A stretch of 64,000 nt of DNA from Bradyrhizobiaceae bacterium. GTDB lineage: Bacteria > Pseudomonadota > Alphaproteobacteria > Rhizobiales > Xanthobacteraceae. Below are positions 1-64,000 of the stretch, one piece after another (within the stretch, counting starts at the first letter, position 1; the number at the start of each line of letters is the position of its first letter). Below the pieces are notes generated by a model, which was not told the DNA's origin, searched no databases, and saw nothing but the letters and a program-made list of their open reading frames with translations. Where the stretch lies: NCBI GenBank assembly GCA_003963145.1, contig RXJJ01000013.1:1-64000 (forward strand). The letters are read 5' to 3'. Both the position numbers and the translations under genes were made by a program.

Positions 1-1
1 G

Positions 2-340
2 GCCGATAATTCCGGCGCGCGCCGTGTCATGTGCATCAAGGTGCTTGGAGGTTCCAAGCGCCGCTATGCGACCGTGGGCGACATTATCGTCGTGTCCGTC
101 AAGGAAGCCATCCCGCGCGGGAAGGTGAAGAAGGGCGACGTGATGAAGGCTGTCGTCGTTCGCGTCAGCAAGGACATCCGCCGCGCGGATGGTTCGGTGA
201 TCCGTTTCGACCGCAACGCGGCCGTTCTGATCAACAACCAGTCCGAGCCGGTCGGCACCCGTATCTTCGGGCCGGTGCCGCGCGAACTTCGCGCCAAGAA
301 CCACATGAAGATCATCTCGCTCGCGCCGGAGGTGCTGTGA
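2..340 (+). CDS. rplN: 50S ribosomal protein L14 (uL14), 5' end outside window
   Basis: Ribosomal protein uL14 sits at the subunit interface of the 50S subunit and contacts 16S rRNA. The frame is open from base 2. The first Met (base 29) is internal, because the residues before it (ADNSGARRV) belong to the conserved start region of L14, so roughly ten N-terminal residues lie outside the window. The visible 112 residues end in [10 protein letters not shown], the normal C-terminus. The TGA overlaps the rplX ATG by one base, as expected inside the spc operon. Identity is certain; only the start is missing. Confidence 0.97.
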
Positions 341-654
341 TGGCTGCCAAGATCCGCAAGGGCGACAAGGTCGTCGTGCTGACCGGCCGCGACAAGGGCC
401 GCACCGGCGAAGTGTTCGAGGTGCGCCCGGGCGAGAGCCGCGCGCTGGTGCGCGGCGTCAACATCGTCAAGCGCCACCAGAAGCAGACGCAGAATCAGGA
501 AGGCGGCATCATCTCGAAAGAGGCGCCGATCCATCTGTCGAACATCGCGCTGGTCGGCAAGGACGGCAAGCCGACCCGCGTTGGCTTCAAGATTCAGAAG
601 GATGGCACCAAGGTGCGCATCGCCAGGAGCTCGGGAGCAGAGATCGATGGCTGA
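340..654 (+). CDS. rplX: 50S ribosomal protein L24 (uL24)
   Basis: L24 is an assembly initiator that binds 23S rRNA near the peptide exit tunnel. The 104-residue product has the N-terminal KOW element ([17 protein letters not shown], about residues 4-20) and the usual basic body, and its length is normal. The ATG overlaps the rplN stop (TGATG), and the 3' end overlaps rplE by 8 bases, so translation is coupled to both neighbours. A longer frame open upstream of this ATG is rejected because it would run through rplN. Confidence 0.97.
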
Positions 655-1204
655 GACCGCATACATTCCGCGCCTGCGCGCCGAATACGACAAAAGCATC
701 CGCACCAAGCTGACCGAGCAGTTCGGCTACGCCAACGTGATGCAGGTGCCGGCGCTCGAGAAGGTCGTGCTCAACATGGGTATCGGCGAAGCGACGGCCG
801 ACCGCAAGAAGGTCGAGCTCGCCGCCACCGATCTCGGCCTGATCGCCGGCCAGAAGCCGGTCATCACCCATTCGCGCAAGGCGATCGCGACCTTCAAGCT
901 GCGCGAAGGCCAGGCGATCGGCGCCAAGGTGACGCTGCGCAAGGCCAAGATGTACGAGTTCGTGGATCGTCTGATCAACGTCGCGCTGCCGCGCGTTCGT
1001 GACTTCCGCGGCCTCAACCCGAAGAGCTTCGACGGCCGCGGCAATTATTCGCTCGGTCTGAAGGAGCATATCGTGTTCCCGGAAATCGACTACGACAAGT
1101 CGGGCGAAACCTGGGGCATGGACATCACGATCTGTACCACGGCGCCCGACGACGAGCAGGCGAGGGCGCTGCTGACCGCATTCAATTTCCCGTTCCGGCA
1201 GTGA
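647..1204 (+). CDS. rplE: 50S ribosomal protein L5 (uL5)
   Basis: L5 binds 5S rRNA and forms part of the central protuberance of the 50S subunit. The 185-residue protein carries family landmarks: [13 protein letters not shown] near residue 38, [19 protein letters not shown] near residue 68, and the [19 protein letters not shown] segment. The ATG at 647 is chosen because a good SD (GGAGC) precedes it and it gives the standard [10 protein letters not shown] start; a frame open further upstream lies inside rplX. It overlaps rplX by 8 bases. Confidence 0.97.
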
Positions 1205-1252
1205 GGCACTGAGTTCAGCGTCTCAAACGCGGAAAGGTATGGAGGCCATCAG

Positions 1253-1558
1253 ATGGCAAAGAAGAGTTCGATCGAGAAGAACAACCGGCGCACGCGCATG
1301 ACCAAGAACGCGGCTGCGAAGCGCGCGAAGCTCAAGGCGATCATCGCGGACAAGAAAAAGCCGATGGAAGAGCGCTTCGCCGCGACCATCAAGCTCGCCG
1401 AGATGCCGCGCAATTCGTCGGCGACCCGCATCCACAACCGCTGCGAAGTCAGCGGGCGTCCTCACTCGGTCTATCGCAAGACCAAGATGAGCCGCATCGC
1501 GATCCGTGATTTCGGCTCCAAGGGCCTGATCCCGGGTCTTGTGAAGTCGAGCTGGTAA
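1253..1558 (+). CDS. rpsN: 30S ribosomal protein S14 (uS14), zinc-free type
   Basis: S14 is a late-assembling protein of the 30S head. At 101 residues, with only one Cys in the [13 protein letters not shown] region and no CxxC pairs, this is the longer zinc-independent form common in proteobacteria. It ends in the typical [11 protein letters not shown]. An SD (GGAGG) precedes the ATG, and rpsH follows after 12 bases, so it is an internal member of the spc operon. A 48-base spacer separates it from rplE. Confidence 0.97.
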
Positions 1559-1570
1559 GGAGGGTCGGAC

Positions 1571-1969
1571 ATGTCAACGCACGATCCGATCAGCGATCTC
1601 ATCACCCGCATCCGCAACGCGCAGTTGCGCTCGAAGTCCAAGGTCTCGACCCCGGGCTCGAAGATGCGCGCCAGCGTGCTCGAAGTGCTCAAGAGCGAGG
1701 GCTACATCCGTGGCTACGCCAGCGTCGAGCACAAGAGCGGCCACAACGAACTCGAGATCGAATTGAAGTATTTCGACGGCGAGCCGGTCATCAAGGAGAT
1801 CGAGCGCGTGTCGAAGCCGGGCCGCCGGGTTTACGCGTCGGTGAAGAACCTGCCGCGCGTCCGCAACGGTCTTGGCATTTCGGTGCTGTCGACGCCGAAG
1901 GGAATCATGGCTGACCACGACGCGCGCGACGCGAATGTGGGCGGCGAAGTTCTCTTCACGGTATTCTGA
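1571..1969 (+). CDS. rpsH: 30S ribosomal protein S8 (uS8)
   Basis: S8 binds the central domain of 16S rRNA and in E. coli also represses translation of the spc operon. The 132-residue product starts with [14 protein letters not shown] and ends with the conserved region containing [16 protein letters not shown], both S8 signatures. An SD (AAGGAGGG) lies just upstream and overlaps the end of rpsN. Whether S8 autoregulation works here cannot be told, because the usual target near rplE was not modelled. Confidence 0.97.
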
Positions 1970-1982
1970 GGAAGGACGAACA

Positions 1983-2516
1983 ATGTCACGCGTAGGCAAA
2001 AGGCCAGTCGCGATCGCCTCGGGCGTCACCGCGAATGTCGAGGGCCAGACCGTCAAGGTGAAGGGGCCGAAGGGCACCCTGCAGTTCACCGTGCACGACG
2101 ACGTGTCGGTCGAGATGAAGGACAACGTGATCCGCGTTGCGCCGCGCTTCGAGACCAAGCGCGCGCAGTCGCTATACGGCACCGCGCGTGCCCAGATCGC
2201 GAACCTCGTCGAGGGCGTCACCAAGGGCTTCGAGAAGAAGCTGGAAATCACCGGCGTCGGCTATCGCGCCGCGCTGCAGGGCAAGAACCTGCAGCTCTCG
2301 CTCGGCTACAGCCATGATGTGATCTATCCGGTTCCGGAAGGCATCACGATCACCGTGCCGAAGCCGACCGAAATCACCATTGTCGGCAACGATCCGCAGC
2401 GCGTCGGCCAGGTCGCCGCCGAGATCCGCGGCTATCGGCCGCCGGAGCCCTACAAGGGCAAGGGCGTGAAGTACGAAAACGAATTCATCTTCCGCAAGGA
2501 AGGCAAGAAGAAGTAA
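1983..2516 (+). CDS. rplF: 50S ribosomal protein L6 (uL6)
   Basis: L6 lies near the sarcin-ricin loop and the factor-binding site of the 50S subunit. The 177-residue protein has the duplicated L6 fold, starting [15 protein letters not shown] and ending in the conserved block with [18 protein letters not shown]. The start at 1983 is preceded by an SD (GAGGAAGGA). The frame is open further upstream, but those residues would overlap rpsH. The usual length is about 177, so it is complete. Confidence 0.97.
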
Positions 2517-2527
2517 CGGAGCCGGTC

Positions 2528-2890
2528 ATGTCGAAACTCAAGGTCACGAATGCCCGGCGCAAGCAGCGCGTGCGCAACTCGCTGCGCCGCACCGCCAACG
2601 GCCGTCCGCGCCTGTCGGTGTTCCGTTCGTCGAAGCACATCTACGCGCAGGTCATCGACGACGTGAAGGGCGAGACGCTGGCGTCCGCCTCGTCGCTCGA
2701 AAAGACGATGCGCGACGGCGCCAAGACCGGCGCCAACATCGACGCGGCGAAGGCCGTCGGCAAGCTGTTGGCGGAGCGCGCGGTGAAGAACGGCGTCAAG
2801 GAAGTGGTGTTCGATCGCGGCGGCTATCTCTATCACGGCCGCGTCAAGGCTCTGGCGGATGCGGCGCGCGAAAGCGGGCTTAGTTTCTAA
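2528..2890 (+). CDS. rplR: 50S ribosomal protein L18 (uL18)
   Basis: L18 binds 5S rRNA together with L5 and L25 and anchors it to the 50S subunit. The 120-residue protein has the basic N-terminus ([12 protein letters not shown]), the [19 protein letters not shown] motif near residue 28, and the [20 protein letters not shown] end, all standard. It lies 11 bases after rplF with a GGAG SD and 57 bases before rpsE. Length and neighbours are normal. Confidence 0.97.
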
Positions 2891-2947
2891 GTCTCATTTT
2901 GGTTTCAAAGGATCGAGGCGTCGGCCTCTCAAGGATTGGACAGAACA

Positions 2948-3517
2948 ATGGCAGGTGAACGCGAACGGGGCGGACATCGGGGCGGTCGGGAAGAGCGCGA
3001 CAGCGAGTTCGTCGACAAGCTCGTCCACATCAATCGTGTGGCGAAGGTGGTGAAGGGCGGCAAGCGCTTCGGCTTCGCCGCGCTCGTCGTCATCGGCGAC
3101 CAGAAGGGCCGCGTCGGCTTCGGTCACGGCAAGGCGCGCGAAGTGCCGGAAGCCATCCGCAAGGCGACCGACTCGGCCAAGCGCAACCTGACGCGCGTCG
3201 CGCTGCGCGACGGCCGCACCCTGCATCACGACATCGCCGGCCGCCACGGCGCCGGCCGCGTCTACCTGCGCGCCGCGCCTGCCGGTACCGGCATCATCGC
3301 CGGCGGCCCGATGCGCGCGGTGTTCGAGACGCTCGGCATTCAGGACGTCGTCGCCAAGTCGATCGGCTCGTCGAATCCCTACAACATGGTTCGCGCCACC
3401 TTCAACGCGCTGAAGCATCAGGATTCGCCGCGCTCGGTGGCGAACCGCCGCAACATCAAGGTCTCCACATTGCAGTCGCGCCGCGTCGGCGGCGATGCCG
3501 ACGCGATGGCGGACTGA
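2948..3517 (+). CDS. rpsE: 30S ribosomal protein S5 (uS5)
   Basis: S5 is a decoding-fidelity protein at the mRNA entry side of the 30S subunit. The 189-residue product has the double-stranded-RNA-binding N-domain ([20 protein letters not shown], near residue 22) and the C-domain with [17 protein letters not shown]. The start at 2948 (MAGERERGG) is preferred to an in-frame ATG four codons upstream because it matches the family start. It is followed by rpmD after 26 bases, the usual spc order. Confidence 0.96.
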
Positions 3518-3543
3518 CCGTACGCTGATTGGAGTTCAGGACC

Positions 3544-3735
3544 ATGGCCGCAACCAAAACCGTCAAGGTCGAGCAGATCGCCAGCCCGATCCGCCGTCAT
3601 TCTTCGCAGCGCGAGACCCTGATCGGTCTGCGCCTCAACAAGATCGGCCGCGTGTCCGAGTTGCAGGATTCGCCTGCGGTCCGCGGCATGATCGCCAAGG
3701 TCCAGCACCTCGTCCGCGTCGTCGGCGAGAAGTAA
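3544..3735 (+). CDS. rpmD: 50S ribosomal protein L30 (uL30)
   Basis: L30 is a small 50S protein. The 63-residue product shows the family pattern [20 protein letters not shown], then [10 protein letters not shown] and a [15 protein letters not shown] end. The ATG at 3544 is chosen over an upstream in-frame ATG at 3529 because it gives the standard MAATKTVKV start and has a GGAG element 11 bases before it. It sits 12 bases ahead of rplO. Confidence 0.96.
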
Positions 3736-3747
3736 GGAATTAAAGCG

Positions 3748-4272
3748 ATGAAGCTCAACGAGATCGCCGATAACGAAGGCTCGCGTAAGAAGCGCATGCG
3801 CGTCGGGCGCGGCATTGGCTCGGGCAAGGGCAAGCAGGCCGGCCGCGGCGGCAAGGGCCAGACCGCGCGTTCGGGCGTGCGCATCAAAGGATTCGAAGGC
3901 GGCCAGATGCCGTTGCATCGCCGTCTGCCCAAGCGCGGCTTCAACAACATCTTCCGCATCGAATTGACGGAAGTGAACCTCGATCGTCTTCAGGAAGCCA
4001 TCGACGCCAAGAAGCTCGACGGCGCCGCGACCATCAACGCGGAATCGCTGGTGAAGTCCGGCCTGCTGCGCCGCTCCAAGGGCGGTGTGCGCCTGCTCGG
4101 CCGCGGCGAACTGAAGTCGAAGATCAATGTCGAAGTGCATGGCGCAACCAAGTCGGCCATCGCGGCGGTCGAGAAGGCCGGCGGTTCGGTGAAAATCCTG
4201 GCGCCCGCCAAGGACGAAGCCGCGCAGAAGGCCGCTGCCAAAAAGGGCAAGACGAAGGCCAAAGCCTCGTAA
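3748..4272 (+). CDS. rplO: 50S ribosomal protein L15 (uL15)
   Basis: L15 is a 50S assembly protein that spans domains of 23S rRNA. The 174-residue protein starts [20 protein letters not shown] and has the Gly-rich segment [18 protein letters not shown] near residues 26-43. The last 25 or so residues form a Lys/Ala-rich tail, slightly longer than the E. coli protein and usual in alphaproteobacteria. It is the last ribosomal gene before secY, with a 108-base spacer that contains a hairpin. Confidence 0.97.
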
Positions 4273-4281
4273 AGTGATCGT

Positions 4282-4300
4282 GCCCGGCCTTGCGCCGGGC
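4282..4300. repeat. REP-like hairpin between rplO and secY
   Basis: GCCCGGC (4282-4288) and GCCGGGC (4294-4300) form a 7-bp stem with a 5-base loop, extendable on both sides. No T-run follows, so it is not a simple intrinsic terminator. The sequence resembles the two hairpins at 33028-33103, which suggests a dispersed REP-type element. Confidence 0.45.
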
Positions 4301-4380
4301 ATTCACGTCGTTACCTCTTGCACATTCCAGACGTGAGACGTGCCGCTGATCGCGGCCGGAAGTGAAAGGACCGCCGATCC

Positions 4381-5712
4381 ATGGTCTCCGCAGCGGAACA
4401 ACTCGCATCCAACCTCAATTTTTCGGCGTTCGCGAAAGCCGACGAGCTTAAAAAGCGCATCTGGTTCACTCTCGGCGCGCTGCTGGTGTACCGCCTCGGA
4501 ACCTATATCCCGCTGCCGGGGATCGACCCGGCGGTCTGGAGTCAGATCTTCAAATCGCAGGCTGGCGGCATCCTGGGCATGTTCAACATGTTCTCGGGCG
4601 GCGGCATCAACCGCATGGCGATCTTCGCGCTGAACATCATGCCGTATATTTCGGCGTCGATCATTCTTCAGCTGCTCACCACCGTCTCGCCCCAGCTCGA
4701 AGCGCTCAAGAAGGAAGGCGAGGCAGGCCGCAAGACCATCAATCAGTACACCCGTTATCTCACCGTGGTGCTGGCTGCGTTCCAGGCCTACGGCATCGCC
4801 GTCGGCCTCGAAGGCGCGGGCAATGTCGTGTCCGATCCCGGTTTCTTCTTCCGCATTTCGACGGTCATCACCCTGACCGGCGGCACCATGTTCCTGATGT
4901 GGCTGGGCGAGCAGATCACTTCGCGCGGTATCGGCAACGGCATCTCGCTGATCATTCTGTCGGGCATCGTCGCCGAACTGCCGACCGCGATCGCCAACAC
5001 CCTCGAGCTTGGCCGTCAGGGCGCGCTGTCCACCTTCGTCATTCTCGCGATTATCGTGATGGCGACCGCCGTGATCGCACTGATCGTGTTCGTCGAGCGT
5101 GCGCAGCGCCGCCTTTTGATCCAGTACCCGAAGCGCCAGGTCGGCAACAAGATGTTCGAGGGCCAGTCCTCGCATCTGCCGCTCAAGCTCAACACCTCGG
5201 GCGTCATTCCGCCGATCTTCGCCTCGTCGCTGCTGTTGCTGCCGACCACCATCGCGCAATTCAACGCCGGCAAGGGGCCTGAGTGGTTTCAGTGGATCAC
5301 GACCCAGCTCGGCCACGGCCGTCCGCTGTTCCTCGTGCTCTATCTGGTGCTGATCGTGTTCTTCTGCTTTTTCTACACCGCCATCGTGTTCAACCCGAGC
5401 GAGACGGCGGATAACCTGAAAAAGCATGGCGGCTTCATTCCGGGCATCCGTCCCGGCGAGCGCACCGCCGAATACATAGACTATGTGCTATCCCGCATTA
5501 CGGTGATCGGTGCGATTTATCTTGCAGTCGTCTGTCTGATCCCCGAAATTCTGATCTCCTACGCGTCGGTGCCGTTCTATCTTGGCGGCACATCGCTCTT
5601 GATCGTTGTCAGCGTCACGATGGATACCGTCGCGCAGGTTCAGGGCTACATGCTGGCTCACCAGTATGAGGGGCTGATCCGCAAATCCAAGTTGAGGGGC
5701 CGCCGTAAATGA
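4381..5712 (+). CDS. secY: protein translocase subunit SecY
   Basis: SecY is the channel subunit of the SecYEG translocon in the inner membrane. The 443-residue product shows about ten hydrophobic segments and family landmarks: the start [32 protein letters not shown] near residue 39, a plug-region run [19 protein letters not shown], and the cytoplasmic loop around [17 protein letters not shown] that contacts the ribosome. It follows rplO after 108 bases and overlaps adk by 4 bases (ATGA), so the two are translationally coupled. Confidence 0.97.
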
Positions 5713-6602
5713 GATTGATCCTTCTCGGACCGCCGGGGGCGGGCAAGGGTACTCAGGCACAACGTCTTGTTCAGAAACACGGTCTTGTCCAGCTCTCCAC
5801 CGGAGACATGCTGCGCGCGGCTGTAGCGGCGCAAACGCCGATCGGCCTGCAAGCCAAGGAATTGATGGCGAGCGGCCAGCTGGTGCCGGACGAAGTCGTC
5901 GTCGGCATCATCGCAGACCGCATCGAACAGCCGGACGCGAAGAACGGCTTCATTCTCGACGGTTTTCCGCGCACGGTGCCGCAGGCCGAGGCGCTCGACG
6001 GACTTCTGAAAAAGAAAAAGCTCAATCTCGACGCGGTGATCGAACTTCGCGTCAATGAGAGCGCTCTGCTGCATCGTGTCGAAAAACGCGTGGTCGAGAT
6101 GCTGGCGCGCGGCGAGAACGTACGCGAGGATGACAAGCCCGAAGTGCTGTCGAAGCGTCTGCACGCCTATCGCGAGCAGACCGAGCCGCTGGTCCATTAC
6201 TACTCGGAAAAGCGCAAGCTTCTGACCATCGACGGCATGATGACCATCGAGGAGGTCACCGCCGAGATCGAGCGGGTGCTGGCGGCGGTCATCGCAGCCG
6301 ACAAATCGGCGGATTCGGCCAAGGCGGCGCGGCGCAAGTCTGCCGCCAAAACCGGCAAGGCCGCCGGCACGGCTAAGAAGGCAACTAAAAAAGCCGCCGG
6401 GCAATCGGCGAAGAAAACGACCAAAAAGGCCAAAAAGGGAACCCGGACGGCGTCAAAATCGGCCAAAAAGGGCTCTGCCGGCTCCGCCCGGAGGGGAGCC
6501 GCGGTCAAGGTCCGCACCAAGGCCCGCCGGGCAGGAAAGGTTGCCAAAAAGACCGCGAAAAAAGCCGTTAAAGCCGTCAAACGGTTGACGAAACGAGGAT
6601 GA
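5709..6602 (+). CDS. adk: adenylate kinase with long Lys/Ala-rich C-terminal extension
   Basis: Adenylate kinase interconverts ATP plus AMP with two ADP in the cytoplasm. The P-loop [10 protein letters not shown] is at residues 7-16, the AMP-binding STGDMLRAA begins at residue 30, and DGFPRT is at residues 84-89. The LID is the short type without zinc cysteines. The catalytic core ends near residue 197. About 100 further residues are almost only Lys, Ala, Thr, Ser, Gly and Arg (repeated KKA/KKT units), resembling a histone H1-like tail. The bases still code in frame to a normal stop. The tail could bind nucleic acid or ribosomes; this is inference. It overlaps secY by 4 bases. Confidence 0.95.
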
Positions 6603-6650
6603 ATCCTTTAATAAAGCCCCATCCAGTCGGATGAATTCAAACGATGCCGG

Positions 6651-6770
6651 GCCCCGAAGGAAAACGGGGCGGGTGTCGTGTTCGCATTTGTGTATTCGCT
6701 TTGTGAATCACTTCGCCGAACGGACACCCGACCAGAAGTATGAGAACCACCCGCTCGCCGATTTTCTCAT
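6651..6770 (+). promoter_or_regulatory. structured leader upstream of rpsM
   Basis: Three inverted repeats lie between adk and rpsM. GCCCCG/CGGGGC is at 6651-6656 and 6665-6670. A long one pairs GGGTGTC (6671-6677) with GACACCC (6723-6729), extended by GTGTTCG/CGAAC and an inner GTATTC/GAATCAC arm. ATGAGAA/TTCTCAT is at 6740-6746 and 6764-6770. None has a T-run. The site is where the S4-controlled alpha-operon leader lies in E. coli, so it may be an autoregulatory leader or contain a promoter. The function is inferred. Confidence 0.45.
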
Positions 6771-6828
6771 GCTTCGACGACCATAAGATAACAGCCGCCC
6801 AAAGGGCCGGCGACCAGGAGTGAAGACT

Positions 6829-7197
6829 GTGGCCCGTATTGCAGGCGTCAACATCCCGACCAACAAGCGCGTTCTGATCGCGCTCCAGTATATTCACGGC
6901 ATCGGCCAGAAAAACGCGGCCGACATTCTCGAGAAGGTGAAGATTCCGGCCGACCGCCGCGTCTCGCAGCTCACCGACCAGGAAGTGCTGCAGATCCGCG
7001 AAGTCATCGACCGCGACTATCTGGTCGAGGGCGACCTGCGCCGCGAAGTCGGCATGAACATCAAGCGTCTGATGGACCTCGGCTGCTATCGCGGCCTGCG
7101 CCATCGTCGCGGCCTGCCGGTGCGCGGCCAGCGCACCCACACCAACGCCCGCACCCGCAAGGGACCGGCGAAGGCGATTGCCGGCAAGAAGAAGTAA
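6829..7197 (+). CDS. rpsM: 30S ribosomal protein S13 (uS13), GTG start
   Basis: S13 lies in the 30S head and makes intersubunit bridges and P-site tRNA contacts. The 122-residue protein begins (M)[20 protein letters not shown] and has the helix-two-turn-helix region and the C-terminal [15 protein letters not shown]. The frame is open from another GTG at 6820, but AGGAG at 6816-6820 overlaps that codon and sits 8 bases before the GTG at 6829, which also gives the family start. It begins the alpha operon (rpsM-rpsK-rpoA-rplQ). Confidence 0.95.
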
Positions 7198-7296
7198 TCG
7201 AACGAATTTGCGGCGTGTGGCGTCCAAGTCGCTTCGCGCCGCCTGGTGTAGCCGCTGGCATTACGGCGGCGTTTGAGATCGCAAGAAGGAACTACC

Positions 7297-7686
7297 ATGG
7301 GTAAAGAAGCCACACGCGTCCGCCGCCGCGAGCGCAAGAATATCGCCTCCGGCATCGCGCACGTGAACTCGTCGTTCAACAACACGACCATCACCATCAC
7401 CGACGCGCAGGGCAACACCATCGCCTGGTCGTCGGCCGGCACGATGGGCTTCAAGGGATCGCGCAAGTCGACACCGTATGCGGCGCAGGTTGCCGCGGAG
7501 GACGTGTCGAAGAAGGCGCAGGAACACGGCATGCGCACCCTCGAGGTCGAGGTGGCGGGTCCGGGTTCGGGACGTGAATCGGCTCTGCGCGCGCTGCAGG
7601 CCGCGGGCTTCACCGTTACGTCGATCCGCGATGTGACCACGATCCCGCACAATGGCTGCCGTCCGCGCAAGCGCCGGCGCGTCTGA
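7297..7686 (+). CDS. rpsK: 30S ribosomal protein S11 (uS11)
   Basis: S11 forms the 30S platform near the E site. The 129-residue protein has the family core ([18 protein letters not shown] near residue 17, then the [14 protein letters not shown] block) and the C-terminal [20 protein letters not shown] 7297 is preceded by AAGGA; the upstream in-frame ATG at 7273 has no family support. A 99-base spacer separates it from rpsM, and a terminator-like hairpin follows before rpoA. Confidence 0.96.
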
Positions 7687-7697
7687 TTTTTGACGAC

Positions 7698-7721
7698 GCG
7701 GGCGGTTGGTGCCCGCTTTTT
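7698..7721 (+). terminator. attenuator-like hairpin between rpsK and rpoA
   Basis: GCGGGC (7698-7703), a 7-base loop, GCCCGC (7711-7716) and then five T have the form of an intrinsic terminator. It lies inside the alpha operon, 79 bases before rpoA. Because rpoA and rplQ must be expressed, partial termination or an RNA-processing role is more likely than a full stop, unless rpoA has its own promoter in the remaining spacer. Confidence 0.55.
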
Positions 7722-7799
7722 GTTTGAATGCGATGACGCGGAAGTTTTCCGCGCCGCTCATAACTCCAACGCCGACTGCCGGAAGGACATTCCGGAGAG

Positions 7800-8831
7800 A
7801 TGGGTGACCAAGTGACGATCCAGAAAAATTGGCAAGAACTGATCCGCCCGAACAAGCTGCAGGTGAGCGCTGGTTCGGATCCGGCCCGTTTCGCGACTCT
7901 TGTCGCCGAGCCGCTCGAGCGCGGTTTCGGCCAGACGCTCGGCAACGCGCTGCGCCGCGTATTGCTCTCCTCGCTTCAGGGCGCCGCCGTTCAGTCCGTT
8001 CATATCGACGGCGTGCTGCATGAGTTCTCCTCGATTGCCGGCGTGCGCGAGGACGTGACCGACATCGTGCTCAACATCAAGGACATCTCGATCAAGATGC
8101 AGGGCGAGGGCCCCAAGCGCATGGTCGTGAAGAAGCAGGGTCCGGGCGTGGTTCTTGCCGGCGACATCCAGACGGTCGGCGACATCACCATCCTCAATCC
8201 CGATCTTCAGCTTTGCACGCTGGACGACGGCGCTGAAATCCGCATGGAGTTCACCGTCAACTCCGGCAAGGGCTATGTCGCCGCCGACCGCAACCGTCCC
8301 GAGGACGCGCCGATCGGCCTGATCCCGGTCGACAGCCTGTTCTCGCCGGTCCGCAAGGTCTCCTACAAGGTCGAGAACACCCGCGAGGGCCAGATCCTCG
8401 ATTACGACAAGCTGACGCTGACCATCGAGACCAACGGCGCGATCTCGCCGGAAGACGCGCTCGCTTACTCTGCGCGCATCCTGCAGGATCAGCTCAACGT
8501 GTTCGTCAACTTCGAGGAACCGCGCAAGGAAGTCGCGCAGGAGATCATTCCCGATCTCGCCTTCAACCCGGCCTTCCTCAAGAAGGTGGACGAGCTCGAA
8601 CTGTCGGTTCGCTCGGCCAACTGCCTGAAGAACGACAACATCGTCTACATCGGCGATCTCGTGCAGAAGTCGGAAGCTGAAATGCTCCGTACTCCGAACT
8701 TCGGCCGCAAGTCGCTGAACGAGATCAAGGAAGTGCTGGCCCAGATGGGTCTGCACCTCGGCATGGAAGTGCCGGGCTGGCCGCCGGAGAATATCGACGA
8801 GCTCGCCAAGCGCTTCGAGGAGCATTACTGA
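7800..8831 (+). CDS. rpoA: DNA-directed RNA polymerase subunit alpha
   Basis: The alpha subunit nucleates RNA polymerase assembly and contacts upstream promoter DNA and activators. The 343-residue product has the N-terminal dimerisation domain ([21 protein letters not shown] near residue 38; [19 protein letters not shown]) and a C-terminal helix-hairpin-helix domain ([14 protein letters not shown], then [16 protein letters not shown]). The length is slightly above E. coli and normal for alphaproteobacteria. The start follows GGAGAG. rplQ follows after a 108-base spacer. Confidence 0.97.
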
Positions 8832-8839
8832 GAACCGTT

Positions 8840-8860
8840 GGTCCGGAATGCTTCCGGACC
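8840..8860. other. perfect hairpin between rpoA and rplQ
   Basis: GGTCCGGAA (8840-8848), loop TGC, TTCCGGACC (8852-8860): a 9-bp perfect stem starting 8 bases after the rpoA stop. Only three T follow, two bases later, so termination should be weak. It could protect the rpoA 3' end or tune rplQ output. Confidence 0.5.
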
Positions 8861-8939
8861 GACTTTCACGGGCGAACGCAGGAAGCCCACCTGAGCAGCA
8901 TGTCCGACACGCCGTCGCGACAAGATTGAGGATCAAAAA

Positions 8940-9359
8940 ATGCGTCACGGAAAAGTTCACCGCAAACTCAACCGCACGGCGGAGCATCGCAAGGCGATGT
9001 TCGCCAACATGTCGGCCGCGCTGATCAAGCACGAGCAGATCGTCACCACGCTGCCGAAGGCGAAGGAGCTTCGCCCGATCGTCGAGAAGCTCATCACGCT
9101 GGGCAAGAAGGGCGGCCTTGCGCTGCGCCGTCAGGCCGTCAGCGAGATTCGCGATCAGGATCAGGTCAGGAAGCTGTTCGACGTTCTGGCGCCGCGCTAC
9201 AAGGACCGTCAGGGCGGTTACACCCGCATCATCAAGGCCGGTTTCCGCTATGGCGACAATGCGCCGATGGCGGTGATCGAATTCGTCGATCGCGACGAGG
9301 ATGCGCGCGGCCAGGATTCGGGTCCGGTGCAGGAAAAGACCGAATCGGAAGCCGCATAA
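8940..9359 (+). CDS. rplQ: 50S ribosomal protein L17 (bL17)
   Basis: L17 lies near the tunnel exit of the 50S subunit. The 139-residue protein starts [20 protein letters not shown] and contains the conserved [24 protein letters not shown] block. The last 20 residues are an acidic, Glu-rich tail beyond the E. coli length, which is usual in alphaproteobacteria. It closes the alpha operon and is followed after 22 bases by a strong terminator. Confidence 0.97.
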
Positions 9360-9381
9360 GCGGTTCCATCTCACTCTTTTC

Positions 9382-9411
9382 AAAAAGCGGCACTTGCGTG
9401 CCGCTTTTTTT
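9382..9411 (+). terminator. terminator of the ribosomal operon
   Basis: AAAAAGCGGCAC (9382-9393), loop TTGC, GTGCCGCTTTTT (9398-9409), with a run of seven T to 9411. This is a textbook intrinsic terminator, 23 bases after rplQ. Confidence 0.92.
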
Positions 9412-9512
9412 ATGCGCCCACGTGGTCGTGACACGTGTTTGCCGTCCGTTCCGGTGGCGATTTGCGGCGTGGCTTGTCATAACAAGTTACTCGCATCGTT
9501 GGGGAGCATGTC

Positions 9513-10307
9513 ATGAAGATCGATCTGTCGGGAACCACCGCGCTTGTCACCGGCTCGACCGGCGGCATCGGCCACGCCATCGCCAAGGGCCTTGCCGGGG
9601 TGGGAGCCAGTGTCATCGTCAACGGGCGCACGCAGGCGAAGGTGGACGCCGCGATTTCCTCGATCGGCCAGTTTGCACCGTCGGCAAAAGTGCGTGGCGT
9701 CGCCGCAGACGTATCCACTGCCGAAGGCTGCGCAGCGCTGGTGAAGTCCGTGACCGACGTGGACATCCTCATCAACAACGCCGGCATTTTCGAGCCGAAG
9801 GAATTTTTCGACATTCCTGACGAGGACTGGACGCGTTTCTTCGACGTGAACGTGATGAGCGGCGTGAGGTTGTCGCGAGCCTACATGCCGGGCATGCTCA
9901 AGCGCAACTGGGGACGCATCGTTTTCATCTCATCCGAATCCTCGCTGATGATTCCGAAGGAGATGATTCATTACGGCATGACCAAGACCGCGCAGCTGTC
10001 GATCTCGCGTGGTCTGGCTGAACTGACAAAGGGCACCAATGTCACGGTGAATGCGGTGATGCCGGGACCGACCATGTCCGAAGGCGTCGAGACCTTCGTG
10101 AAGGATCTCGCCAGACAGAACGGCCAGTCCGTCGAGCAGGCGGCGGCGAACTTCATCCGGCAGCACCGGCCCTCGTCGCTGATCCAGCGTTTCGCCACCG
10201 TGGACGAGATCGCCAACATGGTCGTCTATGTCGCTTCGCGCCAATCGGCTGTCACCAACGGCGCTGCGCTGCGCGCCGAAGGTGGACTGGTGCAGACCAT
10301 CGCGTAG
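9513..10307 (+). CDS. short-chain dehydrogenase/reductase (SDR)
   Basis: A 264-residue classical SDR, expected to oxidise or reduce a carbonyl/alcohol with NAD(P)(H); the substrate cannot be predicted. The cofactor motif TGSTGGIG is at residues 13-20, NNAG at 88-91, the catalytic Ser is in the FISSES region near 140, and Tyr154 and Lys158 lie in YGMTK. The C-terminus (FATVDEIANMVVYVASRQSAVTNGAALRAEGG) is typical of the family. GGGGAG precedes the ATG. It stands alone: the operon terminator lies upstream and a 184-base gap separates it from the Mrp operon. Confidence 0.9.
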   Translation: MKIDLSGTTALVTGSTGGIGHAIAKGLAGVGASVIVNGRTQAKVDAAISSIGQFAPSAKVRGVAADVSTAEGCAALVKSVTDVDILINNAGIFEPKEFFDIPDEDWTRFFDVNVMSGVRLSRAYMPGMLKRNWGRIVFISSESSLMIPKEMIHYGMTKTAQLSISRGLAELTKGTNVTVNAVMPGPTMSEGVETFVKDLARQNGQSVEQAAANFIRQHRPSSLIQRFATVDEIANMVVYVASRQSAVTNGAALRAEGGLVQTIA

Positions 10308-10491
10308 CGGCAGTTTTTCCTGGGCGCAGAGGTTCTCGTTCTATGTCATTTATATAAAGAGGGGTGGGTTCGCAGAGGCGGCCCGAATCCCTCGAATCAC
10401 GCGGCTCGGTTGATCGGTTCATGGCCGGTCCGGTTTGCTTTGGCGGAACTTGCGATTTAAGGTTCCGCAGAATTCATTCCGGGATTCTTCC

Positions 10492-11016
10492 ATGCCGAGC
10501 GACGCCAGGCCCCCGACGTCCCTTGTCCCGCGCGGGATGCTGGGTCTGTGGGCCGTGCTGTTCGTCATCTGGATGGCGGCGAATTCCGCGCTGAATCCTG
10601 CGGTCGCGATCACGGGCGCGATTATCACGCTGTTACTGTCCTGGATTTTTGCGGCTCGCGGCAGCGCCTGGCAAACCATCCGCTGGACGCCGCGGGGGCT
10701 TTGCCACTTCGTTGCCTATACCGGCACATTCGTCATCGAGCTGGTCAAGGCCAACATCAACATGCTGGGCTATGTCTACGCGCCGCGCATCGACATCAAG
10801 CCGGGCATCGTCAAGGTGCGCACGCGCCTGACATCGCCGATCGGACGTTTGGCGCTCGCCAATTCCATCGCGCTCACGCCCGGCTCGCTGGTGATGGACA
10901 TGAAGGGTGAGGCGCTGTTTATCCACTGGCTCGACGCCCAGACTACCGATATCGACGGAGCGACGAGGAGTCTGGTCGCTCCGTTCGAAACGCATCTGGA
11001 GAAGGTCTTTGGCTGA
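10492..11016 (+). CDS. mnhE: Mrp/Mnh-type cation antiporter subunit E
   Basis: A 174-residue membrane protein of the MrpE/MnhE family, an accessory subunit of multi-subunit cation/proton antiporters. Two or three N-terminal hydrophobic segments (WAVLFVIWMAANSALNP, then a VAITGAIITLLLSWIF stretch) are followed by the conserved KPGIVKVRTRLTSPIGRLAL and NSIALTPGSLVMD blocks. It opens a tightly packed operon: mnhF starts 8 bases before its stop. The ATG at 10492 was chosen because earlier in-frame Mets lack family similarity. Confidence 0.88.
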   Translation: MPSDARPPTSLVPRGMLGLWAVLFVIWMAANSALNPAVAITGAIITLLLSWIFAARGSAWQTIRWTPRGLCHFVAYTGTFVIELVKANINMLGYVYAPRIDIKPGIVKVRTRLTSPIGRLALANSIALTPGSLVMDMKGEALFIHWLDAQTTDIDGATRSLVAPFETHLEKVFG

Positions 11017-11272
11017 GATCATTCTCGGGATCGCCGCCGTACTGATCTTTTTCGCGATTCTGTTCAGCGTGGCCCGGCTGATCGTCGGCCGCACGCTGAT
11101 CGACCGCATCGCCGCCATCGACGTGCTCACCGTCATTTCGATTTCGCTGATCGCGCTTTACGCCCACGTCTCCGGACGCTTCGCCTATATCGACGTCGCT
11201 CTGGTCTACGGCCTGCTCAGTTTTCTCGCGGTGCTGGCGATCGCTCGCTTTCTGGAAAAGAAGGGGAGCTAG
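11009..11272 (+). CDS. mnhF: Mrp/Mnh-type antiporter subunit F, TTG start
   Basis: An 87-residue, three-helix protein of the MrpF family. The core matches: ILFSVARLIVGRTLIDRIAAID followed by a VYGLLSFLAVLAIARFLE helix. The start is inferred as TTG at 11009, giving (M)AEIILGIAAV, because GGAGAAGG lies just upstream and the ATG of the longer frame (10907) is deep inside mnhE. It overlaps mnhE by 8 bases, and the next gene starts 3 bases after its stop. Confidence 0.85.
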   Translation: MAEIILGIAAVLIFFAILFSVARLIVGRTLIDRIAAIDVLTVISISLIALYAHVSGRFAYIDVALVYGLLSFLAVLAIARFLEKKGS

Positions 11273-11275
11273 CGC

Positions 11276-11524
11276 ATGCAGGAGCTGCTCCTCCTTCTGG
11301 TGTGCGCCGGCATTCTCGTCAGCGGCATTCTTGCCGTCTGCCTCGGCAGGCTGATGATGGCGATGGTGAGCGCGGGCCTCGCCAGCCTGTTCGCCGCGGT
11401 CTCGTTCCTGCTGCTCGCCGCGCCGGATGTGGCGATGGCGGAAGCGGCGATCGGCTCGGGCCTCACCACCTTCATTTTTCTCTACACCATTCGCAAGACC
11501 GGTGACGGGGAGGGCGACGCATGA
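11276..11524 (+). CDS. MbhD-like (DUF4040) antiporter subunit, a detached piece of MrpA
   Basis: An 82-residue protein with about three hydrophobic helices and the pattern VSFLLLAAPDVAMAEAAIGS near residues 43-62, characteristic of the MbhD/DUF4040 segment that forms the C-terminal part of MrpA in ordinary Mrp operons and a separate subunit in archaeal Mbh hydrogenases. Here it is a free gene between mnhF and mnhG, overlapping mnhG by 4 bases (ATGA). The assignment rests on remembered family patterns. Confidence 0.75.
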   Translation: MQELLLLLVCAGILVSGILAVCLGRLMMAMVSAGLASLFAAVSFLLLAAPDVAMAEAAIGSGLTTFIFLYTIRKTGDGEGDA

Positions 11525-11853
11525 TCGAATTGATCGGCAGCCTGTTCGTCCTTCTCGGCGCGGTATTCCTGTTCTCCGCAGGGGTCGGTTTGCTTCGGAT
11601 GCCCGATGCGTTCACGCGGATACAGGCGGGCACCAAGGCCACCACGCTCGGCAACATGCTCATCATGATCGGTCTTGCGTTCTATCATCCCGGCTGGACG
11701 CCCAAGCTGATCCTCGCGATCTACTTCGTGCTGATGACCAACCCGATTTCCTCGCACGCGCTGTCGCGCGCGGCCTATCGGATCCGCACGCCGATGACGC
11801 CATCGACCATGACCGACGCGCTGGCGGGCGAGGATGCGGAGAAGCCGTCATGA
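11521..11853 (+). CDS. mnhG: Mrp/Mnh-type antiporter subunit G
   Basis: A 110-residue, three-helix MrpG family protein. The diagnostic motif GLLRMPDAFTRIQAGTKATTLG is at about residues 23-44, followed by two hydrophobic segments and a polar C-terminus. It overlaps both neighbours by 4 bases (ATGA at each junction), indicating translational coupling. MrpG is needed for assembly and activity of Mrp complexes in species where it has been studied. Confidence 0.88.
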   Translation: MIELIGSLFVLLGAVFLFSAGVGLLRMPDAFTRIQAGTKATTLGNMLIMIGLAFYHPGWTPKLILAIYFVLMTNPISSHALSRAAYRIRTPMTPSTMTDALAGEDAEKPS

Positions 11854-12539
11854 TCCGCCGAATGGTCGTCCTGCTTGCCATTGTCCTGTTCGCGGCGATC
11901 TTCATTCGCATCATCGGCGGTTACAGCGAATTGCAGGCGTTGCGTCCGCTGGCAAAAGCCTATGTGACGCAGGTGCCCGCAGATCTTAACGTGCCCAATG
12001 TCGTCACCGGCATTCTCATTACCTATCGCGGCTTCGATACGCTCGGCGAGGTGGCGGTGCTGTTCATGGTCGCGGCCAGCATCGGCATGCTGCTGAAGGA
12101 GTGCGAAGGTGCTGAAAAGCGTGAGGCCGAGCCATTGCCGGAAGCGGGGGAGATCGTTCTCACCGGGATGCAGGTTCTGCTGCCGCTGATCCTTGTGTTC
12201 GGTGCCTATGTCATCGTCAACGGCCATCTGTCGGCGGGCGGCGGCTTTCAGGGCGGCGCCATCGTTGCGTCGGGCGCGATGCTGATGATGCTGGCGCGGC
12301 CGCGGGCGGCTTTCAACGTCGCGCTACTGAGCGTGATCGAATCCATGGCGGGAGTGTTCTATGTGGCGCTCGGCATTCTCGGTCTGGTGCTTGCCAGCGG
12401 ATTTCTCGATCCGCGTTTTCTGCCGCCCGGCGAGTTCGGCGCGTTCATCAGCGCCGGCGCGGTGCCGGTGATTTCCGCGTTGCTCGGCGTCAAGGTCGGC
12501 GCGGAGCTGAGCGTCATCATCGACCGGTTCAGAAGCTGA
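11850..12539 (+). CDS. mnhB: MbhE-like/MnhB fused antiporter subunit
   Basis: A 229-residue membrane protein with two family regions. Residues 1-90 resemble the MbhE / MrpA C-terminal segment (NVVTGILITYRGFDTLGEVA near residue 50). Residues 105-229 are the MnhB domain, with GAYVIVNGHLSAGGGFQGGA near residue 136. In common Mrp operons the first part belongs to subunit A. Here it is joined to B, so the MrpA tail is split over two genes. It overlaps mnhG by 4 bases. Confidence 0.82.
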   Translation: MIRRMVVLLAIVLFAAIFIRIIGGYSELQALRPLAKAYVTQVPADLNVPNVVTGILITYRGFDTLGEVAVLFMVAASIGMLLKECEGAEKREAEPLPEAGEIVLTGMQVLLPLILVFGAYVIVNGHLSAGGGFQGGAIVASGAMLMMLARPRAAFNVALLSVIESMAGVFYVALGILGLVLASGFLDPRFLPPGEFGAFISAGAVPVISALLGVKVGAELSVIIDRFRS

Positions 12540-12546
12540 GGACGGG

Positions 12547-12921
12547 ATGAGCATGGGAATTCCGGTTTCAGCCATTCTTCTCACCACGGGTTTCGGACTC
12601 GCCTTGATCGGGCTGTGGGGCATGCTGACCCACCGCAACATTCTTCGTATCATCATCGGATTCACGCTGATCGATACCGGACTGAATATCGTGATGGTCG
12701 CAACCGGCTATGTCACGGACGGCACCGCGCCGATCATCGATCGCGCGCTCGCTAAAGCCGATGCCGCGCGGCATGCCATCGATCCCATACCGTCTGCGCT
12801 GGTGGTGACGGCCATTGTCATCGGCCTGTCGGTGACCGCGATCATGCTGGCGTTCGCGATCCGGCTTTACGCCGCGAAGAAGACGCTTTCCATCGACGCC
12901 TTCACGGAGTCGAAATGGTAG
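12547..12921 (+). CDS. mnhC: Mrp/Mnh-type antiporter subunit C (NuoK-like)
   Basis: A 124-residue, three-helix protein homologous to MrpC and NuoK. Visible are LIGLWGMLTHRNILRIIIGF near residue 20, a second helix starting GLNIVMVATGY, and the C-terminal helix after DPIPSALVVTAIVIGLSVTA near residue 80, the strongly conserved part of the family. The insert between helices 2 and 3 is usual for MrpC. It lies 7 bases after mnhB and overlaps the next gene by 7 bases. Confidence 0.9.
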   Translation: MSMGIPVSAILLTTGFGLALIGLWGMLTHRNILRIIIGFTLIDTGLNIVMVATGYVTDGTAPIIDRALAKADAARHAIDPIPSALVVTAIVIGLSVTAIMLAFAIRLYAAKKTLSIDAFTESKW

Positions 12922-15900
12922 CGAGCCTTTTTCATCCGCTGAACATTTTCATTGCCGGGCTCGGCGGCGGCTTCGCCATTCCGCTGTTCTACAGGCTCGG
13001 CAAGCCTTGGCTGCACGGCGCGTTCATCGCCGCTCTGTGCGGCATTACGCTGATCGCGGGCGTCGCGTTCGCCGGCCTGCTTCAGGGCGGCGCGCCGATC
13101 GAGGTGCTCACCGCCGGCGCGATGCCACCGCTGTCGATCAATCTGCGTTTCGGCCTGTGGGAGGGATTTTTCGTCACCGGCGTCAACGTGATCGCGCTGC
13201 TTGGCGCGCTTCATCTGTGGGACCGCCTGCGCGGCAACTACGTCGCGCTGTTGCTGTACCTGATCCTTGTCATGGGCATCGACGGCATGGTGATGACCCG
13301 CGACCTGTTCAACCAGTTCGTGTTTCTGGAAATCGTCTCCATCGGCACTTACGGATTGCTCGGGCTCGGTGACACGCCAACGGCGACGGCGGCGGCCTTC
13401 AAATACATCATGGCGACGGTGATCGCCTCCACTTTCTTCCTGCTCGGCACAATGCTGCTCTACTACGTCACCGGCACGCTGAACATCGACGCGCTGATTG
13501 CCTCGCACGCTCAGATAACGGGGCCGGTCGGAACAGCGGCGCTGATGTTCGTTCTCGCGTCCCTGATCCTCGAAATGAAACCATTTCCGGCGAACGGATG
13601 GGGGCTCGACACCTACGAGACCGCACCGACCGGCGTTGCCGCGATGATGTCGGTCGGAGTGTCGGCAGGCGTGTTCTTCGCTTTCCTCAAGCTTCTTCCG
13701 CTTTTCGACGGACAGCTCGAAATCATCGCCTGGTCGGGCGGCATCTCGTTCCTGTTTTCGAATCTGATCGGCATCAAGCAGACCGATGCGCGGCGGCTGC
13801 TCGGCTATTCCTCGATCGGTCAGATGGGTCTCCTGCTGATGACGGTCGCGCTTTTGCGGCAGCTCGGCGCGGACAAGTCCATGCCGCTGGTCGTCGGCGG
13901 GCTGTTCGTCAATCACCTGTTTGCCAAGGCCGGTCTGTTCTGGCTGGTCGGAATTCTCAGGCGAACCGACATTCACGCCCGCGCCAGCGGGACGCGGGGT
14001 CCGCTCGCGATTGGAGTGCTCGGACTGTTTCTCGTCGCCATCGCGGGCCTGCCGCCGTTTCCCGGTTTCTGGGCGAAATGGGAACTGGTGATGCAACTGG
14101 CGAGCGCACGTAAGCTCGGCTGGATCGGTTTGATCCTCGCCGGCTCGCTGCTCGAGGCCGCTTACATGTTTCGCTGGTTCTCCCGCGAATTGCGTTCGGG
14201 TGATGTGGGCTCGGTGCCAGCGCAGGGACTGGCAGCTCGCCTGCCGGTGTTTGGGGCGGCGTTGCTTTGCTGTGTCGGCGGTGTTGTCGCCGCGCGCATG
14301 TCGGGCGCGGCGTCGCTGTGGTTGTTCGCGCCGCTGATCGCAGGAGCGGTTCTGTTCATGCTCGACGGCTTGCCCGGCCGCGTGAAGAATCTGCTGATGC
14401 TTGCAGCGGTCGCCGTCATCGGATTCTGGCTGATGCAGGCGGCGAGCGGGATCGCGTGGCTGTTCGCGGCGCTACTGCTGAGCGGCAGCCTTGTAATCGC
14501 TTTCGGCGGCCTTTACCGGAATGACCTGCGTCCCGGCTATTATCCGCTGCTCGCCATCATGCTGCTGTCGATACTCGCGCTGCTGCGCTCTTCGAGCAGT
14601 CTCGAATTTTTCTTCAGCTGGGAGATCATCACCCTGTCCTCGTGCTTCCTGATCGCGGAGGGGAGGCGGGCGGCGCCGCATGTGCTGACCTATCTGCTGT
14701 TTTCGTTGCTGTCGGCCTATTTCGTTCTTGCGGGCTTCGCCACCGTCGCGTCCATCAGCGGCGGCATCGAATTGTCGGCATTGGGAAAAGCGGGTGCCGA
14801 TGCAAGCCTTGCGTTCGTTCTGTTGGCGATTGGCTTTCTCATCAAGGCGGGCGCGATCGGCGTTCATATCTGGCTTCCTAGCGCTTACGCGGAAGCCGAC
14901 GACGATTTCACGGCCATGCTGTCGGCGGTGGTCAGCAAGGTCGCGATTTTTGGACTTCTGATTGATACCTATATCGCCATTCGTTCCGAGGCCGGACTCG
15001 AACTCGGCCATGCGATGGCATGGATCGGCATGCTCACCATCATCGGTGGCGCGCTGATGGCGCTGATGCAGAATGACTTCAAGCGCCTTCTGGTTTTCTC
15101 CAGCATGAGCCAGATCGGATACATCGTCGTGGCGACGGCGCTGATGAGCCATCTCGGCTGGGTGACCGCGCTCTACCTCGTCGCCAATCACATGCTGGTC
15201 AAGGGTATCCTGTTTCTGGCGCTCGCTGGAATCATCCTGCGCACCGGGACGCGCAGTTTTTCGGAAACCGCGGGACTGTTGCGCGCCATGCCGGTGACGT
15301 TCGCGACCGTTCTCATCGCTGTCATTTCAATGTCCGGCCTGCCGCCCTTGATGGGTTTCGGCGGCAAGTGGCTGCTGCTCAATGCCATGGCGGACAGGGG
15401 ATGGTACGTGATGGCAGCGTTCGGGTTGTTCGGGACGTTTCTCGGCTTTCTTTATATGGCGCGTCTGGTCATCGTCCTGTTCTTCGGCGAGCGAAAGGCG
15501 GGGCAGGAGACCCTGCGCGAAGCGCCAATCGTTCTGCTCGTGCCGCAACTGATACTGATCGGCGGCATTCTGGTTCTGTCGCTGTTTCCGAAACTCCTGA
15601 TTGATCCGGTTTCCGAGGCGATCGATCCGCAATTCGCGTCGTCCACGGTGTGGCAGGGCATGCCGCTGGAAAAAATCTACAGCTACTGGAACCCTCTGCC
15701 TGTGGCGACGGTGGCCGTCATGGTGACCCTTGTTCTCTTCGCGCTGCTGTGGTCGGCCTTTCGCAAGGCTGACCGCCAGAACGAAGGCTTCGCGCGTTTC
15801 ATTGCTTACTATCGTCCGGTTTTCAGACACACCCTGCCGTCATTGGCCGTTGTGTTCTGGCAAAACGTCTCGTATGCGGCGCTGACAACAGCGGGAACAA

Positions 15901-15998
15901 TCCGGAAGATCTATACCGGCAACGGCCAGACATACGCGCTTTACGTGCTGTTCTATATTCTGCTGCTGTACGTCGCGAATAGTTTCATCACAAATTGA
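12915..15998 (+). CDS. fused double antiporter-module subunit (MnhD plus a second NuoL/MrpA-like module)
   Basis: A 1027-residue membrane protein with two complete proton-antiporter modules of the NuoL/M/N family. Module 1 (about residues 1-430) has the helix-5 acidic motif in NQFVFLEIVSIGTYGLLGLG and the Lys-bearing EMKPFPANGWGLD region. Module 2 (about 520-940) has FFSWEIITLSSCFLIAE and the KAGAIGVHIWLPSAYAEADD motif, then SSMSQIGYIV. Ordinary Mrp complexes encode these as separate subunits D and A. There is no frameshift or stop between them. It is the last gene of the operon, and its start overlaps mnhC by 7 bases. Confidence 0.88.
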   Translation: MVASLFHPLNIFIAGLGGGFAIPLFYRLGKPWLHGAFIAALCGITLIAGVAFAGLLQGGAPIEVLTAGAMPPLSINLRFGLWEGFFVTGVNVIALLGALHLWDRLRGNYVALLLYLILVMGIDGMVMTRDLFNQFVFLEIVSIGTYGLLGLGDTPTATAAAFKYIMATVIASTFFLLGTMLLYYVTGTLNIDALIASHAQITGPVGTAALMFVLASLILEMKPFPANGWGLDTYETAPTGVAAMMSVGVSAGVFFAFLKLLPLFDGQLEIIAWSGGISFLFSNLIGIKQTDARRLLGYSSIGQMGLLLMTVALLRQLGADKSMPLVVGGLFVNHLFAKAGLFWLVGILRRTDIHARASGTRGPLAIGVLGLFLVAIAGLPPFPGFWAKWELVMQLASARKLGWIGLILAGSLLEAAYMFRWFSRELRSGDVGSVPAQGLAARLPVFGAALLCCVGGVVAARMSGAASLWLFAPLIAGAVLFMLDGLPGRVKNLLMLAAVAVIGFWLMQAASGIAWLFAALLLSGSLVIAFGGLYRNDLRPGYYPLLAIMLLSILALLRSSSSLEFFFSWEIITLSSCFLIAEGRRAAPHVLTYLLFSLLSAYFVLAGFATVASISGGIELSALGKAGADASLAFVLLAIGFLIKAGAIGVHIWLPSAYAEADDDFTAMLSAVVSKVAIFGLLIDTYIAIRSEAGLELGHAMAWIGMLTIIGGALMALMQNDFKRLLVFSSMSQIGYIVVATALMSHLGWVTALYLVANHMLVKGILFLALAGIILRTGTRSFSETAGLLRAMPVTFATVLIAVISMSGLPPLMGFGGKWLLLNAMADRGWYVMAAFGLFGTFLGFLYMARLVIVLFFGERKAGQETLREAPIVLLVPQLILIGGILVLSLFPKLLIDPVSEAIDPQFASSTVWQGMPLEKIYSYWNPLPVATVAVMVTLVLFALLWSAFRKADRQNEGFARFIAYYRPVFRHTLPSLAVVFWQNVSYAALTTAGTIRKIYTGNGQTYALYVLFYILLLYVANSFITN

Positions 15999-16145
15999 GT
16001 CATGGGTGCGGCATTGCGACACGCGCCTGCGCTCAAAAAATCCCGCGAAAATTGACAGGCCTTGTCGTGACCGGCACAGTGCAAGCGCCGGATGTGAATC
16101 TTGCTTCCGTCGCTCTCGAATAATTTTCAATCAAGGAGCCATCAC

Positions 16146-16421
16146 ATGACGCTCATGAGCCGACGTACGTTGCTCGCGAATCTTCTGCCAGGCGCAGTCG
16201 CTGTTGCGGGAGTCGCGACTGTGGGTTTATCCCTTCTGCCGAAGGAGGCTTCGGCGATGCCGGCCTCGGGCCTGAACCCGGATCGCGCGAAGCCGGATGA
16301 TATGGTCGAAAAGGTGCAATGGCATCATCCTCATCACGGAGGATGGCGCCGTGGGCCTCGTCACCGCCGCTGGGTGTGCTGGTGGCACAGAGGCCGCCGT
16401 GTGTGCGGCTGGCGTTGGTAA
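16146..16421 (+). CDS. small Tat-exported His/Trp/Arg-rich protein
   Basis: A 91-residue hypothetical protein. It begins MTLMSRRTLLANLLPGAVAV, a twin-arginine type signal followed by a hydrophobic stretch and an ASAM cleavage region near residue 36. The mature part has MVEKVQWHHPHHGGWRRG and ends in a Trp/Arg/Cys-rich tail (VCWWHRGRRVCGWRW). A good SD (AAGGAG) fixes the start. It resembles the protein at 36982-37281 in the signal, the VEkVrW segment and the tail. The function is unknown; the His-rich part could bind metal, which is only an inference. Confidence 0.75.
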   Translation: MTLMSRRTLLANLLPGAVAVAGVATVGLSLLPKEASAMPASGLNPDRAKPDDMVEKVQWHHPHHGGWRRGPRHRRWVCWWHRGRRVCGWRW

Positions 16422-16452
16422 CGTCAGACAAAATCTCATCGCAATAGTAATT

Positions 16453-16480
16453 AAGAGGCGCCGCGAACGGCGCCTCTTTT
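16453..16480. terminator. bidirectional terminator
   Basis: AAGAGGCGCCG (16453-16463), loop CGAA, CGGCGCCTCTT with a T-run to 16480. The arms begin and end in A/T, so it can serve both the rightward gene ending at 16421 and the leftward gene ending at 16513. Confidence 0.9.
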
Positions 16481-16512
16481 GTTGTTGTTCATCTCGTTGA
16501 TGTCACGAAATC

Positions 16513-16893
16513 TCACTGAACAAGGCGCGCGCGCAGCGTGCCGTATTCCTGCTCCGTGATCGAGCCAGCTGCTTTCAGCTTGTCGAGTTTCTCGATCTCG
16601 TCAGCCGCGCTGAATCCCACGATGCGCCGCAGATTGTCCTGCGCTTCCTTCGCCATGGCCTGATTGCGCTGCGCCATGCCGCGGCCCTGCGTCAGCAGAT
16701 AGGCGAAGATGCCGATATAAGGGATCAGGATCAGAAAGATGATCCAGCAGACCTTGGCGAATCCGGAAATGTCATGACGGCGAAACAGATCGCTTGCGAC
16801 CGTCACAAAAAGCCAGAACCATAGCACGAACATGAATATGGCGAACACATCCGCCACGAAGTTCGAGAATGTGAAGCCGCCTTCGAATAACAT
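16513..16893 (-). CDS. SHOCT domain membrane protein
   Basis: A 126-residue protein with two hydrophobic segments (about residues 10-33 and 47-67). The second contains KVCWIIFLILIPYIGIFAYL, the pattern of the PLDc_N membrane domain. After a basic linker rich in Gln comes a C-terminal SHOCT motif (EIEKLDKLKAAGSITEQEYG, about residues 98-117). SHOCT domains are short oligomerisation elements of unknown detail. The gene is monocistronic, reads toward the terminator at 16453-16480, and has no recognised promoter upstream. Confidence 0.85.
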   Translation of the reverse strand: MLFEGGFTFSNFVADVFAIFMFVLWFWLFVTVASDLFRRHDISGFAKVCWIIFLILIPYIGIFAYLLTQGRGMAQRNQAMAKEAQDNLRRIVGFSAADEIEKLDKLKAAGSITEQEYGTLRARLVQ

Positions 16894-17127
16894 TTGTAGT
16901 CTCCGATTGATTTATACGGTTGAGAAAGACAAATTGTCGTTGAAAGAAAAATGCCGCCGATTGGGGGCATCGTTTGGCGGACTGCCAAGCCTGCAACGGC
17001 GTCAAATCTGGTGTGTGTTGTGCAACGCCGCCAGCACTTAAGCAAGACGCGCTATTCTCGCGTTACATTAACAATTCACTTGATGACGTGATAGAAGCGC
17101 TGAGCTTATTAAGTTAGGGAGCGGGAA

Positions 17128-17433
17128 ATGCGTTGGGTTGCAATTTTAATTGTTTTGCTCGGATTGGCTGCGGTCATGCCGCTGACGGATGCCATGGCGC
17201 AGAGCAGCGCCGGGCGCGGTGCCGTGATCGGCGGAGCATCCGGGGCAATCATCGGTGGCGCCATAGGAGGCGGTCGTGGTGCCGCCATTGGCGCAGCCGT
17301 GGGCGCGGGGACGGGCGCAGTCGCGGGAAACCAAAGGTCCGTGCGTTACTATTACTGGCGTCATAACCGCTGCTGGGCGCGCCTGCGGAATGGACAGTCT
17401 CGCCACGCATCCAATCATCATTGCCGCCGCTGA
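17128..17433 (+). CDS. small secreted glycine-zipper protein
   Basis: A 101-residue protein with a Sec signal peptide (hydrophobic residues 4-18, likely cleavage after AMA near 24). A glycine-zipper stretch of repeated GAxIGG/GAAIGAAVGAG units at about residues 30-66 can insert in membranes. The tail RYYYWRHNRCWARLRNGQS ends in HHCRR, giving two Cys. GGGAG precedes the ATG. It is likely an envelope protein; its role is unknown. It resembles glycine-zipper proteins of related bacteria, and no partner is evident nearby. Confidence 0.75.
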   Translation: MRWVAILIVLLGLAAVMPLTDAMAQSSAGRGAVIGGASGAIIGGAIGGGRGAAIGAAVGAGTGAVAGNQRSVRYYYWRHNRCWARLRNGQSRHASNHHCRR

Positions 17434-17481
17434 TAAGGCTTGTTGAAGCGGTAATGTGTGCACAGCACAATGGGGATTTGA

Positions 17482-17709
17482 ATGCCGATAACCATGATGG
17501 TGCTGGGAATCGTCTTCCTGCTCGCGGCGGCAATTTCATTTTTTCGTTACGAAAGCAGGCATTTCGACCTTCTGCTTTTGTGCGGCGTGATTTTTCTGAG
17601 TGCTGCAGCGCCGTCTTTCGAGGTGGATGCCTCGATTGAGGAGCTGAAAGCCATCAATCATCGTCTTGCCGATATCCAAAAAGCCGTCGAAAGCCTACCC
17701 AAACGCTGA
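17482..17709 (+). CDS. small membrane protein with C-terminal coiled helix
   Basis: A 75-residue hypothetical protein. Two hydrophobic helices (about residues 3-19 and 28-46) are followed by a heptad-like helix, SIEELKAINHRLADIQKAVE, suggesting an inner-membrane protein with a cytoplasmic or periplasmic oligomerisation helix. The SD is weak (GGGGA, 6 bases upstream). It lies 48 bases after the glycine-zipper gene and might be cotranscribed. No family was recognised. Confidence 0.6.
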   Translation: MPITMMVLGIVFLLAAAISFFRYESRHFDLLLLCGVIFLSAAAPSFEVDASIEELKAINHRLADIQKAVESLPKR

Positions 17710-17822
17710 TACAGGCTGTTCATCCTGTCGCAAGGGTGCGATGGCTTTTGCGTCCCTGCCGGGTTAACTGGACATGGAGCGTTCGGGCTGTTCAATTCGT
17801 CTGGTTCATAAAGGAGAGATGT

Positions 17823-18284
17823 ATGCGTAAGATTTGGCTGATGGCCATTGCCTGTGTCGTAGCTGCTGCTTTTGCCGTGCCTGCGGAAGCGCGCGTCCGG
17901 GCTGGAAGTTTGAACTGCACGTCGGGCACCACCGTGGGGATGATCCTTGGTTCGCAGATGAATCTGCGTTGCGTCTTCACCTCGAGCGGCAACGACCATC
18001 GTTATTCCTATGCGGGCACGGTGACCCGCGTCGGTGTCGATCTCGGCATCACCTCGGGAGCAAGGTTTGTGTGGGCTGTGTTCGCGCCGACCGCGCATCT
18101 CGGGGCGGGCTCGCTTCGGGGGAATTATGTCGGGGCAAGCGGCAGCGCGGCGGTCGGTGTCGGCGCGGGCGCCAATGTCCTGATTGGCGGCTCCAACCAG
18201 ACCATCTCCCTGCAGCCTCTTTCGGTTGAAGGCCGCAGGGGTCTCAGTGTTGCTGCCGGCGTCGCCAATCTGGAATTGCGCTAA
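17823..18284 (+). CDS. DUF992 family secreted protein
   Basis: A 153-residue protein with a clear signal peptide (MRKIWLMAIACVVAAAFAVP, cleavage near AEA at residue 23). The mature part matches DUF992: an AGSLNCTSGTTVGMILGS start, then LRCVFT, RYSYAGTVTRVGVDLGIT and VWAVFAPT, and a Gly/Ala-rich C-terminal half. The pattern is known from Hyphomicrobiales, but its function is not. An AAGGAGAG SD supports the start at 17823 rather than an upstream in-frame ATG. It converges on a strong terminator. Confidence 0.85.
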   Translation: MRKIWLMAIACVVAAAFAVPAEARVRAGSLNCTSGTTVGMILGSQMNLRCVFTSSGNDHRYSYAGTVTRVGVDLGITSGARFVWAVFAPTAHLGAGSLRGNYVGASGSAAVGVGAGANVLIGGSNQTISLQPLSVEGRRGLSVAAGVANLELR

Positions 18285-18316
18285 GCCACAAGGCGCCGGA
18301 CAAGACACCGAAAATG

Positions 18317-18353
18317 AAAATCGGCCCGCATCGCTGCGGGCCGATTTTTTTTT
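18317..18353. terminator. bidirectional terminator between DUF992 and DUF3300 genes
   Basis: AAAATCGGCCCGCA, loop TCGC, TGCGGGCCGATTTT then more T, a 14-bp stem with A/T flanks. It fits the convergent genes on both sides. Confidence 0.92.
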
Positions 18354-18357
18354 GCCA

Positions 18358-19731
18358 TTACCTGCGGTCACGTCTGCCGTCACCGCCGCCGCGTCCGCCG
18401 CCGCCACCGTGCGGGCGTCCGCCGCCACCGCCATGCGGCCGGGCCTGAGGTCGTGGCTGAGGCCGCGCCTGAGGTCTTGCCTGCCTTTGTTGAGGCCGGG
18501 CCTGGGGTCTTGAGTGCTGCGGCCGTGCCTCTCTGGTGGCGGGACGATTGAAGTCCGGGCGTGATGCGCCGGGGCGCTGTCCGCCCCCCGGACGTGATGG
18601 ACGGCCTTCAGGCCGCGTGTTCGGACGTCCGCCGTCGGGACGGCCAGCCCCCGGCCGATTGCCTCCACCGGGGCGGTCCGGCCTGAAGTCTGGACGTCCG
18701 GGCCGCGTCGACGGAAGCTCCGGCCTGCCGCCGGGCCGGCCACCCGGTCCGAGATTCGGGCGATCCGGTCGTCCACCGGGGCCGCCAGGTCGATCCGGCC
18801 GGAAGCCGGGACCACCGGGACCACCGGGCCGATTGCCACCCGGTCCGTCTGGGCGGAAATGCGGCCGGTCCGGGCGTCCTCCCGGAGGCCTGTTTGGACG
18901 CCAGTCTGGCCGGTTATCCGGCCGCCAGTGGGGCGGTCGTCCTGGAGGACCGGGGTAGGGTCGCCAGCCGTGAGGCGGCGCGATCCAGACTGAATTCCAG
19001 GTCCGGTTATTCCAGCCCCAGCGGTTATTCCAGTACGAGCCGACAAAGAAGGCGGTGCCGAAGAACAGTGCCCCCGCTACTGCGGTGCCGAACACAATGC
19101 CCGGATCGTAAACGGGGACGTAAATCCTCTCCGGATCGGCGGGCGCGATGTAGATGACTGGCGGGCCGCTGCCGCCGCTCGGCTGCGTGGTCACGACCTG
19201 CTGAGGTGTTGACTGAAGATTGCCGACGTCTTTCGCCTTCGCGCGCAGAAGCTGAATCGCGGCCGAGACATCCTCATGCTGAACGGAGAACGCCCAGGCA
19301 ATGGATGCGGTCCATTCCGGCTTCTCGGTCAGCATGTCGATCACGTCAGGGAAGCGCGTCAGCGCCTGAACCGACGGATCCCAAGGCATCGAATCCACGC
19401 CCGAGAAATCATTGTTCGCCACCGCCTGAGGATTGGCGGCGATCCAGTTCTTTGCTTCCGTCAGCTGATCGGGAAAAGCGCTGGCCGGGAAGATCAGCGC
19501 CAGCAACGGATCGGGATATAGCGCGATCGGTCCAAGGATGTATTCGAGATCGCTCATGGAATAGCCCTGATCGCTTTGATCGGCAGGCGGCGCCTGTTGA
19601 GCGGGGGGCGGCGGCGGTGTCTGCGCGAAAGCGGGATAGCCCGCCGTCGTCCAGGTAAACAGCGCAGCGGTTGCGATCCGCAGGCAGTTTTCTGCCGGGA
19701 ATCTGATGCCGGTTTTGGGCGATCGGACCAT
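18358..19731 (-). CDS. DUF3300 protein with Arg/Pro/Gly-rich repeat tail
   Basis: A 457-residue exported protein. After a signal region (residues 13-37) and a Pro-rich linker comes the DUF3300 domain: LEYILGPIALYPDPLLALIF near residue 60, a PWDPSVQALTRFPDVI block, then a VYDPGIVFG region near residue 207 and a hydrophobic AGALFFGTAFFVGSYW. From about residue 250 the protein is almost only Arg, Pro, Gly and Asp in RPDRPGG-type repeats, then Gln/His/Gly-rich. The start at 19731 has a GAGGA SD; 20 more residues upstream are possible. It may be an envelope or wall-associated protein; function unknown. Confidence 0.82.
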   Translation of the reverse strand: MVRSPKTGIRFPAENCLRIATAALFTWTTAGYPAFAQTPPPPPAQQAPPADQSDQGYSMSDLEYILGPIALYPDPLLALIFPASAFPDQLTEAKNWIAANPQAVANNDFSGVDSMPWDPSVQALTRFPDVIDMLTEKPEWTASIAWAFSVQHEDVSAAIQLLRAKAKDVGNLQSTPQQVVTTQPSGGSGPPVIYIAPADPERIYVPVYDPGIVFGTAVAGALFFGTAFFVGSYWNNRWGWNNRTWNSVWIAPPHGWRPYPGPPGRPPHWRPDNRPDWRPNRPPGGRPDRPHFRPDGPGGNRPGGPGGPGFRPDRPGGPGGRPDRPNLGPGGRPGGRPELPSTRPGRPDFRPDRPGGGNRPGAGRPDGGRPNTRPEGRPSRPGGGQRPGASRPDFNRPATREARPQHSRPQARPQQRQARPQARPQPRPQARPHGGGGGRPHGGGGGRGGGDGRRDRR

Positions 19732-19909
19732 GCGATTTTCCTCGGGAAATTGAAGGACAGTTATTGTCGTTGTGCGTCGATCGATTGGCATCGTTCAGCG
19801 ATGCTGGGCACCACTGTGTCAATGCAAGGATGTACCGATGATGAAGCAATATCGCCGCGATGGCAAATGACGCGATGCGTTGCATGCGGCACCGCGTCAT
19901 CGAATTTGT

Positions 19910-22900
19910 TCAATTTGCGGCAGACCTCTGTGCCAAAGCCGGTTCGCCGGGCTTGCCCCTGAACCAGGCGACGTAAAGCGTCGGCAGAAAGATCAGCGTG
20001 AGAATGGTTGCGACCAGAAGGCCGCCCATGATCGCGAATGCCATCGGTCCCCAGAAAACGGTGGGCGCAATCGGAATCATGCCAAGCACGGTCGATACCG
20101 CTGTCAGCATGATCGGCCGGAAGCGCGCGCTGGAGGCGTCGATCGCGGCATCCCAGACGCTCTTGCCCTGTTCGCGTTCTGCATCGATCTGCCCGATCAA
20201 AATCACGGCATTCTTCGTGATCATGCCAAGCAAAGCGAGAATGCCGAGGATGGCGACGAAGCCGAGCGGCCTGCCGGACAACAGCAGGGCACCGACGACA
20301 CCGATCAGGCCGAGAGGAGCAACGCTGAGCACGAGGAACAGGCGCTGGAAGCTTTTGAGCTGGAACATCAGGACGGTAAACATGATGAGCAGCATCACCG
20401 GCACGACGGCGATGACCGAAGCCTGAGATTTCGCGCTTTCCTCCACCGTGCCGCCGACGACGATGCGGTAGCCCTGCGGCAGGGTTTTCGACAATTCGTC
20501 GACTTGGGGAGTCAGCGCATTGACCACCGTCTCGGGCAGCGCGGGCTGCACGACGTCGGCTTGTACCGTCAAAGTCGGCACACGGTCACGCCGCCAGATC
20601 AGCGGATATTCCTGTCCGTATTCGAATGTCGCGAACTGGCTGAGCGGCACAGTGCGCCCGCCGGGAATCGGCACCTGCAGCGAGCCGAGGGTTGCCAGCG
20701 ACACACGCTGTTCGTCGGTCGCGCGCGCGACCACGTCGATCAGGTAAATATCGTCGCGCACCTGGGTCACGGCGGAGCCGGACACGACGGTGTTGAGCAC
20801 ACTGGCGAGGGCCTGCGAACTCAGGCCGAGCAAGCGGGCCTCGTTCTGATCGACCACGATGCGAACCTGACGCGCCGGTTCGAACCAGTCGAAATTGACC
20901 TTTTCGGCTTTTGGATTCGCCGCAACGATGCCGGCGAGCTTGAGGGCGATCTCGCGCACCTGCGACGGATCTGGGCCGCTGACGCGATACTGGATCGGCC
21001 AGCCGACCGGCGGTCCGAGTTCAAGCGGTGAGATGCGCGACACCGCCGCCGGGAATTCCTCCGCCAAAAGTTTTTCCAGCTTGGCGCGCAGACGCTCGCG
21101 CGCGGGCACATCCTTGGCGACGATCACGGCCTGACTGAAGAAGTCGTTCGCCAGTTGAACGTTGAGCGGCAGATAGAAGCGGATCGCTCCGCGTCCGACA
21201 TAGGTGCTCCAGCGGTCCACGTCGGGGTCGCCCTTGAGCGCGGCGTCGAATTTCTCCGCCGCCTTCTGGCTGGCGTAGATCGACGCATTCTGCGGCAGGC
21301 TGATATCGACGAGAAGCTCGGGGCGGTCCGACGAGGGAAAGAACTGCCGCGGAATCAGCGGAAGCGCGAGAAAGGACCCGACGAACAGCGCAAGCGAGAG
21401 CGCGATGGTGAGCCATTTGGCACGCATCGCGCCGGTCAGGAAACCCCGATACGTTCTGAAAACGACGCCGGGCCTGGCGTTCGGATCCGCCTTGGCGGGA
21501 GGCTTGAGGATCCCAACGCAAAGCAGCGGCGCGAACACGACCGCCACCAGCCACGACACCAGAAGCGCGATGCTGACCACGGCGAACAGCGAGAAGGTAT
21601 ATTCGCCGGCGGATGAGGCGGCGAAGCCGACCGGCACGAAGCCCGCGATGGTGACCAGCGTTCCGGCGAGCATCGCGAAGGCGTAGGTCCTGAATGCGAA
21701 TTTCGCAGCTTCCACCTTGTCGTCGCCCGCCGCAAGGCGGGTCAGTGTGGCATCGGTGGTGGTCATCGCGTCATCGACCAGCAGTGCCAGCGCAATGATC
21801 AGCGCGCCGAGCGAGATGCGCTGCATGTCGATGTGCGCCATCTGCATGATCGGGAAAACGATCGCGAGGGTGAGGGGAATCGACAGGGCGATGATCAGGC
21901 CGGGGCGCACGCCGAGGCTGATGAAGCTGACCACCAGAATGATGCCGATGGCCTGCAGCAGCGACGTCATGAATTCCGAAATCGCGCCGTCGACGGTCAC
22001 GGCCTGATCCGCGACCAGCTTCGCCTCGATGCCGATCGGCAGGTTCGAGGTGATCTGCCGCATCGTGTTCTTGATGTTGCGGCCAAGCGCAAGGATGTCG
22101 CCGCCCTCGCGCATGGCGATGGCAAGGCCGATGGCGGGCTGGCCATTGACGCGGAACATCGGTTGCGGCGGGTCGGCGAAGTCGCGGCGAATGGTCGCGA
22201 TGTCGGCCAGCCGCAGCATCCGCCCGTTCACGGCGAAATTGGTGTTGGCGATATCCTGCTCCGAGCGGAAAGCGCCGGAGACGCGTAGCGACAAGCTCTC
22301 GTTGCCTGTCTGGATCGTGCCGGCGGGGCGTACGACGTTCTGCGCCTGCAATGCCGCGATCAGCGCGCCGCGGTCGATGCCGAGGCTGGCAAGCTCCTTC
22401 ATCGAGAATTCGACGAAAATCCGTTCGTCCTGCGCGCCGAGCAGTTCGATCTTCGACACGTCGGGCACCAGCAGCAGCTTGCTGCGAATGTCCTCGACCT
22501 GATCGCGCAGTTCGCGCTGGGTGAAGCCGTCGCTGGTAAAGCCGTAGATGATGCCGAAGGTGTCGCCGAAATCGTCGTTGAAGCCGGGACCGACGATGCC
22601 GGCGGGCAAAGTGTGGCGGATGTCGCCGATGTTCTTGCGGACCTGATACCAGGTGTCCGCGACCTGCTGGGCGTTGGCGTCGCCTTTCAGATTGACGAAA
22701 ATGGTCGTCACGCCGGCGGTGGTGTAGCTGCGCAGAAAGTCGAGATGCTGGGTTTCCTGAAGCTTACGCTCCAGCCGCTCGGTTACCTGCTTGAGGGTAT
22801 CGTCAACGGTCGCACCGGGCCACGCGGCCTGCACCACCATCGTCTTGATGATGAAAGTCGGATCCTCGCTTCGGCCAAGACGGTAATAGGCGATGATGCC

Positions 22901-22981
22901 CGCGATGACCGAGACGATCATGATATAGGCGACGAGCGAACGGTTCTTGAGCGCCCATCCTGACAGATTGAATTCGCTCAT
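19910..22981 (-). CDS. RND efflux transporter permease
   Basis: A 1023-residue inner-membrane proton-driven exporter of the hydrophobe/amphiphile (AcrB-like) RND type. The N-terminal helix (about residues 13-31) is followed by the periplasmic porter domain, a helix block with the two proton-relay Asp in ALLVDDAMTTTDATLTRLA near residue 400, a second porter domain and a closing helix block (PLGLIGVVGALLLSGRPLG). Length is normal for the family. It overlaps the adaptor gene by 4 bases. The substrate is unknown; no outer-membrane factor gene lies in this window. Confidence 0.93.
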   Translation of the reverse strand: MSEFNLSGWALKNRSLVAYIMIVSVIAGIIAYYRLGRSEDPTFIIKTMVVQAAWPGATVDDTLKQVTERLERKLQETQHLDFLRSYTTAGVTTIFVNLKGDANAQQVADTWYQVRKNIGDIRHTLPAGIVGPGFNDDFGDTFGIIYGFTSDGFTQRELRDQVEDIRSKLLLVPDVSKIELLGAQDERIFVEFSMKELASLGIDRGALIAALQAQNVVRPAGTIQTGNESLSLRVSGAFRSEQDIANTNFAVNGRMLRLADIATIRRDFADPPQPMFRVNGQPAIGLAIAMREGGDILALGRNIKNTMRQITSNLPIGIEAKLVADQAVTVDGAISEFMTSLLQAIGIILVVSFISLGVRPGLIIALSIPLTLAIVFPIMQMAHIDMQRISLGALIIALALLVDDAMTTTDATLTRLAAGDDKVEAAKFAFRTYAFAMLAGTLVTIAGFVPVGFAASSAGEYTFSLFAVVSIALLVSWLVAVVFAPLLCVGILKPPAKADPNARPGVVFRTYRGFLTGAMRAKWLTIALSLALFVGSFLALPLIPRQFFPSSDRPELLVDISLPQNASIYASQKAAEKFDAALKGDPDVDRWSTYVGRGAIRFYLPLNVQLANDFFSQAVIVAKDVPARERLRAKLEKLLAEEFPAAVSRISPLELGPPVGWPIQYRVSGPDPSQVREIALKLAGIVAANPKAEKVNFDWFEPARQVRIVVDQNEARLLGLSSQALASVLNTVVSGSAVTQVRDDIYLIDVVARATDEQRVSLATLGSLQVPIPGGRTVPLSQFATFEYGQEYPLIWRRDRVPTLTVQADVVQPALPETVVNALTPQVDELSKTLPQGYRIVVGGTVEESAKSQASVIAVVPVMLLIMFTVLMFQLKSFQRLFLVLSVAPLGLIGVVGALLLSGRPLGFVAILGILALLGMITKNAVILIGQIDAEREQGKSVWDAAIDASSARFRPIMLTAVSTVLGMIPIAPTVFWGPMAFAIMGGLLVATILTLIFLPTLYVAWFRGKPGEPALAQRSAAN

Positions 22982-24090
22982 TGCTCGGATCCAAGCAGAC
23001 GAATCTTCTGGCCCGGATGCAACGCCTGTACGCCAGCCGTGACGATGATCTCGCCGGTATCGAGTCCTTGCTCGACGACGACATTGGCCTGATCGAAGCG
23101 CAGCACATCGACATTGCGTGTCGAGACCGTGCGTGTCGCGGGATCGACGACCCAGACGGCCGGCTGCTGGTTGGCGCGTGTCAGGGCGGTGGCCGGAATC
23201 TCGATGATCGGTCCGTCCGATACCTGCATGCGTCCGGTGACAGTCGCGCCGAGCCTCATGGCCGGAGGCGGATCGGTCAGTCCTACCTTGATCGCGAATG
23301 TGCGTGTCACAGGGTCGGCCTGCGGGGACACTTCGCGGATGCGGCCCTGCGCCGTCACACCGGTGTCATCGGTGAGATTGACGTTGATGACAGCATCGCT
23401 CGGCATCGAGCGGAGCACCTGCGCGGAGACATCGAACACGGCATCGCGTCCGTCCTGCCGGGCGAGGCGGAGAATCATCTGCCCAGCCTGCACGACTTCT
23501 CCTGCGCCCGGTCCGGTCGCGGTCACGACACCGGGCGCGTCCGCCTTGAGTTCGGTGAAGCTGACGAGATCGTGAGCGGTCTTGAGCTGGGCTTCCGCGG
23601 CATCGACCTGCGATTGCGCGGTTTGTGCGGCCTGGACGGCCTGATCGTAAATGACGCGCGTGGTCCAGCCCTGCTTAAGCAGCGTCTGCTGGCGCTCGAG
23701 ATGATTGCGCGCCTGAACCAGTTGCCCCTGCGCGGCGGCAAGGCCGGCCTGCGCCTGACGCAGCGTGTTCATTTCATTCTGCGATTCGAGCCGGCCGACC
23801 AACTGTCCAGCCGTCACCCGGTCGCCGAGCTTGTTGTTGTTCTCCAGAAGACGTCCCGCGATGCGAAAGCCGAGGGTAACCTCGTCCTCGGCCTCAATGC
23901 GGCCGGTGAAGGTGAGGGGCGTGCCGCCTTCGCGCTTTTCGATCGTGATGGTGCGGACGGGACGGACATCGGTGGCGGTGTTCTCCGCTTCGCGCTGGCA
24001 CGCGGCAAGCAGCACCGGAAGTGTTAATGTCATCATGACGGTTTTTAAAAAACGGTGCGTTGTCCGCGAACCGCCGGCGCGTGAAAACAT
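22978..24090 (-). CDS. RND efflux periplasmic adaptor lipoprotein
   Basis: A 370-residue membrane fusion protein. The N-terminus has a lipoprotein signal with lipobox LLAAC near residue 31. The barrel-sandwich halves (TFTGRIEAEDEVTLGFRIAG; ELKADAPGVVTATGPGAGEV) flank a long alpha-hairpin rich in Gln/Ala, and a beta-barrel region follows. The start is ambiguous: ATG at 24090 with GGGTGGG upstream is preferred, while GTG at 24120 or ATGs at 24111 and 24105 are in frame. It is the first gene of a two-gene operon with the permease (ATGA overlap). Confidence 0.9.
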   Translation of the reverse strand: MFSRAGGSRTTHRFLKTVMMTLTLPVLLAACQREAENTATDVRPVRTITIEKREGGTPLTFTGRIEAEDEVTLGFRIAGRLLENNNKLGDRVTAGQLVGRLESQNEMNTLRQAQAGLAAAQGQLVQARNHLERQQTLLKQGWTTRVIYDQAVQAAQTAQSQVDAAEAQLKTAHDLVSFTELKADAPGVVTATGPGAGEVVQAGQMILRLARQDGRDAVFDVSAQVLRSMPSDAVINVNLTDDTGVTAQGRIREVSPQADPVTRTFAIKVGLTDPPPAMRLGATVTGRMQVSDGPIIEIPATALTRANQQPAVWVVDPATRTVSTRNVDVLRFDQANVVVEQGLDTGEIIVTAGVQALHPGQKIRLLGSEQ

Positions 24091-24575
24091 ATCTGGCCCA
24101 CCCATTTTCATTGTGCGCACCGGAAGCGTGTCCCATGCACGTATCGCATCATGTTAAAGTTCGGCTTTCGTCGGTAATCCTTGACGAAAATCAACGATGA
24201 CACGTCCATTAATCAAACGGCGCGACTATAGGGGAAGCGTTTTGGCGAGTCGATGCACGCTGTGAACATGAACAAAGAGAGCCTTTAAAGTCACTTTGGC
24301 GACTTCCTGCGGTCCTTTTCCTTGCACCGAGTTTAATCTGCGGAAGGTAATTTTAATGTTGGAAAGCTGGTCCTAGCTGGCCGCACAAAGGCAGGCGGGG
24401 ATGCAGAAATAAATCTTTCAAATGCGCTGGACCTGCGCGTGCGGCGCAGCGCAACGGCTTGTTTCAGCGAATCCAACTTGACGATTCTTGTGGCGGATCT
24501 GACGGCGGCGGCAGGCTTAACTTGCCAAGTGGCGTCAGAGGGTGCTCACTCTCCGCAATCCGGGGGGGGCAGTCA
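24091..24575. other. 485-base intergenic region between divergent adaptor and glutaminase genes
   Basis: It must hold the divergent promoters for the RND adaptor and the glutaminase, but no promoter with good -35/-10 spacing, no operator and no RNA gene could be identified. A run of eight G (24562-24569) lies just before the glutaminase start, where it overlaps the expected SD position. The AT-rich stretch around 24200-24240 is the likeliest place for the leftward promoter. Confidence 0.5.
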
Positions 24576-25580
24576 ATGAACAAGCAGATCGATGTCGATG
24601 AATCGGACGACTATTCCTACATATCGACCGGCCATTTGCCGCCCGCCGAAAAGGTCGCGCAGCTTTTGAAGGATGCGCACGCGCGCTACAAATCCGATAC
24701 GCAGGGCAAGAATTCGCAGGTTTATCCCGCTCTGGCCCGTGTGCCGGCCGAACTGTTCGGCATTTGCGTAGTCGGCACCAATGGCGCTGTGCATGCGGTG
24801 GGGGATGCCGAGCACGAATTCTCCATCATGAGCGTCTCCAAGCCTTTTGTTTTCGCGCTGGTCTGTCAGGCGATCGGTGCGCAGGAGGCGCGCAAGAAGC
24901 TCGGCGCGAATGCCACCGGCTACGCCTTCAACTCGCTGGCCGCCGTCGAGCGCAGCAGCGACGGGCTGACCAACCCGATGGTGAACGCCGGGGCGATCGC
25001 AACCACGAGTCTCGTGCCAGGCGAGACCGCCGAAGCGAAATGGAATTTCATCTATGAGGGTCTGTCGAAATTCGCGGGTCGGCGTCTGCCGCTGAACGAG
25101 GAGGTCTATGCCTCGGCCTCGGCGACGAATTTCCGCAATCAGAGTATCGCGCGCCTGCTGCAGAGCCTGAACCGGATCTATTTCGACCCCGCCGAGGCGA
25201 CCGACCTCTACACCCGGCAGTGTTCGCTCAATGTCAGCGCCCGCGATCTTGCCGTGATGGGCGCGACGCTGGCGGACGGAGGCGTCAATCCGATTACAAA
25301 GCAGCGCGTCGTCGATCCGACAGTGTGTCACTACGCGCTCGCCGTGATGACCACGGCGGGTCTTTACGAGACGTCGGGCGACTGGCTCTACGATATCGGC
25401 CTTCCGGGCAAGAGCGGGATCGGCGGCGGCATCGTCACCGTGTCGCCGGGCAAGGGTGGGCTCGGCACGTTCGCGCCGCCGCTCGACGCGGCGGGCAACA
25501 GCGTGAAGGGCCAGCTTGTCGCGAAATATCTGTCGCACCACCTCGGCATGGATTTGTTCGTATCGAAAGCCGAAGAATGA
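24576..25580 (+). CDS. glsA: glutaminase A
   Basis: Glutaminase hydrolyses L-glutamine to glutamate and ammonia in the cytoplasm. The 334-residue protein has the serine-dependent beta-lactamase-like fold: catalytic Ser86-x-x-Lys89 in IMSVSKPFVF, the N-P-M-V-N-A-G-A motif in LTNPMVNAGAIA near residue 134, and GKSGIGGGIVTVSPGKGGLG near the C-terminus. The length is slightly above the 310 usual, through an N-terminal stretch. The ATG at 24576 was chosen because upstream in-frame codons lack similarity. It stands alone and is followed by tandem repeats. Confidence 0.93.
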   Translation: MNKQIDVDESDDYSYISTGHLPPAEKVAQLLKDAHARYKSDTQGKNSQVYPALARVPAELFGICVVGTNGAVHAVGDAEHEFSIMSVSKPFVFALVCQAIGAQEARKKLGANATGYAFNSLAAVERSSDGLTNPMVNAGAIATTSLVPGETAEAKWNFIYEGLSKFAGRRLPLNEEVYASASATNFRNQSIARLLQSLNRIYFDPAEATDLYTRQCSLNVSARDLAVMGATLADGGVNPITKQRVVDPTVCHYALAVMTTAGLYETSGDWLYDIGLPGKSGIGGGIVTVSPGKGGLGTFAPPLDAAGNSVKGQLVAKYLSHHLGMDLFVSKAEE

Positions 25581-25590
25581 TCGCGCTGCT

Positions 25591-25673
25591 TTGAAATTTG
25601 CGGGGCTTTGAATCTTGCAGGGTTTGGAATCTTGCAGGGCTTGGAATTTTGCAAGACTTGGACTTTGCAAGGC
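25591..25673 (+). repeat. five imperfect 16-17 bp tandem repeats
   Basis: Units begin with TTG and read roughly TTGGAATCTTGCAGGGC. Copies are at 25591-25607, 25608-25623, 25624-25640, 25641-25657 and 25658-25673, with a partial sixth start. They fill most of the spacer between the glutaminase stop and the MFS start. There are no spacers between units, so it is not a CRISPR array. Confidence 0.8.
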
Positions 25674-25724
25674 TTGCACGAATGGCAATTCACGTCAGTT
25701 CAATTTTTTAGAAAAAGGGGCGTC

Positions 25725-27371
25725 ATGACAACACTCACAGCAGCAAGCCAGCCGACGAGCGAGTCCAGGGAATCATGGGTCCCCATGATCGCCATTGCCC
25801 TGGGTCAGGTGCTGATGTCCTTCAACGTCGCGTCGCTGCCGGTGGCCATGGGTGGCATGGTCAAGAGCTTCGACGTGCCGCCGACCACGGTCGCCACCGG
25901 CATCGTGATGTATTCGATGCTGGTGGCCGGCTTTGTGATGCTCGGCGCCAAGCTCAATCAGCGCTTCGGCGCGCTCAGGGTTTTTCGCGCGGTCGTGGTG
26001 CTGTTCGGCATCGCGCAGGTGGTGATGACCTTCAGCCCCTCGGCGAACTTCATGATTCTCGCGCAAGGCATGTCGGGCGCAGCCGGCGCGGCGCTGGTGC
26101 CGTCTCTGGTCGCGCTGATCGCGGAAAATTATCGCGGCGCTCAGCAGGCGACAGCGCTCGGCGCGCTCGGCTCCGCCCGCGCGGGCGCCGGCGTCGCGGC
26201 CTTTTTGATCGGGGGCATTCTCGGCACCTATATCGGCTGGCGCCCGGCGTTCGGAATCCTGATCGCCTTGTCGGCGCTGGTTTTCGTGTTGAGTTTCCGC
26301 CTCAAGCCGGACGCGGGCCGTCCCGAGGTCAGGATTGATCTTGTCGGCGTTCTGCTCGCGGCGGCGTCCATCGTGATGATCAGCTTCGGCTTCAACAATC
26401 TGAATCGCTGGGGCCTCGGTCTGGCGACGCCGAACGCGCCGTTCGATATTCTCGGCCTGTCGCCCGCGCCGGCCCTGATCGTGATCGGTATCGTGCTCGG
26501 TCAGGCCTTCCTGATGTGGACGCGCCGCCGTCAGGCGGCGGGCCAGACGCCGCTCCTTGCACTGGAGGTGATCGGCTCGTCGCAGGAGCGCGCGGCGGTC
26601 TATGCGATGTTCGCCGTCGTCGCGCTGGAGGCGATGCTGAACTTCTCGGTGCCGCTCTATATCCAGATCGTGCAGGGACGGTCGCCGATCGCGACCGCGG
26701 TGGCAATGCTGCCATTCAACCTCACGGTATTCTTCGCCGCGATGCTGATCGTCCGCCTGTACAATCGCCTGAGCCCGCGCCAGATCGGTCGCTACGGTTT
26801 CATGCTCTGCACCGCAGGTCTGCTATGGCTCGCTTTCGTCGTGCACAATGACTGGAGCGCGCTGCCGGTTCTGCTCGGCCTGTTTATCTTCGGCGTCGGG
26901 CAGGGGTCTCTGGTCACGCTGCTGTTCAACGTGCTGGTCACCGCGTCACCAAAGGAGCTTGCAGGGGACGTCGGATCGCTGCGGGGGACGACCAACAATC
27001 TCGCCGCCGCCGTGGGTACCGCTGTTGTCGGCGCCTTGCTTGTCGGATTATTGAGCGCGACCGTATTGCGTTACATCGCGGCCAATCCCGTCTTGCCGCC
27101 GGCGATTCAGGCCGAACTCAATCTCGACAACATCAACTTCATCACCAACGACCGGCTCAAGAGCGTGATGGAGACGACGTCGGCAACGCCGGTTCAGGTC
27201 GCCGAGGCCGTTCGCGTCAACACCGAATCCCGGTTGCAGGCCCTCAAGATCGGCCTGCTGCTCATGGCGGGTATCGCGATGCTGGCGATTTTCCCCGCGG
27301 GGCAGTTGCCGAATTACATTCCGGGCGAGGTGCCGGACCCGTCGCCGCGCCCGCACGTCAAGAAGGAATAG
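25725..27371 (+). CDS. MFS transporter, DHA2-like
   Basis: A 548-residue inner-membrane transporter with about 14 hydrophobic segments, the size of DHA2-type drug/proton antiporters. The N-terminal half has GAKLNQRFGALRVFRAVVVL (the loop 2-3 motif region) and SLVALIAENYRGAQQATALG (motif C side). A polar loop lies near residues 495-520. The start at 25725 follows AAAGGGG; a longer frame from 25608 would read through the tandem repeats and is rejected. The substrate is unknown. It converges on the reductase gene at a hairpin terminator. Confidence 0.85.
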   Translation: MTTLTAASQPTSESRESWVPMIAIALGQVLMSFNVASLPVAMGGMVKSFDVPPTTVATGIVMYSMLVAGFVMLGAKLNQRFGALRVFRAVVVLFGIAQVVMTFSPSANFMILAQGMSGAAGAALVPSLVALIAENYRGAQQATALGALGSARAGAGVAAFLIGGILGTYIGWRPAFGILIALSALVFVLSFRLKPDAGRPEVRIDLVGVLLAAASIVMISFGFNNLNRWGLGLATPNAPFDILGLSPAPALIVIGIVLGQAFLMWTRRRQAAGQTPLLALEVIGSSQERAAVYAMFAVVALEAMLNFSVPLYIQIVQGRSPIATAVAMLPFNLTVFFAAMLIVRLYNRLSPRQIGRYGFMLCTAGLLWLAFVVHNDWSALPVLLGLFIFGVGQGSLVTLLFNVLVTASPKELAGDVGSLRGTTNNLAAAVGTAVVGALLVGLLSATVLRYIAANPVLPPAIQAELNLDNINFITNDRLKSVMETTSATPVQVAEAVRVNTESRLQALKIGLLLMAGIAMLAIFPAGQLPNYIPGEVPDPSPRPHVKKE

Positions 27372-27383
27372 CGGCCACAGGAG

Positions 27384-27409
27384 GGCAGGCGCGTAAGGCG
27401 CCTGCCTTT
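27384..27409. terminator. hairpin between convergent MFS and reductase genes
   Basis: GGCAGGCGC (27384-27392), short loop, GCGCCTGCC (27398-27406), then TTTC. The 9-bp GC stem with a short T-run lies in a 42-base convergent spacer, so a bidirectional terminator is likely. Confidence 0.65.
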
Positions 27410-27413
27410 CAGG

Positions 27414-28424
27414 TCACCAGCCTTCGAGCACAAGCTTGCCGACCGACTTGCCGCTCTCGATGGCGGCATGCGCCTTTTTCAGATTGGCGGCGTCGATCTT
27501 GCCCAGCACCTTGTCGAGCGTGGTCCTGATCTCGCCTTTGTCGATCAGCGCCGACACGCGGTCGAGCAGTTCGTGCTGCTTGATCATGTCGGGCGTCTGG
27601 AAGGTCGAGCGGGTGAACATCGATTCCCAATTGAGCGAAACGGCCTTGCCCTTGAGCAGGACCGCGTCGAGCTTCGTTGGATCGTCGATCACGCCGATGT
27701 GGCCCTGCGGGGCGACGATGTCGGCCAGCGCGGGAAAGTGCTGATCGGTGCCGGTCAGGCTCGCGATCAGCGAAACCGGCGCGACATTCAGTTTCTCGAT
27801 CTGCTCCTTCATCGGCTTGGAGTGATCGACCACGTGATGCGCGCCGAGATCGAGGCACCACTTCATTGTTTCAGGCCGCGAGGCGGTGGCGATCACGGTC
27901 AGGCCCGTCAGCTCGCGTGCGATCTGGATGAAGATCGAGCCGACGCCGCCCGCGCCGCCGACGATCAGGATGCTTCGTTTGTCGCTTGCGCCTTCCTGCA
28001 CGCCGAGCCGGTCGAACAATAATTCCCAAGCGGTGATCGAGGTCAGCGGCAGCGCGGCGGCCTGCGCGAAGGAGAGCGATTTCGGCTTGTGGCCGACGAT
28101 GCGCTCATCGACCAGATGAAATTCGGAGTTGGTGCCCTGGCGCACGATCGCGCCGGCGTAGAACACTTCGTCGCCCGGCTTGAACAGCGTCACGTCAGGG
28201 CCAACAGCGTCGACCAAGCCGGCTGCGTCGAAGCCGAGAATTTTGAATTCGCCCGCCGGCGGCTCGGCGCGCTTGCGCACCTTGGCGTCCACCGGATTGA
28301 CCGAGATCGCCTTCACCGCCACGCGGATATCGCGTCCTTTCGGCTCGGGTTTGGCGGCTTCGAAATCAACCAGCGAATCCGCCGCATCGATCGGCAGCGA
28401 CTTTTTGTAACCCACGGCCTTCAT
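27414..28424 (-). CDS. zinc-less alcohol dehydrogenase / quinone oxidoreductase family protein
   Basis: A 336-residue medium-chain dehydrogenase/reductase. The N-terminal GroES-like part has ISVNPVDAKVRKR and LGFDAAGLVDAVG. The cofactor-binding part has VGGAGGVGSIFIQIARELTG near residue 155, the GxGxxG variant of NADPH-dependent quinone reductases and zinc-binding-ADH-like proteins. The zinc-ligand Cys cluster of true alcohol dehydrogenases is absent. Start 28424 has GGAG seven bases upstream; an ATG four codons earlier lacks this. It is divergent from an HxlR regulator, suggesting electrophile or quinone induction. Confidence 0.87.
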   Translation of the reverse strand: MKAVGYKKSLPIDAADSLVDFEAAKPEPKGRDIRVAVKAISVNPVDAKVRKRAEPPAGEFKILGFDAAGLVDAVGPDVTLFKPGDEVFYAGAIVRQGTNSEFHLVDERIVGHKPKSLSFAQAAALPLTSITAWELLFDRLGVQEGASDKRSILIVGGAGGVGSIFIQIARELTGLTVIATASRPETMKWCLDLGAHHVVDHSKPMKEQIEKLNVAPVSLIASLTGTDQHFPALADIVAPQGHIGVIDDPTKLDAVLLKGKAVSLNWESMFTRSTFQTPDMIKQHELLDRVSALIDKGEIRTTLDKVLGKIDAANLKKAHAAIESGKSVGKLVLEGW

Positions 28425-28505
28425 TGCAATCTCCATTCAGAACATGTCCGCGCGGATGAAGTGCCTTTGCCGGGTATGGATTGCAAGTACTGTCGATTTT
28501 GTGGC

Positions 28506-28527
28506 ATAGTCCCCGAACGGATACTAT
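28506..28527. promoter_or_regulatory. candidate HxlR operator
   Basis: An inverted repeat ATAGT-N12-ACTAT lies 28 bases before the HxlR start in the divergent spacer; a palindromic AGTACT is at 28486-28491. HxlR-family regulators usually bind such dyads in divergent promoters. It is a pattern match only. Confidence 0.35.
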
Positions 28528-28554
28528 TGGAATTCATCCCATGAAATTGATCTC

Positions 28555-28947
28555 ATGAAACGCCGGAATTTCGATTGCGGGGACGCCTGTCCGGTCGAGG
28601 TCACGCTCGATCTGATCGACGGCAAATGGAAGGGCGTGATCCTGTTCCATTTGCAGAAGGGGTTTCTGCGTTTCGGCGAACTGCGCCGCGAGATGCCGGG
28701 CATTACCCAGCGCATGCTGACCAAGCAGCTTCGGGCGCTTGAGGAAGACGGCCTCATCACCCGCAAGGTCTATGCCGAGGTGCCGCCGCGCGTGGAATAT
28801 GCGCTCTCGGAGACGGGCGAGCGGCTGCGGCCGGTGATCGACGCGCTCCGCTCTTGGGGAATCGAACACAAGGCGCGGCTGGAAGCCGAGGCCGCCATCG
28901 AGGCTCCCACGAAAAAACCCAAAATCGCGCCCAATCGTGCGGCCTGA
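28555..28947 (+). CDS. HxlR family transcriptional regulator
   Basis: A 130-residue winged-helix regulator. The HxlR pattern is clear: DCGDACPVEVTLDLIDGKWK near residue 7, FLRFGELRREMPGITQRMLT with the recognition helix, and LEEDGLITRKVY with YALSETGERL. Two Cys (8 and 12) lie at the N-terminus, where redox-sensing HxlR proteins such as YodB and QorR carry their sensor Cys. The tail after residue 110 is Ala/Lys/Pro-rich. It is divergent from a quinone reductase-like gene, the usual arrangement for a local regulator and target. Confidence 0.92.
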   Translation: MKRRNFDCGDACPVEVTLDLIDGKWKGVILFHLQKGFLRFGELRREMPGITQRMLTKQLRALEEDGLITRKVYAEVPPRVEYALSETGERLRPVIDALRSWGIEHKARLEAEAAIEAPTKKPKIAPNRAA

Positions 28948-29028
28948 CCGGTCTGTTTCGCCGGTTGTTTGCTTCTCTTTGGGAGCCCCACCGACTATAT
29001 GTCAGCCGTCAAATTCCGGGATTTTTTC

Positions 29029-30413
<1,385 letters not shown>

Positions 30414-30417
<4 letters not shown>

Positions 30418-31745
30418 GCGCCAAGCGCACCACGCAATCCTCGAACCTCTTCGCCGCGGCGGGGCTGGAGCAGGACGCGCCGCGTCCGCTTGCCGATAAA
30501 CTGCGTCCCCGCACGCTCGCCGATGTGGTGGGGCAGGATCACATCCTCGGGCCTGACGGCGCGCTGACGCGGATGCTGGAGACGCGCACCCTCGGCTCGC
30601 TGGTGTTCTGGGGTCCGCCCGGCACCGGCAAGACTACTGTGGCGCGGCTGCTCGCGGACGCAACCGAACTTCACTTCGAACAGATTTCGGCGGTGTTCTC
30701 CGGCGTGGCCGATCTGAAAAAGGTGTTCGATGCCGCGCGCGAGCGCCGCGAAATGGGCAAGGGCACGCTGCTGTTCGTGGACGAGGTGCACAGGTTCAAC
30801 CGCGCGCAGCAGGATTCGTTTCTGCCGGTGATGGAAGACGGCACCGTGGTGCTGGTCGGCGCGACCACGGAAAATCCCTCGTTCGAACTCAACGCCGCGC
30901 TTTTGTCGCGCGCGCGGGTGCTGGTGTTTCATTCGCTCGACGAAGCGGCGATCGAAAGGCTTTATACGCGCGCCGAAGGTGTCGAAGGCAAGCGCCTGCC
31001 GCTCGACGACGAGGCGCGCGCCGTGCTTGTGCGGATGGCGGACGGCGACGGACGCGCCGCGCTGACGCTGGCGGAGGAAGTCTGGCGTGCAGCGCGCACC
31101 GACGAGATTTTCAGCGCCGCGCAGCTGCAGGAGATTCTCCAGCGCCGCGCGCCGATCTACGACAAATCCGCCGACGGCCACTACAACCTGATCTCCGCGC
31201 TGCATAAGGCGGTGCGCGGCTCCGATCCCGATGCCTCCCTTTATTACTTTGCGCGCATGCTGGATGCCGGCGAAGACCCCTTGTTTCTCGCGCGCCGCGT
31301 GGTGCGGATGGCGGTGGAAGACATCGGCATGGCCGATCCGCAGGCGCTGGTCGTCGCCAACGCGGCGAAGGATGCCTACGACTTTCTCGGGTCGCCCGAG
31401 GGCGAACTCGCCATCGCGCAGGCGGTGATCTATGTCGCCACCGCGCCGAAATCCAACGCCGCCTACAAGGCCTTCAGCGCGGCCAAGCGCGTGGCGAGGG
31501 AGGGCGGCTCGCTGCTGCCGCCCAAGCATATCCTTAACGCGCCGACCAAATTGATGCAGTCCGAAGGGTACGGCAGCGGTTATCAATACGACCACGACAC
31601 GCCGGACGCTTTTTCCGGGCAGGACTATTTCCCCGAGGCGCTCGGCCGGCAAACCTTCTACAATCCGCCCGACCGTGGATTCGAGCGCGAGATTCGCAAG
31701 CGGCTCGATTACTGGGCGAAACTGAGAAAAGACAAATCGTCATGA
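30414..31745 (+). CDS. rarA: replication-associated recombination protein RarA (MgsA)
   Basis: RarA is an AAA+ ATPase that acts at stalled replication forks. The 443-residue protein has Walker A GPPGTGKT at residues 67-74, Walker B LLFVDEVHRFNRAQQD near 120, the sensor-1 region GATTENPSFELNAALLSRA and a C-terminal tetramerisation domain (APIYDKSADGHYNLISALHK onward). The length is normal. Its start overlaps the HtrA stop and its end overlaps the next gene (ATGA at both ends), so three unrelated functions are translationally coupled. Confidence 0.95.
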
Positions 31746-32980
31746 GCCGCCGTTTTCGCAAGCCGCTTGAAAAGAAGGCCGTGCGCGAGGCCCGCAAAGG
31801 CGACAAGCGCGGAGCGACGAAAGCCGGCAAGCCGTCGTTTGCCAAATCTTCGTTCGCCAAAAAGGCAACGGACAAGCGTGGCCCGGGCCAGCGCGGTCTG
31901 GACAAGCCGTCCTTCAAGGATCGCCGCCCCGCGAAGCCGCCGCTCGAACCGCGCGAGCCGGTCAAGGCGGAAAAGCCCGACGCGATTTTGCCGACCAAGG
32001 TCGAGACAGTCACCGTCACGGCGGACGAAGCCAACATGCGCGTCGATCGCTTTCTCGAGGCGCGCTATCCGGGCCTGTCGTTCTCCCACATCCAGCGCAT
32101 CGTCCGCAAAGGCGAACTGCGCGTCAACGGCAAGCGCGCCGACAGCAAGGACCGGTTGAGCGAAGGCGACGCCGTGCGGATTCCGCCGCTCAAGCTCGAT
32201 ACGCCGAAGGTCAATGAATTGTCCGAAGCCGCGCGGAAGACCCGCGATGAGCTTGCGAAAATGGTCCTTTACGAGGACGACGATGTGATGGTGCTGAACA
32301 AGCCCGCCGGCCTTGCGGTGCAGGGCGGCTCGGGCCTCTCGCGTCACGTCGATCAGATGCTGGAGACCATGCGCGACGCCAAGGGTCAGCGTCCGCGTCT
32401 CGTGCATCGCCTCGACCGCGAAACCTCCGGCTGCCTCCTGATCGCCAAGACGCGCTTTGCGGCCTCGGTGCTGACCGGCTCGTTCCGCCATCGCTCCGCG
32501 CGCAAGATCTACTGGGCGCTGGTCGCCGGCGTACCGAAGCCGAAGCAGGGCCGCATCTCGACCTACCTCGCAAAAGAGGAGAGCGAGGAGGATTCGATCA
32601 TGCGGATCGCCGAGCATGGCGAGGAGGGTGCGGCGCACGCGGTGACGTATTACGCGGTGGTCGAGGCCTCGGCACAGAAGCTGGCCTGGGTCTCGCTGAA
32701 GCCGGTGACGGGCCGCACCCACCAGCTTCGCGCGCACATGGCGCATATCGACCACGCCATCGTCGGCGATCCGAAATATTTCAACAAGGAGAACTGGCAG
32801 CTGCCTGGCGGGTTGCAGAACCGCCTGCATCTGCTGGCGCGGCGCATCATTATCCCTCATCCGCGCGGCGGCGTGATTGACGTCACTGCGCCGCTGCCGC
32901 CGCACATGCTGCAATCGTGGAATCTGCTCGGGTTGGAATCCGATCGGTTCGACCCGATCGAGAATGCGCCGGAGGAGTGA
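31742..32980 (+). CDS. RluA family 23S rRNA pseudouridine synthase with basic N-terminal extension
   Basis: A 412-residue pseudouridine synthase. The first 80 or so residues are Lys/Arg/Pro/Ala-rich and disordered in appearance. An S4 RNA-binding domain spans about 98-145 (FLEARYPGLSFSHIQRIVRK). The catalytic domain has Asp225 in HRLDRETSG and ends normally with GGVIDVTAPLPPHML. It is closest to RluC-type enzymes, but the target base cannot be told from sequence, so no symbol is given. It overlaps rarA by 4 bases. Confidence 0.9.
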   Translation: MSRRFRKPLEKKAVREARKGDKRGATKAGKPSFAKSSFAKKATDKRGPGQRGLDKPSFKDRRPAKPPLEPREPVKAEKPDAILPTKVETVTVTADEANMRVDRFLEARYPGLSFSHIQRIVRKGELRVNGKRADSKDRLSEGDAVRIPPLKLDTPKVNELSEAARKTRDELAKMVLYEDDDVMVLNKPAGLAVQGGSGLSRHVDQMLETMRDAKGQRPRLVHRLDRETSGCLLIAKTRFAASVLTGSFRHRSARKIYWALVAGVPKPKQGRISTYLAKEESEEDSIMRIAEHGEEGAAHAVTYYAVVEASAQKLAWVSLKPVTGRTHQLRAHMAHIDHAIVGDPKYFNKENWQLPGGLQNRLHLLARRIIIPHPRGGVIDVTAPLPPHMLQSWNLLGLESDRFDPIENAPEE

Positions 32981-33023
32981 GGCTTGTCGCAGTCACCTCT
33001 GAACACGATATGGAATGAGAGCA

Positions 33024-33107
33024 CGTCATGGCCGGGCTTGTCCCGGCCATCCACTTGACCATTGGCAAGGAAAGACGTGGATGCCCGGAATAAATCCGGG
33101 CATGACG
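33024..33107. repeat. REP pair (BIME-type element)
   Basis: Two hairpins, ATGGCCGGGC...CCGGCCAT (33028-33050) and ATGCCCGG...CCGGGCAT (33081-33103), lie in opposed orientation. Outer arms CGTCATG (33024-33030) and CATGACG (33101-33107) are also complementary, as are GGCCATCCAC (33045-33054) and GTGGATGCCC (33077-33086) apart from one mismatch. This is the form of a bacterial interspersed mosaic element. It sits in the spacer after the pseudouridine synthase gene. Confidence 0.75.
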
Positions 33108-33127
33108 AACGAGAGATTGGAGGCGGA

Positions 33128-33523
33128 ATGGACGCAAAGATCGTCTCGATCGGGCCTTGGCTGGCCGCCGCACTCGTTTTGCTGATTTGTCTCGGTCCGG
33201 CCGCCGCCCAGATCTTCCAGACGCCCGGCACGTTTCAGGGGCCGGGCAATTCGCCTGTGATTCCGTATCCGACCGCGCCGCCGCGTCCGGCGCCGCCGCC
33301 GGTTTACGTGCCGCAGGTGCCGCAGATGAATTCGCCGCCGTCGTTCCAGCTTCAGAACACGAAGCCGAGCCTGGTCGAGAGCGATCCGCCGCAGACCAGT
33401 CTCAAGCCGCAGCACCGCAAATCGTATGGCCAGCGGTTTACACGCTGTCTCAACGAAGGCGCGGCGATGGGGCTGACGCCGAACGAGCGCAATTCCTACG
33501 CGCGATCCTGCGCCCAACAATGA
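33128..33523 (+). CDS. small secreted Pro-rich protein
   Basis: A 131-residue hypothetical protein with a Sec signal (hydrophobic residues 10-25, cleavage after AAA near 27). The mature part is Pro-rich (PYPTAPPRPAPPPVYVPQVP). The C-terminus, GQRFTRCLNEGAAMGLTPNE followed by YARSCAQQ, holds two Cys that could form a disulfide. Start 33128 is preceded by GGAGGCGG; the upstream extension would cover the REP element. It lies 7 bases before the ATP12 gene and may be cotranscribed with it. The C-terminal Cys motif recurs in small exported proteins of related bacteria; function unknown. Confidence 0.7.
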   Translation: MDAKIVSIGPWLAAALVLLICLGPAAAQIFQTPGTFQGPGNSPVIPYPTAPPRPAPPPVYVPQVPQMNSPPSFQLQNTKPSLVESDPPQTSLKPQHRKSYGQRFTRCLNEGAAMGLTPNERNSYARSCAQQ

Positions 33524-33530
33524 CGCTCGC

Positions 33531-34304
33531 ATGAAAGAACTGTTCGAGGAAGTTGCCGGGCATTCGCCGCTCGATCCGCAGGAGGCTTCGCGCAAGTCTT
33601 CGCGCACGCCGCTGCGCAAGCGATTTTACGAGAAGGCGGCGGTCAGCGAGACACCGGACGGCTTCGCCGTCACGCTCGACGGCAAGCCTGTCCGCACCCC
33701 AGGCCGGAATTTGCTCGCCGCGCCGGTGCGCGCGATTGCCGACACCATCGCCGCGGAATGGAACGCGCAGGGCGAACAGATCGATCCGATGTCGATGCCG
33801 ATGACGCGGCTCGCCAATTCCACCGTCGACGGCGTGAGCGGCAACACCGGCGCCGTGGCCGATGACATCGCCAAATATTTTGGATCGGACCTGCTGTTCT
33901 ATCGCGCGAGCTTTCCCGAAGGGCTGATCGCGCGGCAGGCGGAGCATTGGGACCCCGTGCTGCGATGGGCGGCGGACGATCTCGGTGCGCATTTCATTCT
34001 GGGCGAGGGCGTGATGCATGTCGCGCAGCCGGACCCGGCCATCGCCGCCGCGCGCGCGGCGTTGCCGGACGATGCATGGCGGCTCGCGGCGATGCATGTC
34101 ATCACCTCGCTGACCGGCTCGGCGCTGCTGGCGCTCGCGCTGAAGCATGGCGCGCGCAGTCACGATCAGGTCTGGGCCGCCGGTCATGTCGACGAGGACT
34201 GGAACAGCCAGCAATGGGGCGAGGATGAGGAAGTCGCGCAGCGCCGGGCTTCGCGGCGGCGCGATTTCGAGGCGGCCGCGCAGGTGCTGAAGGCACTCGG
34301 TTGA
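33531..34304 (+). CDS. ATP12 family F1-ATPase assembly chaperone
   Basis: A 257-residue protein of the ATP12 family, which in mitochondria and alphaproteobacteria binds F1-ATPase alpha subunit during assembly. Landmarks: RKRFYEKAAVSETPDGFAVT near residue 31, LDGKPVRTPGRN, AEWNAQGEQIDPMSMPMTRL near residue 81 and the C-terminal HVDEDWNSQQWGEDEEVAQR. The length is normal. A strong SD is not seen, but the position 7 bases after the preceding gene suggests coupled translation. Confidence 0.92.
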   Translation: MKELFEEVAGHSPLDPQEASRKSSRTPLRKRFYEKAAVSETPDGFAVTLDGKPVRTPGRNLLAAPVRAIADTIAAEWNAQGEQIDPMSMPMTRLANSTVDGVSGNTGAVADDIAKYFGSDLLFYRASFPEGLIARQAEHWDPVLRWAADDLGAHFILGEGVMHVAQPDPAIAAARAALPDDAWRLAAMHVITSLTGSALLALALKHGARSHDQVWAAGHVDEDWNSQQWGEDEEVAQRRASRRRDFEAAAQVLKALG

Positions 34305-34352
34305 ACGGTCGCCGCCATGATCGGGCTGAAACCGGCCATCGCAAGCGATCGG

Positions 34353-34367
34353 TTAACAGACCCTTTA
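34353..34367. promoter_or_regulatory. candidate CtrA box upstream of the fliK-like gene
   Basis: TTAA-N7-TTTA, one base from the CtrA consensus TTAA-N7-TTAA, 41 bases before the start of a flagellar hook-length-control-like gene. CtrA controls flagellar genes in many alphaproteobacteria, which supports the call, but near-matches also arise by chance. Confidence 0.4.
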
Positions 34368-34407
34368 CGACGCCGGGTTAGCTTTCCGTCCTCACTGGAC
34401 ACCCCGC

Positions 34408-36210
34408 ATGGCCGTCGCCGTCAATCCCGTTTATCCGGTTATCGCCGCACAGGGCGCGTCGACGGATATCACGCTGCAGCCCGGCACGGTGATCGATGCG
34501 CGCGTGCTGAAGGTTCTGGCCAACGATTTCGTCCGCATCGCAGTCTCCAATCTTGCCATTGAAGTGATGTCGGAGGTGCCGCTGCAGGCCGGGCAGGCGC
34601 TGCAGCTCGCTGTGTCGCAGACGCCGGATGGCGTACGCCTTCAGATCGTTCCGCAAGGCGCAGCCGTTGCCTCGCCAGAGGCGCCGGCGACAATCGTCAC
34701 GACAGGCACGAGCGGAGGATCGCAGGCACAGTCTGCTGTCTCGTCGGCATCCGTATCGTCCGCCGATGCTTCTGTCGATTCGGCGCGCGTCGTTCGTCAG
34801 TTGACCCCCGTCGAGGCGCTCGCGGTTTCGGCCGCGCTGCAGAGCGCCGCTGCGAAGCAGGGCAGCCTGTCGCCCTTGTTCGCCAATCTCGGAGCGGCAG
34901 TGTCATCGGGCGCGCTGCCCGCATCCGTGCAGCAGGCCGCGCAGCAGCTTCTGTCGATGAGGACAACGCTCGATCCCTCGCTTGGCGGCGAGGACGTCAG
35001 GGCCGCATTCGAGACATCGGGTCTGTTTTTCGAGCGAACCCAAAGCACGCAGGGCATGGCTTCCGCATCGCAGTCGGCCGCGCCCGATATGAAGGCCGCG
35101 TTGATCGTGTTGCGGCAGGCGTTGTCCTCGTCACTTCGCGAGGTGCCGTCTCCCCAAACAGCGGCCGGCAATGCAGCCAGTGCCGCATCCGGCGAGACGG
35201 TGGTGACTGACGATCACATTCAGTCCCCGGCGGGGACCTTCGCCCAGCAGGGGCAGGCGCGTGTGCAGGCCGATCTGGCTTCGCCGCTCGCGCCGCCGAT
35301 GGCGCCCGAAATCGAGATGGATGAGATCCTGCTTCCCCAGGCCGTGCTGCCGGTGGCCGAGGATATCGACGACGCCGGCATGATCTGGCGTGATGTGACG
35401 CCATTTTCCGCCAATGCTGCGCGCGCCGTCAATTCGGGCGATATTTTCAGCGCGCTTGCGGGAAAAATGTCAGGCGCGCCGGCGTTCGACGATGTTTTGC
35501 AATCGTTTCCGAAGGGCGTGCAGGACGCAGTCCGAACGCTTCTTGAAGCGGAGGCGGAGCCTGCAATGCAGCGATCCGCACAGCCCTCCGGAGTCAAGGG
35601 CGAAGCTGGCGGCCCGCTCGCGCTTGACGACGTGCCGCCGCCGCCATTTCGCGGCGCGGCCCCCTCTGCGCAGCACGTTGCATCGCCTTCGCTTGCCCCC
35701 GATGCGTCGCCGGATGAGACCGTGCGCCAGATCCAGGCCGATACTGACGCAGCGCTTGCACGGCAGACACTGCTCCAGATCGCCTCGCTGCCCGACCGCG
35801 CCGATCTGGCGGGCGCGCGCACGGACCTCAATACTCCGCGCTGGAATTTTGAAATTCCCTTCGCCACGCCGCTGGGGACCGCTATGGCGCAGTTCGAAAT
35901 CTCCCGCGACGGCGGCAAGGACAAGGATAGCGCGGCTTCCGCGAACAAGGTCTGGCGCGCGCGCTTCTCGCTGAATGTCGAACCAGCGGGGCCTGTCCAC
36001 GCGCTGGTGTCGCTCAGCAGCGAGAAGACATCGGTGCGGATGTGGGCCGAGCGCGCCTCGACCGCGCAGCAGCTGCGCGCGGGCAAACTTGAACTGACCC
36101 GGGCGCTGCGCGAAGCGGAACTCGACCCCGGCGACATCGTGATCGCCGAGGGGCAGGGACCGTCATCCGCCGCTCCGCCACGCGGCCATTTTCTGGATCG
36201 CGCGCTATGA
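34408..36210 (+). CDS. flagellar hook-length control protein FliK-like
   Basis: A 600-residue, low-complexity protein rich in Ala, Ser, Gln and Pro, with a folded C-terminal domain (about residues 475-590). Within it LNTPRWNFEIPFATPLGTAM, VWRARFSLNVEPAGPVHALV and AQQLRAGKLELTRALREAEL match the Flg_hook/FliK C-terminal domain, which switches substrate specificity of the flagellar export gate. The N-terminal 90 residues also form a beta-rich module (VLKVLANDFVRIAVSNLAIE). No other flagellar structural genes are nearby. It overlaps the next gene by 4 bases. Confidence 0.8.
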   Translation: MAVAVNPVYPVIAAQGASTDITLQPGTVIDARVLKVLANDFVRIAVSNLAIEVMSEVPLQAGQALQLAVSQTPDGVRLQIVPQGAAVASPEAPATIVTTGTSGGSQAQSAVSSASVSSADASVDSARVVRQLTPVEALAVSAALQSAAAKQGSLSPLFANLGAAVSSGALPASVQQAAQQLLSMRTTLDPSLGGEDVRAAFETSGLFFERTQSTQGMASASQSAAPDMKAALIVLRQALSSSLREVPSPQTAAGNAASAASGETVVTDDHIQSPAGTFAQQGQARVQADLASPLAPPMAPEIEMDEILLPQAVLPVAEDIDDAGMIWRDVTPFSANAARAVNSGDIFSALAGKMSGAPAFDDVLQSFPKGVQDAVRTLLEAEAEPAMQRSAQPSGVKGEAGGPLALDDVPPPPFRGAAPSAQHVASPSLAPDASPDETVRQIQADTDAALARQTLLQIASLPDRADLAGARTDLNTPRWNFEIPFATPLGTAMAQFEISRDGGKDKDSAASANKVWRARFSLNVEPAGPVHALVSLSSEKTSVRMWAERASTAQQLRAGKLELTRALREAELDPGDIVIAEGQGPSSAAPPRGHFLDRAL

Positions 36211-36479
36211 CCACGACGCCTGTCCAGAATACGCTCGCGGTCGCGCTGCACTACGACAAGAAGGACGGCGCGCCGCGCGTTGTCGCCAAGGGCCGGGGCG
36301 CAGTTGGCGAGAAGATTATCGAGGTCGCGAAACAGCACGACGTTCCGATCCAGGAAAACGAAGTGCTCGCGGGCGCGCTGTCGAACGTCGAACTCGGAGA
36401 CGAAATTCCGGCCGAACTCTACAAGGCCGTCGCCGAGGTTCTGATCTTTGTCATGAAGCTGACCGGACGGCTCCGCTGA
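36207..36479 (+). CDS. stand-alone FlhB C-terminal-like protein (FlhX/EscU type)
   Basis: A 90-residue protein matching the cytoplasmic C-terminal domain of FlhB/YscU export switches: NTLAVALHYDKKDGAPRVVA near residue 8, GAVGEKIIEVAKQHDVPIQE, and ELGDEIPAELYKAVAEVLIF. The autocleavage NPTH motif expected right before VALxYD is replaced by PVQNTLA, so the protein resembles an already cleaved fragment, like FlhX in Campylobacter. ATGA overlap with the FliK-like gene implies they work together, which fits FliK-FlhB interaction. Confidence 0.88.
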   Translation: MTTTPVQNTLAVALHYDKKDGAPRVVAKGRGAVGEKIIEVAKQHDVPIQENEVLAGALSNVELGDEIPAELYKAVAEVLIFVMKLTGRLR

Positions 36480-36501
36480 AATCGCCTGCTACTGCAAATC
36501 G

Positions 36502-36747
36502 CTAACGCCGCACACAATGTCCGCGCGAGCCGCGCACATACCCTGTGGGACATGTGCGAATCAACGGCACCATGACGGTGCCGTCACGGCGGCAAATACC
36601 CGTCGAAGTGCGGTGAAATCCGACACCGCACCCGCCATGAACATGGACGATATTGTTCGCGGATATTCCTGACGGCGCGAACGGCATTGACCGCGCGGGT
36701 AAAATCATAATCGCGACAGACAACGCAATGGCGGCAATTGCCTTCAT
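36502..36747 (-). CDS. small secreted GCG-type Cys/Arg-rich protein
   Basis: An 81-residue hypothetical protein. It has a signal peptide (MKAIAAIALSVAIMILPARS), then a mature part with GGCGVGFHRTSTGICRRDG (about residues 40-58) and CPTGYVRGSRGHCVRR at the end. The GCGxGxHR-x-GxCRR pattern is that of the GCG repeat small exported proteins seen in Bradyrhizobium relatives. Four Cys may form two disulfides. The SD GGAAGGGA fixes the start; earlier in-frame Mets lack one. Divergent from the Tat protein gene. Function unknown. Confidence 0.72.
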   Translation of the reverse strand: MKAIAAIALSVAIMILPARSMPFAPSGISANNIVHVHGGCGVGFHRTSTGICRRDGTVMVPLIRTCPTGYVRGSRGHCVRR

Positions 36748-36825
36748 GAATGTCCCTTCCCAAATCGATCGTACACGATCACGTATTTGCATTGCGACTG
36801 GATGACGCTTTCTCACAGTCGCGGT

Positions 36826-36850
36826 GGAACCATGCAACATCTAATGCGTT
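36826..36850 (+). promoter_or_regulatory. exact sigma-EcfG-type promoter
   Basis: GGAAC (36826-36830), a 16-base spacer and CGTT (36847-36850) match the alphaproteobacterial general-stress consensus in every fixed base. It faces the Tat protein gene that starts 131 bases downstream, with no other start between. Confidence 0.65.
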
Positions 36851-36981
36851 GCGATGACGCTCGACATGAAAATGTGCGGCGCGGTGATCGAGAGTTCGGA
36901 TGACGCTTTCATAGTTCAGCTTGCATTCATTTGGCATAAACGAAAATTCGGAGCGCGATATTGAATCCGGGAGAGGGTGAC

Positions 36982-37281
36982 ATGGAATACCAGAACATGG
37001 AACGACGGCACTTCCTGAGGATTGCATTCGGCTTTGCGGCGGGTGCGGTCGTCATGGCCTCGGCTGCGAAGGTCGCGGAAGCGGCGCCGATTGCACCGCA
37101 ATCGTTGCCGCCACTGGATACCGCACCGCAGGCCGCGCTCGCAACGCAGGACGATCTCGACAAGGCCCATGTCGAGCAGGTGCGCTGGCGCTGGCACTGG
37201 GGTCACCGGCGTCACTGGCGTTGGCATCGCCGTCATTACCGTCGTCATCATCGGCGTTATCGCCGCCGCTGGCACTGGTAA
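36982..37281 (+). CDS. Tat-exported His/Arg/Trp-rich small protein, tail cut by a TAA
   Basis: A 99-residue protein. It starts MEYQNMERRHFLRIAFGFAA, a textbook twin-arginine signal (ERRHFLR), with cleavage near EAA at residue 41. A linker with DDLDKAHVEQVRWRWHWGHR follows, then a tail almost only of His, Arg, Trp and Tyr. A GGGAGAGGG SD fixes the start. After the TAA (37279-37281) the same frame runs 16 more codons to TGA at 37330-37332, reading SWHTSRYGKVCTRNRY, which resembles the tail of the related protein at 16146. The stop may therefore be a recent truncation or be read through. Metal or polyanion binding is possible. Confidence 0.75.
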   Translation: MEYQNMERRHFLRIAFGFAAGAVVMASAAKVAEAAPIAPQSLPPLDTAPQAALATQDDLDKAHVEQVRWRWHWGHRRHWRWHRRHYRRHHRRYRRRWHW

Positions 37282-37334
37282 AGCTGGCACACCAGCCGTT
37301 ACGGCAAGGTCTGCACGCGCAATCGCTACTGAAA

Positions 37335-37365
37335 AAGGGGCGGGAAAAATCCTGCCCTTTCTTTT
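37335..37365 (+). terminator. intrinsic terminator after the Tat protein gene
   Basis: An 11-bp stem (37335-37345 with 37350-37360, including two G-U pairs), loop AAAA, then CTTTT. It begins two bases after the second in-frame stop (37330-37332), which fits a transcript that includes the 16-codon extension. Confidence 0.65.
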
Positions 37366-37417
37366 AGCGTCGGCAAATTTTCATCGCGGCACGGCGCGTC
37401 AAATTCGTTTCAAACCG

Positions 37418-37442
37418 CGAACAATTTTCTGTTTCACGCGTT
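37418..37442 (+). promoter_or_regulatory. sigma-EcfG-like promoter, one mismatch
   Basis: CGAAC (37418-37422), N16, CGTT (37439-37442). Only the first base of the -35 differs from GGAAC. The -10 lies 39 bases before the start of the 66-residue membrane protein gene. Confidence 0.45.
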
Positions 37443-37481
37443 GGTCCGGCACGTTCCATTTGAGAATTTGCAGGAGACATC

Positions 37482-37682
37482 ATGGCATTTCGTCGCGGAG
37501 GCTTCGCCCTCACACCCCCGTCCATTGTGGTGTTCATGATTTCGCTCGTCCTGGCGGCGATCGCGCTTCTTGTGCATTATGCCGGTATGCGAATTCCGAT
37601 CGTCAGTGCCGCGCACATGTTCGATCTGCTGGCCATCGGCTATATCGTGCTGATGGTCGGCGTCCTGTTCAGGGGCGTTTAG
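37482..37682 (+). CDS. 66-residue two-helix membrane protein
   Basis: A short hypothetical protein with two hydrophobic segments (PPSIVVFMISLVLAAIALLV, about residues 12-31, and MFDLLAIGYIVLMVGVLF, about residues 46-63) and a basic N-terminus (MAFRRGG), predicting an inner-membrane hairpin. A strong SD, GCAGGAGA, lies 7 bases before the ATG. It stands alone between two other genes and has an EcfG-like promoter. No family was recognised beyond this general form. Confidence 0.72.
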   Translation: MAFRRGGFALTPPSIVVFMISLVLAAIALLVHYAGMRIPIVSAAHMFDLLAIGYIVLMVGVLFRGV

Positions 37683-37690
37683 CGCGGAAG

Positions 37691-38557
37691 CTACAGCTTC
37701 GGAGCATTACTGGTGGAATTGCGGCTGGCGTCGTTCTTTTGCGCTGCCAGTGCCTCACTGTCGATTTTCGCGGCGCTTGTGGCGAGCTTGAAGTCGATCA
37801 CCGTAAAGACGGCCTTGCCGACACGGTCCGGAGACGTTCCCGGTGACAGGCCGACCGCGACGAGGCCATCGCAGTTCGTTTCCGTGGTGGCGGCATTCAA
37901 CTGATCGAGGCTTCTGTCAGTCAGCGCCTGCGCGCGCTTGAGCATGGCGACGCAGCTGCCGTGACCGTTGGCATCGTTCAGCGCGACGGCGGCTCTCGGC
38001 GCGATTGGCGCATTCAGCGCATCAGCGGCATTCGCGGGCGTGTATTTCTGTTTCACCGAGACGAGTTTGCCGCCCTTGTAGAAGAAATAAATTACGCCAT
38101 CGCCGATCAGCGTTGGCGTGCCGTATTTGTCGATCACGCGCTGGATCATTTCGGCTTTGGTCGGCTGCTGGCCGCCCAGGAACCCGAGGTCGCGCGAGAT
38201 GAAATAGGCAAGGTTGCCGCTGGCGGGACTGGAAAATGCGGCCGATAGCGATTCGGCGGCGTGATCGGGAGCGGCCGGCCGATCGAGCCGCATGACGCTT
38301 ACATAGGTGATGTTGCTGCTGCCGAATTTCTGCTGCGTTGCCTGTGGCGCAACGCCGAGTTCCCGGGCGTGGGACTCGAAGATCGAGCCGGCCTTGCTGG
38401 CGTCGATATTGCTGGACAATCCGAGAATGTCGGGCTGCAGCTTGCCGGAAAACGCGCTGTCCGGCGTGCGTGGCTTGATCTCATAGGCCGGGCTCGCTGA
38501 GGTCAGGACCACAGAGGCGAGAACAACCACAGCCATCGCCAACGCGCGTTTCAACAT
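37691..38557 (-). CDS. secreted hypothetical protein
   Basis: A 288-residue protein with a Sec signal peptide (MLKRALAMAVVVLASVVLTS, cleavage near SPA at residue 23). The mature part has no domain I recognise. It includes YVSVMRLDRPAA, a segment EMIQRVIDKYGTPTLIGDGV that looks alpha/beta, and two Cys (in GSCVAML and TNCDGLV) that could pair. The C-terminal 25 residues are polar and low complexity. It is likely periplasmic. It converges with the 66-residue membrane protein gene, only 8 bases apart, with no terminator between. Confidence 0.7.
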   Translation of the reverse strand: MLKRALAMAVVVLASVVLTSASPAYEIKPRTPDSAFSGKLQPDILGLSSNIDASKAGSIFESHARELGVAPQATQQKFGSSNITYVSVMRLDRPAAPDHAAESLSAAFSSPASGNLAYFISRDLGFLGGQQPTKAEMIQRVIDKYGTPTLIGDGVIYFFYKGGKLVSVKQKYTPANAADALNAPIAPRAAVALNDANGHGSCVAMLKRAQALTDRSLDQLNAATTETNCDGLVAVGLSPGTSPDRVGKAVFTVIDFKLATSAAKIDSEALAAQKNDASRNSTSNAPKL

Positions 38558-38710
38558 GAATCACCTGTTCGAACGGTGTGAAATCGACAAAGAAACCCGG
38601 CGGATTACGCCGAATTTCAGAGGGCGATGTCAACAGCGCAATAGTCATGTTATCGGTGAACCTGCAAGGCGCTATCGGACACAAAGCGCCGCTGACAAAG
38701 GGGAGACGAC

Positions 38711-39553
38711 ATGGCGGTATCCACCGAGCAAAAGCGCGCGCAATTTCGCAGCCTTCATCAAAGCGGCTGTTTCGTATTGCCCAATCCGTGGGACGCGGGC
38801 ACTGCGAAGATGCTTGCGGGCATGGGCTACAAGGCTCTCGCTTCGACCAGTTCGGGCTTTGCGTGGTCGAACGGCAAGCCGGATAGCGCGGTGAGCTGCG
38901 AGGATGTGCTGGCGCATCTGACCGCGCTGTGCGCGGCGACCGATCTGCCCGTCAACGCCGATTTCGAGGCGGGCTATTCCGGCACCGCGCAGGGCGTCGG
39001 CGCCAATGTGCGGCGCGCTGTCGCGACCGGCGTCGCGGGCGTTTCGATCGAGGACGCGACCGGCGATCCTGCCGCACCCTTGTTCGATGTCGATGTTGCA
39101 GTGGAACGTATCAGGGCGGCGCGCGCAGCCATCGACGCGACCGGCGAGAATGTCATGCTGATCGGGCGCTGCGAGGGGTTCCTGCTCGGTGAAACCGATA
39201 TCGGCAAGGTCATCGCGCGGCTCGCCGCCTATTCGGAGGCGGGCGCCGACTGTCTCTATCCGCCGGGCGTGAAAACCAGGGAACATATCGAGTTAGTGGT
39301 GAAGGCGCTGGCGCCAAAGCCCGTCAACATCCTGATGGGTGCGCCGGGGATGAGCGTGTCCGAGCTTGCGGCGCTTGGCGTGCGGCGGATCAGCGTCGGC
39401 GGCGCGATGGCGCGGACCGCGTGGACGGCGTTCCTGCGCGCCTCGAAGGATATCATCGAGAACGGCTCATTCGCGCAGTTCGGCCATGCGATCAGCTATG
39501 CCGAACTCAACGGCATGTTCGCTGCGATGGCAAAAGAGGAACCCCGGCCCTGA
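38711..39553 (+). CDS. isocitrate lyase/PEP mutase family protein
   Basis: A 280-residue TIM-barrel enzyme of the ICL/PEP mutase superfamily, which cleaves or forms C-C or P-C bonds next to carboxylates. Landmarks: FVLPNPWDAGTAKMLAGMGY near residue 21, NADFEAGYSG (metal/substrate acids) near 80, VSIEDATGD and then MLIGRCEGFLLG. The catalytic KKCGH loop of true isocitrate lyase is absent, as in the oxaloacetate decarboxylase/PEP-mutase-like subgroup. The substrate is unpredictable. The stop codon lies inside a strong hairpin. Confidence 0.88.
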   Translation: MAVSTEQKRAQFRSLHQSGCFVLPNPWDAGTAKMLAGMGYKALASTSSGFAWSNGKPDSAVSCEDVLAHLTALCAATDLPVNADFEAGYSGTAQGVGANVRRAVATGVAGVSIEDATGDPAAPLFDVDVAVERIRAARAAIDATGENVMLIGRCEGFLLGETDIGKVIARLAAYSEAGADCLYPPGVKTREHIELVVKALAPKPVNILMGAPGMSVSELAALGVRRISVGGAMARTAWTAFLRASKDIIENGSFAQFGHAISYAELNGMFAAMAKEEPRP

Positions 39554-39570
39554 TCTCTCAGGGCCGGGGT
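39541..39570. other. 13-bp perfect hairpin over the stop codon
   Basis: ACCCCGGCCCTGA (39541-39553), loop TCTC, TCAGGGCCGGGGT (39558-39570). The left arm is coding sequence, including the TGA of the upstream gene. No T-run follows, so it is either a Rho-type or non-canonical terminator or a 3'-end stabiliser. Confidence 0.65.
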
Positions 39571-39605
39571 GCCGGACTGGTGTGCAGGCAGATCGGCTAT
39601 CTGAT

Positions 39606-40040
39606 TTACTTGCTGTCCGAACCGGTCTGAGCCGGGGCCGGGTTGCTGTTCACGCCGGCGTCGGCCGGGTTATTCGATCCGGACGAGGGCGTACCAGGCT
39701 GAGGAGCGGGCGCCGAGCCCGTGGTCTGTCCCGGGTTGGCGTTCGGATTTGCCGGCGATACCGGGTTCGGCGACATGGTGTTGCCCGAGCCGTTCTGTGC
39801 CGTGGAACTTGTCGTCGCCGGCGGATTTTGCGCCGTGCTCGGTCCCGTGGACGAATTATTCAGTCCATAGAACACGACGCCAAGAATGGCGATCACGGCA
39901 ATGGCGAACAGCGCCATGCGTCCGCCACTGGCGGGACCTTCCGCAAGTTCCGGATCGGCCTGCAATTCATTATCGAGTGCCTGACGGCGGCGCAGATCTT
40001 CCGTGCGATTGAGATCGCTGGGATCGCGTTCATAAGCCAT
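39606..40040 (-). CDS. single-helix membrane protein with long Asn/Pro/Ser/Thr tail
   Basis: A 144-residue hypothetical protein. A charged N-terminus (MAYERDPSDLNRTEDLRRRQ), one transmembrane helix (ALFAIAVIAILGVVFYGL, about residues 43-60), then an 80-residue low-complexity tail rich in Asn, Pro, Ser, Thr, Gly and Gln, probably periplasmic and disordered. A very strong SD (AAGGAGG) precedes the ATG. Two GGAAC-N16 promoter-like sites lie upstream. The topology suggests an envelope spacer or anchor; function unknown. Confidence 0.75.
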   Translation of the reverse strand: MAYERDPSDLNRTEDLRRRQALDNELQADPELAEGPASGGRMALFAIAVIAILGVVFYGLNNSSTGPSTAQNPPATTSSTAQNGSGNTMSPNPVSPANPNANPGQTTGSAPAPQPGTPSSGSNNPADAGVNSNPAPAQTGSDSK

Positions 40041-40072
40041 TGCATCCTCCTTTTTGGGTTTCGTCCGGTACT

Positions 40073-40097
40073 AACCAGAGGCGGATGCACGGGTTCC
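40073..40097 (-). promoter_or_regulatory. sigma-EcfG-like promoter, proximal
   Basis: On the minus strand GGAAC (40097-40093), N16, GGTT (40076-40073); one base differs from CGTT. It ends 32 bases before the start of the 144-residue membrane protein gene. Confidence 0.45.
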
Positions 40098-40121
40098 TGT
40101 GCTGCGGCGTTTTCGCCGCGC

Positions 40122-40146
40122 ATCGGAACAGAACAGACACGGTTCC
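40122..40146 (-). promoter_or_regulatory. sigma-EcfG-like promoter, distal
   Basis: On the minus strand GGAAC (40146-40142), N16, CGAT (40125-40122); one base differs from CGTT. It is a second near-match with identical spacing, 49 bases upstream of the proximal one. Confidence 0.35.
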
Positions 40147-40162
40147 GCGGTCCAAAATAGCC

Positions 40163-40193
40163 AAAATAAAAGGCGGCGCATTGCTGCGCCGCC
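40163..40193 (-). terminator. terminator of katG
   Basis: Read on the minus strand: GGCGGCGCA, loop GCAA, TGCGCCGCC, then TTTTATTTT. The 9-bp GC stem with a U-rich tract lies 26 bases after the katG stop. Confidence 0.85.
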
Positions 40194-40219
40194 GCCTTGG
40201 TTTGAGATTTCGGTAAAGC

Positions 40220-42412
<2,193 letters not shown>

Positions 42413-42543
42413 TCAGATTTGTCGGAGTGTTCCTAGGCGATTTCTGTGACGTTCGGTCGCGAATGCGGCCTCGCGCAGGTTTTCGGCCCGGTACGCCGGA
42501 TATTCCGGCCCGCCTTCGGCGCGGACGATAGGAGGGGTTGTCC

Positions 42544-42590
42544 ATCAGGTCTAATCGTATTAATAATCGTTCTAGATAAGAAATTCTGAT
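42544..42590. promoter_or_regulatory. candidate OxyR-binding region
   Basis: An AT-rich segment between katG and oxyR with imperfect dyad symmetry: ATCAG (42544-42548) and CTGAT (42586-42590) at the ends, with AATCGTATTAATAATCGTT and TCTAGA inside. LysR-type regulators bind such extended dyads close to their own start. No exact ATAG-N7-CTAT array was seen. Confidence 0.35.
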
Positions 42591-42593
42591 CGA

Positions 42594-43505
42594 ATGGTTT
42601 CGCTCAAACAGCTCAAATATTTCGACGCGGTGGCGCGCGCCGGGCATTTCGGCGCGGCCGCCGAGCAATGCGCGATCAGCCAGCCTGCGCTGTCGATGCA
42701 AATTCAGGAACTTGAGAAATCGCTCGGCGTCCAGCTTCTCGAGCGGAGCCGTCGCGGGGTGATGCTGACAGAAAGCGGCCGTGCCATCGCCCAGCGTGCG
42801 GCGCGGGTGCTGGCCGATGTGCGTGATATTGCCGATGTGGCGCGGCGGCAAAACGAAGTGCTGACCGGGCCGCTGCATTTCGGCGTAATCCCCTCGGTCG
42901 CGCCTTATATCCTGCCCCAGCTTCTGCCGATGATGCGCGACGGATTCCCGGGTCTCGACCTGCATATCCGTGAAACGCAGACCCAGTTTCTGACCCGTGA
43001 ACTGCTTCATGGCCAGCTCGATCTGCTGTTGCTGGCCATGCCGGTCGAACATCCCGAGATCGAAACGCTGGCGTTGTTCGACGACAGGTTTCTGCTGGCG
43101 ATGGCCTCATCGCACCGCATTTCCGGGCTTGCGCGCGCGACTGCAGATCTCCTCGACAGCGACCGTCTCCTGCTGTTGGAAGAGGGACATTGTTTCCGCG
43201 ATCAGGCGCTGGCGTTCTGCAGTCTGCAGAAGGTCGAGAACATCAACACGTTCGGCGCGTCGAGTCTGTCGACGCTGGTGCAGATGGTCGCCAACGGTCT
43301 TGGCCTGACTCTGCTGCCGGAACTCTGCGCGCCGCTTGAGACGCGGCGCAGCGATATCCGTCTGATGCGGTTTGCAGATCCGCAGCCGAAGCGTACCATC
43401 GGCCTGGCTTGGCGCAGGACGTCGCCGCGTAAGGACAGGTTTGCGGAACTTGGTGCGATGATTACCGCAGCGGCAACGCCGCGCGAAACGGCTGCGGTGG
43501 CGTGA
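42594..43505 (+). CDS. oxyR: hydrogen peroxide-sensing LysR regulator OxyR
   Basis: A 303-residue LysR-type activator. The N-terminal helix-turn-helix is typical (LKYFDAVARAGHFGAAAEQC and ALSMQIQELEKSLGVQLLER). The redox pair is visible as GHCFRDQALAFC, corresponding to Cys199 and Cys208 of the E. coli protein, which distinguishes it from other LysR proteins. It is divergent from katG with a 202-base spacer. On oxidation it should activate katG; this follows from knowledge of the family. Confidence 0.94.
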   Translation: MVSLKQLKYFDAVARAGHFGAAAEQCAISQPALSMQIQELEKSLGVQLLERSRRGVMLTESGRAIAQRAARVLADVRDIADVARRQNEVLTGPLHFGVIPSVAPYILPQLLPMMRDGFPGLDLHIRETQTQFLTRELLHGQLDLLLLAMPVEHPEIETLALFDDRFLLAMASSHRISGLARATADLLDSDRLLLLEEGHCFRDQALAFCSLQKVENINTFGASSLSTLVQMVANGLGLTLLPELCAPLETRRSDIRLMRFADPQPKRTIGLAWRRTSPRKDRFAELGAMITAAATPRETAAVA

Positions 43506-43539
43506 GAAGCCGCAACTCGCAAAACCTCCGGCGCAGTTT

Positions 43540-43638
43540 CTAGACCGCGCCTACCATGGCCACGCCGAGGATGGCCAGAACGGCAAGAACGACCGCCGTG
43601 AGAAGGTTGTAGAAATCGTTTTGCTTCAAGGCCCGCAT
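43540..43638 (-). CDS. 32-residue single-helix membrane microprotein
   Basis: A very short gene: ATG at 43638-43636, stop TAG at 43542-43540. The peptide begins MRALKQNDFYNLLT and continues as one hydrophobic helix of about 20 residues (VVLAVLAILGVAMVGAV at the end). It has a near-ideal SD, GGGAG seven bases before the ATG, and an exact sigma-EcfG promoter whose -10 lies 45 bases upstream of the start. Together these make a real gene likely. It should be a small inner-membrane protein with the basic N-terminus inside. Function unknown. Confidence 0.75.
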   Translation of the reverse strand: MRALKQNDFYNLLTAVVLAVLAILGVAMVGAV

Positions 43639-43682
43639 TCGATGACTCCCGCATGTGGACATGGATGGAACATCACGAAGGC

Positions 43683-43707
43683 AACGCCGCGCACAAGCGC
43701 GCGTTCC
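43683..43707 (-). promoter_or_regulatory. exact sigma-EcfG-type promoter
   Basis: On the minus strand GGAAC (43707-43703), N16, CGTT (43686-43683), a full match to the general-stress consensus. It drives leftward into the 32-residue microprotein gene and implies a leader of roughly 38 bases. Confidence 0.68.
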
Positions 43708-43845
43708 CGGAACGCTAGCACAGCCGCCGGACGCCGGGGAGGGCGGAATAGGAAACAGGCTTCAAATTCCACAACACCCGGCCATCCCCTATGGTCCGCG
43801 CCAACCGCCGCCCTGAGCGCGGATTCGATATTGGAGGGATACGAG

Positions 43846-44025
43846 GTGATTGTCGCTGCGCTTTATCGCGATGAGAATGATTGCGCCCTGGTGTGCTTTG
43901 GGACCACGACCGTGATGGTCCCGCGCTGGCGTTATGAGCACAACAAGTACTACAAGGTGCCGTTCGGCGAATTGCCGACCCGGGCCGAGTATGAGCGCCG
44001 CAATGCGCCGGGCGTGGCGGCGTAG
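43846..44025 (+). CDS. 59-residue hypothetical protein, GTG start
   Basis: A short protein, (M)IVAALYRDENDCALVCFG with TTTVMVPRWRYEHNKYYKVP and then FGELPTRAEYERRN, apparently a compact soluble domain with beta-strand character. The GTG at 43846 is chosen because TTGGAGGG lies about 9 bases upstream. The frame is open back to 43621 but that part overlaps the opposite-strand microprotein and its promoter, and looks non-coding. No family recognised. It lies 73 bases before tRNA-Arg. Confidence 0.55.
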   Translation: MIVAALYRDENDCALVCFGTTTVMVPRWRYEHNKYYKVPFGELPTRAEYERRNAPGVAA

Positions 44026-44098
44026 CTTCGATTTGCCGGCGTGATCGTGCCGCCTTTTTGTTTGATCGCGGCCTGAAATCGGCTATTCCAGCGCTGAC

Positions 44099-44175
44099 GC
44101 GCTCCTAGCTCAGCTGGATAGAGCATCGGATTTCGATTCCGAGGGTCGGGAGTTCGAATCTCTCGGAGCGCGCCA
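44099..44175 (+). tRNA. tRNA-Arg, anticodon TCG
   Basis: A 77-base cloverleaf: acceptor GCGCTCC (44099-44105) pairs with GGAGCGC (44165-44171), D arm GCTC/GAGC, anticodon stem TCGGA/TCCGA with loop TTTCGAT giving anticodon TCG, T arm GGGAG-TTCGAAT-CTCTC, discriminator G and encoded CCA (44173-44175). It reads the CGA codon. No integrase or duplicated 3' end is nearby. Confidence 0.95.
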
Positions 44176-44235
44176 TTGTCTTCGCCACCCGTACTGGAAC
44201 TGGGAAAACGGCGGCCAGCGCAGCTGGCGCTGCGT

Positions 44236-45798
44236 TCACAGCGGATCGCCGAGAAAAAATGTCCGCATGGTGCCCGAGCCCTTGATGTGGGTCGGGCCGC
44301 GTTCTTCCAGCGCGAATGTTCCGCCAAGCGCCGTAGCAACGCTTTCGCTGAGATGCACCTTGCCCGGCAGGCCATGCGATTCCATCCGGCTGGCGATGTT
44401 CACGGTGTTGCCCCAGACATCGAACGCGAATTTCCGCTGGCCGATGACGCCGGCAATGGCCGGACCGGTGTGAAGGCCAAGGCGCAGACCGATCGGCTCG
44501 CCGTCATGGCCGCGGAACGAGCGGGCTGATTTCAGCATCGCATGCGCGAGGGTTGCGGCGGCATGCGCGTGATCCGGCCTCGGATCGGGCAGGCCGAAGG
44601 CGACCATATAGGCATCGCCGATGGTCTTGATCTTCTCGCCGCCGGTTTGCTGCGTGAGCCTGTCGAACTCCGAGAAAATCGCGTTCAGGAAACGGACCAG
44701 CTCGACCGCCGACTGTCGGCCCGCCATCGGCGTGAAGCCGACGATATCGGCGAACAGGATCGTTACCGCGTCGACATGATCCGCGATCATCTCTTCGCCG
44801 GCATTGATGCGGTCGACGACCGCGCGCGGCAGAATTGAGAGCAGGAGATCCTCGTTGCGGGCCTTCTCCCGCTGGATGTCCATCAGCATGTCCTTCTCGC
44901 GGTCGCGCAGGAACTTGTTTTCGAGGCTCGCACCGATGCGGGCGTAAAGCAGGGTTGTATTGACCGGCTTTGAGAGAAAATCGACCGCGCCCGCTTCGAT
45001 GCAGCGGATCGTGCTGTCGATCTCGTCGAGCGCGGACATGATGATGACGGGAATGTCCCGCGTGCGCGGATCGCTCTTGAGCCGATGCAGGACATCGTAA
45101 CCGCCGATCTGCGGCATGATGAGATCGAGTAGAATGAGATCGAATGCTTCCCCCGCGACCATGGCGAGCGCGGTCTCGCCGCCATCGGCCTCGACCGGCG
45201 TATGTCCGACATGGACGAGTTGCCGGCTCAGAAGATCGCGATTCGAAGGATTGTCGTCGACAATGAGGATCCGGCCCTTGATGGTCGAATGCGCCGCGCC
45301 GGCAGCGATGGAGCGGATCGAGCGCGCCGCTTCGATGGCGCTCGCCGGCATCTGACTATCGGGATGCGCCTGAAAATCGACCAGCGCGTCGATTTTCTTC
45401 AGCACGCCGTCCGCGGCGTCCAGCAGCTTGCCGAGATCGGCGAGAAGGGCGGCGTGGCCGTCACTCTCCGCGTCTTCCGCCAGCATCTCGCCGTAACCCT
45501 TGATCGCGTTGATCGGCGTGCGCAGATCGTGACGCAGTTCGGCCTGGTGAAGAACGGCGTCCTCGCTGCCAGGATCGCGTTCGAGCACGGCGCGCAGGGT
45601 CGACAGCAATGCGCGCCCGGCCGCGCCGATGCGTTCGAGATCGGGGAGGTAGCCTTCCAGCGATTTGTCGCGCGCTTCCTCGAGCAAAATCTCCGAATAG
45701 CCGGCAATCGACATCGCCGGCGCCATGAATTCCTGGCGCAGGTGTGCCAGCAGCGCCCGATGGACGCGTTGCTCGTCGTCATCGGGAGCCGCGGCCAT
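44236..45798 (-). CDS. HisKA-like/receiver/class III nucleotide cyclase protein
   Basis: A 520-residue signalling protein. Residues 10-140 contain a HisKA-like dimerisation helix with His90 in RHDLRTPINAIKGYGEML, but no ATP-binding kinase domain follows. Residues 176-290 are a receiver with Asp225 in LILLDLIMPQ and Lys277. A linker helix leads to a class III adenylate/guanylate cyclase domain (345-515), with metal Asp351 in FADIVGFT and Asp395 in KTIGDAYM. The product is presumably cAMP or cGMP, controlled by phosphorylation. It is the last gene of a three-gene operon, 7 bases after the CheY-like gene. Confidence 0.88.
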   Translation of the reverse strand: MAAAPDDDEQRVHRALLAHLRQEFMAPAMSIAGYSEILLEEARDKSLEGYLPDLERIGAAGRALLSTLRAVLERDPGSEDAVLHQAELRHDLRTPINAIKGYGEMLAEDAESDGHAALLADLGKLLDAADGVLKKIDALVDFQAHPDSQMPASAIEAARSIRSIAAGAAHSTIKGRILIVDDNPSNRDLLSRQLVHVGHTPVEADGGETALAMVAGEAFDLILLDLIMPQIGGYDVLHRLKSDPRTRDIPVIIMSALDEIDSTIRCIEAGAVDFLSKPVNTTLLYARIGASLENKFLRDREKDMLMDIQREKARNEDLLLSILPRAVVDRINAGEEMIADHVDAVTILFADIVGFTPMAGRQSAVELVRFLNAIFSEFDRLTQQTGGEKIKTIGDAYMVAFGLPDPRPDHAHAAATLAHAMLKSARSFRGHDGEPIGLRLGLHTGPAIAGVIGQRKFAFDVWGNTVNIASRMESHGLPGKVHLSESVATALGGTFALEERGPTHIKGSGTMRTFFLGDPL

Positions 45799-45805
45799 CG
45801 CCCGG

Positions 45806-46180
45806 TCAGCCGGCTTTTGCGCCGAGAAGCGTCTTGATCTTGTCGAGAAGGCGCGGAAGGTCCACCGGCTTGGTGTCGAAATCGTCGCAGCCCGCCGCGA
45901 TGCATTTCTCGCGATCCTCGGCCATCGCGTGCGCGGTGAGGGCGATCACGGGAATTTCGCGCGTCGCGGGATTCGATTTGACCTTTTCCGTCGCTTCCCA
46001 GCCGTTCAGGACAGGCAGGCTCATGTCCATCAGGATCAGGTCGGGCTTTTCGCTGACCGCCATGTCCACGCCCTGTTTGCCGTCGACGGCGAGCGCGATC
46101 TCGAAGCCCTGCCGCGCAAGACGCCGCGAGAGCATGTCGCGATTCATTTCGTTGTCTTCGACGATCAGGATTTTTGTCAT
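45806..46180 (-). CDS. single-domain response regulator (CheY/DivK-like)
   Basis: A 124-residue stand-alone receiver. Asp52 in LILMDMSLPVLNG is the phosphoacceptor; the acidic pocket IVEDNEMNRDML, Thr in ALTAHAMAEDREKC and Lys in TKPVDLPRLL complete the active site. The sequence pattern is that of DivK-like or phosphorelay receivers. It lies between the hybrid kinase (11 bases upstream) and the receiver-cyclase, so it may shuttle phosphate between them. There is no output domain. Confidence 0.93.
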   Translation of the reverse strand: MTKILIVEDNEMNRDMLSRRLARQGFEIALAVDGKQGVDMAVSEKPDLILMDMSLPVLNGWEATEKVKSNPATREIPVIALTAHAMAEDREKCIAAGCDDFDTKPVDLPRLLDKIKTLLGAKAG

Positions 46181-46191
46181 TCCCAGGGCTT

Positions 46192-48513
46192 TCAGTCTGT
46201 TGTTTTGTTTGGACGCTCCGCGAGGCCGCGCTCGGCGATCGCAGCGATGGCGTGGCCGATGCTGCCGACCGGCTGGGCGCTCTTGCTGAGCACGAGAATG
46301 GTGCGCTCCGCGAGGAAAACCCGTTCCGGATCGCTCAATTCCTTCGCGGTCAGGACCACGACCGGAATTTCAAAAGCATCCTTGCGTTTGCGAAACTTGG
46401 TGAGGAATTCGAAGCCGTCCATCTGCGGCATCATCAGATCCAGCAGGATCAGCGATGGCCGGTCGTTCTTCTCCAGCCAGGCGAGGGCGTCGCGGCCGTT
46501 TTCGGCTTCCGCCGCGATCAGCCCTTCGCTTGCGATTGCCTCGCGGACGATCCCCCGGACGTCCGGGTCGTCATCGACCACCAGCACCACGGCGTTTTTG
46601 GGTTGCGAGAACCGCTTGATGAGGCTGACGAGCCTCGTGCGATCGATCGGCTTCGTCATGAACTCCGATGCGCCAAGCGAATATCCGAGGTTCCGATCGT
46701 CTACGATAGTCAGCATGATCACCGGAATATTCTGAAGCGCGGGTTCGGATTTCATGATGCCGAGCAGCGACCAGCCGTCGATCTTGGGCATCATGACGTC
46801 GAGGGTGACGATGTCCGGATGGACCGTCCTCATTGTCTTGAGCGCTTCGTCGCCATCATAGGCGTGCAGGATTTCGTAGCCCTCGCGGGACAACATCGCC
46901 GAGAGCACTTCATGGACGGCGGGATCGTCATCGATGACGAGGACTTTCGTCGCGGCCGTGCCATCGACATGACGCGGCAGCCGGAGCTCGGCGGATGCCT
47001 GTGCCGTCGGCTTTGCGGTCTGATCGGGAAGGATCATCGTGAAGGTCGAGCCCTTGCCGGGAGAACTCGCAACGTCGATGGTGCCGCCAAGCATCGTGCA
47101 GAAGTGCTTAGTGATGGTCAGTCCAAGGCCGGTCCCGCCGAAATTCCGCGTCGTCGAGGAGTCCGCCTGCGTGAACGACTGGAAAAGTTTTCCGAGCTGT
47201 TCCTCGCTCATGCCGATGCCGCTGTCGGAAACGTCGAAACGGATGTGCTTGACGCCATCCTCGCTGTCGAAACGGGATAGCGCGAGCTTGACTTCGCCAT
47301 CCTTGGTGAATTTGGCGGCATTGCTGAGCAGGTTGATCAGGTTCTGCTTGAGCTTGGTCAGATCGGTCCTGAGTGAGCCGATCTTCTCCGGACACTCGAT
47401 CACGAGGTGGTTGTTGTTCTTGGCAATCATCGGATCGACGATGGTTTTCACCTCGCCGACGAGCTTGGAGAGGAACACCTGCTCCAGATAGATGTCCATG
47501 CGGCCGGCCTCGATCTTCGACAGATCGAGAATGTCGTTGATCAGGCCGAGCAGATGCTTGCCGGCCGACTGGATCTTGTTGAGGTCGGCGATGCTAGTTT
47601 CGTCGCCGCGGTCCTGCGCGTCTTCGACGAGAATCTCGCTGTAGCCGATGATGGCGTTGAGCGGCGTGCGGAGTTCGTGGCTCATGTTGGCGAGGAAGGC
47701 CGATTTGACGCGGCTTGCGGATTCGGCGGATTCCTTTGCCTGTTTCAGTTCTTCCTCGGCGCGGACGCGGTCGGTGATGTCCACGAAACTCGCGATCACG
47801 GACTGGCCGCCGTGAAATTCGAGGTCGGCGAGCGAGATCATCACCCAGCATTGCTGGCCCGCGCGTTCGAACCGGAATTCGGACTGTTTGCCGGATTCGC
47901 CGCTGAGGATGACCTCAAGCGCAGCGGCCTGTGCCGCGTCCGGCAGCAGGGCGGAAACAGGCTTGCCGAGAATGTCATTCGGCGCGCGGCCGAAGATTTC
48001 GGCGAGACTTCTGTTGATGTGCTGGATGGTGTTGTCCTTGCGGCCGACAATCATCAGGCCGACGGGAGAGGCGGCGTCGGTCGCGCGGAAGCGTTCCTCG
48101 TCCTCGCGCAGTTGCTGCTCGGCCTGCTTGCGCGCGGTGATGTCGGTATAGATCGCGATGAAGCCGCCGCCGGGGACCGGGTCGCGCCGCACTTCCAGGA
48201 TCGTGCCGTCCGGCCGCTTGCGTTCGAAGGCGTGGGATTTGTGGAGCAGGGCGATACGCTTGGAAAGCTCGGCTTCGATATCAGCGTCCGGTCCGAATTC
48301 GCCGCGTTTGCCGATATAGCGGATATAGTCGGAGAAGGTCTTGTCGGTGCCTAGGAATTCCTCGGGCATATCCAGATATTCGACGAAGTGTTCATTCCAG
48401 GTCACGAGCCGGTGTTCGGCGTCGTACATCGCAACGCCCTGCGACATGTTCTCGAGGGTCGCGCGGAGGAGAGCGTTTTCCTTTCCAATCGCGGAGCGTT
48501 TCAAAAAAATCAT
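46192..48513 (-). CDS. hybrid sensor histidine kinase with two PAS and two receiver domains
   Basis: A 773-residue cytoplasmic kinase with no transmembrane segments. Order: PAS with [20 protein letters not shown] (about 15-125), PAS with IMVGR-type core (about 140-250), HisKA with His279 in [19 protein letters not shown], HATPase with N box and [15 protein letters not shown] and FGGTGLGL (to about 505), then receivers with [11 protein letters not shown] and [12 protein letters not shown]. The second ends with a weaker Lys site. The start has a weak SD, and a later Met (residue 23) is possible. It is the first gene of the operon with the CheY-like and cyclase genes. Confidence 0.92.
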
Positions 48514-48739
48514 GTGGCCAAAGCAGTTCAGGCGGGGTTTGAGACGTTATAAATGACCGGGAGGCATGCCATGGTCAACGAAATGGTTGACACGCTGCCG
48601 GTCCTGACGACGATTTCGCGATCAATGACAGGATGAAGGTTCAAAAGCATCGTGCGCTGCAATATTTAACGATCTCCTCTATACAAAATTCTGTCATTTA
48701 CCCTCGGCATTCATCCCTCCCTTTTAGCGAAAGTTGTCC

Positions 48740-50092
48740 ATGTCTTCCGTCACCGTCGATGCTTCCGGCGTGCCAACCCCGGCCAACCCGCGCTCGCGCG
48801 TCATACTTGCCAGCCTGATCGGTACGACCATCGAGTTCTACGATTTTTACGTTTATGCGACGGCGGCGGTGCTGGTGTTTCCGCATCTGTTTTTTCCGGC
48901 GGGCAACGACACGACCGCGCTGCTGGCCTCGCTGGCGGTATTCGGTGCGGCGATGATCGCCCGCCCGCTCGGCGCTGTATTTTTCGGGCATCTCGGCGAC
49001 AAGAGGGGACGCAAGGTCACGCTGATCGGCGCGCTGCTCACGATGGGAATCGCGACATTTCTGATCGGGTTGCTCCCGACCTATTCTTCCGTGGGCTGGT
49101 TCGCGCCGCTGATGCTGGTGATCCTGCGTCTCGCGCAGGGTTTCGCGCTCGGCGGCGAATGGAGCGGCGCGGCCCTGGTTGCGACCGAAAACGCGCCGGC
49201 CGGCAAGAGGGCCATCTTCGGCACGTTTCCCCAGCTTGGCGCGCCGCTCGGCTTCATCATCGCCAACGGACTTTTTCTTCTGATTGCCGAGCTTCTGCCC
49301 TCGAACGATCCGTCGCGTCCCTCGGATGCGTTCCTGAACTGGGGTTGGCGCATTCCGTTCCTGTTTTCCGCCGTGATGGTGATCGTCGGCCTGTGGGTGC
49401 GTTCGACCCTTGTCGAGAGTGCCGCCTTCGAAAACACCGTGAAGAAGGGGCAGGTCCAGAAAGTGCCGCTGGCGGCGGCAGCGAGGACGTACTGGAAGGA
49501 ACTGATCCTCGGCACATTCTACATGCTCGCAACCTATGTGCTGTTTTATCTGATGACCACATTCTCGCTGAGCTACGGCCGCGCGCCGGTGCACGGCAAG
49601 CTGCCCGGCCTTGGCTATGATTACCGCTCCTTCGTGCTGATGCTGATCGCGGGCGTGGTGTTCTTCGGCATCTTCACCATGGTGTCCGGTCCGCTGGCCG
49701 ACCGTTTCGGCCGCCGCAGGACGCTGATCTGGATCACGCTGGCGATTGTGGTCTTCGGCCTCGTCTGGGTGCCGATGCTGGGCGCGGGTTTCATTGGCGT
49801 GATGTCGTGGCTGATCGTCGGCTTCACACTGATGGGCCTGACCTTCGGCCCGATGGGCGCGGTGCTGCCCGAACTGTTTCCAGCGAATGTGCGCTATACG
49901 GGCTCCGGCATCTCCTACAACGTCGCGTCCATTCTCGGCGCTGCAGTTGCGCCGTTCATTGCGGTGGCGCTGTGGAATGCGGGGGGCGGCAGTCCGTTTC
50001 TGGTGGGCGTGTATCTGTCCGCGATGGCGGTCTTGACCCTGATCGCGCTGTTGCTCGGCCGGGAGACGCGGGACGTCGACATTGCCCTGTAG
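48740..50092 (+). CDS. MHS family MFS transporter
   Basis: A 450-residue, 12-helix metabolite:proton symporter of the ShiA/ProP type. The signature TTIEFYDFYVYATAAVLVFP near residue 31 and the loop 2-3 motif FGHLGDKRGRKVTLIGALL near residue 84 are clear, as are RLAQGFALGGEWSGA and the second-half motif GPLADRFGRRRTL. Such carriers import small organic acids, osmolytes or shikimate-like compounds; the substrate is not predictable. The ATG at 48740 is preferred over TTG 48734. The 226-base spacer upstream shows nothing I can name. Confidence 0.92.
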   Translation: MSSVTVDASGVPTPANPRSRVILASLIGTTIEFYDFYVYATAAVLVFPHLFFPAGNDTTALLASLAVFGAAMIARPLGAVFFGHLGDKRGRKVTLIGALLTMGIATFLIGLLPTYSSVGWFAPLMLVILRLAQGFALGGEWSGAALVATENAPAGKRAIFGTFPQLGAPLGFIIANGLFLLIAELLPSNDPSRPSDAFLNWGWRIPFLFSAVMVIVGLWVRSTLVESAAFENTVKKGQVQKVPLAAAARTYWKELILGTFYMLATYVLFYLMTTFSLSYGRAPVHGKLPGLGYDYRSFVLMLIAGVVFFGIFTMVSGPLADRFGRRRTLIWITLAIVVFGLVWVPMLGAGFIGVMSWLIVGFTLMGLTFGPMGAVLPELFPANVRYTGSGISYNVASILGAAVAPFIAVALWNAGGGSPFLVGVYLSAMAVLTLIALLLGRETRDVDIAL

Positions 50093-50124
50093 GTTTCGGC
50101 TGATCGGTCGTCCGGTGTAAGGGG

Positions 50125-50154
50125 CGGCAACGCGGTCAACCATCCGCGTTGCCG
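50125..50154. terminator. hairpin between convergent transporter and porin-like genes
   Basis: CGGCAACGCGG (50125-50135), 8-base loop, CCGCGTTGCCG (50144-50154). The 11-bp stem lies in a 76-base convergent spacer. The T-run is poor, so termination is plausible rather than certain. Confidence 0.55.
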
Positions 50155-50168
50155 TACTTGCCGCAAGA

Positions 50169-50951
50169 TCAGAAATGATAGCTCGCGGACGCCTTGATAA
50201 TGTTCAGCTTCACAGCACTATCGGTGCCGATGGAGGCGCCGTTGAGCGGTCCGCTGAGGTTCGACGTGTCGAACGCATAGGTGTGCGTGCCGAAGTCGGT
50301 ATACAGATATTCGACACCCAATGAGAAGTGTTGCGATACTTTGTACTGTGCGCCCGCGCCGACCGCATAGCCAGTGAGCGTCGCCTTCGAGACCACATCA
50401 TGGGTACCGTCGATGAAGGTGTCGCGGGCTTCCGTGCCGGCGAAGGCGACACCGCCCGTGGCATAAATCAGCCATTGCGGCCCGACCGCATAGCCGAGTT
50501 TGCCGCGTACCGTGGCGAGCCAGTTGACCTTTCCTTTGGCGTAGGAATCGTCGGGATCGTTGTGGCAACCGCCGATTTCAGCGCAGGTGCTGCCGGTCAG
50601 ATTGGCCCACGCGCCGTCGCCGACAATGCCAAGCACGACGTTATTCGAGAATTGGTAATCGTAGCCCAGTTGTCCGCCGACGAAACCGCCCTTCAGATTC
50701 ATCGAAACCGGATAGGCTCCGTCGTCGAGGAGGAGGCTGCTCGGAGTCGCTTGCGAGGTTCCGTCGGCATAGCCGCCGATGACACCTGCGTAAAAGCCCG
50801 TCCAGGTGGCGACGGGCGGGGCGACTGGAGGGGCCTTGTAAACGGGGGCCCGGGCACCGAGGTCTGCCGCCGAAACGGAACCCATTGCGCCCAATGACAC
50901 AATCGTCCCCAACCCCATCGCTCCTACCAACCCCACGAGCCGCAAATGCAT
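50169..50951 (-). CDS. outer-membrane beta-barrel protein (Omp25/RopB-like)
   Basis: A 260-residue outer-membrane protein. Signal peptide MHLRLVGLVGAMGLGTIVSL with cleavage near VSA, then a Pro-rich linker (VYKAPPVAPPV) and WTGFYAGVIGGYADG, the canonical start of the eight-stranded barrel family. Alternating hydrophobic strands (KVNWLATVRGKLGYAVGPQW; VGAGAQYKVSQHFSLGVEYL) run to a C-terminal Phe in ASYHF, the BAM recognition signal. Two Cys in STCAEIGGCHND may form a loop disulfide. Start 50951 follows GGAG; a longer frame is less likely. Confidence 0.9.
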   Translation of the reverse strand: MHLRLVGLVGAMGLGTIVSLGAMGSVSAADLGARAPVYKAPPVAPPVATWTGFYAGVIGGYADGTSQATPSSLLLDDGAYPVSMNLKGGFVGGQLGYDYQFSNNVVLGIVGDGAWANLTGSTCAEIGGCHNDPDDSYAKGKVNWLATVRGKLGYAVGPQWLIYATGGVAFAGTEARDTFIDGTHDVVSKATLTGYAVGAGAQYKVSQHFSLGVEYLYTDFGTHTYAFDTSNLSGPLNGASIGTDSAVKLNIIKASASYHF

Positions 50952-51197
50952 CTTGATTCTCCATTGCAATAAATGATGCTAACCACGCCAGCGGTATCCC
51001 GGCGACTACGCCACTGCCCAGATTGGGCATGTCGCTAGAGTTCGGGTCGTTTTGCCCGCTTCGCGCGTGTCCCGATCCCGCCGCCACGGGCGCATGTTTA
51101 ACGAAATGCCAACACAGTCCCGCCAGAGTTGTCCTGTTGGGTCGAGTCCGGAAGTGCTTTTCGGATTCGTGCGTCCCTGTTCAGGTTCCGGCGGCTC

Positions 51198-51650
51198 ATG
51201 CACACGAAAATTCTCTGGATTGTGGCCATTGCGATGCTGGCGGCTGCGCCCGCGCGCGCGGCCAATGTTCGCATCACCCGCGATCACGGCGGTTATGTCG
51301 AGGAATACAAGGCGAAATACGAGAAGATCCGCGAAAACGGCGACCGGGTCATCATCGACGGTATCTGCAATTCAGCCTGCACGCTGGTGTTCGGCATCGT
51401 GCCGAATGACAAGATCTGCGTGACCCCGCGCGCCAGCCTCGGCTTTCATCAGGCCTATTATGACAAGTCCTTTACATTCGGCATCAAGGTGACGAGCGCG
51501 GAGGGTACCTCCGAGCTGATGTCGTATTATCCGGACCCGATCAAGGACTGGATCAGGACCAATGGCGGGCTGACGGTCAACATGAAGAAGGTCGTCAACG
51601 GCGTGGCGCTGTGGAAGATCGCCGATCCGTGCCCGGAAGAGTTTTTCTGA
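51198..51650 (+). CDS. secreted ClpP-like (COG3904-type) protein
   Basis: A 150-residue exported protein. Signal MHTKILWIVAIAMLAAAPAR with cleavage near ARA. The mature part has GICNSACTLVFGIVPNDKIC, then RASLGFHQAYYD, which fits the small periplasmic ClpP/crotonase-like proteins where the Ser of SAC and the following GFH form the active-site region. The domain is shorter than usual, lacking the long N-terminal part. Whether it is a protease is not established. It stands alone; the upstream 246 bases hold nothing recognised. Confidence 0.72.
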   Translation: MHTKILWIVAIAMLAAAPARAANVRITRDHGGYVEEYKAKYEKIRENGDRVIIDGICNSACTLVFGIVPNDKICVTPRASLGFHQAYYDKSFTFGIKVTSAEGTSELMSYYPDPIKDWIRTNGGLTVNMKKVVNGVALWKIADPCPEEFF

Positions 51651-51816
51651 GTATAGGCAGGATATTGCGCGGCAACTGTCCGCGTCCGGTCAATCTCGTC
51701 CTCCATAGGTACTAATGCTATGATCGCCGCGGCTGGCGCCGATGCCGCGTGACCGATGCCCGTCAGGTGTCGGAGATCGTGCGGCGTCATGTGACTGGCA
51801 GGCCGGGGGGCTTTTC

Positions 51817-53334
51817 ATGAACGTTGTTTTTCGTTGTGCCGACTGGCGTCCGGCGCGCTGGATCGTGACCGGTCTTGTGGCGGCTCTGGCCGCCTTTCAC
51901 ATCGTTTCGGCCTCTGCTGAGGGGGCATCGCAGGCAACACAGAAGCCGCACGTTCTGGCGCTGCCGGGCGTGCGGGCATGGAACGGCGATCTGGACGGCA
52001 TGCTGAAGCGCCGCACGATCCGTGTCCTTGTGCCGTTCAGCAAGACGTTCTTTTTTCTCGATGGCGGACGGACGCTTGGCGTTGCCGCCGAACTCGGTCA
52101 CGAATTCCAGAACGTCCTGAACAGGAAATACGGCAAGAAGCCCTACAAGATTTACGTCGCCTTCGTCCCGACCCGGCGGGATCTGCTTTTATCGGAATTG
52201 ATCGCCGGCAAGGGCGATATCGCGGTCGGCAATCTTACCATCACCTCCGAGCGCAGCGCGCAGGTCGATTTCACCCAGCCCTGGCTGACCGGCGTGAAGG
52301 AGGTTCTCGTCACCGGTCCTTCGGCGCCCGAGGTCAAGTCGCTCGACGATCTTGGCGGCAAGGAGATCAAGCTGCGCCGTTCAAGCAGCTATTACGAACA
52401 TCTTGCCGCGGTAAACGCACAGCGGAAGAGCGAAGGAAAGTCCCTGATCAAGGTTGCCGACGCCGACGAAAATCTTGAGGACGAGGACCTGCTCGAAATG
52501 GTCAGCCGCGGCCTGATGCCATGGGTGATCGTCGACGGCCACAAGGCAAAGCTGTGGGCCGGGATCCTTGGCGGCCTGACGGTGCACGACGACATCTTCG
52601 TCAATGACGGCGGAGAGATTGCGTGGGCGATCCGGAAGAATAGTCCGCTGCTCAAGGCGGAGCTGGATGACTTTATATCGAAGAACAAGATCGGCACGGC
52701 ATTCGGGAACGATCTCAAGCTGCGGTATTTCACGCCGGCCCGCGTCATCAAGAACGCGGCAGCGCGCAGCGAGAAGGACAAGCTTGCGCCGCTGCTCGGC
52801 TATTTCAGGACCTACGGCAACAGCATGTTGCTCGATCCGCTGCTGCTGGCGGCGCAGGGATATCAGGAATCGGGGTTCGACCAGAAAATGCGAAACGCCA
52901 CCGGCGCGGTCGGCGTCATGCAGATCAAGCCGAGCACGGCGCGGGAGAAGCAGGTCGCGATCAACGATGTCGTGACGCGCGCCGAGGACAACATTCACGC
53001 CGGTGCGAAATACATGCGGTTTCTCGCCAATACCTACATCAAGGACCCGGCCATCAATGCGCGCGAGCGCACGCTGATGGCGCTCGCGGCCTATAATGCC
53101 GGCCCCGGCAATCTCAAGCGCTTCCGCGATTACGCCGAAAAGCACGGCTTCAGTTCGACCAGCTGGTTCGGCAATGTCGAATATGGCGCGGCCGCCATCG
53201 TCGGGCAGGAAACGGTCCAGTACGTGTCCAACATCTACAAATATTATGTGGTCTATTCGTCCTCCAATCTCGTGAACGATGCGTCGCCTGCGGCGGCTGC
53301 ATCGAGCGAGGCGGCGGCATCGCCGGCGAAATAA
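51817..53334 (+). CDS. MltF-like lytic transglycosylase with solute-binding domain
   Basis: A 505-residue periplasmic protein. After an N-terminal hydrophobic segment (residues 14-30), a periplasmic binding protein type 3 domain spans about 65-300 (RTIRVLVPFSKTFFFLDGGR; ERSAQVDFTQPWLTGVKEVL). A lytic transglycosylase domain follows (about 335-480), with the catalytic Glu351 in GYQESGFDQ, GAVGVMQIKPSTA and AAYNAGPGNLKRF. This is the MltF architecture. There is no lipobox, so it is not a lipoprotein. It should cut peptidoglycan with anhydromuropeptide release. The C-terminus is Ala/Ser-rich. Confidence 0.9.
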   Translation: MNVVFRCADWRPARWIVTGLVAALAAFHIVSASAEGASQATQKPHVLALPGVRAWNGDLDGMLKRRTIRVLVPFSKTFFFLDGGRTLGVAAELGHEFQNVLNRKYGKKPYKIYVAFVPTRRDLLLSELIAGKGDIAVGNLTITSERSAQVDFTQPWLTGVKEVLVTGPSAPEVKSLDDLGGKEIKLRRSSSYYEHLAAVNAQRKSEGKSLIKVADADENLEDEDLLEMVSRGLMPWVIVDGHKAKLWAGILGGLTVHDDIFVNDGGEIAWAIRKNSPLLKAELDDFISKNKIGTAFGNDLKLRYFTPARVIKNAAARSEKDKLAPLLGYFRTYGNSMLLDPLLLAAQGYQESGFDQKMRNATGAVGVMQIKPSTAREKQVAINDVVTRAEDNIHAGAKYMRFLANTYIKDPAINARERTLMALAAYNAGPGNLKRFRDYAEKHGFSSTSWFGNVEYGAAAIVGQETVQYVSNIYKYYVVYSSSNLVNDASPAAAASSEAAASPAK

Positions 53335-53359
53335 AGCGGCGCGACGGCATATTGGGGAG

Positions 53360-54604
53360 TCAGTTCCGGACGGTCTGCGGCTCGGGCATGGCGAGCGCGA
53401 AAAGAACAGCGCCGGCGGCGCCGGTCGCGCCCAATGTCAGAAATGCCGCGCTGTAACCGCCGTGCACGACGACAAGACCGGCGAGGGCGGTCGAGATCGC
53501 GGCGCCGATTCCCTGCGCGGTGATGACCGCGCCTTGGGCGAGATTGAAGTGGCCAGTGCCGCGCATCAAGTCGGCGATGATAATTGGAAAGATCGCGCCG
53601 AAAATGCCCGCGCCGATGCCGTCGAGAAGCTGCACGCCGACAAGCCAGTAACGGTCGTCGGACAGCGTATAAAGTGCCCCGCGCAGCGGCAGAACGAGCA
53701 GCGCTGCAAGAAACAGCGGCTTGCGGCCCCAGCTGTCGGCCTTCGCGCCGACCAGCAGCGCCATCGGCACCATCACGATCTGCGCGGCGACGATACAGGC
53801 GGACATCAGGCTGGTGCCGATGTTCTTGTCCTGCAACGACAGCTTCTGCCCGACCAGCGGCAGCATCGCGGCGTTGGCCAGATGAAACAGGAAGGTACAG
53901 GCGGCGAAGATCAGCAAAGGCCGACAGGTGAGAAGCACCGTGACGGCCGAAGGCTTTTCATCCGATGTGTTGCCGTCCGGTTCGCCTTCCGCGTCGTGCA
54001 GACCGCGAGCCAGGTCGTTATCGATCATGCGGTCCGGAATCGCGATGACGCTGACAAAACTGCCAAGTGCCATCACTGCGAGAACATAAAACACAGCGGT
54101 GGGTCCCCACACCAGCGAAAGCGCGCCGGCCGCGGCGGCGGCAGCCGCATTGCCGATATGGTTGAATGTCTCGTTCCGTCCGATGCGGCGGCTGAAGGCG
54201 CGGTGCCCGAAAATGCCGAGCGAAACGGCCGCCAGCGCCGGCGCAAAGATCACGCCGGCAGCCTGGGCAATCGCCTGAGACGATGCGATGGCTAAAAATC
54301 CCGACATCCACGGCAGCAGGATGGAGGGAATGGTCACCAACAACGCGGCGGCGGCCATTACCATGCGCTTGGACTTCGTCGCGTCGACCAGCGCGCCGGC
54401 GGGTGTCTGCGCGGCAATACCGGCGAGCGCGGCGATCGACATCACAAAGCCGATACTGGCCTCATCCCAATGCTTTTCCGTCAGCAGGTAGACGGCGAGG
54501 TAGGGCCCGAGCCCGTCGCGCACATCGGCCAGAAACAAATTCGCGGCGTCCAGCGCCCGTCCGGCCTGTCGCAGACCTGTTTGTCGGGAATCAAGATTAT
54601 GCAT
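53360..54604 (-). CDS. MFS transporter
   Basis: A 414-residue transporter with about 12 hydrophobic segments. Motif regions are visible (PAGALVDATKSKRMVMAAAA in loop 2-3, GAKADSWGRKPLFLAALLV in the second half). A charged central loop (DLARGLHDAEGEPDGNTSDE) separates the halves. It does not show a drug or sugar signature I can name. The start at 54604 is favoured because 13 more upstream residues begin at a GTG with no SD. The gene lies 25 bases after the transglycosylase, on the opposite strand. Confidence 0.82.
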   Translation of the reverse strand: MHNLDSRQTGLRQAGRALDAANLFLADVRDGLGPYLAVYLLTEKHWDEASIGFVMSIAALAGIAAQTPAGALVDATKSKRMVMAAAALLVTIPSILLPWMSGFLAIASSQAIAQAAGVIFAPALAAVSLGIFGHRAFSRRIGRNETFNHIGNAAAAAAAGALSLVWGPTAVFYVLAVMALGSFVSVIAIPDRMIDNDLARGLHDAEGEPDGNTSDEKPSAVTVLLTCRPLLIFAACTFLFHLANAAMLPLVGQKLSLQDKNIGTSLMSACIVAAQIVMVPMALLVGAKADSWGRKPLFLAALLVLPLRGALYTLSDDRYWLVGVQLLDGIGAGIFGAIFPIIIADLMRGTGHFNLAQGAVITAQGIGAAISTALAGLVVVHGGYSAAFLTLGATGAAGAVLFALAMPEPQTVRN

Positions 54605-54682
54605 CCGCCGCGCGGCCTTTTTTCTGCCAGACACAAACGACACGGCCGCCGCGCGGTTCCATTTAATTGTTGGTGCCGGCGA

Positions 54683-55810
54683 TCAGAACGTCACCACGCC
54701 CCGGATCGACTCGCCTTTTTTCATCAGTTCGAATCCCTTGTTGATGTCGGCAAGAGGCATGACGTGGGTGATCATCGGGTCGATCTGGATTTTGCCCTGC
54801 ATGTACCAGTCGACGATTTTCGGCACGTCGGTGCGGCCGCGCGCGCCGCCGAACGCGGTGCCCTTCCAGACGCGGCCGGTGACGAGCTGGAACGGGCGCG
54901 TCGAGATTTCCGCCCCCGCCGGCGCAACCCCGATCACGATCGATTGACCCCAGCCGCGATGACAGGCTTCCAGCGCCTGCCGCATCACCGTGACGTTGCC
55001 GGTGCAGTCGAAGGTGTAATCGGCGCCGCCGATCTGGTCCGCGCCCTGTTTGGTCATGTCGACGAGATAGGGCACGAGGTCCTTTCCGAGGTCCTTCGGA
55101 TTGACGAAGTGCGTCATGCCGAAGCGTTCGCCCCACGCCTTGCGCTCGTTGTTGATGTCGACGCCGATGATCATGTCCGCGCCGGCGAGGCGCAGGCCCT
55201 GCAGCACGTTGAGGCCGATGCCGCCGAGCCCGAACACGATGGCCTTTGCGCCGATCTCGACCCTGGCGGTGTTGATCACCGCGCCGATGCCGGTGGTGAC
55301 GCCGCAGCCGATATAGCAGACCTTGTCGAACGGTGCGTCCTCGCGGATTTTCGCCACCGCGATCTCGGGCAGCACGGTGAAGTTCGCGAAGGTCGAGGTG
55401 CCCATATAGTGATGCACCGGCTTGCCCTGATAGGAGAAACGCGATGTGCCGTCGGGCATCAGGCCCTGACCCTGCGTCGCGCGGATTGCAGTGCACAAAT
55501 TGGTCTTGCGCGACAGGCACGAGGGGCATTGACGGCATTCGGGCGTGTAGAGCGGAATGACGTGATCGCCCTTTTTCACGCTTTTCACGCCGGGGCCGAC
55601 ATCCACCACAATGCCTGCGCCTTCATGACCGAGGATGGCGGGGAAAAGCCCTTCCGGGTCCGCGCCGGACAGCGTGAATTCATCGGTATGACAGATGCCT
55701 GTGGCTTTGACCTCGACCAGAACCTCTCCTTCGCGCGGCCCTTCGAGTTGAACGGTGGTGACTTCGAGGGGCTTTCCGGCGGCGATGGCGAGTGCGGCGC
55801 GAACGTCCAT
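54683..55810 (-). CDS. adhC: S-(hydroxymethyl)glutathione dehydrogenase / class III alcohol dehydrogenase
   Basis: Oxidises S-hydroxymethylglutathione in formaldehyde detoxification and reduces S-nitrosoglutathione. The 375-residue protein has catalytic zinc ligands in GICHTDEF and GHEGAG, the structural four-Cys loop in PECRQCPSCLSRKTNLC, the Rossmann FGLGGIGLNVLQGLRLAG and C-terminal features usual for class III enzymes. The ATG at 55810 has AAGGA seven bases upstream; an in-frame ATG two codons earlier is too close to it. No S-formylglutathione hydrolase gene is adjacent. Confidence 0.95.
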   Translation of the reverse strand: MDVRAALAIAAGKPLEVTTVQLEGPREGEVLVEVKATGICHTDEFTLSGADPEGLFPAILGHEGAGIVVDVGPGVKSVKKGDHVIPLYTPECRQCPSCLSRKTNLCTAIRATQGQGLMPDGTSRFSYQGKPVHHYMGTSTFANFTVLPEIAVAKIREDAPFDKVCYIGCGVTTGIGAVINTARVEIGAKAIVFGLGGIGLNVLQGLRLAGADMIIGVDINNERKAWGERFGMTHFVNPKDLGKDLVPYLVDMTKQGADQIGGADYTFDCTGNVTVMRQALEACHRGWGQSIVIGVAPAGAEISTRPFQLVTGRVWKGTAFGGARGRTDVPKIVDWYMQGKIQIDPMITHVMPLADINKGFELMKKGESIRGVVTF

Positions 55811-55944
55811 TGGCATATCCTTGTTTTGTAGTCTTGCTTGAGGCTTTGATCGGGTGTCGTCGTGGTGTCATGCGAATTGCGGTCCCGCACTCCGCGTTAT
55901 TGATCATTGCCGCATAACTCGGCTTCGGGCAATCAGGTCCGCAA

Positions 55945-56880
55945 ATGAATCGCCCCGCCGAAAAAAGCACAGGCCAAAAAGCCGCATACGAAAAGACGCT
56001 GGCCCGTGTCGCGCCATTGTTGTTTGTCGTGCTGTGGAGCAGTGGCTTCATCGGCACCAAGGCGATGGTGCTGAATTCCGAACCGTTCACGGGTCTCACC
56101 ATTCGCATGGCGCTCGTGGTGACGGTGATGGCGATCATCGTCGCGATCGTGCGGCCAAAATGGCCGAACTGGCGTGAGGCAGGCCACAGCGTCGTGGCGG
56201 GCCTGCTGGTGCATGGCCTTTATCTGAGCGGCAGCTCCATCGCGATGGCCCATGCCGTGCCAGCGGGCCTGTCGGCGCTGGTGCCCGGCCTGCAGCCAAT
56301 CCTGACCTCGACACTTGCCAATCGCTGGCTGGGCGAGCGTGTCACGAAGCTGCAATGGATGGGGCTTGTGCTCGGCCTCGGTGGCGTGCTGCTCGTGCTT
56401 TACACCCGTTCGATGGTGGGCGAGCTCGGCTGGGGCTATCTCGGTACGGTCGTCGCGCTCATCAGCATCACCTTGGGCACGCTCTATCAGAAACGCTATT
56501 GCAGCCAGATCGACTGGCGAAGCGGAAATCTGATTCAGTTTTTCGCCACAGGCTGCATGTTCGCGGTCGGTTCGGCTATTTTTGAAACGCAATATGTAAA
56601 CTGGTCGCGCGAGTTCATTCTGGCGCAGGCGTGGCTTGTTCTGATGCTGTCGATCGGCTCGATCGGCCTCCTGTACTGGCTGATCCGTCATAGCGGCGCG
56701 ACGCAGGTGGCGAGCCTGTTCTATCTCGTGCCAGCGGTCACGGCGGTGATGGCATATCTGCTGTTCGACGAGCACGTCGGCTGGCTCGGAATTCTCGGCA
56801 TGGCGATCTGCGCGGCTGGCGTGTTTCTGGTGAACAAGCCGCAACCGAAGGACGAGGTCGAAGTCTCGCCGGGAAGCTAA
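55945..56880 (+). CDS. EamA/DMT family transporter
   Basis: A 311-residue, ten-helix exporter of the drug/metabolite transporter superfamily with two EamA repeats (about 30-160 and 175-300). Helices 1 (VAPLLFVVLWSSGFIGTKAM) and 4 (AVPAGLSALVPGLQPILTST) carry the typical family features, and helix 9-10 has YLVPAVTAVMAYLLFDEHVG. DMT proteins export amino acids or other small molecules; no substrate is predictable. It is divergent from the formaldehyde dehydrogenase gene, with a 134-base spacer. Confidence 0.9.
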   Translation: MNRPAEKSTGQKAAYEKTLARVAPLLFVVLWSSGFIGTKAMVLNSEPFTGLTIRMALVVTVMAIIVAIVRPKWPNWREAGHSVVAGLLVHGLYLSGSSIAMAHAVPAGLSALVPGLQPILTSTLANRWLGERVTKLQWMGLVLGLGGVLLVLYTRSMVGELGWGYLGTVVALISITLGTLYQKRYCSQIDWRSGNLIQFFATGCMFAVGSAIFETQYVNWSREFILAQAWLVLMLSIGSIGLLYWLIRHSGATQVASLFYLVPAVTAVMAYLLFDEHVGWLGILGMAICAAGVFLVNKPQPKDEVEVSPGS

Positions 56881-56898
56881 TGCCGCCGCGAAAGCGGC

Positions 56899-57846
56899 TT
56901 ACGGCTTTGAGATGAACCCGGTGATGATGTCGACTGCTTGTTGCGGCTGTTCCTCCATGATCCAGTGGCCCGAATTCGTAATGACCGCGCCCTGCACGTT
57001 GGTCGCGGCAAAGCCGAGTTCGTCCGCCATTCCCGCGCCATAGGAGTGATCGCCTCCGATTGCGAGAACAGGCATGCCGAGCTTTCCATTTCTCGCAAAC
57101 AGCTGCTTGTTGTCTTCCGCGTCCTGCGCGAAGGCGGCGAATTGCCCGCTGAAGGCATCGTGGATTGCGCCCTTGCGCGCGTAGAGCGCGGCATAGTGGT
57201 TGCGGGTCTGTTCGTCGATCCGTGAGGGATCGGCCGAAAGATCGTTATAGAACCTGTCCAGCAAGATCCTCTCACGTCCGGCGACCAGGCGTTCGACGTC
57301 CGGCCCGCGGAAATTGAAATGCCAGGTCTTGGGATTGACCAGTTGCTTGTCCCAGGTGCCGAGGCCGGGAAGCGGCGCGTCCATTACGATCCATTTGGTG
57401 ACCCGGCCGGGATACCCGGCGGCCAGAGCGTAACCGACCATGTTGCCGATGTCGTGTGTGACCAGAACGACGCTCTGGATTTTAAGCTGATCGAGGATGC
57501 CGACAAGATCGCGGGCCTGATTGACCTTCTCGTATCCGGCGGAGGGATGTGAGGACAATCCCATGCCGCGCAAATCGGGCACGATCACGGTGTGGTCCTT
57601 TACCAGCACCTTTGCGAGCGGCTCCCACATGTCTCCGGTATCGCCGAAGCCGTGCAGGAGCAGGACGGCGGGACCCTTGCCGCCGATGCGGACATATTGC
57701 GTTCCATCCGACACGACCATCTGCTGGGCGTGGAAAGATGAAGGAAATGGTTTGACCTCGGCCAGTGCCGGAGACATGGCTGGCAGCGTCATCGCCGCCA
57801 TGAGCCCGATCATCCGCCGGTCGAGAACGCGGTAAAAAAATGCCAT
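56899..57846 (-). CDS. exported alpha/beta hydrolase (epoxide hydrolase-like)
   Basis: A 315-residue hydrolase with a signal peptide (MAFFYRVLDRRMIGLMAAMT, cleavage near ALA at 29). HGFGDTGDMW supplies the oxyanion region. Nucleophile Asp132 lies in VTHDIGNMVGY; Asp rather than Ser suggests an epoxide hydrolase or dehalogenase. A C-terminal His is in NSGHWIMEEQP. The start at 57846 is chosen because it begins the signal peptide. A periplasmic location is inferred. The next gene (photolyase) on the same strand lies 62 bases upstream. Confidence 0.85.
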   Translation of the reverse strand: MAFFYRVLDRRMIGLMAAMTLPAMSPALAEVKPFPSSFHAQQMVVSDGTQYVRIGGKGPAVLLLHGFGDTGDMWEPLAKVLVKDHTVIVPDLRGMGLSSHPSAGYEKVNQARDLVGILDQLKIQSVVLVTHDIGNMVGYALAAGYPGRVTKWIVMDAPLPGLGTWDKQLVNPKTWHFNFRGPDVERLVAGRERILLDRFYNDLSADPSRIDEQTRNHYAALYARKGAIHDAFSGQFAAFAQDAEDNKQLFARNGKLGMPVLAIGGDHSYGAGMADELGFAATNVQGAVITNSGHWIMEEQPQQAVDIITGFISKP

Positions 57847-57908
57847 AAAACAATTTTGCAATGAATTGTGCATGCCGCCCGCCAAGTGCCGATGCTTCTG
57901 TCCAATTG

Positions 57909-59351
57909 TTATCGTGTCTTCGCATAGGCCGCCAGCGCGCGTTCGCGGGCGGCTTTATGATCGACGATGGGTTCGGGATAGGTTTTGCCGAGCGTAATAC
58001 CTGCGGCCGCCAATTCCATCGGCGTCGCATCCCACGGGCGATGGATCAAAGACGACGGCAGCCTTGCGATTTCCGGGACCCATCGCGACACGTAAGCGCC
58101 GTCGGGATCGAACTTCTCACCCTGCAACACGGGATTGAACACGCGGAAATAGGGCGCGGCGTCCGCGCCCGAGCCCGCAACCCACTGCCAGCTGGCCGGA
58201 TTGCTGCCGGGATCGGCGTCCACCAGCGTATCCCAGAACCAGCGCTCGCCCTCGCGCCAGTCGATCAGGAGATGCTTGACCAGAAAGGAAGCCACCACCA
58301 TGCGCACGCGATTGTGCATGATGCCGGTGTGCCAGACTTGGCGCATGCCGGCATCGACGATGGGATAGCCGGTCCGGCCGCGCCGCCAGGCTTGCAGGGC
58401 GCTCATGTCGCGCGTCCAGGGAAACGCATCGAACGATGCCTGCAGGTTCTTTTCGTGCAGGTCCGGCAGGTCGAACAACAGATGCCGCGAGAATTCGCGC
58501 CAGCCGAGTTCGCTGAGAAATTTCTCGACATCCCGCGATAACGCAGGCTGACGTGCGGCGGCGAATTTCGCGGCATGCCAGACCTGACGCGGAGAAATTT
58601 CGCCAAACCGCAGATGCGGCGACAACCTTGACGTATGGTCGCGGTCGGGACGGTCGCGTCCGTTGGAATAACCCTTGATGTCGTCATCGAGAAAATCGCG
58701 CAGACGATGCTGAGCACTGTCTTCGCCGGGCGTCCAGGTCTCGCGCAGACCGCCGGCCCAGTCAGGCTGCGCCGGCTCGAGGCGCCAGTCCTCGAGCCTG
58801 TCGCTCGCAATATCTGCAGGCGGGGGCAAGCGGCGGGGCGCGGGCAGGGGCTGCGCCGGCTCGCCAAGGCCCAGCAGGCGCTTCCAGAACGGCGTGAAGA
58901 CGCGTGGACCGCGCCCTTCCTTGGTCCGTAGATCCTGAGGTCTCGCCAGCAGATCGCTGCGGACCGTTTCCGCTTCGATGCCATCGCGCGCGAGGGCTTG
59001 TGAAACATCGCGCGCCTGCCGCATCAGCCATGGAACCTCGCTGTCGATCCAGAACACGCGCGAAGCGTTCGTCTGCCGGGCGATTTGCGGAATGATGGCC
59101 GCGGCGTCGCCTTTGCGCAGCACAAGAGTCTGGCCGAGTTGTTTCAGGCTTTCATCCAGCGCGCGCAGCGATCCGGCCAGCCACCAGCGTGATGCGCCGC
59201 CCGGAAGCCGCTCGCGATTGACCGTTTCGTCGAGCACATAAAGACACACGAGCCTCAACCCCGCCGCCGCCGCGGTGAGCGCGGCATGGTCGGACAAACG
59301 CAGATCGTCGCGAAACCAGACGACGGCCGCATCAGTTTTGTTATGGGACAT
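57909..59351 (-). CDS. phrB: deoxyribodipyrimidine photolyase
   Basis: Repairs UV-induced cyclobutane pyrimidine dimers using light and FADH. The 480-residue protein has the N-terminal antenna domain (VVWFRDDLRLSDHAALTAAA) and the C-terminal FAD domain, with GRTGYPIVDAGMRQVWHTGI, HNRVRMVVASFLVKHLLIDW, DADPGSNPASWQWVAG and YFRVFNPVLQGEKFDPDG, the class I CPD photolyase signatures. The SD is weak. It is divergent from the chemoreceptor gene. Confidence 0.95.
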   Translation of the reverse strand: MSHNKTDAAVVWFRDDLRLSDHAALTAAAAGLRLVCLYVLDETVNRERLPGGASRWWLAGSLRALDESLKQLGQTLVLRKGDAAAIIPQIARQTNASRVFWIDSEVPWLMRQARDVSQALARDGIEAETVRSDLLARPQDLRTKEGRGPRVFTPFWKRLLGLGEPAQPLPAPRRLPPPADIASDRLEDWRLEPAQPDWAGGLRETWTPGEDSAQHRLRDFLDDDIKGYSNGRDRPDRDHTSRLSPHLRFGEISPRQVWHAAKFAAARQPALSRDVEKFLSELGWREFSRHLLFDLPDLHEKNLQASFDAFPWTRDMSALQAWRRGRTGYPIVDAGMRQVWHTGIMHNRVRMVVASFLVKHLLIDWREGERWFWDTLVDADPGSNPASWQWVAGSGADAAPYFRVFNPVLQGEKFDPDGAYVSRWVPEIARLPSSLIHRPWDATPMELAAAGITLGKTYPEPIVDHKAARERALAAYAKTR

Positions 59352-59396
59352 GCGCGAATGAGCTTTTTCTGGCGGGGAACGCGGGGTGGTACCGAT

Positions 59397-59411
59397 TTAA
59401 CACAAAGGTAA
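59397..59411. promoter_or_regulatory. candidate CtrA-like box upstream of the chemoreceptor gene
   Basis: TTAA-N7-GTAA, one base from TTAA-N7-TTAA, 51 bases before the chemoreceptor start and 46 bases from the photolyase start. CtrA often controls motility genes. The match is imperfect. Confidence 0.3.
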
Positions 59412-59462
59412 GCATAACCCGCCACACTCCGGCTTCCGCAAATCGCGGCTGGGGACAACACG

Positions 59463-61181
59463 ATGCCTGCCTTTTCGCTCCCGCGCATGAAGCTCGGGAC
59501 CAAGACTGCCTTGTGCGCCGCACTCATGATCGCCCTCAATACCGCTATGGTGGTGGGCGCGGCCTATTGGTCGCTATCGCGGTCCTTCGAGGCGCAGGCG
59601 CGGGCCGATATCGAAACCAATCTGCGGGTCCTCTCTCTGCAGTTCGCCGGGGCCTACAACAATGTAAAGCTCGATATGGCGGACGGCGTCGTGCAACGCA
59701 CCGTCATTCCGGCAATGCCGGATTTCAGGGATCACGCGATTGTCGATCGCGCCACGTCCTATGTCGGCGGCACCGCGACCATTTTTGTCTTTGACGACGC
59801 CTCCGGACAATTCGTCCGTCGCACCACCAACGTGAAGAAGGAAAACGGCGAGCGCGCTGTGGGTACGCAGCTTGCGCCGGATCATCCGGGCCAGGCCGCG
59901 CTGCGCGCCGGCGTGCCTTACAAGGGGCCGGCCATCCTGTTCGGCCAGCGTTTCATCACCGCCTATCAGCCGGTGTTCGATGCAGCCGGCAAGGTCATCG
60001 GCATTCTTTACGTGGGCATTCCGACCGCGCCGCTCGATGCCATGCTTGCTCATGCGCTGAAGGTGATGGCAATTGCGGCTGCCGTCGCGGCGCTGCTGGT
60101 GCTCGCGCTGGCGATCTTCGTGGCACGGCGGGTAACGACCCCGTTGAATTCCGTCGCGGGTTCGCTGACCCGGCTTGCGGAGGGCGATGCCGATGTCGCC
60201 ATTGAATATGCCCATCGCTCCGATGAGATCGGCGCAATCGCGCGGACCATCGATGTGTTCAAGGCCAGCATGATGGAGCAGCGCCGGCTTCAGCAGGAAC
60301 GCGCCGAACTCGAAAGGCACGCTTCAGAGCAGAACAAGGTGGGGCTTAATCGTTTCGTTGATGAGTTCGAGGCCGGCCTCGGCGGCATTATCGACAAGGT
60401 TCTGGAGTCCTCGCACCGGTTCGAGGGCGCGGCCCGGCAAATGGCCGAGATCACCCGCAGCACGGCCAAACTCTCGGCGGAATCGGCGGACGCCTCCAGG
60501 CACGCGTCCGATCATGTCCGTAACGCCGCGGCCGCCTCCGAGGAGCTGTCGAGTTCGATTGCCGAGATCGGCCGTCAGGTTCAGGCTTCCAACACTGTTG
60601 CGGGCGAAGCGGTGAAACAGGCGAGCGCCACCGACCAGCGAATGAACGACCTCGCCCGGGCGGGCGACCGCATCGGAGATGTCCTCAAGCTGATTACCTC
60701 CATTGCCGACCAGACCAATCTGCTGGCGCTGAACGCGACCATCGAGGCGGCGAGGGCAGGGGATGCCGGGCGCGGGTTCGCGGTGGTCGCTTCCGAGGTG
60801 AAGAATCTCGCCGGCCAGACCGCGAAGGCCACCGAGGAAATCTCGAGCCACATCGCCAACATGCAGATCGCAACCGCCGAGTCGGTCGATGCGATCAAGA
60901 CCATCAGCCAGACCATCGAACAGATCAACGGCATTGCCTCCTCGATCGCCAGCGCGGTCGAACAGCAGGGCGCGGCGACGCAGGAGATCGCGCGCAGTTT
61001 GCAGGCGGCGGCCAGCAGCACGACGCAGATCGCGGCCAATGTCGAAAACGTCGCGCAGGGTGCAACCGCAACCGGCCAGACATCCGAAGTCATGTTCAGA
61101 TCGGTCGGAGAATTGTGCACGGATGCCGGCAGCCTGAAATCCGAAGTCGCGCGTTTCCTCGATGGCGTGCGGGTGGCGTAG
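59463..61181 (+). CDS. methyl-accepting chemotaxis protein with Cache-type sensor
   Basis: A 572-residue chemoreceptor. TM1 lies at about 16-36, a periplasmic Cache-like sensor ([51 protein letters not shown]) at 40-195, TM2 at about 196-220, then HAMP ([20 protein letters not shown]) and the signalling domain with the hairpin tip [20 protein letters not shown] near residue 420 and [20 protein letters not shown]. No pentapeptide tether is present at the C-terminus. Ligand unknown. A good terminator follows. Confidence 0.94.
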
Positions 61182-61200
61182 CTTCGTCATACACAAGGAA

Positions 61201-61231
61201 AAAAGGGACGCATGACGCGTCCCTTTTGTTT
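61201..61231. terminator. terminator after the chemoreceptor gene
   Basis: AAAAGGGACGC (61201-61211), loop ATGAC, GCGTCCCTTTT (61217-61227), then GTTTT-like T-rich sequence. An 11-bp stem with A/T flanks suggests a bidirectional terminator also serving the opposite peroxiredoxin gene. Confidence 0.88.
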
Positions 61232-61262
61232 GGTCCCGGTCTTTTGATTCCAGGCCGATCGC

Positions 61263-61922
61263 TCAGCGCGGCTGCGGCACGATCCGGATATAGGGCTTGG
61301 GGGATTTCCAGCCGTTCGGATAGATCTTCTTGGCATCCTCGTCGCTCACCGAGCCCGCGATGATGACGTCGTCGCCCTGTTTCCAGTCGGCCGGGGTTGC
61401 CACCTTGTGCTTGGCGGTGAGCTGCAGGGAATCGATCACGCGCAGGATTTCATCGAAGTTGCGGCCAGTGGTCATCGGATAGACCAGCACCAGCTTGATC
61501 TTCTTGTCCGGCCCGATGATGAACACGGTGCGCACGGTGGCGTTATCGGCAGCGGTGCGTCCGTCCGCGCCGCCGGAAGTGTCCGCCGGCAGCATGTTGT
61601 AGAGCTTGGAAACCTTCAGCTCGGTGTCGCCGATCAGGGGATAGTTCGGGGCAACGCCCTGCGTCTCCTTGATGTCCTCGGCCCAGAGGGTGTGCTTGGT
61701 GATCGGATCGACGGACAGGCCCAGCAGCTTGACGCCGCGCTTGTCGAATTCCGGCTTCAGCCGCGCCAGCGTGCCGAGTTCGGTGGTGCAGACCGGGGTG
61801 AAGTCCTTCGGGTGCGAAAACAGCACCGCCCATTTGTCGCCGATCCAGTCGTGGAAATGGATATGGCCTTCGGTCGTATCGGCTTCAAAGTCGGGCGCGG
61901 TCGCGCCGATTTGCAGGGTCAT
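61263..61922 (-). CDS. 1-Cys peroxiredoxin (Prx6-like)
   Basis: Reduces hydroperoxides through a peroxidatic Cys45 in FTPVCTTELG. The 219-residue protein has the longer C-terminal part of the Prx6 group (KIYPNGWKSPKPYIRIVPQP), SHPKDFTPVC, and AVLFSHP, and no resolving Cys was seen in the usual place, so it depends on an external thiol. TVRTVFIIGPDKKIKLVLVY is the conserved Prx strand. It converges with the chemoreceptor gene. Confidence 0.94.
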   Translation of the reverse strand: MTLQIGATAPDFEADTTEGHIHFHDWIGDKWAVLFSHPKDFTPVCTTELGTLARLKPEFDKRGVKLLGLSVDPITKHTLWAEDIKETQGVAPNYPLIGDTELKVSKLYNMLPADTSGGADGRTAADNATVRTVFIIGPDKKIKLVLVYPMTTGRNFDEILRVIDSLQLTAKHKVATPADWKQGDDVIIAGSVSDEDAKKIYPNGWKSPKPYIRIVPQPR

Positions 61923-62292
61923 TGTTTCGCCTCATGTCTTGCGATCGTCGCAGGGGGAAAGTGGCCGAAATATAGGCTCGGAGACGCTTTTCTGGAATAC
62001 GGCTGAAAAATAGACAACATCCTTCTCCGTTATCGCGCCATCACAAAAGTCCTGTCCCGCTTACTCACCTGTGTCGGGAAAACCCGTTCGCAGGTTTATT
62101 TTCAGATGCCCCGAATTAGCCCTTGATGCGCCGCACGCGCGCCCGGTCGGGCCTCCATCTATCGAACCACGAAGAAGCCGGTTGCGACCAATCGGCAACT
62201 CTTCAGAAAGTTACGGGCCGTCATCTGGTTTCTTAACGAATCATTTAGGCCCGCATGGAAATGCTGCAAGACACAAAAACGAGTTAGTGACC
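61923..62292. other. 370-base intergenic region between peroxiredoxin and hypothetical gene
   Basis: It contains the divergent promoters. A TTAA-N7-TTTA CtrA-like near-match at 62233-62247 contains a GAATC (CcrM-type GANTC) site inside its spacer. No RNA gene or terminator was seen. A frame open on the plus strand from 62071 shows no protein-like sequence before the start at 62293. Confidence 0.5.
62233..62247. promoter_or_regulatory. candidate CtrA-like box with GANTC site
   Basis: TTAA-N7-TTTA with GAATC inside the spacer, 45 bases before the start of the 198-residue hypothetical gene. CtrA box plus CcrM methylation site would suggest cell-cycle control; the match is imperfect. Confidence 0.32.
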
Positions 62293-62889
62293 ATGACTGC
62301 CCAGCCCGCGCCATCTACCCTCGCCGAACTCATCAGTTCAATCGAAGACCTTCAGGACAATTCCGCACGCAACCACGCCGCGACCGCCCTCGCGATCGTC
62401 CGCGACGGGGTCATCACCGGAGAGGGACCGACCACCCAGGGTCGCATCCATTTCTCCCGTGCCCTCGACGCCGCCGACGTCGCCTGGTGCACGCGCATCC
62501 TCACCGCGCAAGCGCTTTCCAACCAGCCGGTGAGCCGCGCCGAAGCCGAGGCGCTGTTTCAGATCAACGAAGTCGCTTCCGATCGCTCCGACGGCGGCCT
62601 GTTCGACGATCTCCTGATCAAGGCGGTCGTCCATCACGCCGCGTCCGCATCGGGCCTGCCGGTGCCGCCGCGCAGCGTTGCTTTGTCGCCCGAAACCGAG
62701 ATCGACTCCTGGGCGCCGACAAAGGCGGTCGGTGTCAATACCGAGGTTCTGGAATGGATTGCCGCCCAGATGCGCGGCAAGCAGCGAAGCAACCAGCTTC
62801 TGAAGGGTCTGATCGCCGCCACGCTGATCGGCGCGGCGACGATCCCTCTGGCTCAGTCACTGCCGATGGTCATCGACCTCAGCATGTAA
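62293..62889 (+). CDS. hypothetical protein with C-terminal hydrophobic helix
   Basis: A 198-residue protein without a family I recognise. The body includes DVAWCTRILTAQALSNQPVS and RAEAEALFQINEVASDRSDG, mostly helical in appearance, then WAPTKAVGVNTEVLEWIAAQ, then a C-terminal hydrophobic segment (LLKGLIAATLIGAATIPLAQ, about residues 172-191), so it may be tail-anchored. GAGTTAG before the ATG is a weak SD. The start is chosen because the upstream open frame is non-coding in character. It converges on the phosphodiesterase-like gene at a hairpin. Confidence 0.65.
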   Translation: MTAQPAPSTLAELISSIEDLQDNSARNHAATALAIVRDGVITGEGPTTQGRIHFSRALDAADVAWCTRILTAQALSNQPVSRAEAEALFQINEVASDRSDGGLFDDLLIKAVVHHAASASGLPVPPRSVALSPETEIDSWAPTKAVGVNTEVLEWIAAQMRGKQRSNQLLKGLIAATLIGAATIPLAQSLPMVIDLSM

Positions 62890-62916
62890 CACGGCCTCAG
62901 TTACTGTCCTTAAACG

Positions 62917-62948
62917 CGGCGAACGTCATTTCTTGGCGTTCGCCGTTT
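62917..62948. terminator. hairpin terminator at convergent gene ends
   Basis: CGGCGAACG (62917-62925), 11-base loop, CGTTCGCCG (62937-62945) then TTT. The right arm lies in the 3' end of the opposite gene. Suitable for the rightward hypothetical gene. Confidence 0.6.
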
Positions 62949-64000
62949 CCGTTGCATCGAGGCCGAGCGTGCGGCCGGGGAAACCGGCGGCGTCGAAATA
63001 ACGCTGGCCCTGCACGTTCTGGAATTGCACGACGGTCCGGGTGCCGTCTTCCGCCGGCTTCTTCGAAACCAGCCGGCCCGCCGTCGCCTTCGGCGTGATT
63101 CCGTTCGGCAGCGCTTCGGAGATCACACGGCCGACGAGGCCGCCGGTCGATGTCGGCTTCAATCCCATGATCTGGGAGATGGTCATGCCGATATCGGCAT
63201 TGCTGACCGGAAGCTGGTTGACATATTCCGTTTTGAAATCGGGACCGATGGCCGCCATGAAGTTCATGGTGTCGGCGCGGCTGAAATTGCCGTGCATGCC
63301 CTGACCCTGCTGCAGACGGGTATCGGCGACTTCCACGCCGCACAGCAGCGGCTCGCCGCAGTCCGTCGCGTAGGAGCGGAAATTGACGACGATGGAGGGT
63401 GCGGGCGTGACGCTGTTACCCTTCAGATTGATGGCCGACATCGGCAGCGTGCCCGGAATGAGGCCGAAGCTGTCATGCACGAAGATGCCGCTGACGTAAT
63501 CCTGCTGTATCAGCGCGCTCACGACCTTGCGGGCGAGGTCCTTGTCGACCTTCTTGCCCTTCTTCGGAATGTAAACGAGATCGGAGCCGCCATTGGCTGC
63601 GACCACGACGTCCGGCGCGCTTGCATCCTTGCCGATCAGGCCGTTGGCGAGACGGGGATAGGTGCCGTCGGCGACCGGCGCATTCTTGCTGTCGGGGTCG
63701 AACAGCGGAAGGTTCAGTGCCTTCGACAGATCGATGGCGACGAAACCTGGCGGCAGCTGGCCTTTCGGCACACCTTTATATTCAGCCTTCGCGGCGGGGC
63801 TGGTCGAGGTTTCCTTCGAGATGGTCGAGAAGCCATGGTCGGCGGCGACCACGATGTTGGTCGTGGCCTCGAGGCCGAGATCCTTCAGCGCCTGCTGCAC
63901 CTGCGCGAGATTGTCGTCGGCGTTCTTGATCGCGGCCAGCGAGGTCGGACCGTTGATGCCGGGAGTGACGCTTCCGAGGCTGTCACCCTGATTGTGCTGG
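62926..64000 (-). CDS. phosphodiesterase/alkaline phosphatase family protein, 5' end outside window
   Basis: The frame is open to the right edge with no in-frame stop, so the N-terminal half lies outside. The 357 or so visible residues include NIVVAADHGFSTISKETSTS, with the DHGFS metal-ligand motif of the alkaline phosphatase/nucleotide pyrophosphatase superfamily, and QHNQGDSLGSVTPGINGPTS with further metal-site His/Asp near the cut. The first visible GTG-Met (63900) is internal. It is likely a periplasmic metal-dependent phosphodiesterase or phosphatase; substrate unknown. Confidence 0.82.
   Translation of the reverse strand, partial: QHNQGDSLGSVTPGINGPTSLAAIKNADDNLAQVQQALKDLGLEATTNIVVAADHGFSTISKETSTSPAAKAEYKGVPKGQLPPGFVAIDLSKALNLPLFDPDSKNAPVADGTYPRLANGLIGKDASAPDVVVAANGGSDLVYIPKKGKKVDKDLARKVVSALIQQDYVSGIFVHDSFGLIPGTLPMSAINLKGNSVTPAPSIVVNFRSYATDCGEPLLCGVEVADTRLQQGQGMHGNFSRADTMNFMAAIGPDFKTEYVNQLPVSNADIGMTISQIMGLKPTSTGGLVGRVISEALPNGITPKATAGRLVSKKPAEDGTRTVVQFQNVQGQRYFDAAGFPGRTLGLDATETANAKK

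What the first reader, a model, noticed from the sequence alone, without database searches (positions are those of the whole stretch)
43540..43707. Unannotated 32-residue membrane microprotein with an exact general-stress promoter
On the minus strand an ATG (43638) opens a 32-codon frame for a basic N-terminus plus one hydrophobic helix. GGGAG lies 7 bases before the ATG, and GGAAC-N16-CGTT matches the sigma-EcfG consensus exactly with the -10 only 45 bases upstream. The three signals together are unlikely by chance. The gene falls below usual annotation length cut-offs.
Basis: partly seen in the sequence, partly recalled or inferred. Interest (0 to 1): 0.72.

Follow-up and report, generated by a model that had tools for sequence, protein, structure and literature searches.

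The report
Stress-controlled 32-residue membrane microprotein gene
A tiny gene for a 32-residue one-helix membrane protein sits behind a general-stress-response promoter, and two divergent copies in related bacteria, at unrelated places, keep the same size, start signals and promoter, so it is very probably a real gene whose job is still unknown.

Summary
Observation confirmed. ATG 43638 (-) opens a 32-codon frame (basic N-terminus, one hydrophobic helix). GGGAG lies 7 nt before it, and GGAAC-N16-CGTT (43707-43683) ends 44 nt upstream. The promoter string alone is weak: 71 exact matches in the genome, against 97 for the backwards control. The combination is not: 0 of 303 sites in 250 simulated windows had such an ORF. 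The genome carries phyR-nepR-ecfG, and 15 of 30 inspected sites precede a ribosome-site-led ORF, against 2/30 and 3/60 in controls.

Decisive evidence: a protein-only search of the 29 held genomes of the genus led to two divergent homologues (G006, 47%; G003, 31%). Both are 32 codons, with GGAG 6 nt before the start and the only GGAAC-N15..17-CGTT of their ~20 kb 26-29 nt upstream. None of 5 other hits and none of 15 weak short-frame hits has such a site.

The homologues lie at unrelated loci. The gene is absent downstream of all 25 oxyR-like genes compared. Profile searches of family, order and class samples found no further convincing member. It looks like a real, rare, GSR-driven membrane microprotein; expression was not measured, and its target is inferred.

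The parts
43703..43707 (-). -35 element GGAAC of the sigma-EcfG promoter
   Evidence: sequence; pattern scans; same element before both homologues
43683..43686 (-). -10 element CGTT, N16 from the -35
   Evidence: sequence; same consensus as reported for Sphingopyxis and R. etli EcfG (passages read)
43646..43650 (-). ribosome binding site GGGAG, 7 nt before the ATG
   Evidence: sequence; GGAG 6 nt before the start in both homologues
43540..43638 (-). 32-codon gene (stop included) for a single-helix membrane microprotein
   Evidence: homologues L008 and L009
43506..44098 (.). 593-bp interval between the oxyR-like gene and tRNA-Arg, which is 66-111 bp in 9 relatives; holds the microprotein gene and a 59-aa ORF

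Best explanation
It is a real protein-coding gene of the alphaproteobacterial general stress response. Stress frees sigma-EcfG from NepR through PhyR; sigma-EcfG transcribes a short mRNA from GGAAC-N16-CGTT; translation from GGGAG-ATG gives a 32-residue protein. It inserts as one helix, N-terminus inside by its positive charges, and most probably packs against a larger membrane protein (a transporter, respiratory complex or sensor kinase) through its conserved small-residue face ([AG]22-x2-G25-x4-G30-A31) to adjust that partner during stress. Supported by sequence evidence: gene, start, promoter, conservation of the unit, presence of the GSR system. Inferred: actual transcription and translation, membrane insertion and topology, partner binding.
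For: A protein-only search led to two homologues, both of 32 codons with GGAG-6-start and both with the only GGAAC-N15..17-CGTT of their ~20 kb placed 26-29 nt upstream of the start. 0 of 5 other hits of that search (200 nt upstream scanned) and 0 of 15 weak short-frame hits from the family search (300 nt scanned) have such a site. In-frame similarity was not reached in 5000 substitution simulations for any of the three pairs, and 9/14, 6/9 and 5/10 identical residues use different codons. Composition-preserving shuffles reached the observed similarity 0, 3 and 5 times in 100000. The PhyR-NepR-EcfG locus is present. 15 of 30 inspected sites in the genome are followed within 18-66 nt by a ribosome-site-led ATG ORF of at least 25 aa, against 2/30 and 3/60 controls; 0 of 303 sites in simulated windows have such a TM ORF.
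Against: No expression data exist here. The exact site is not enriched over the reversed pattern genome-wide (71 v 97). Only 3 of 29 genomes of the genus have the gene, at three different loci, and it is missing downstream of 25 oxyR-like genes of relatives. G003's spacing is N15, one short of the usual 16, and its similarity alone is weak (E 0.6). G006 starts with GTG. The similarity tests use pairs that were selected by similarity. The partner-binding step rests on analogy. No solved-structure match, and the fold job had not finished at 12 collection attempts, so the helix rests on hydropathy alone.
Confidence: 0.62

Rival explanations
1. A self-limiting, toxin-like membrane peptide of the type I toxin kind: made under stress, it inserts into the inner membrane and lowers its potential, slowing growth.
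For: Size, basic N-terminus and single hydrophobic helix fit; the predicted mRNA is somewhat more structured than shuffles (z -1.96, 9 of 200 shuffles as stable); patchy distribution at unrelated loci.
Against: No sigma-70-like antisense promoter in 43350-43850 (a poor test in Alphaproteobacteria); no second copy found in its own genome; a dedicated stress promoter and ribosome site are not what marks type I toxins (recalled).
Confidence: 0.17
2. The EcfG promoter makes a small regulatory RNA, possibly acting on the 3' end of the convergent oxyR-like mRNA, and the ORF is incidental.
For: The microgene is convergent with the oxyR-like gene and no intrinsic terminator was found between them, so a read-through transcript would be antisense to it.
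Against: What is conserved in the two homologues is the protein, start and length, while flanks and neighbours differ; in-frame similarity beats simulations; no Rfam family above its cut-off apart from the tRNA in 42000-45000.
Confidence: 0.1
3. Chance: a TM-like ORF, a ribosome site and a promoter-like string happen to be lined up.
For: The promoter string occurs about once per 54 kb in this genome and is no commoner than its reversed control.
Against: 0 of 303 simulated sites; the same arrangement in both homologues, which were found without using the promoter.
Confidence: 0.04

Closest known systems
Sigma-EcfG (RpoE2/SigT) general stress regulon of Alphaproteobacteria
   Same: GGAAC-N16-CGTT promoter (motif in PMC7083833 and PMC3892343, passages read) and a PhyR-NepR-EcfG locus in the genome
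   Different: The passages read name no 32-aa single-helix protein (regulon tables were not read); regulation is inferred from sequence only
Stress-linked single-helix small proteins that modulate a membrane partner (AcrZ; also MgtS, CydX, KdpF, recalled)
   Same: Tens of residues, one TM helix, no other domain (recalled); AcrZ binds the membrane part of AcrB (start of the abstract of PMC7267776 in the listing)
   Different: No sequence match to any Pfam or NCBIfam family; partner unknown; different class and sigma factor
Small DUF1127 proteins of Agrobacterium (under 50 aa, bind sensor kinase PhoR)
   Same: Alphaproteobacterial proteins under 50 aa acting by protein-protein contact (abstract of PMC12501420 read)
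   Different: No DUF1127 match in Pfam
Ribo-seq small proteins of Sinorhizobium meliloti (SEP6, SEP16)
   Same: Previously unannotated small proteins with a predicted TM helix, detected mainly in the P100 fraction (passages of PMC10117765)
   Different: Not compared by sequence here; 'RpoE2' occurs 0 times in that main text

Membership tests
Sigma-EcfG (general stress response) regulon | GGAAC-N16/17-CGTT promoter at a fitting distance from the start | tested here: met
   -10 ends 44 nt before the ATG, within the 20-62 nt seen for the 15 of 30 inspected sites that have such an ORF
Sigma-EcfG (general stress response) regulon | Organism encodes PhyR, NepR and EcfG | tested here: met
   PF18557 NepR, PF22029/PF22233 PhyR, Sigma70_r2/r4_2 protein directly after nepR
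Sigma-EcfG (general stress response) regulon | Promoter conserved before homologues | tested here: met
   2 of 2 other members: N16 in G006; N15, one nt short, in G003
Sigma-EcfG (general stress response) regulon | Transcription lost in an ecfG or phyR mutant | not testable with these tools
   needs a mutant and RNA
Single-helix membrane-protein modulators (AcrZ-like in action) | Under about 50 aa with one TM helix and no other domain | tested here: met
   32 aa; best mean hydropathy 2.91 over 17 residues; no domain found; the fold prediction did not finish
Single-helix membrane-protein modulators (AcrZ-like in action) | Sequence relationship to a known family | tested here: not met
   Pfam and NCBIfam: none up to E 10 for the three peptides; PDB profile search: one match, E 1.1, a 22-residue Thp5 peptide
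Single-helix membrane-protein modulators (AcrZ-like in action) | Binds a larger membrane protein | not testable with these tools
   pull-down needed; no shared neighbour that would suggest a partner
Type I toxin-like membrane peptides | Antisense RNA regulator overlapping the gene | tested here: inconclusive
   sigma-70 consensus scan finds none, but that scan is weak for Alphaproteobacteria

The most novel reading that the evidence does not exclude
The unit of about 170 bp (EcfG promoter, ribosome site, 32-codon frame) is a portable stress cassette: it turns up at unrelated chromosomal sites in different species of one genus, with no alignable flanks, and diverges fast in sequence while keeping length and control. 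It would be one visible member of a larger, fast-turnover layer of membrane microproteins that each species adds to its general stress response.
Probability: 0.22. Interest if true: 0.68.

Novelty: new member of a known kind. Interest (0 to 1): 0.42.

Why it matters
Genes this short are easily missed by annotation, so what the general stress response does at the membrane may be underestimated. The three copies give an orphan protein family with an identifiable promoter, which makes it directly testable by reporter fusion, ribosome profiling and pull-down. The way it was confirmed, by protein similarity first and promoter afterwards, could be applied to other stress regulons.

Tried and rejected
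Conservation at the same locus: rejected. In 25 oxyR-like loci of relatives (17 at 75-80% identity, 8 at 48-53%) none has both an EcfG-type site and a small TM ORF within 1.5 kb downstream; two have a loose site without such an ORF (L053, L069) and four have a small TM ORF without a site (L060, L066, L067, L068), none like the peptide. ARAGORN on the 17 closer ones found tRNA-Arg(tcg) in 9, at 66-111 bp from the oxyR stop; in the other 8 no tRNA was found in the locus held.

Promoter enrichment by count alone: rejected as evidence (71 v 97); positional enrichment was used instead (only 30 of the 71 sites were inspected, the first 30 listed, for which loci were given).

More members: family 391, order 397, class 385 and G006-centred 298 genomes (overlapping samples; the first three are draws from larger groups). 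Besides the three members, the best matches were E 0.00106, 0.00203 and 0.0129, each partial and in a frame of over 200 aa. The printed list was cut; all 15 printed matches in frames under 100 aa, apart from the members, were taken. The genome-contig scan confirmed 1 of 578 candidate stretches, G006's own contig. Viral contigs: 155 candidate stretches, none confirmed. tblastn: window peptide in plasmids and phages, G003 peptide in phages only, G006 peptide in plasmids only: no match; low-complexity filtering may hide TM peptides there.

Link to the 59-aa ORF next door: rejected. Its weak relatives in G177 and G206 have no EcfG-type site in their 3-kb loci; each locus has one unrelated-looking TM ORF.

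Rfam: the xerDC match at 43412-43540 is far below its cut-off (27.2 v 72.5) and taken as chance. PHROG: the G003 peptide alone gives phrog_8707, unknown function, E 0.0034; phage tblastn with it gave nothing, not followed further. In one search the G006 peptide was given as a 28-aa piece by a coordinate slip; the alignment also lacks the last codons of G006. The start-codon guess for L008 was off and was corrected.

Literature: searches, seen as listings with abstract starts (passages or abstract of four of the papers), showed no description of such a protein; the library holds open-licence PMC papers only, so this is not proof of absence from print.

Full report
What is there. On the minus strand the window reads GGAAC (43707-43703), 16 nt, CGTT (43686-43683), then 44 nt with GGGAG (43650-43646), then ATG 43638 and 32 codons to a stop ending at 43540. 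The product is MRALKQNDFYNLLTAVVLAVLAILGVAMVGAV. An in-frame ATG lies 24 nt upstream (40 aa), and a 150-aa frame overlaps in another phase, antisense to the end of the oxyR-like gene. The start at 43638 is preferred because of the ribosome site and because the homologues have their ribosome-site-led start at the same position.

Is it more than chance? The promoter string alone is not rare: 3 in the window against 1.16 expected, and 71 in the genome against 97 for the pattern read backwards. But it is used: of the first 30 of the 71 sites, 15 are followed at 18-66 nt by an ATG ORF of at least 25 aa with a ribosome site, against 2 of 30 looking backwards and 3 of 60 at offset places. The genes behind these sites include a DUF883 protein and a 53-aa hydrophobic protein. 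In 250 Markov windows with 303 sites, 3 had a ribosome-site-led ORF of 25-45 aa and none had a TM segment. The genome encodes PhyR, NepR and an EcfG-type sigma factor in one locus.

Homologues. A protein-only search of all 29 held genomes of the genus gave, after the window itself, G006 (E 3e-4, 47% over 30 residues) and G003 (E 0.6, 31%), and five other weak hits. G006 (L008): GGAAC-N16-CGTT, 26 nt, GTG, 32 codons, GGAG 6 nt before the start. G003 (L009): GGAAC-N15-CGTT, 29 nt, ATG, 32 codons, AAGGAG 6 nt before it. None of the five other hits has such a site within 200 nt upstream. Nor has any of 15 weak hits of the family search in frames under 100 aa, within 300 nt. In the ~20 kb around each homologue the pattern GGAAC-N15..17-CGTT occurs once, and that is the copy before the ORF. 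The E-value of G003 alone would not establish homology; the promoter, start and length do.

Coding signature. In-frame BLOSUM scores of the three pairs (75, 52, 51) were not reached in 5000 simulations each; identical residues with different codons are 9/14, 6/9 and 5/10; third positions differ most (17, 19, 20 differences). Shuffling residues within the N-terminal and helix blocks reached the observed score 0, 3 and 5 times in 100000. Because the homologues were found by protein similarity, these tests are biased in favour; the promoter and start evidence is independent of that. Residues shared by all three, besides the start: L18, L24, G25, V29, G30, A31, with a small residue at 22, an acidic residue at 8 and an aromatic one at 10 (read by eye).

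Where it sits. In nine relatives the oxyR-like gene is 66-111 bp from tRNA-Arg(tcg); in the window the interval is 593 bp and holds the microprotein gene and a divergent 59-aa ORF. None of 25 oxyR-like loci of relatives has the gene within 1.5 kb downstream. The two homologues lie elsewhere: near a transglycosylase-associated (PF04226) protein gene in G006, and beside phage-tail-type genes (DUF2460, Phage_BR0599) in G003. The upstream flanks show no convincing alignment. Either the gene relocates with its promoter, or most lineages lost it or diverged beyond recognition; these cannot be separated here. G003 and G006 are 83 and 85% complete drafts, and for so short a gene failed detection in other genomes is possible.

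How it probably works. Stress activates PhyR, which takes up NepR, and sigma-EcfG transcribes the gene (general knowledge; the motif is in PMC7083833 and PMC3892343, passages). The peptide should insert with its basic end inside and act on a membrane partner, as AcrZ does on AcrB (abstract start in the listing, PMC7267776); under-50-aa alphaproteobacterial proteins are reported to act on a sensor kinase (abstract, PMC12501420). The partner step is inference. The toxin-like and sRNA rivals are kept at lower weight. The structure job never finished (last polled).

Known or new. No Pfam or NCBIfam family, no convincing PHROG or PDB relative, and no match in the phage and plasmid searches made or in viral contigs. 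It is a new orphan family of a known kind: small stress-controlled membrane proteins. The genus is unnamed here; the public contig matching G006 is titled 'MAG: Xanthobacteraceae bacterium'.

Noticed in passing
window 43846-44025 (+): A 59-aa ORF (GTG start after GGAGGG) divergent from the microprotein gene, in the same interval missing from nine relatives; of 391 family genomes only two others, in other genera, gave weak relatives (G177, G206).
   Followed up: partly
window 43701-43715: The -35 element lies in a 15-bp palindrome, GCGTTCC-G-GGAACGC. G003 has a shorter one at the same element (CGGAA-C-TTCCG), G006 has none. It could be a separate regulator site.
   Followed up: partly
L104 2577-2738 (-): A 53-aa hydrophobic ORF 62 nt behind an exact EcfG site (N17) close to phyR-nepR-ecfG in the same genome: another candidate stress-controlled small membrane protein.
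   Followed up: partly
L009 1659-2093 (-): In G003 the microprotein gene faces a 144-aa ORF that looks by eye like the start of a phage-tail-type gene cut short (not tested); DUF2460 and Phage_BR0599 genes lie further along.
   Followed up: no
window 44236-45798 (-): A protein joining a HisKA-like part, a receiver domain and an adenylate/guanylate cyclase domain, next to ORFs that look by eye like a response regulator and a hybrid histidine kinase.
   Followed up: no
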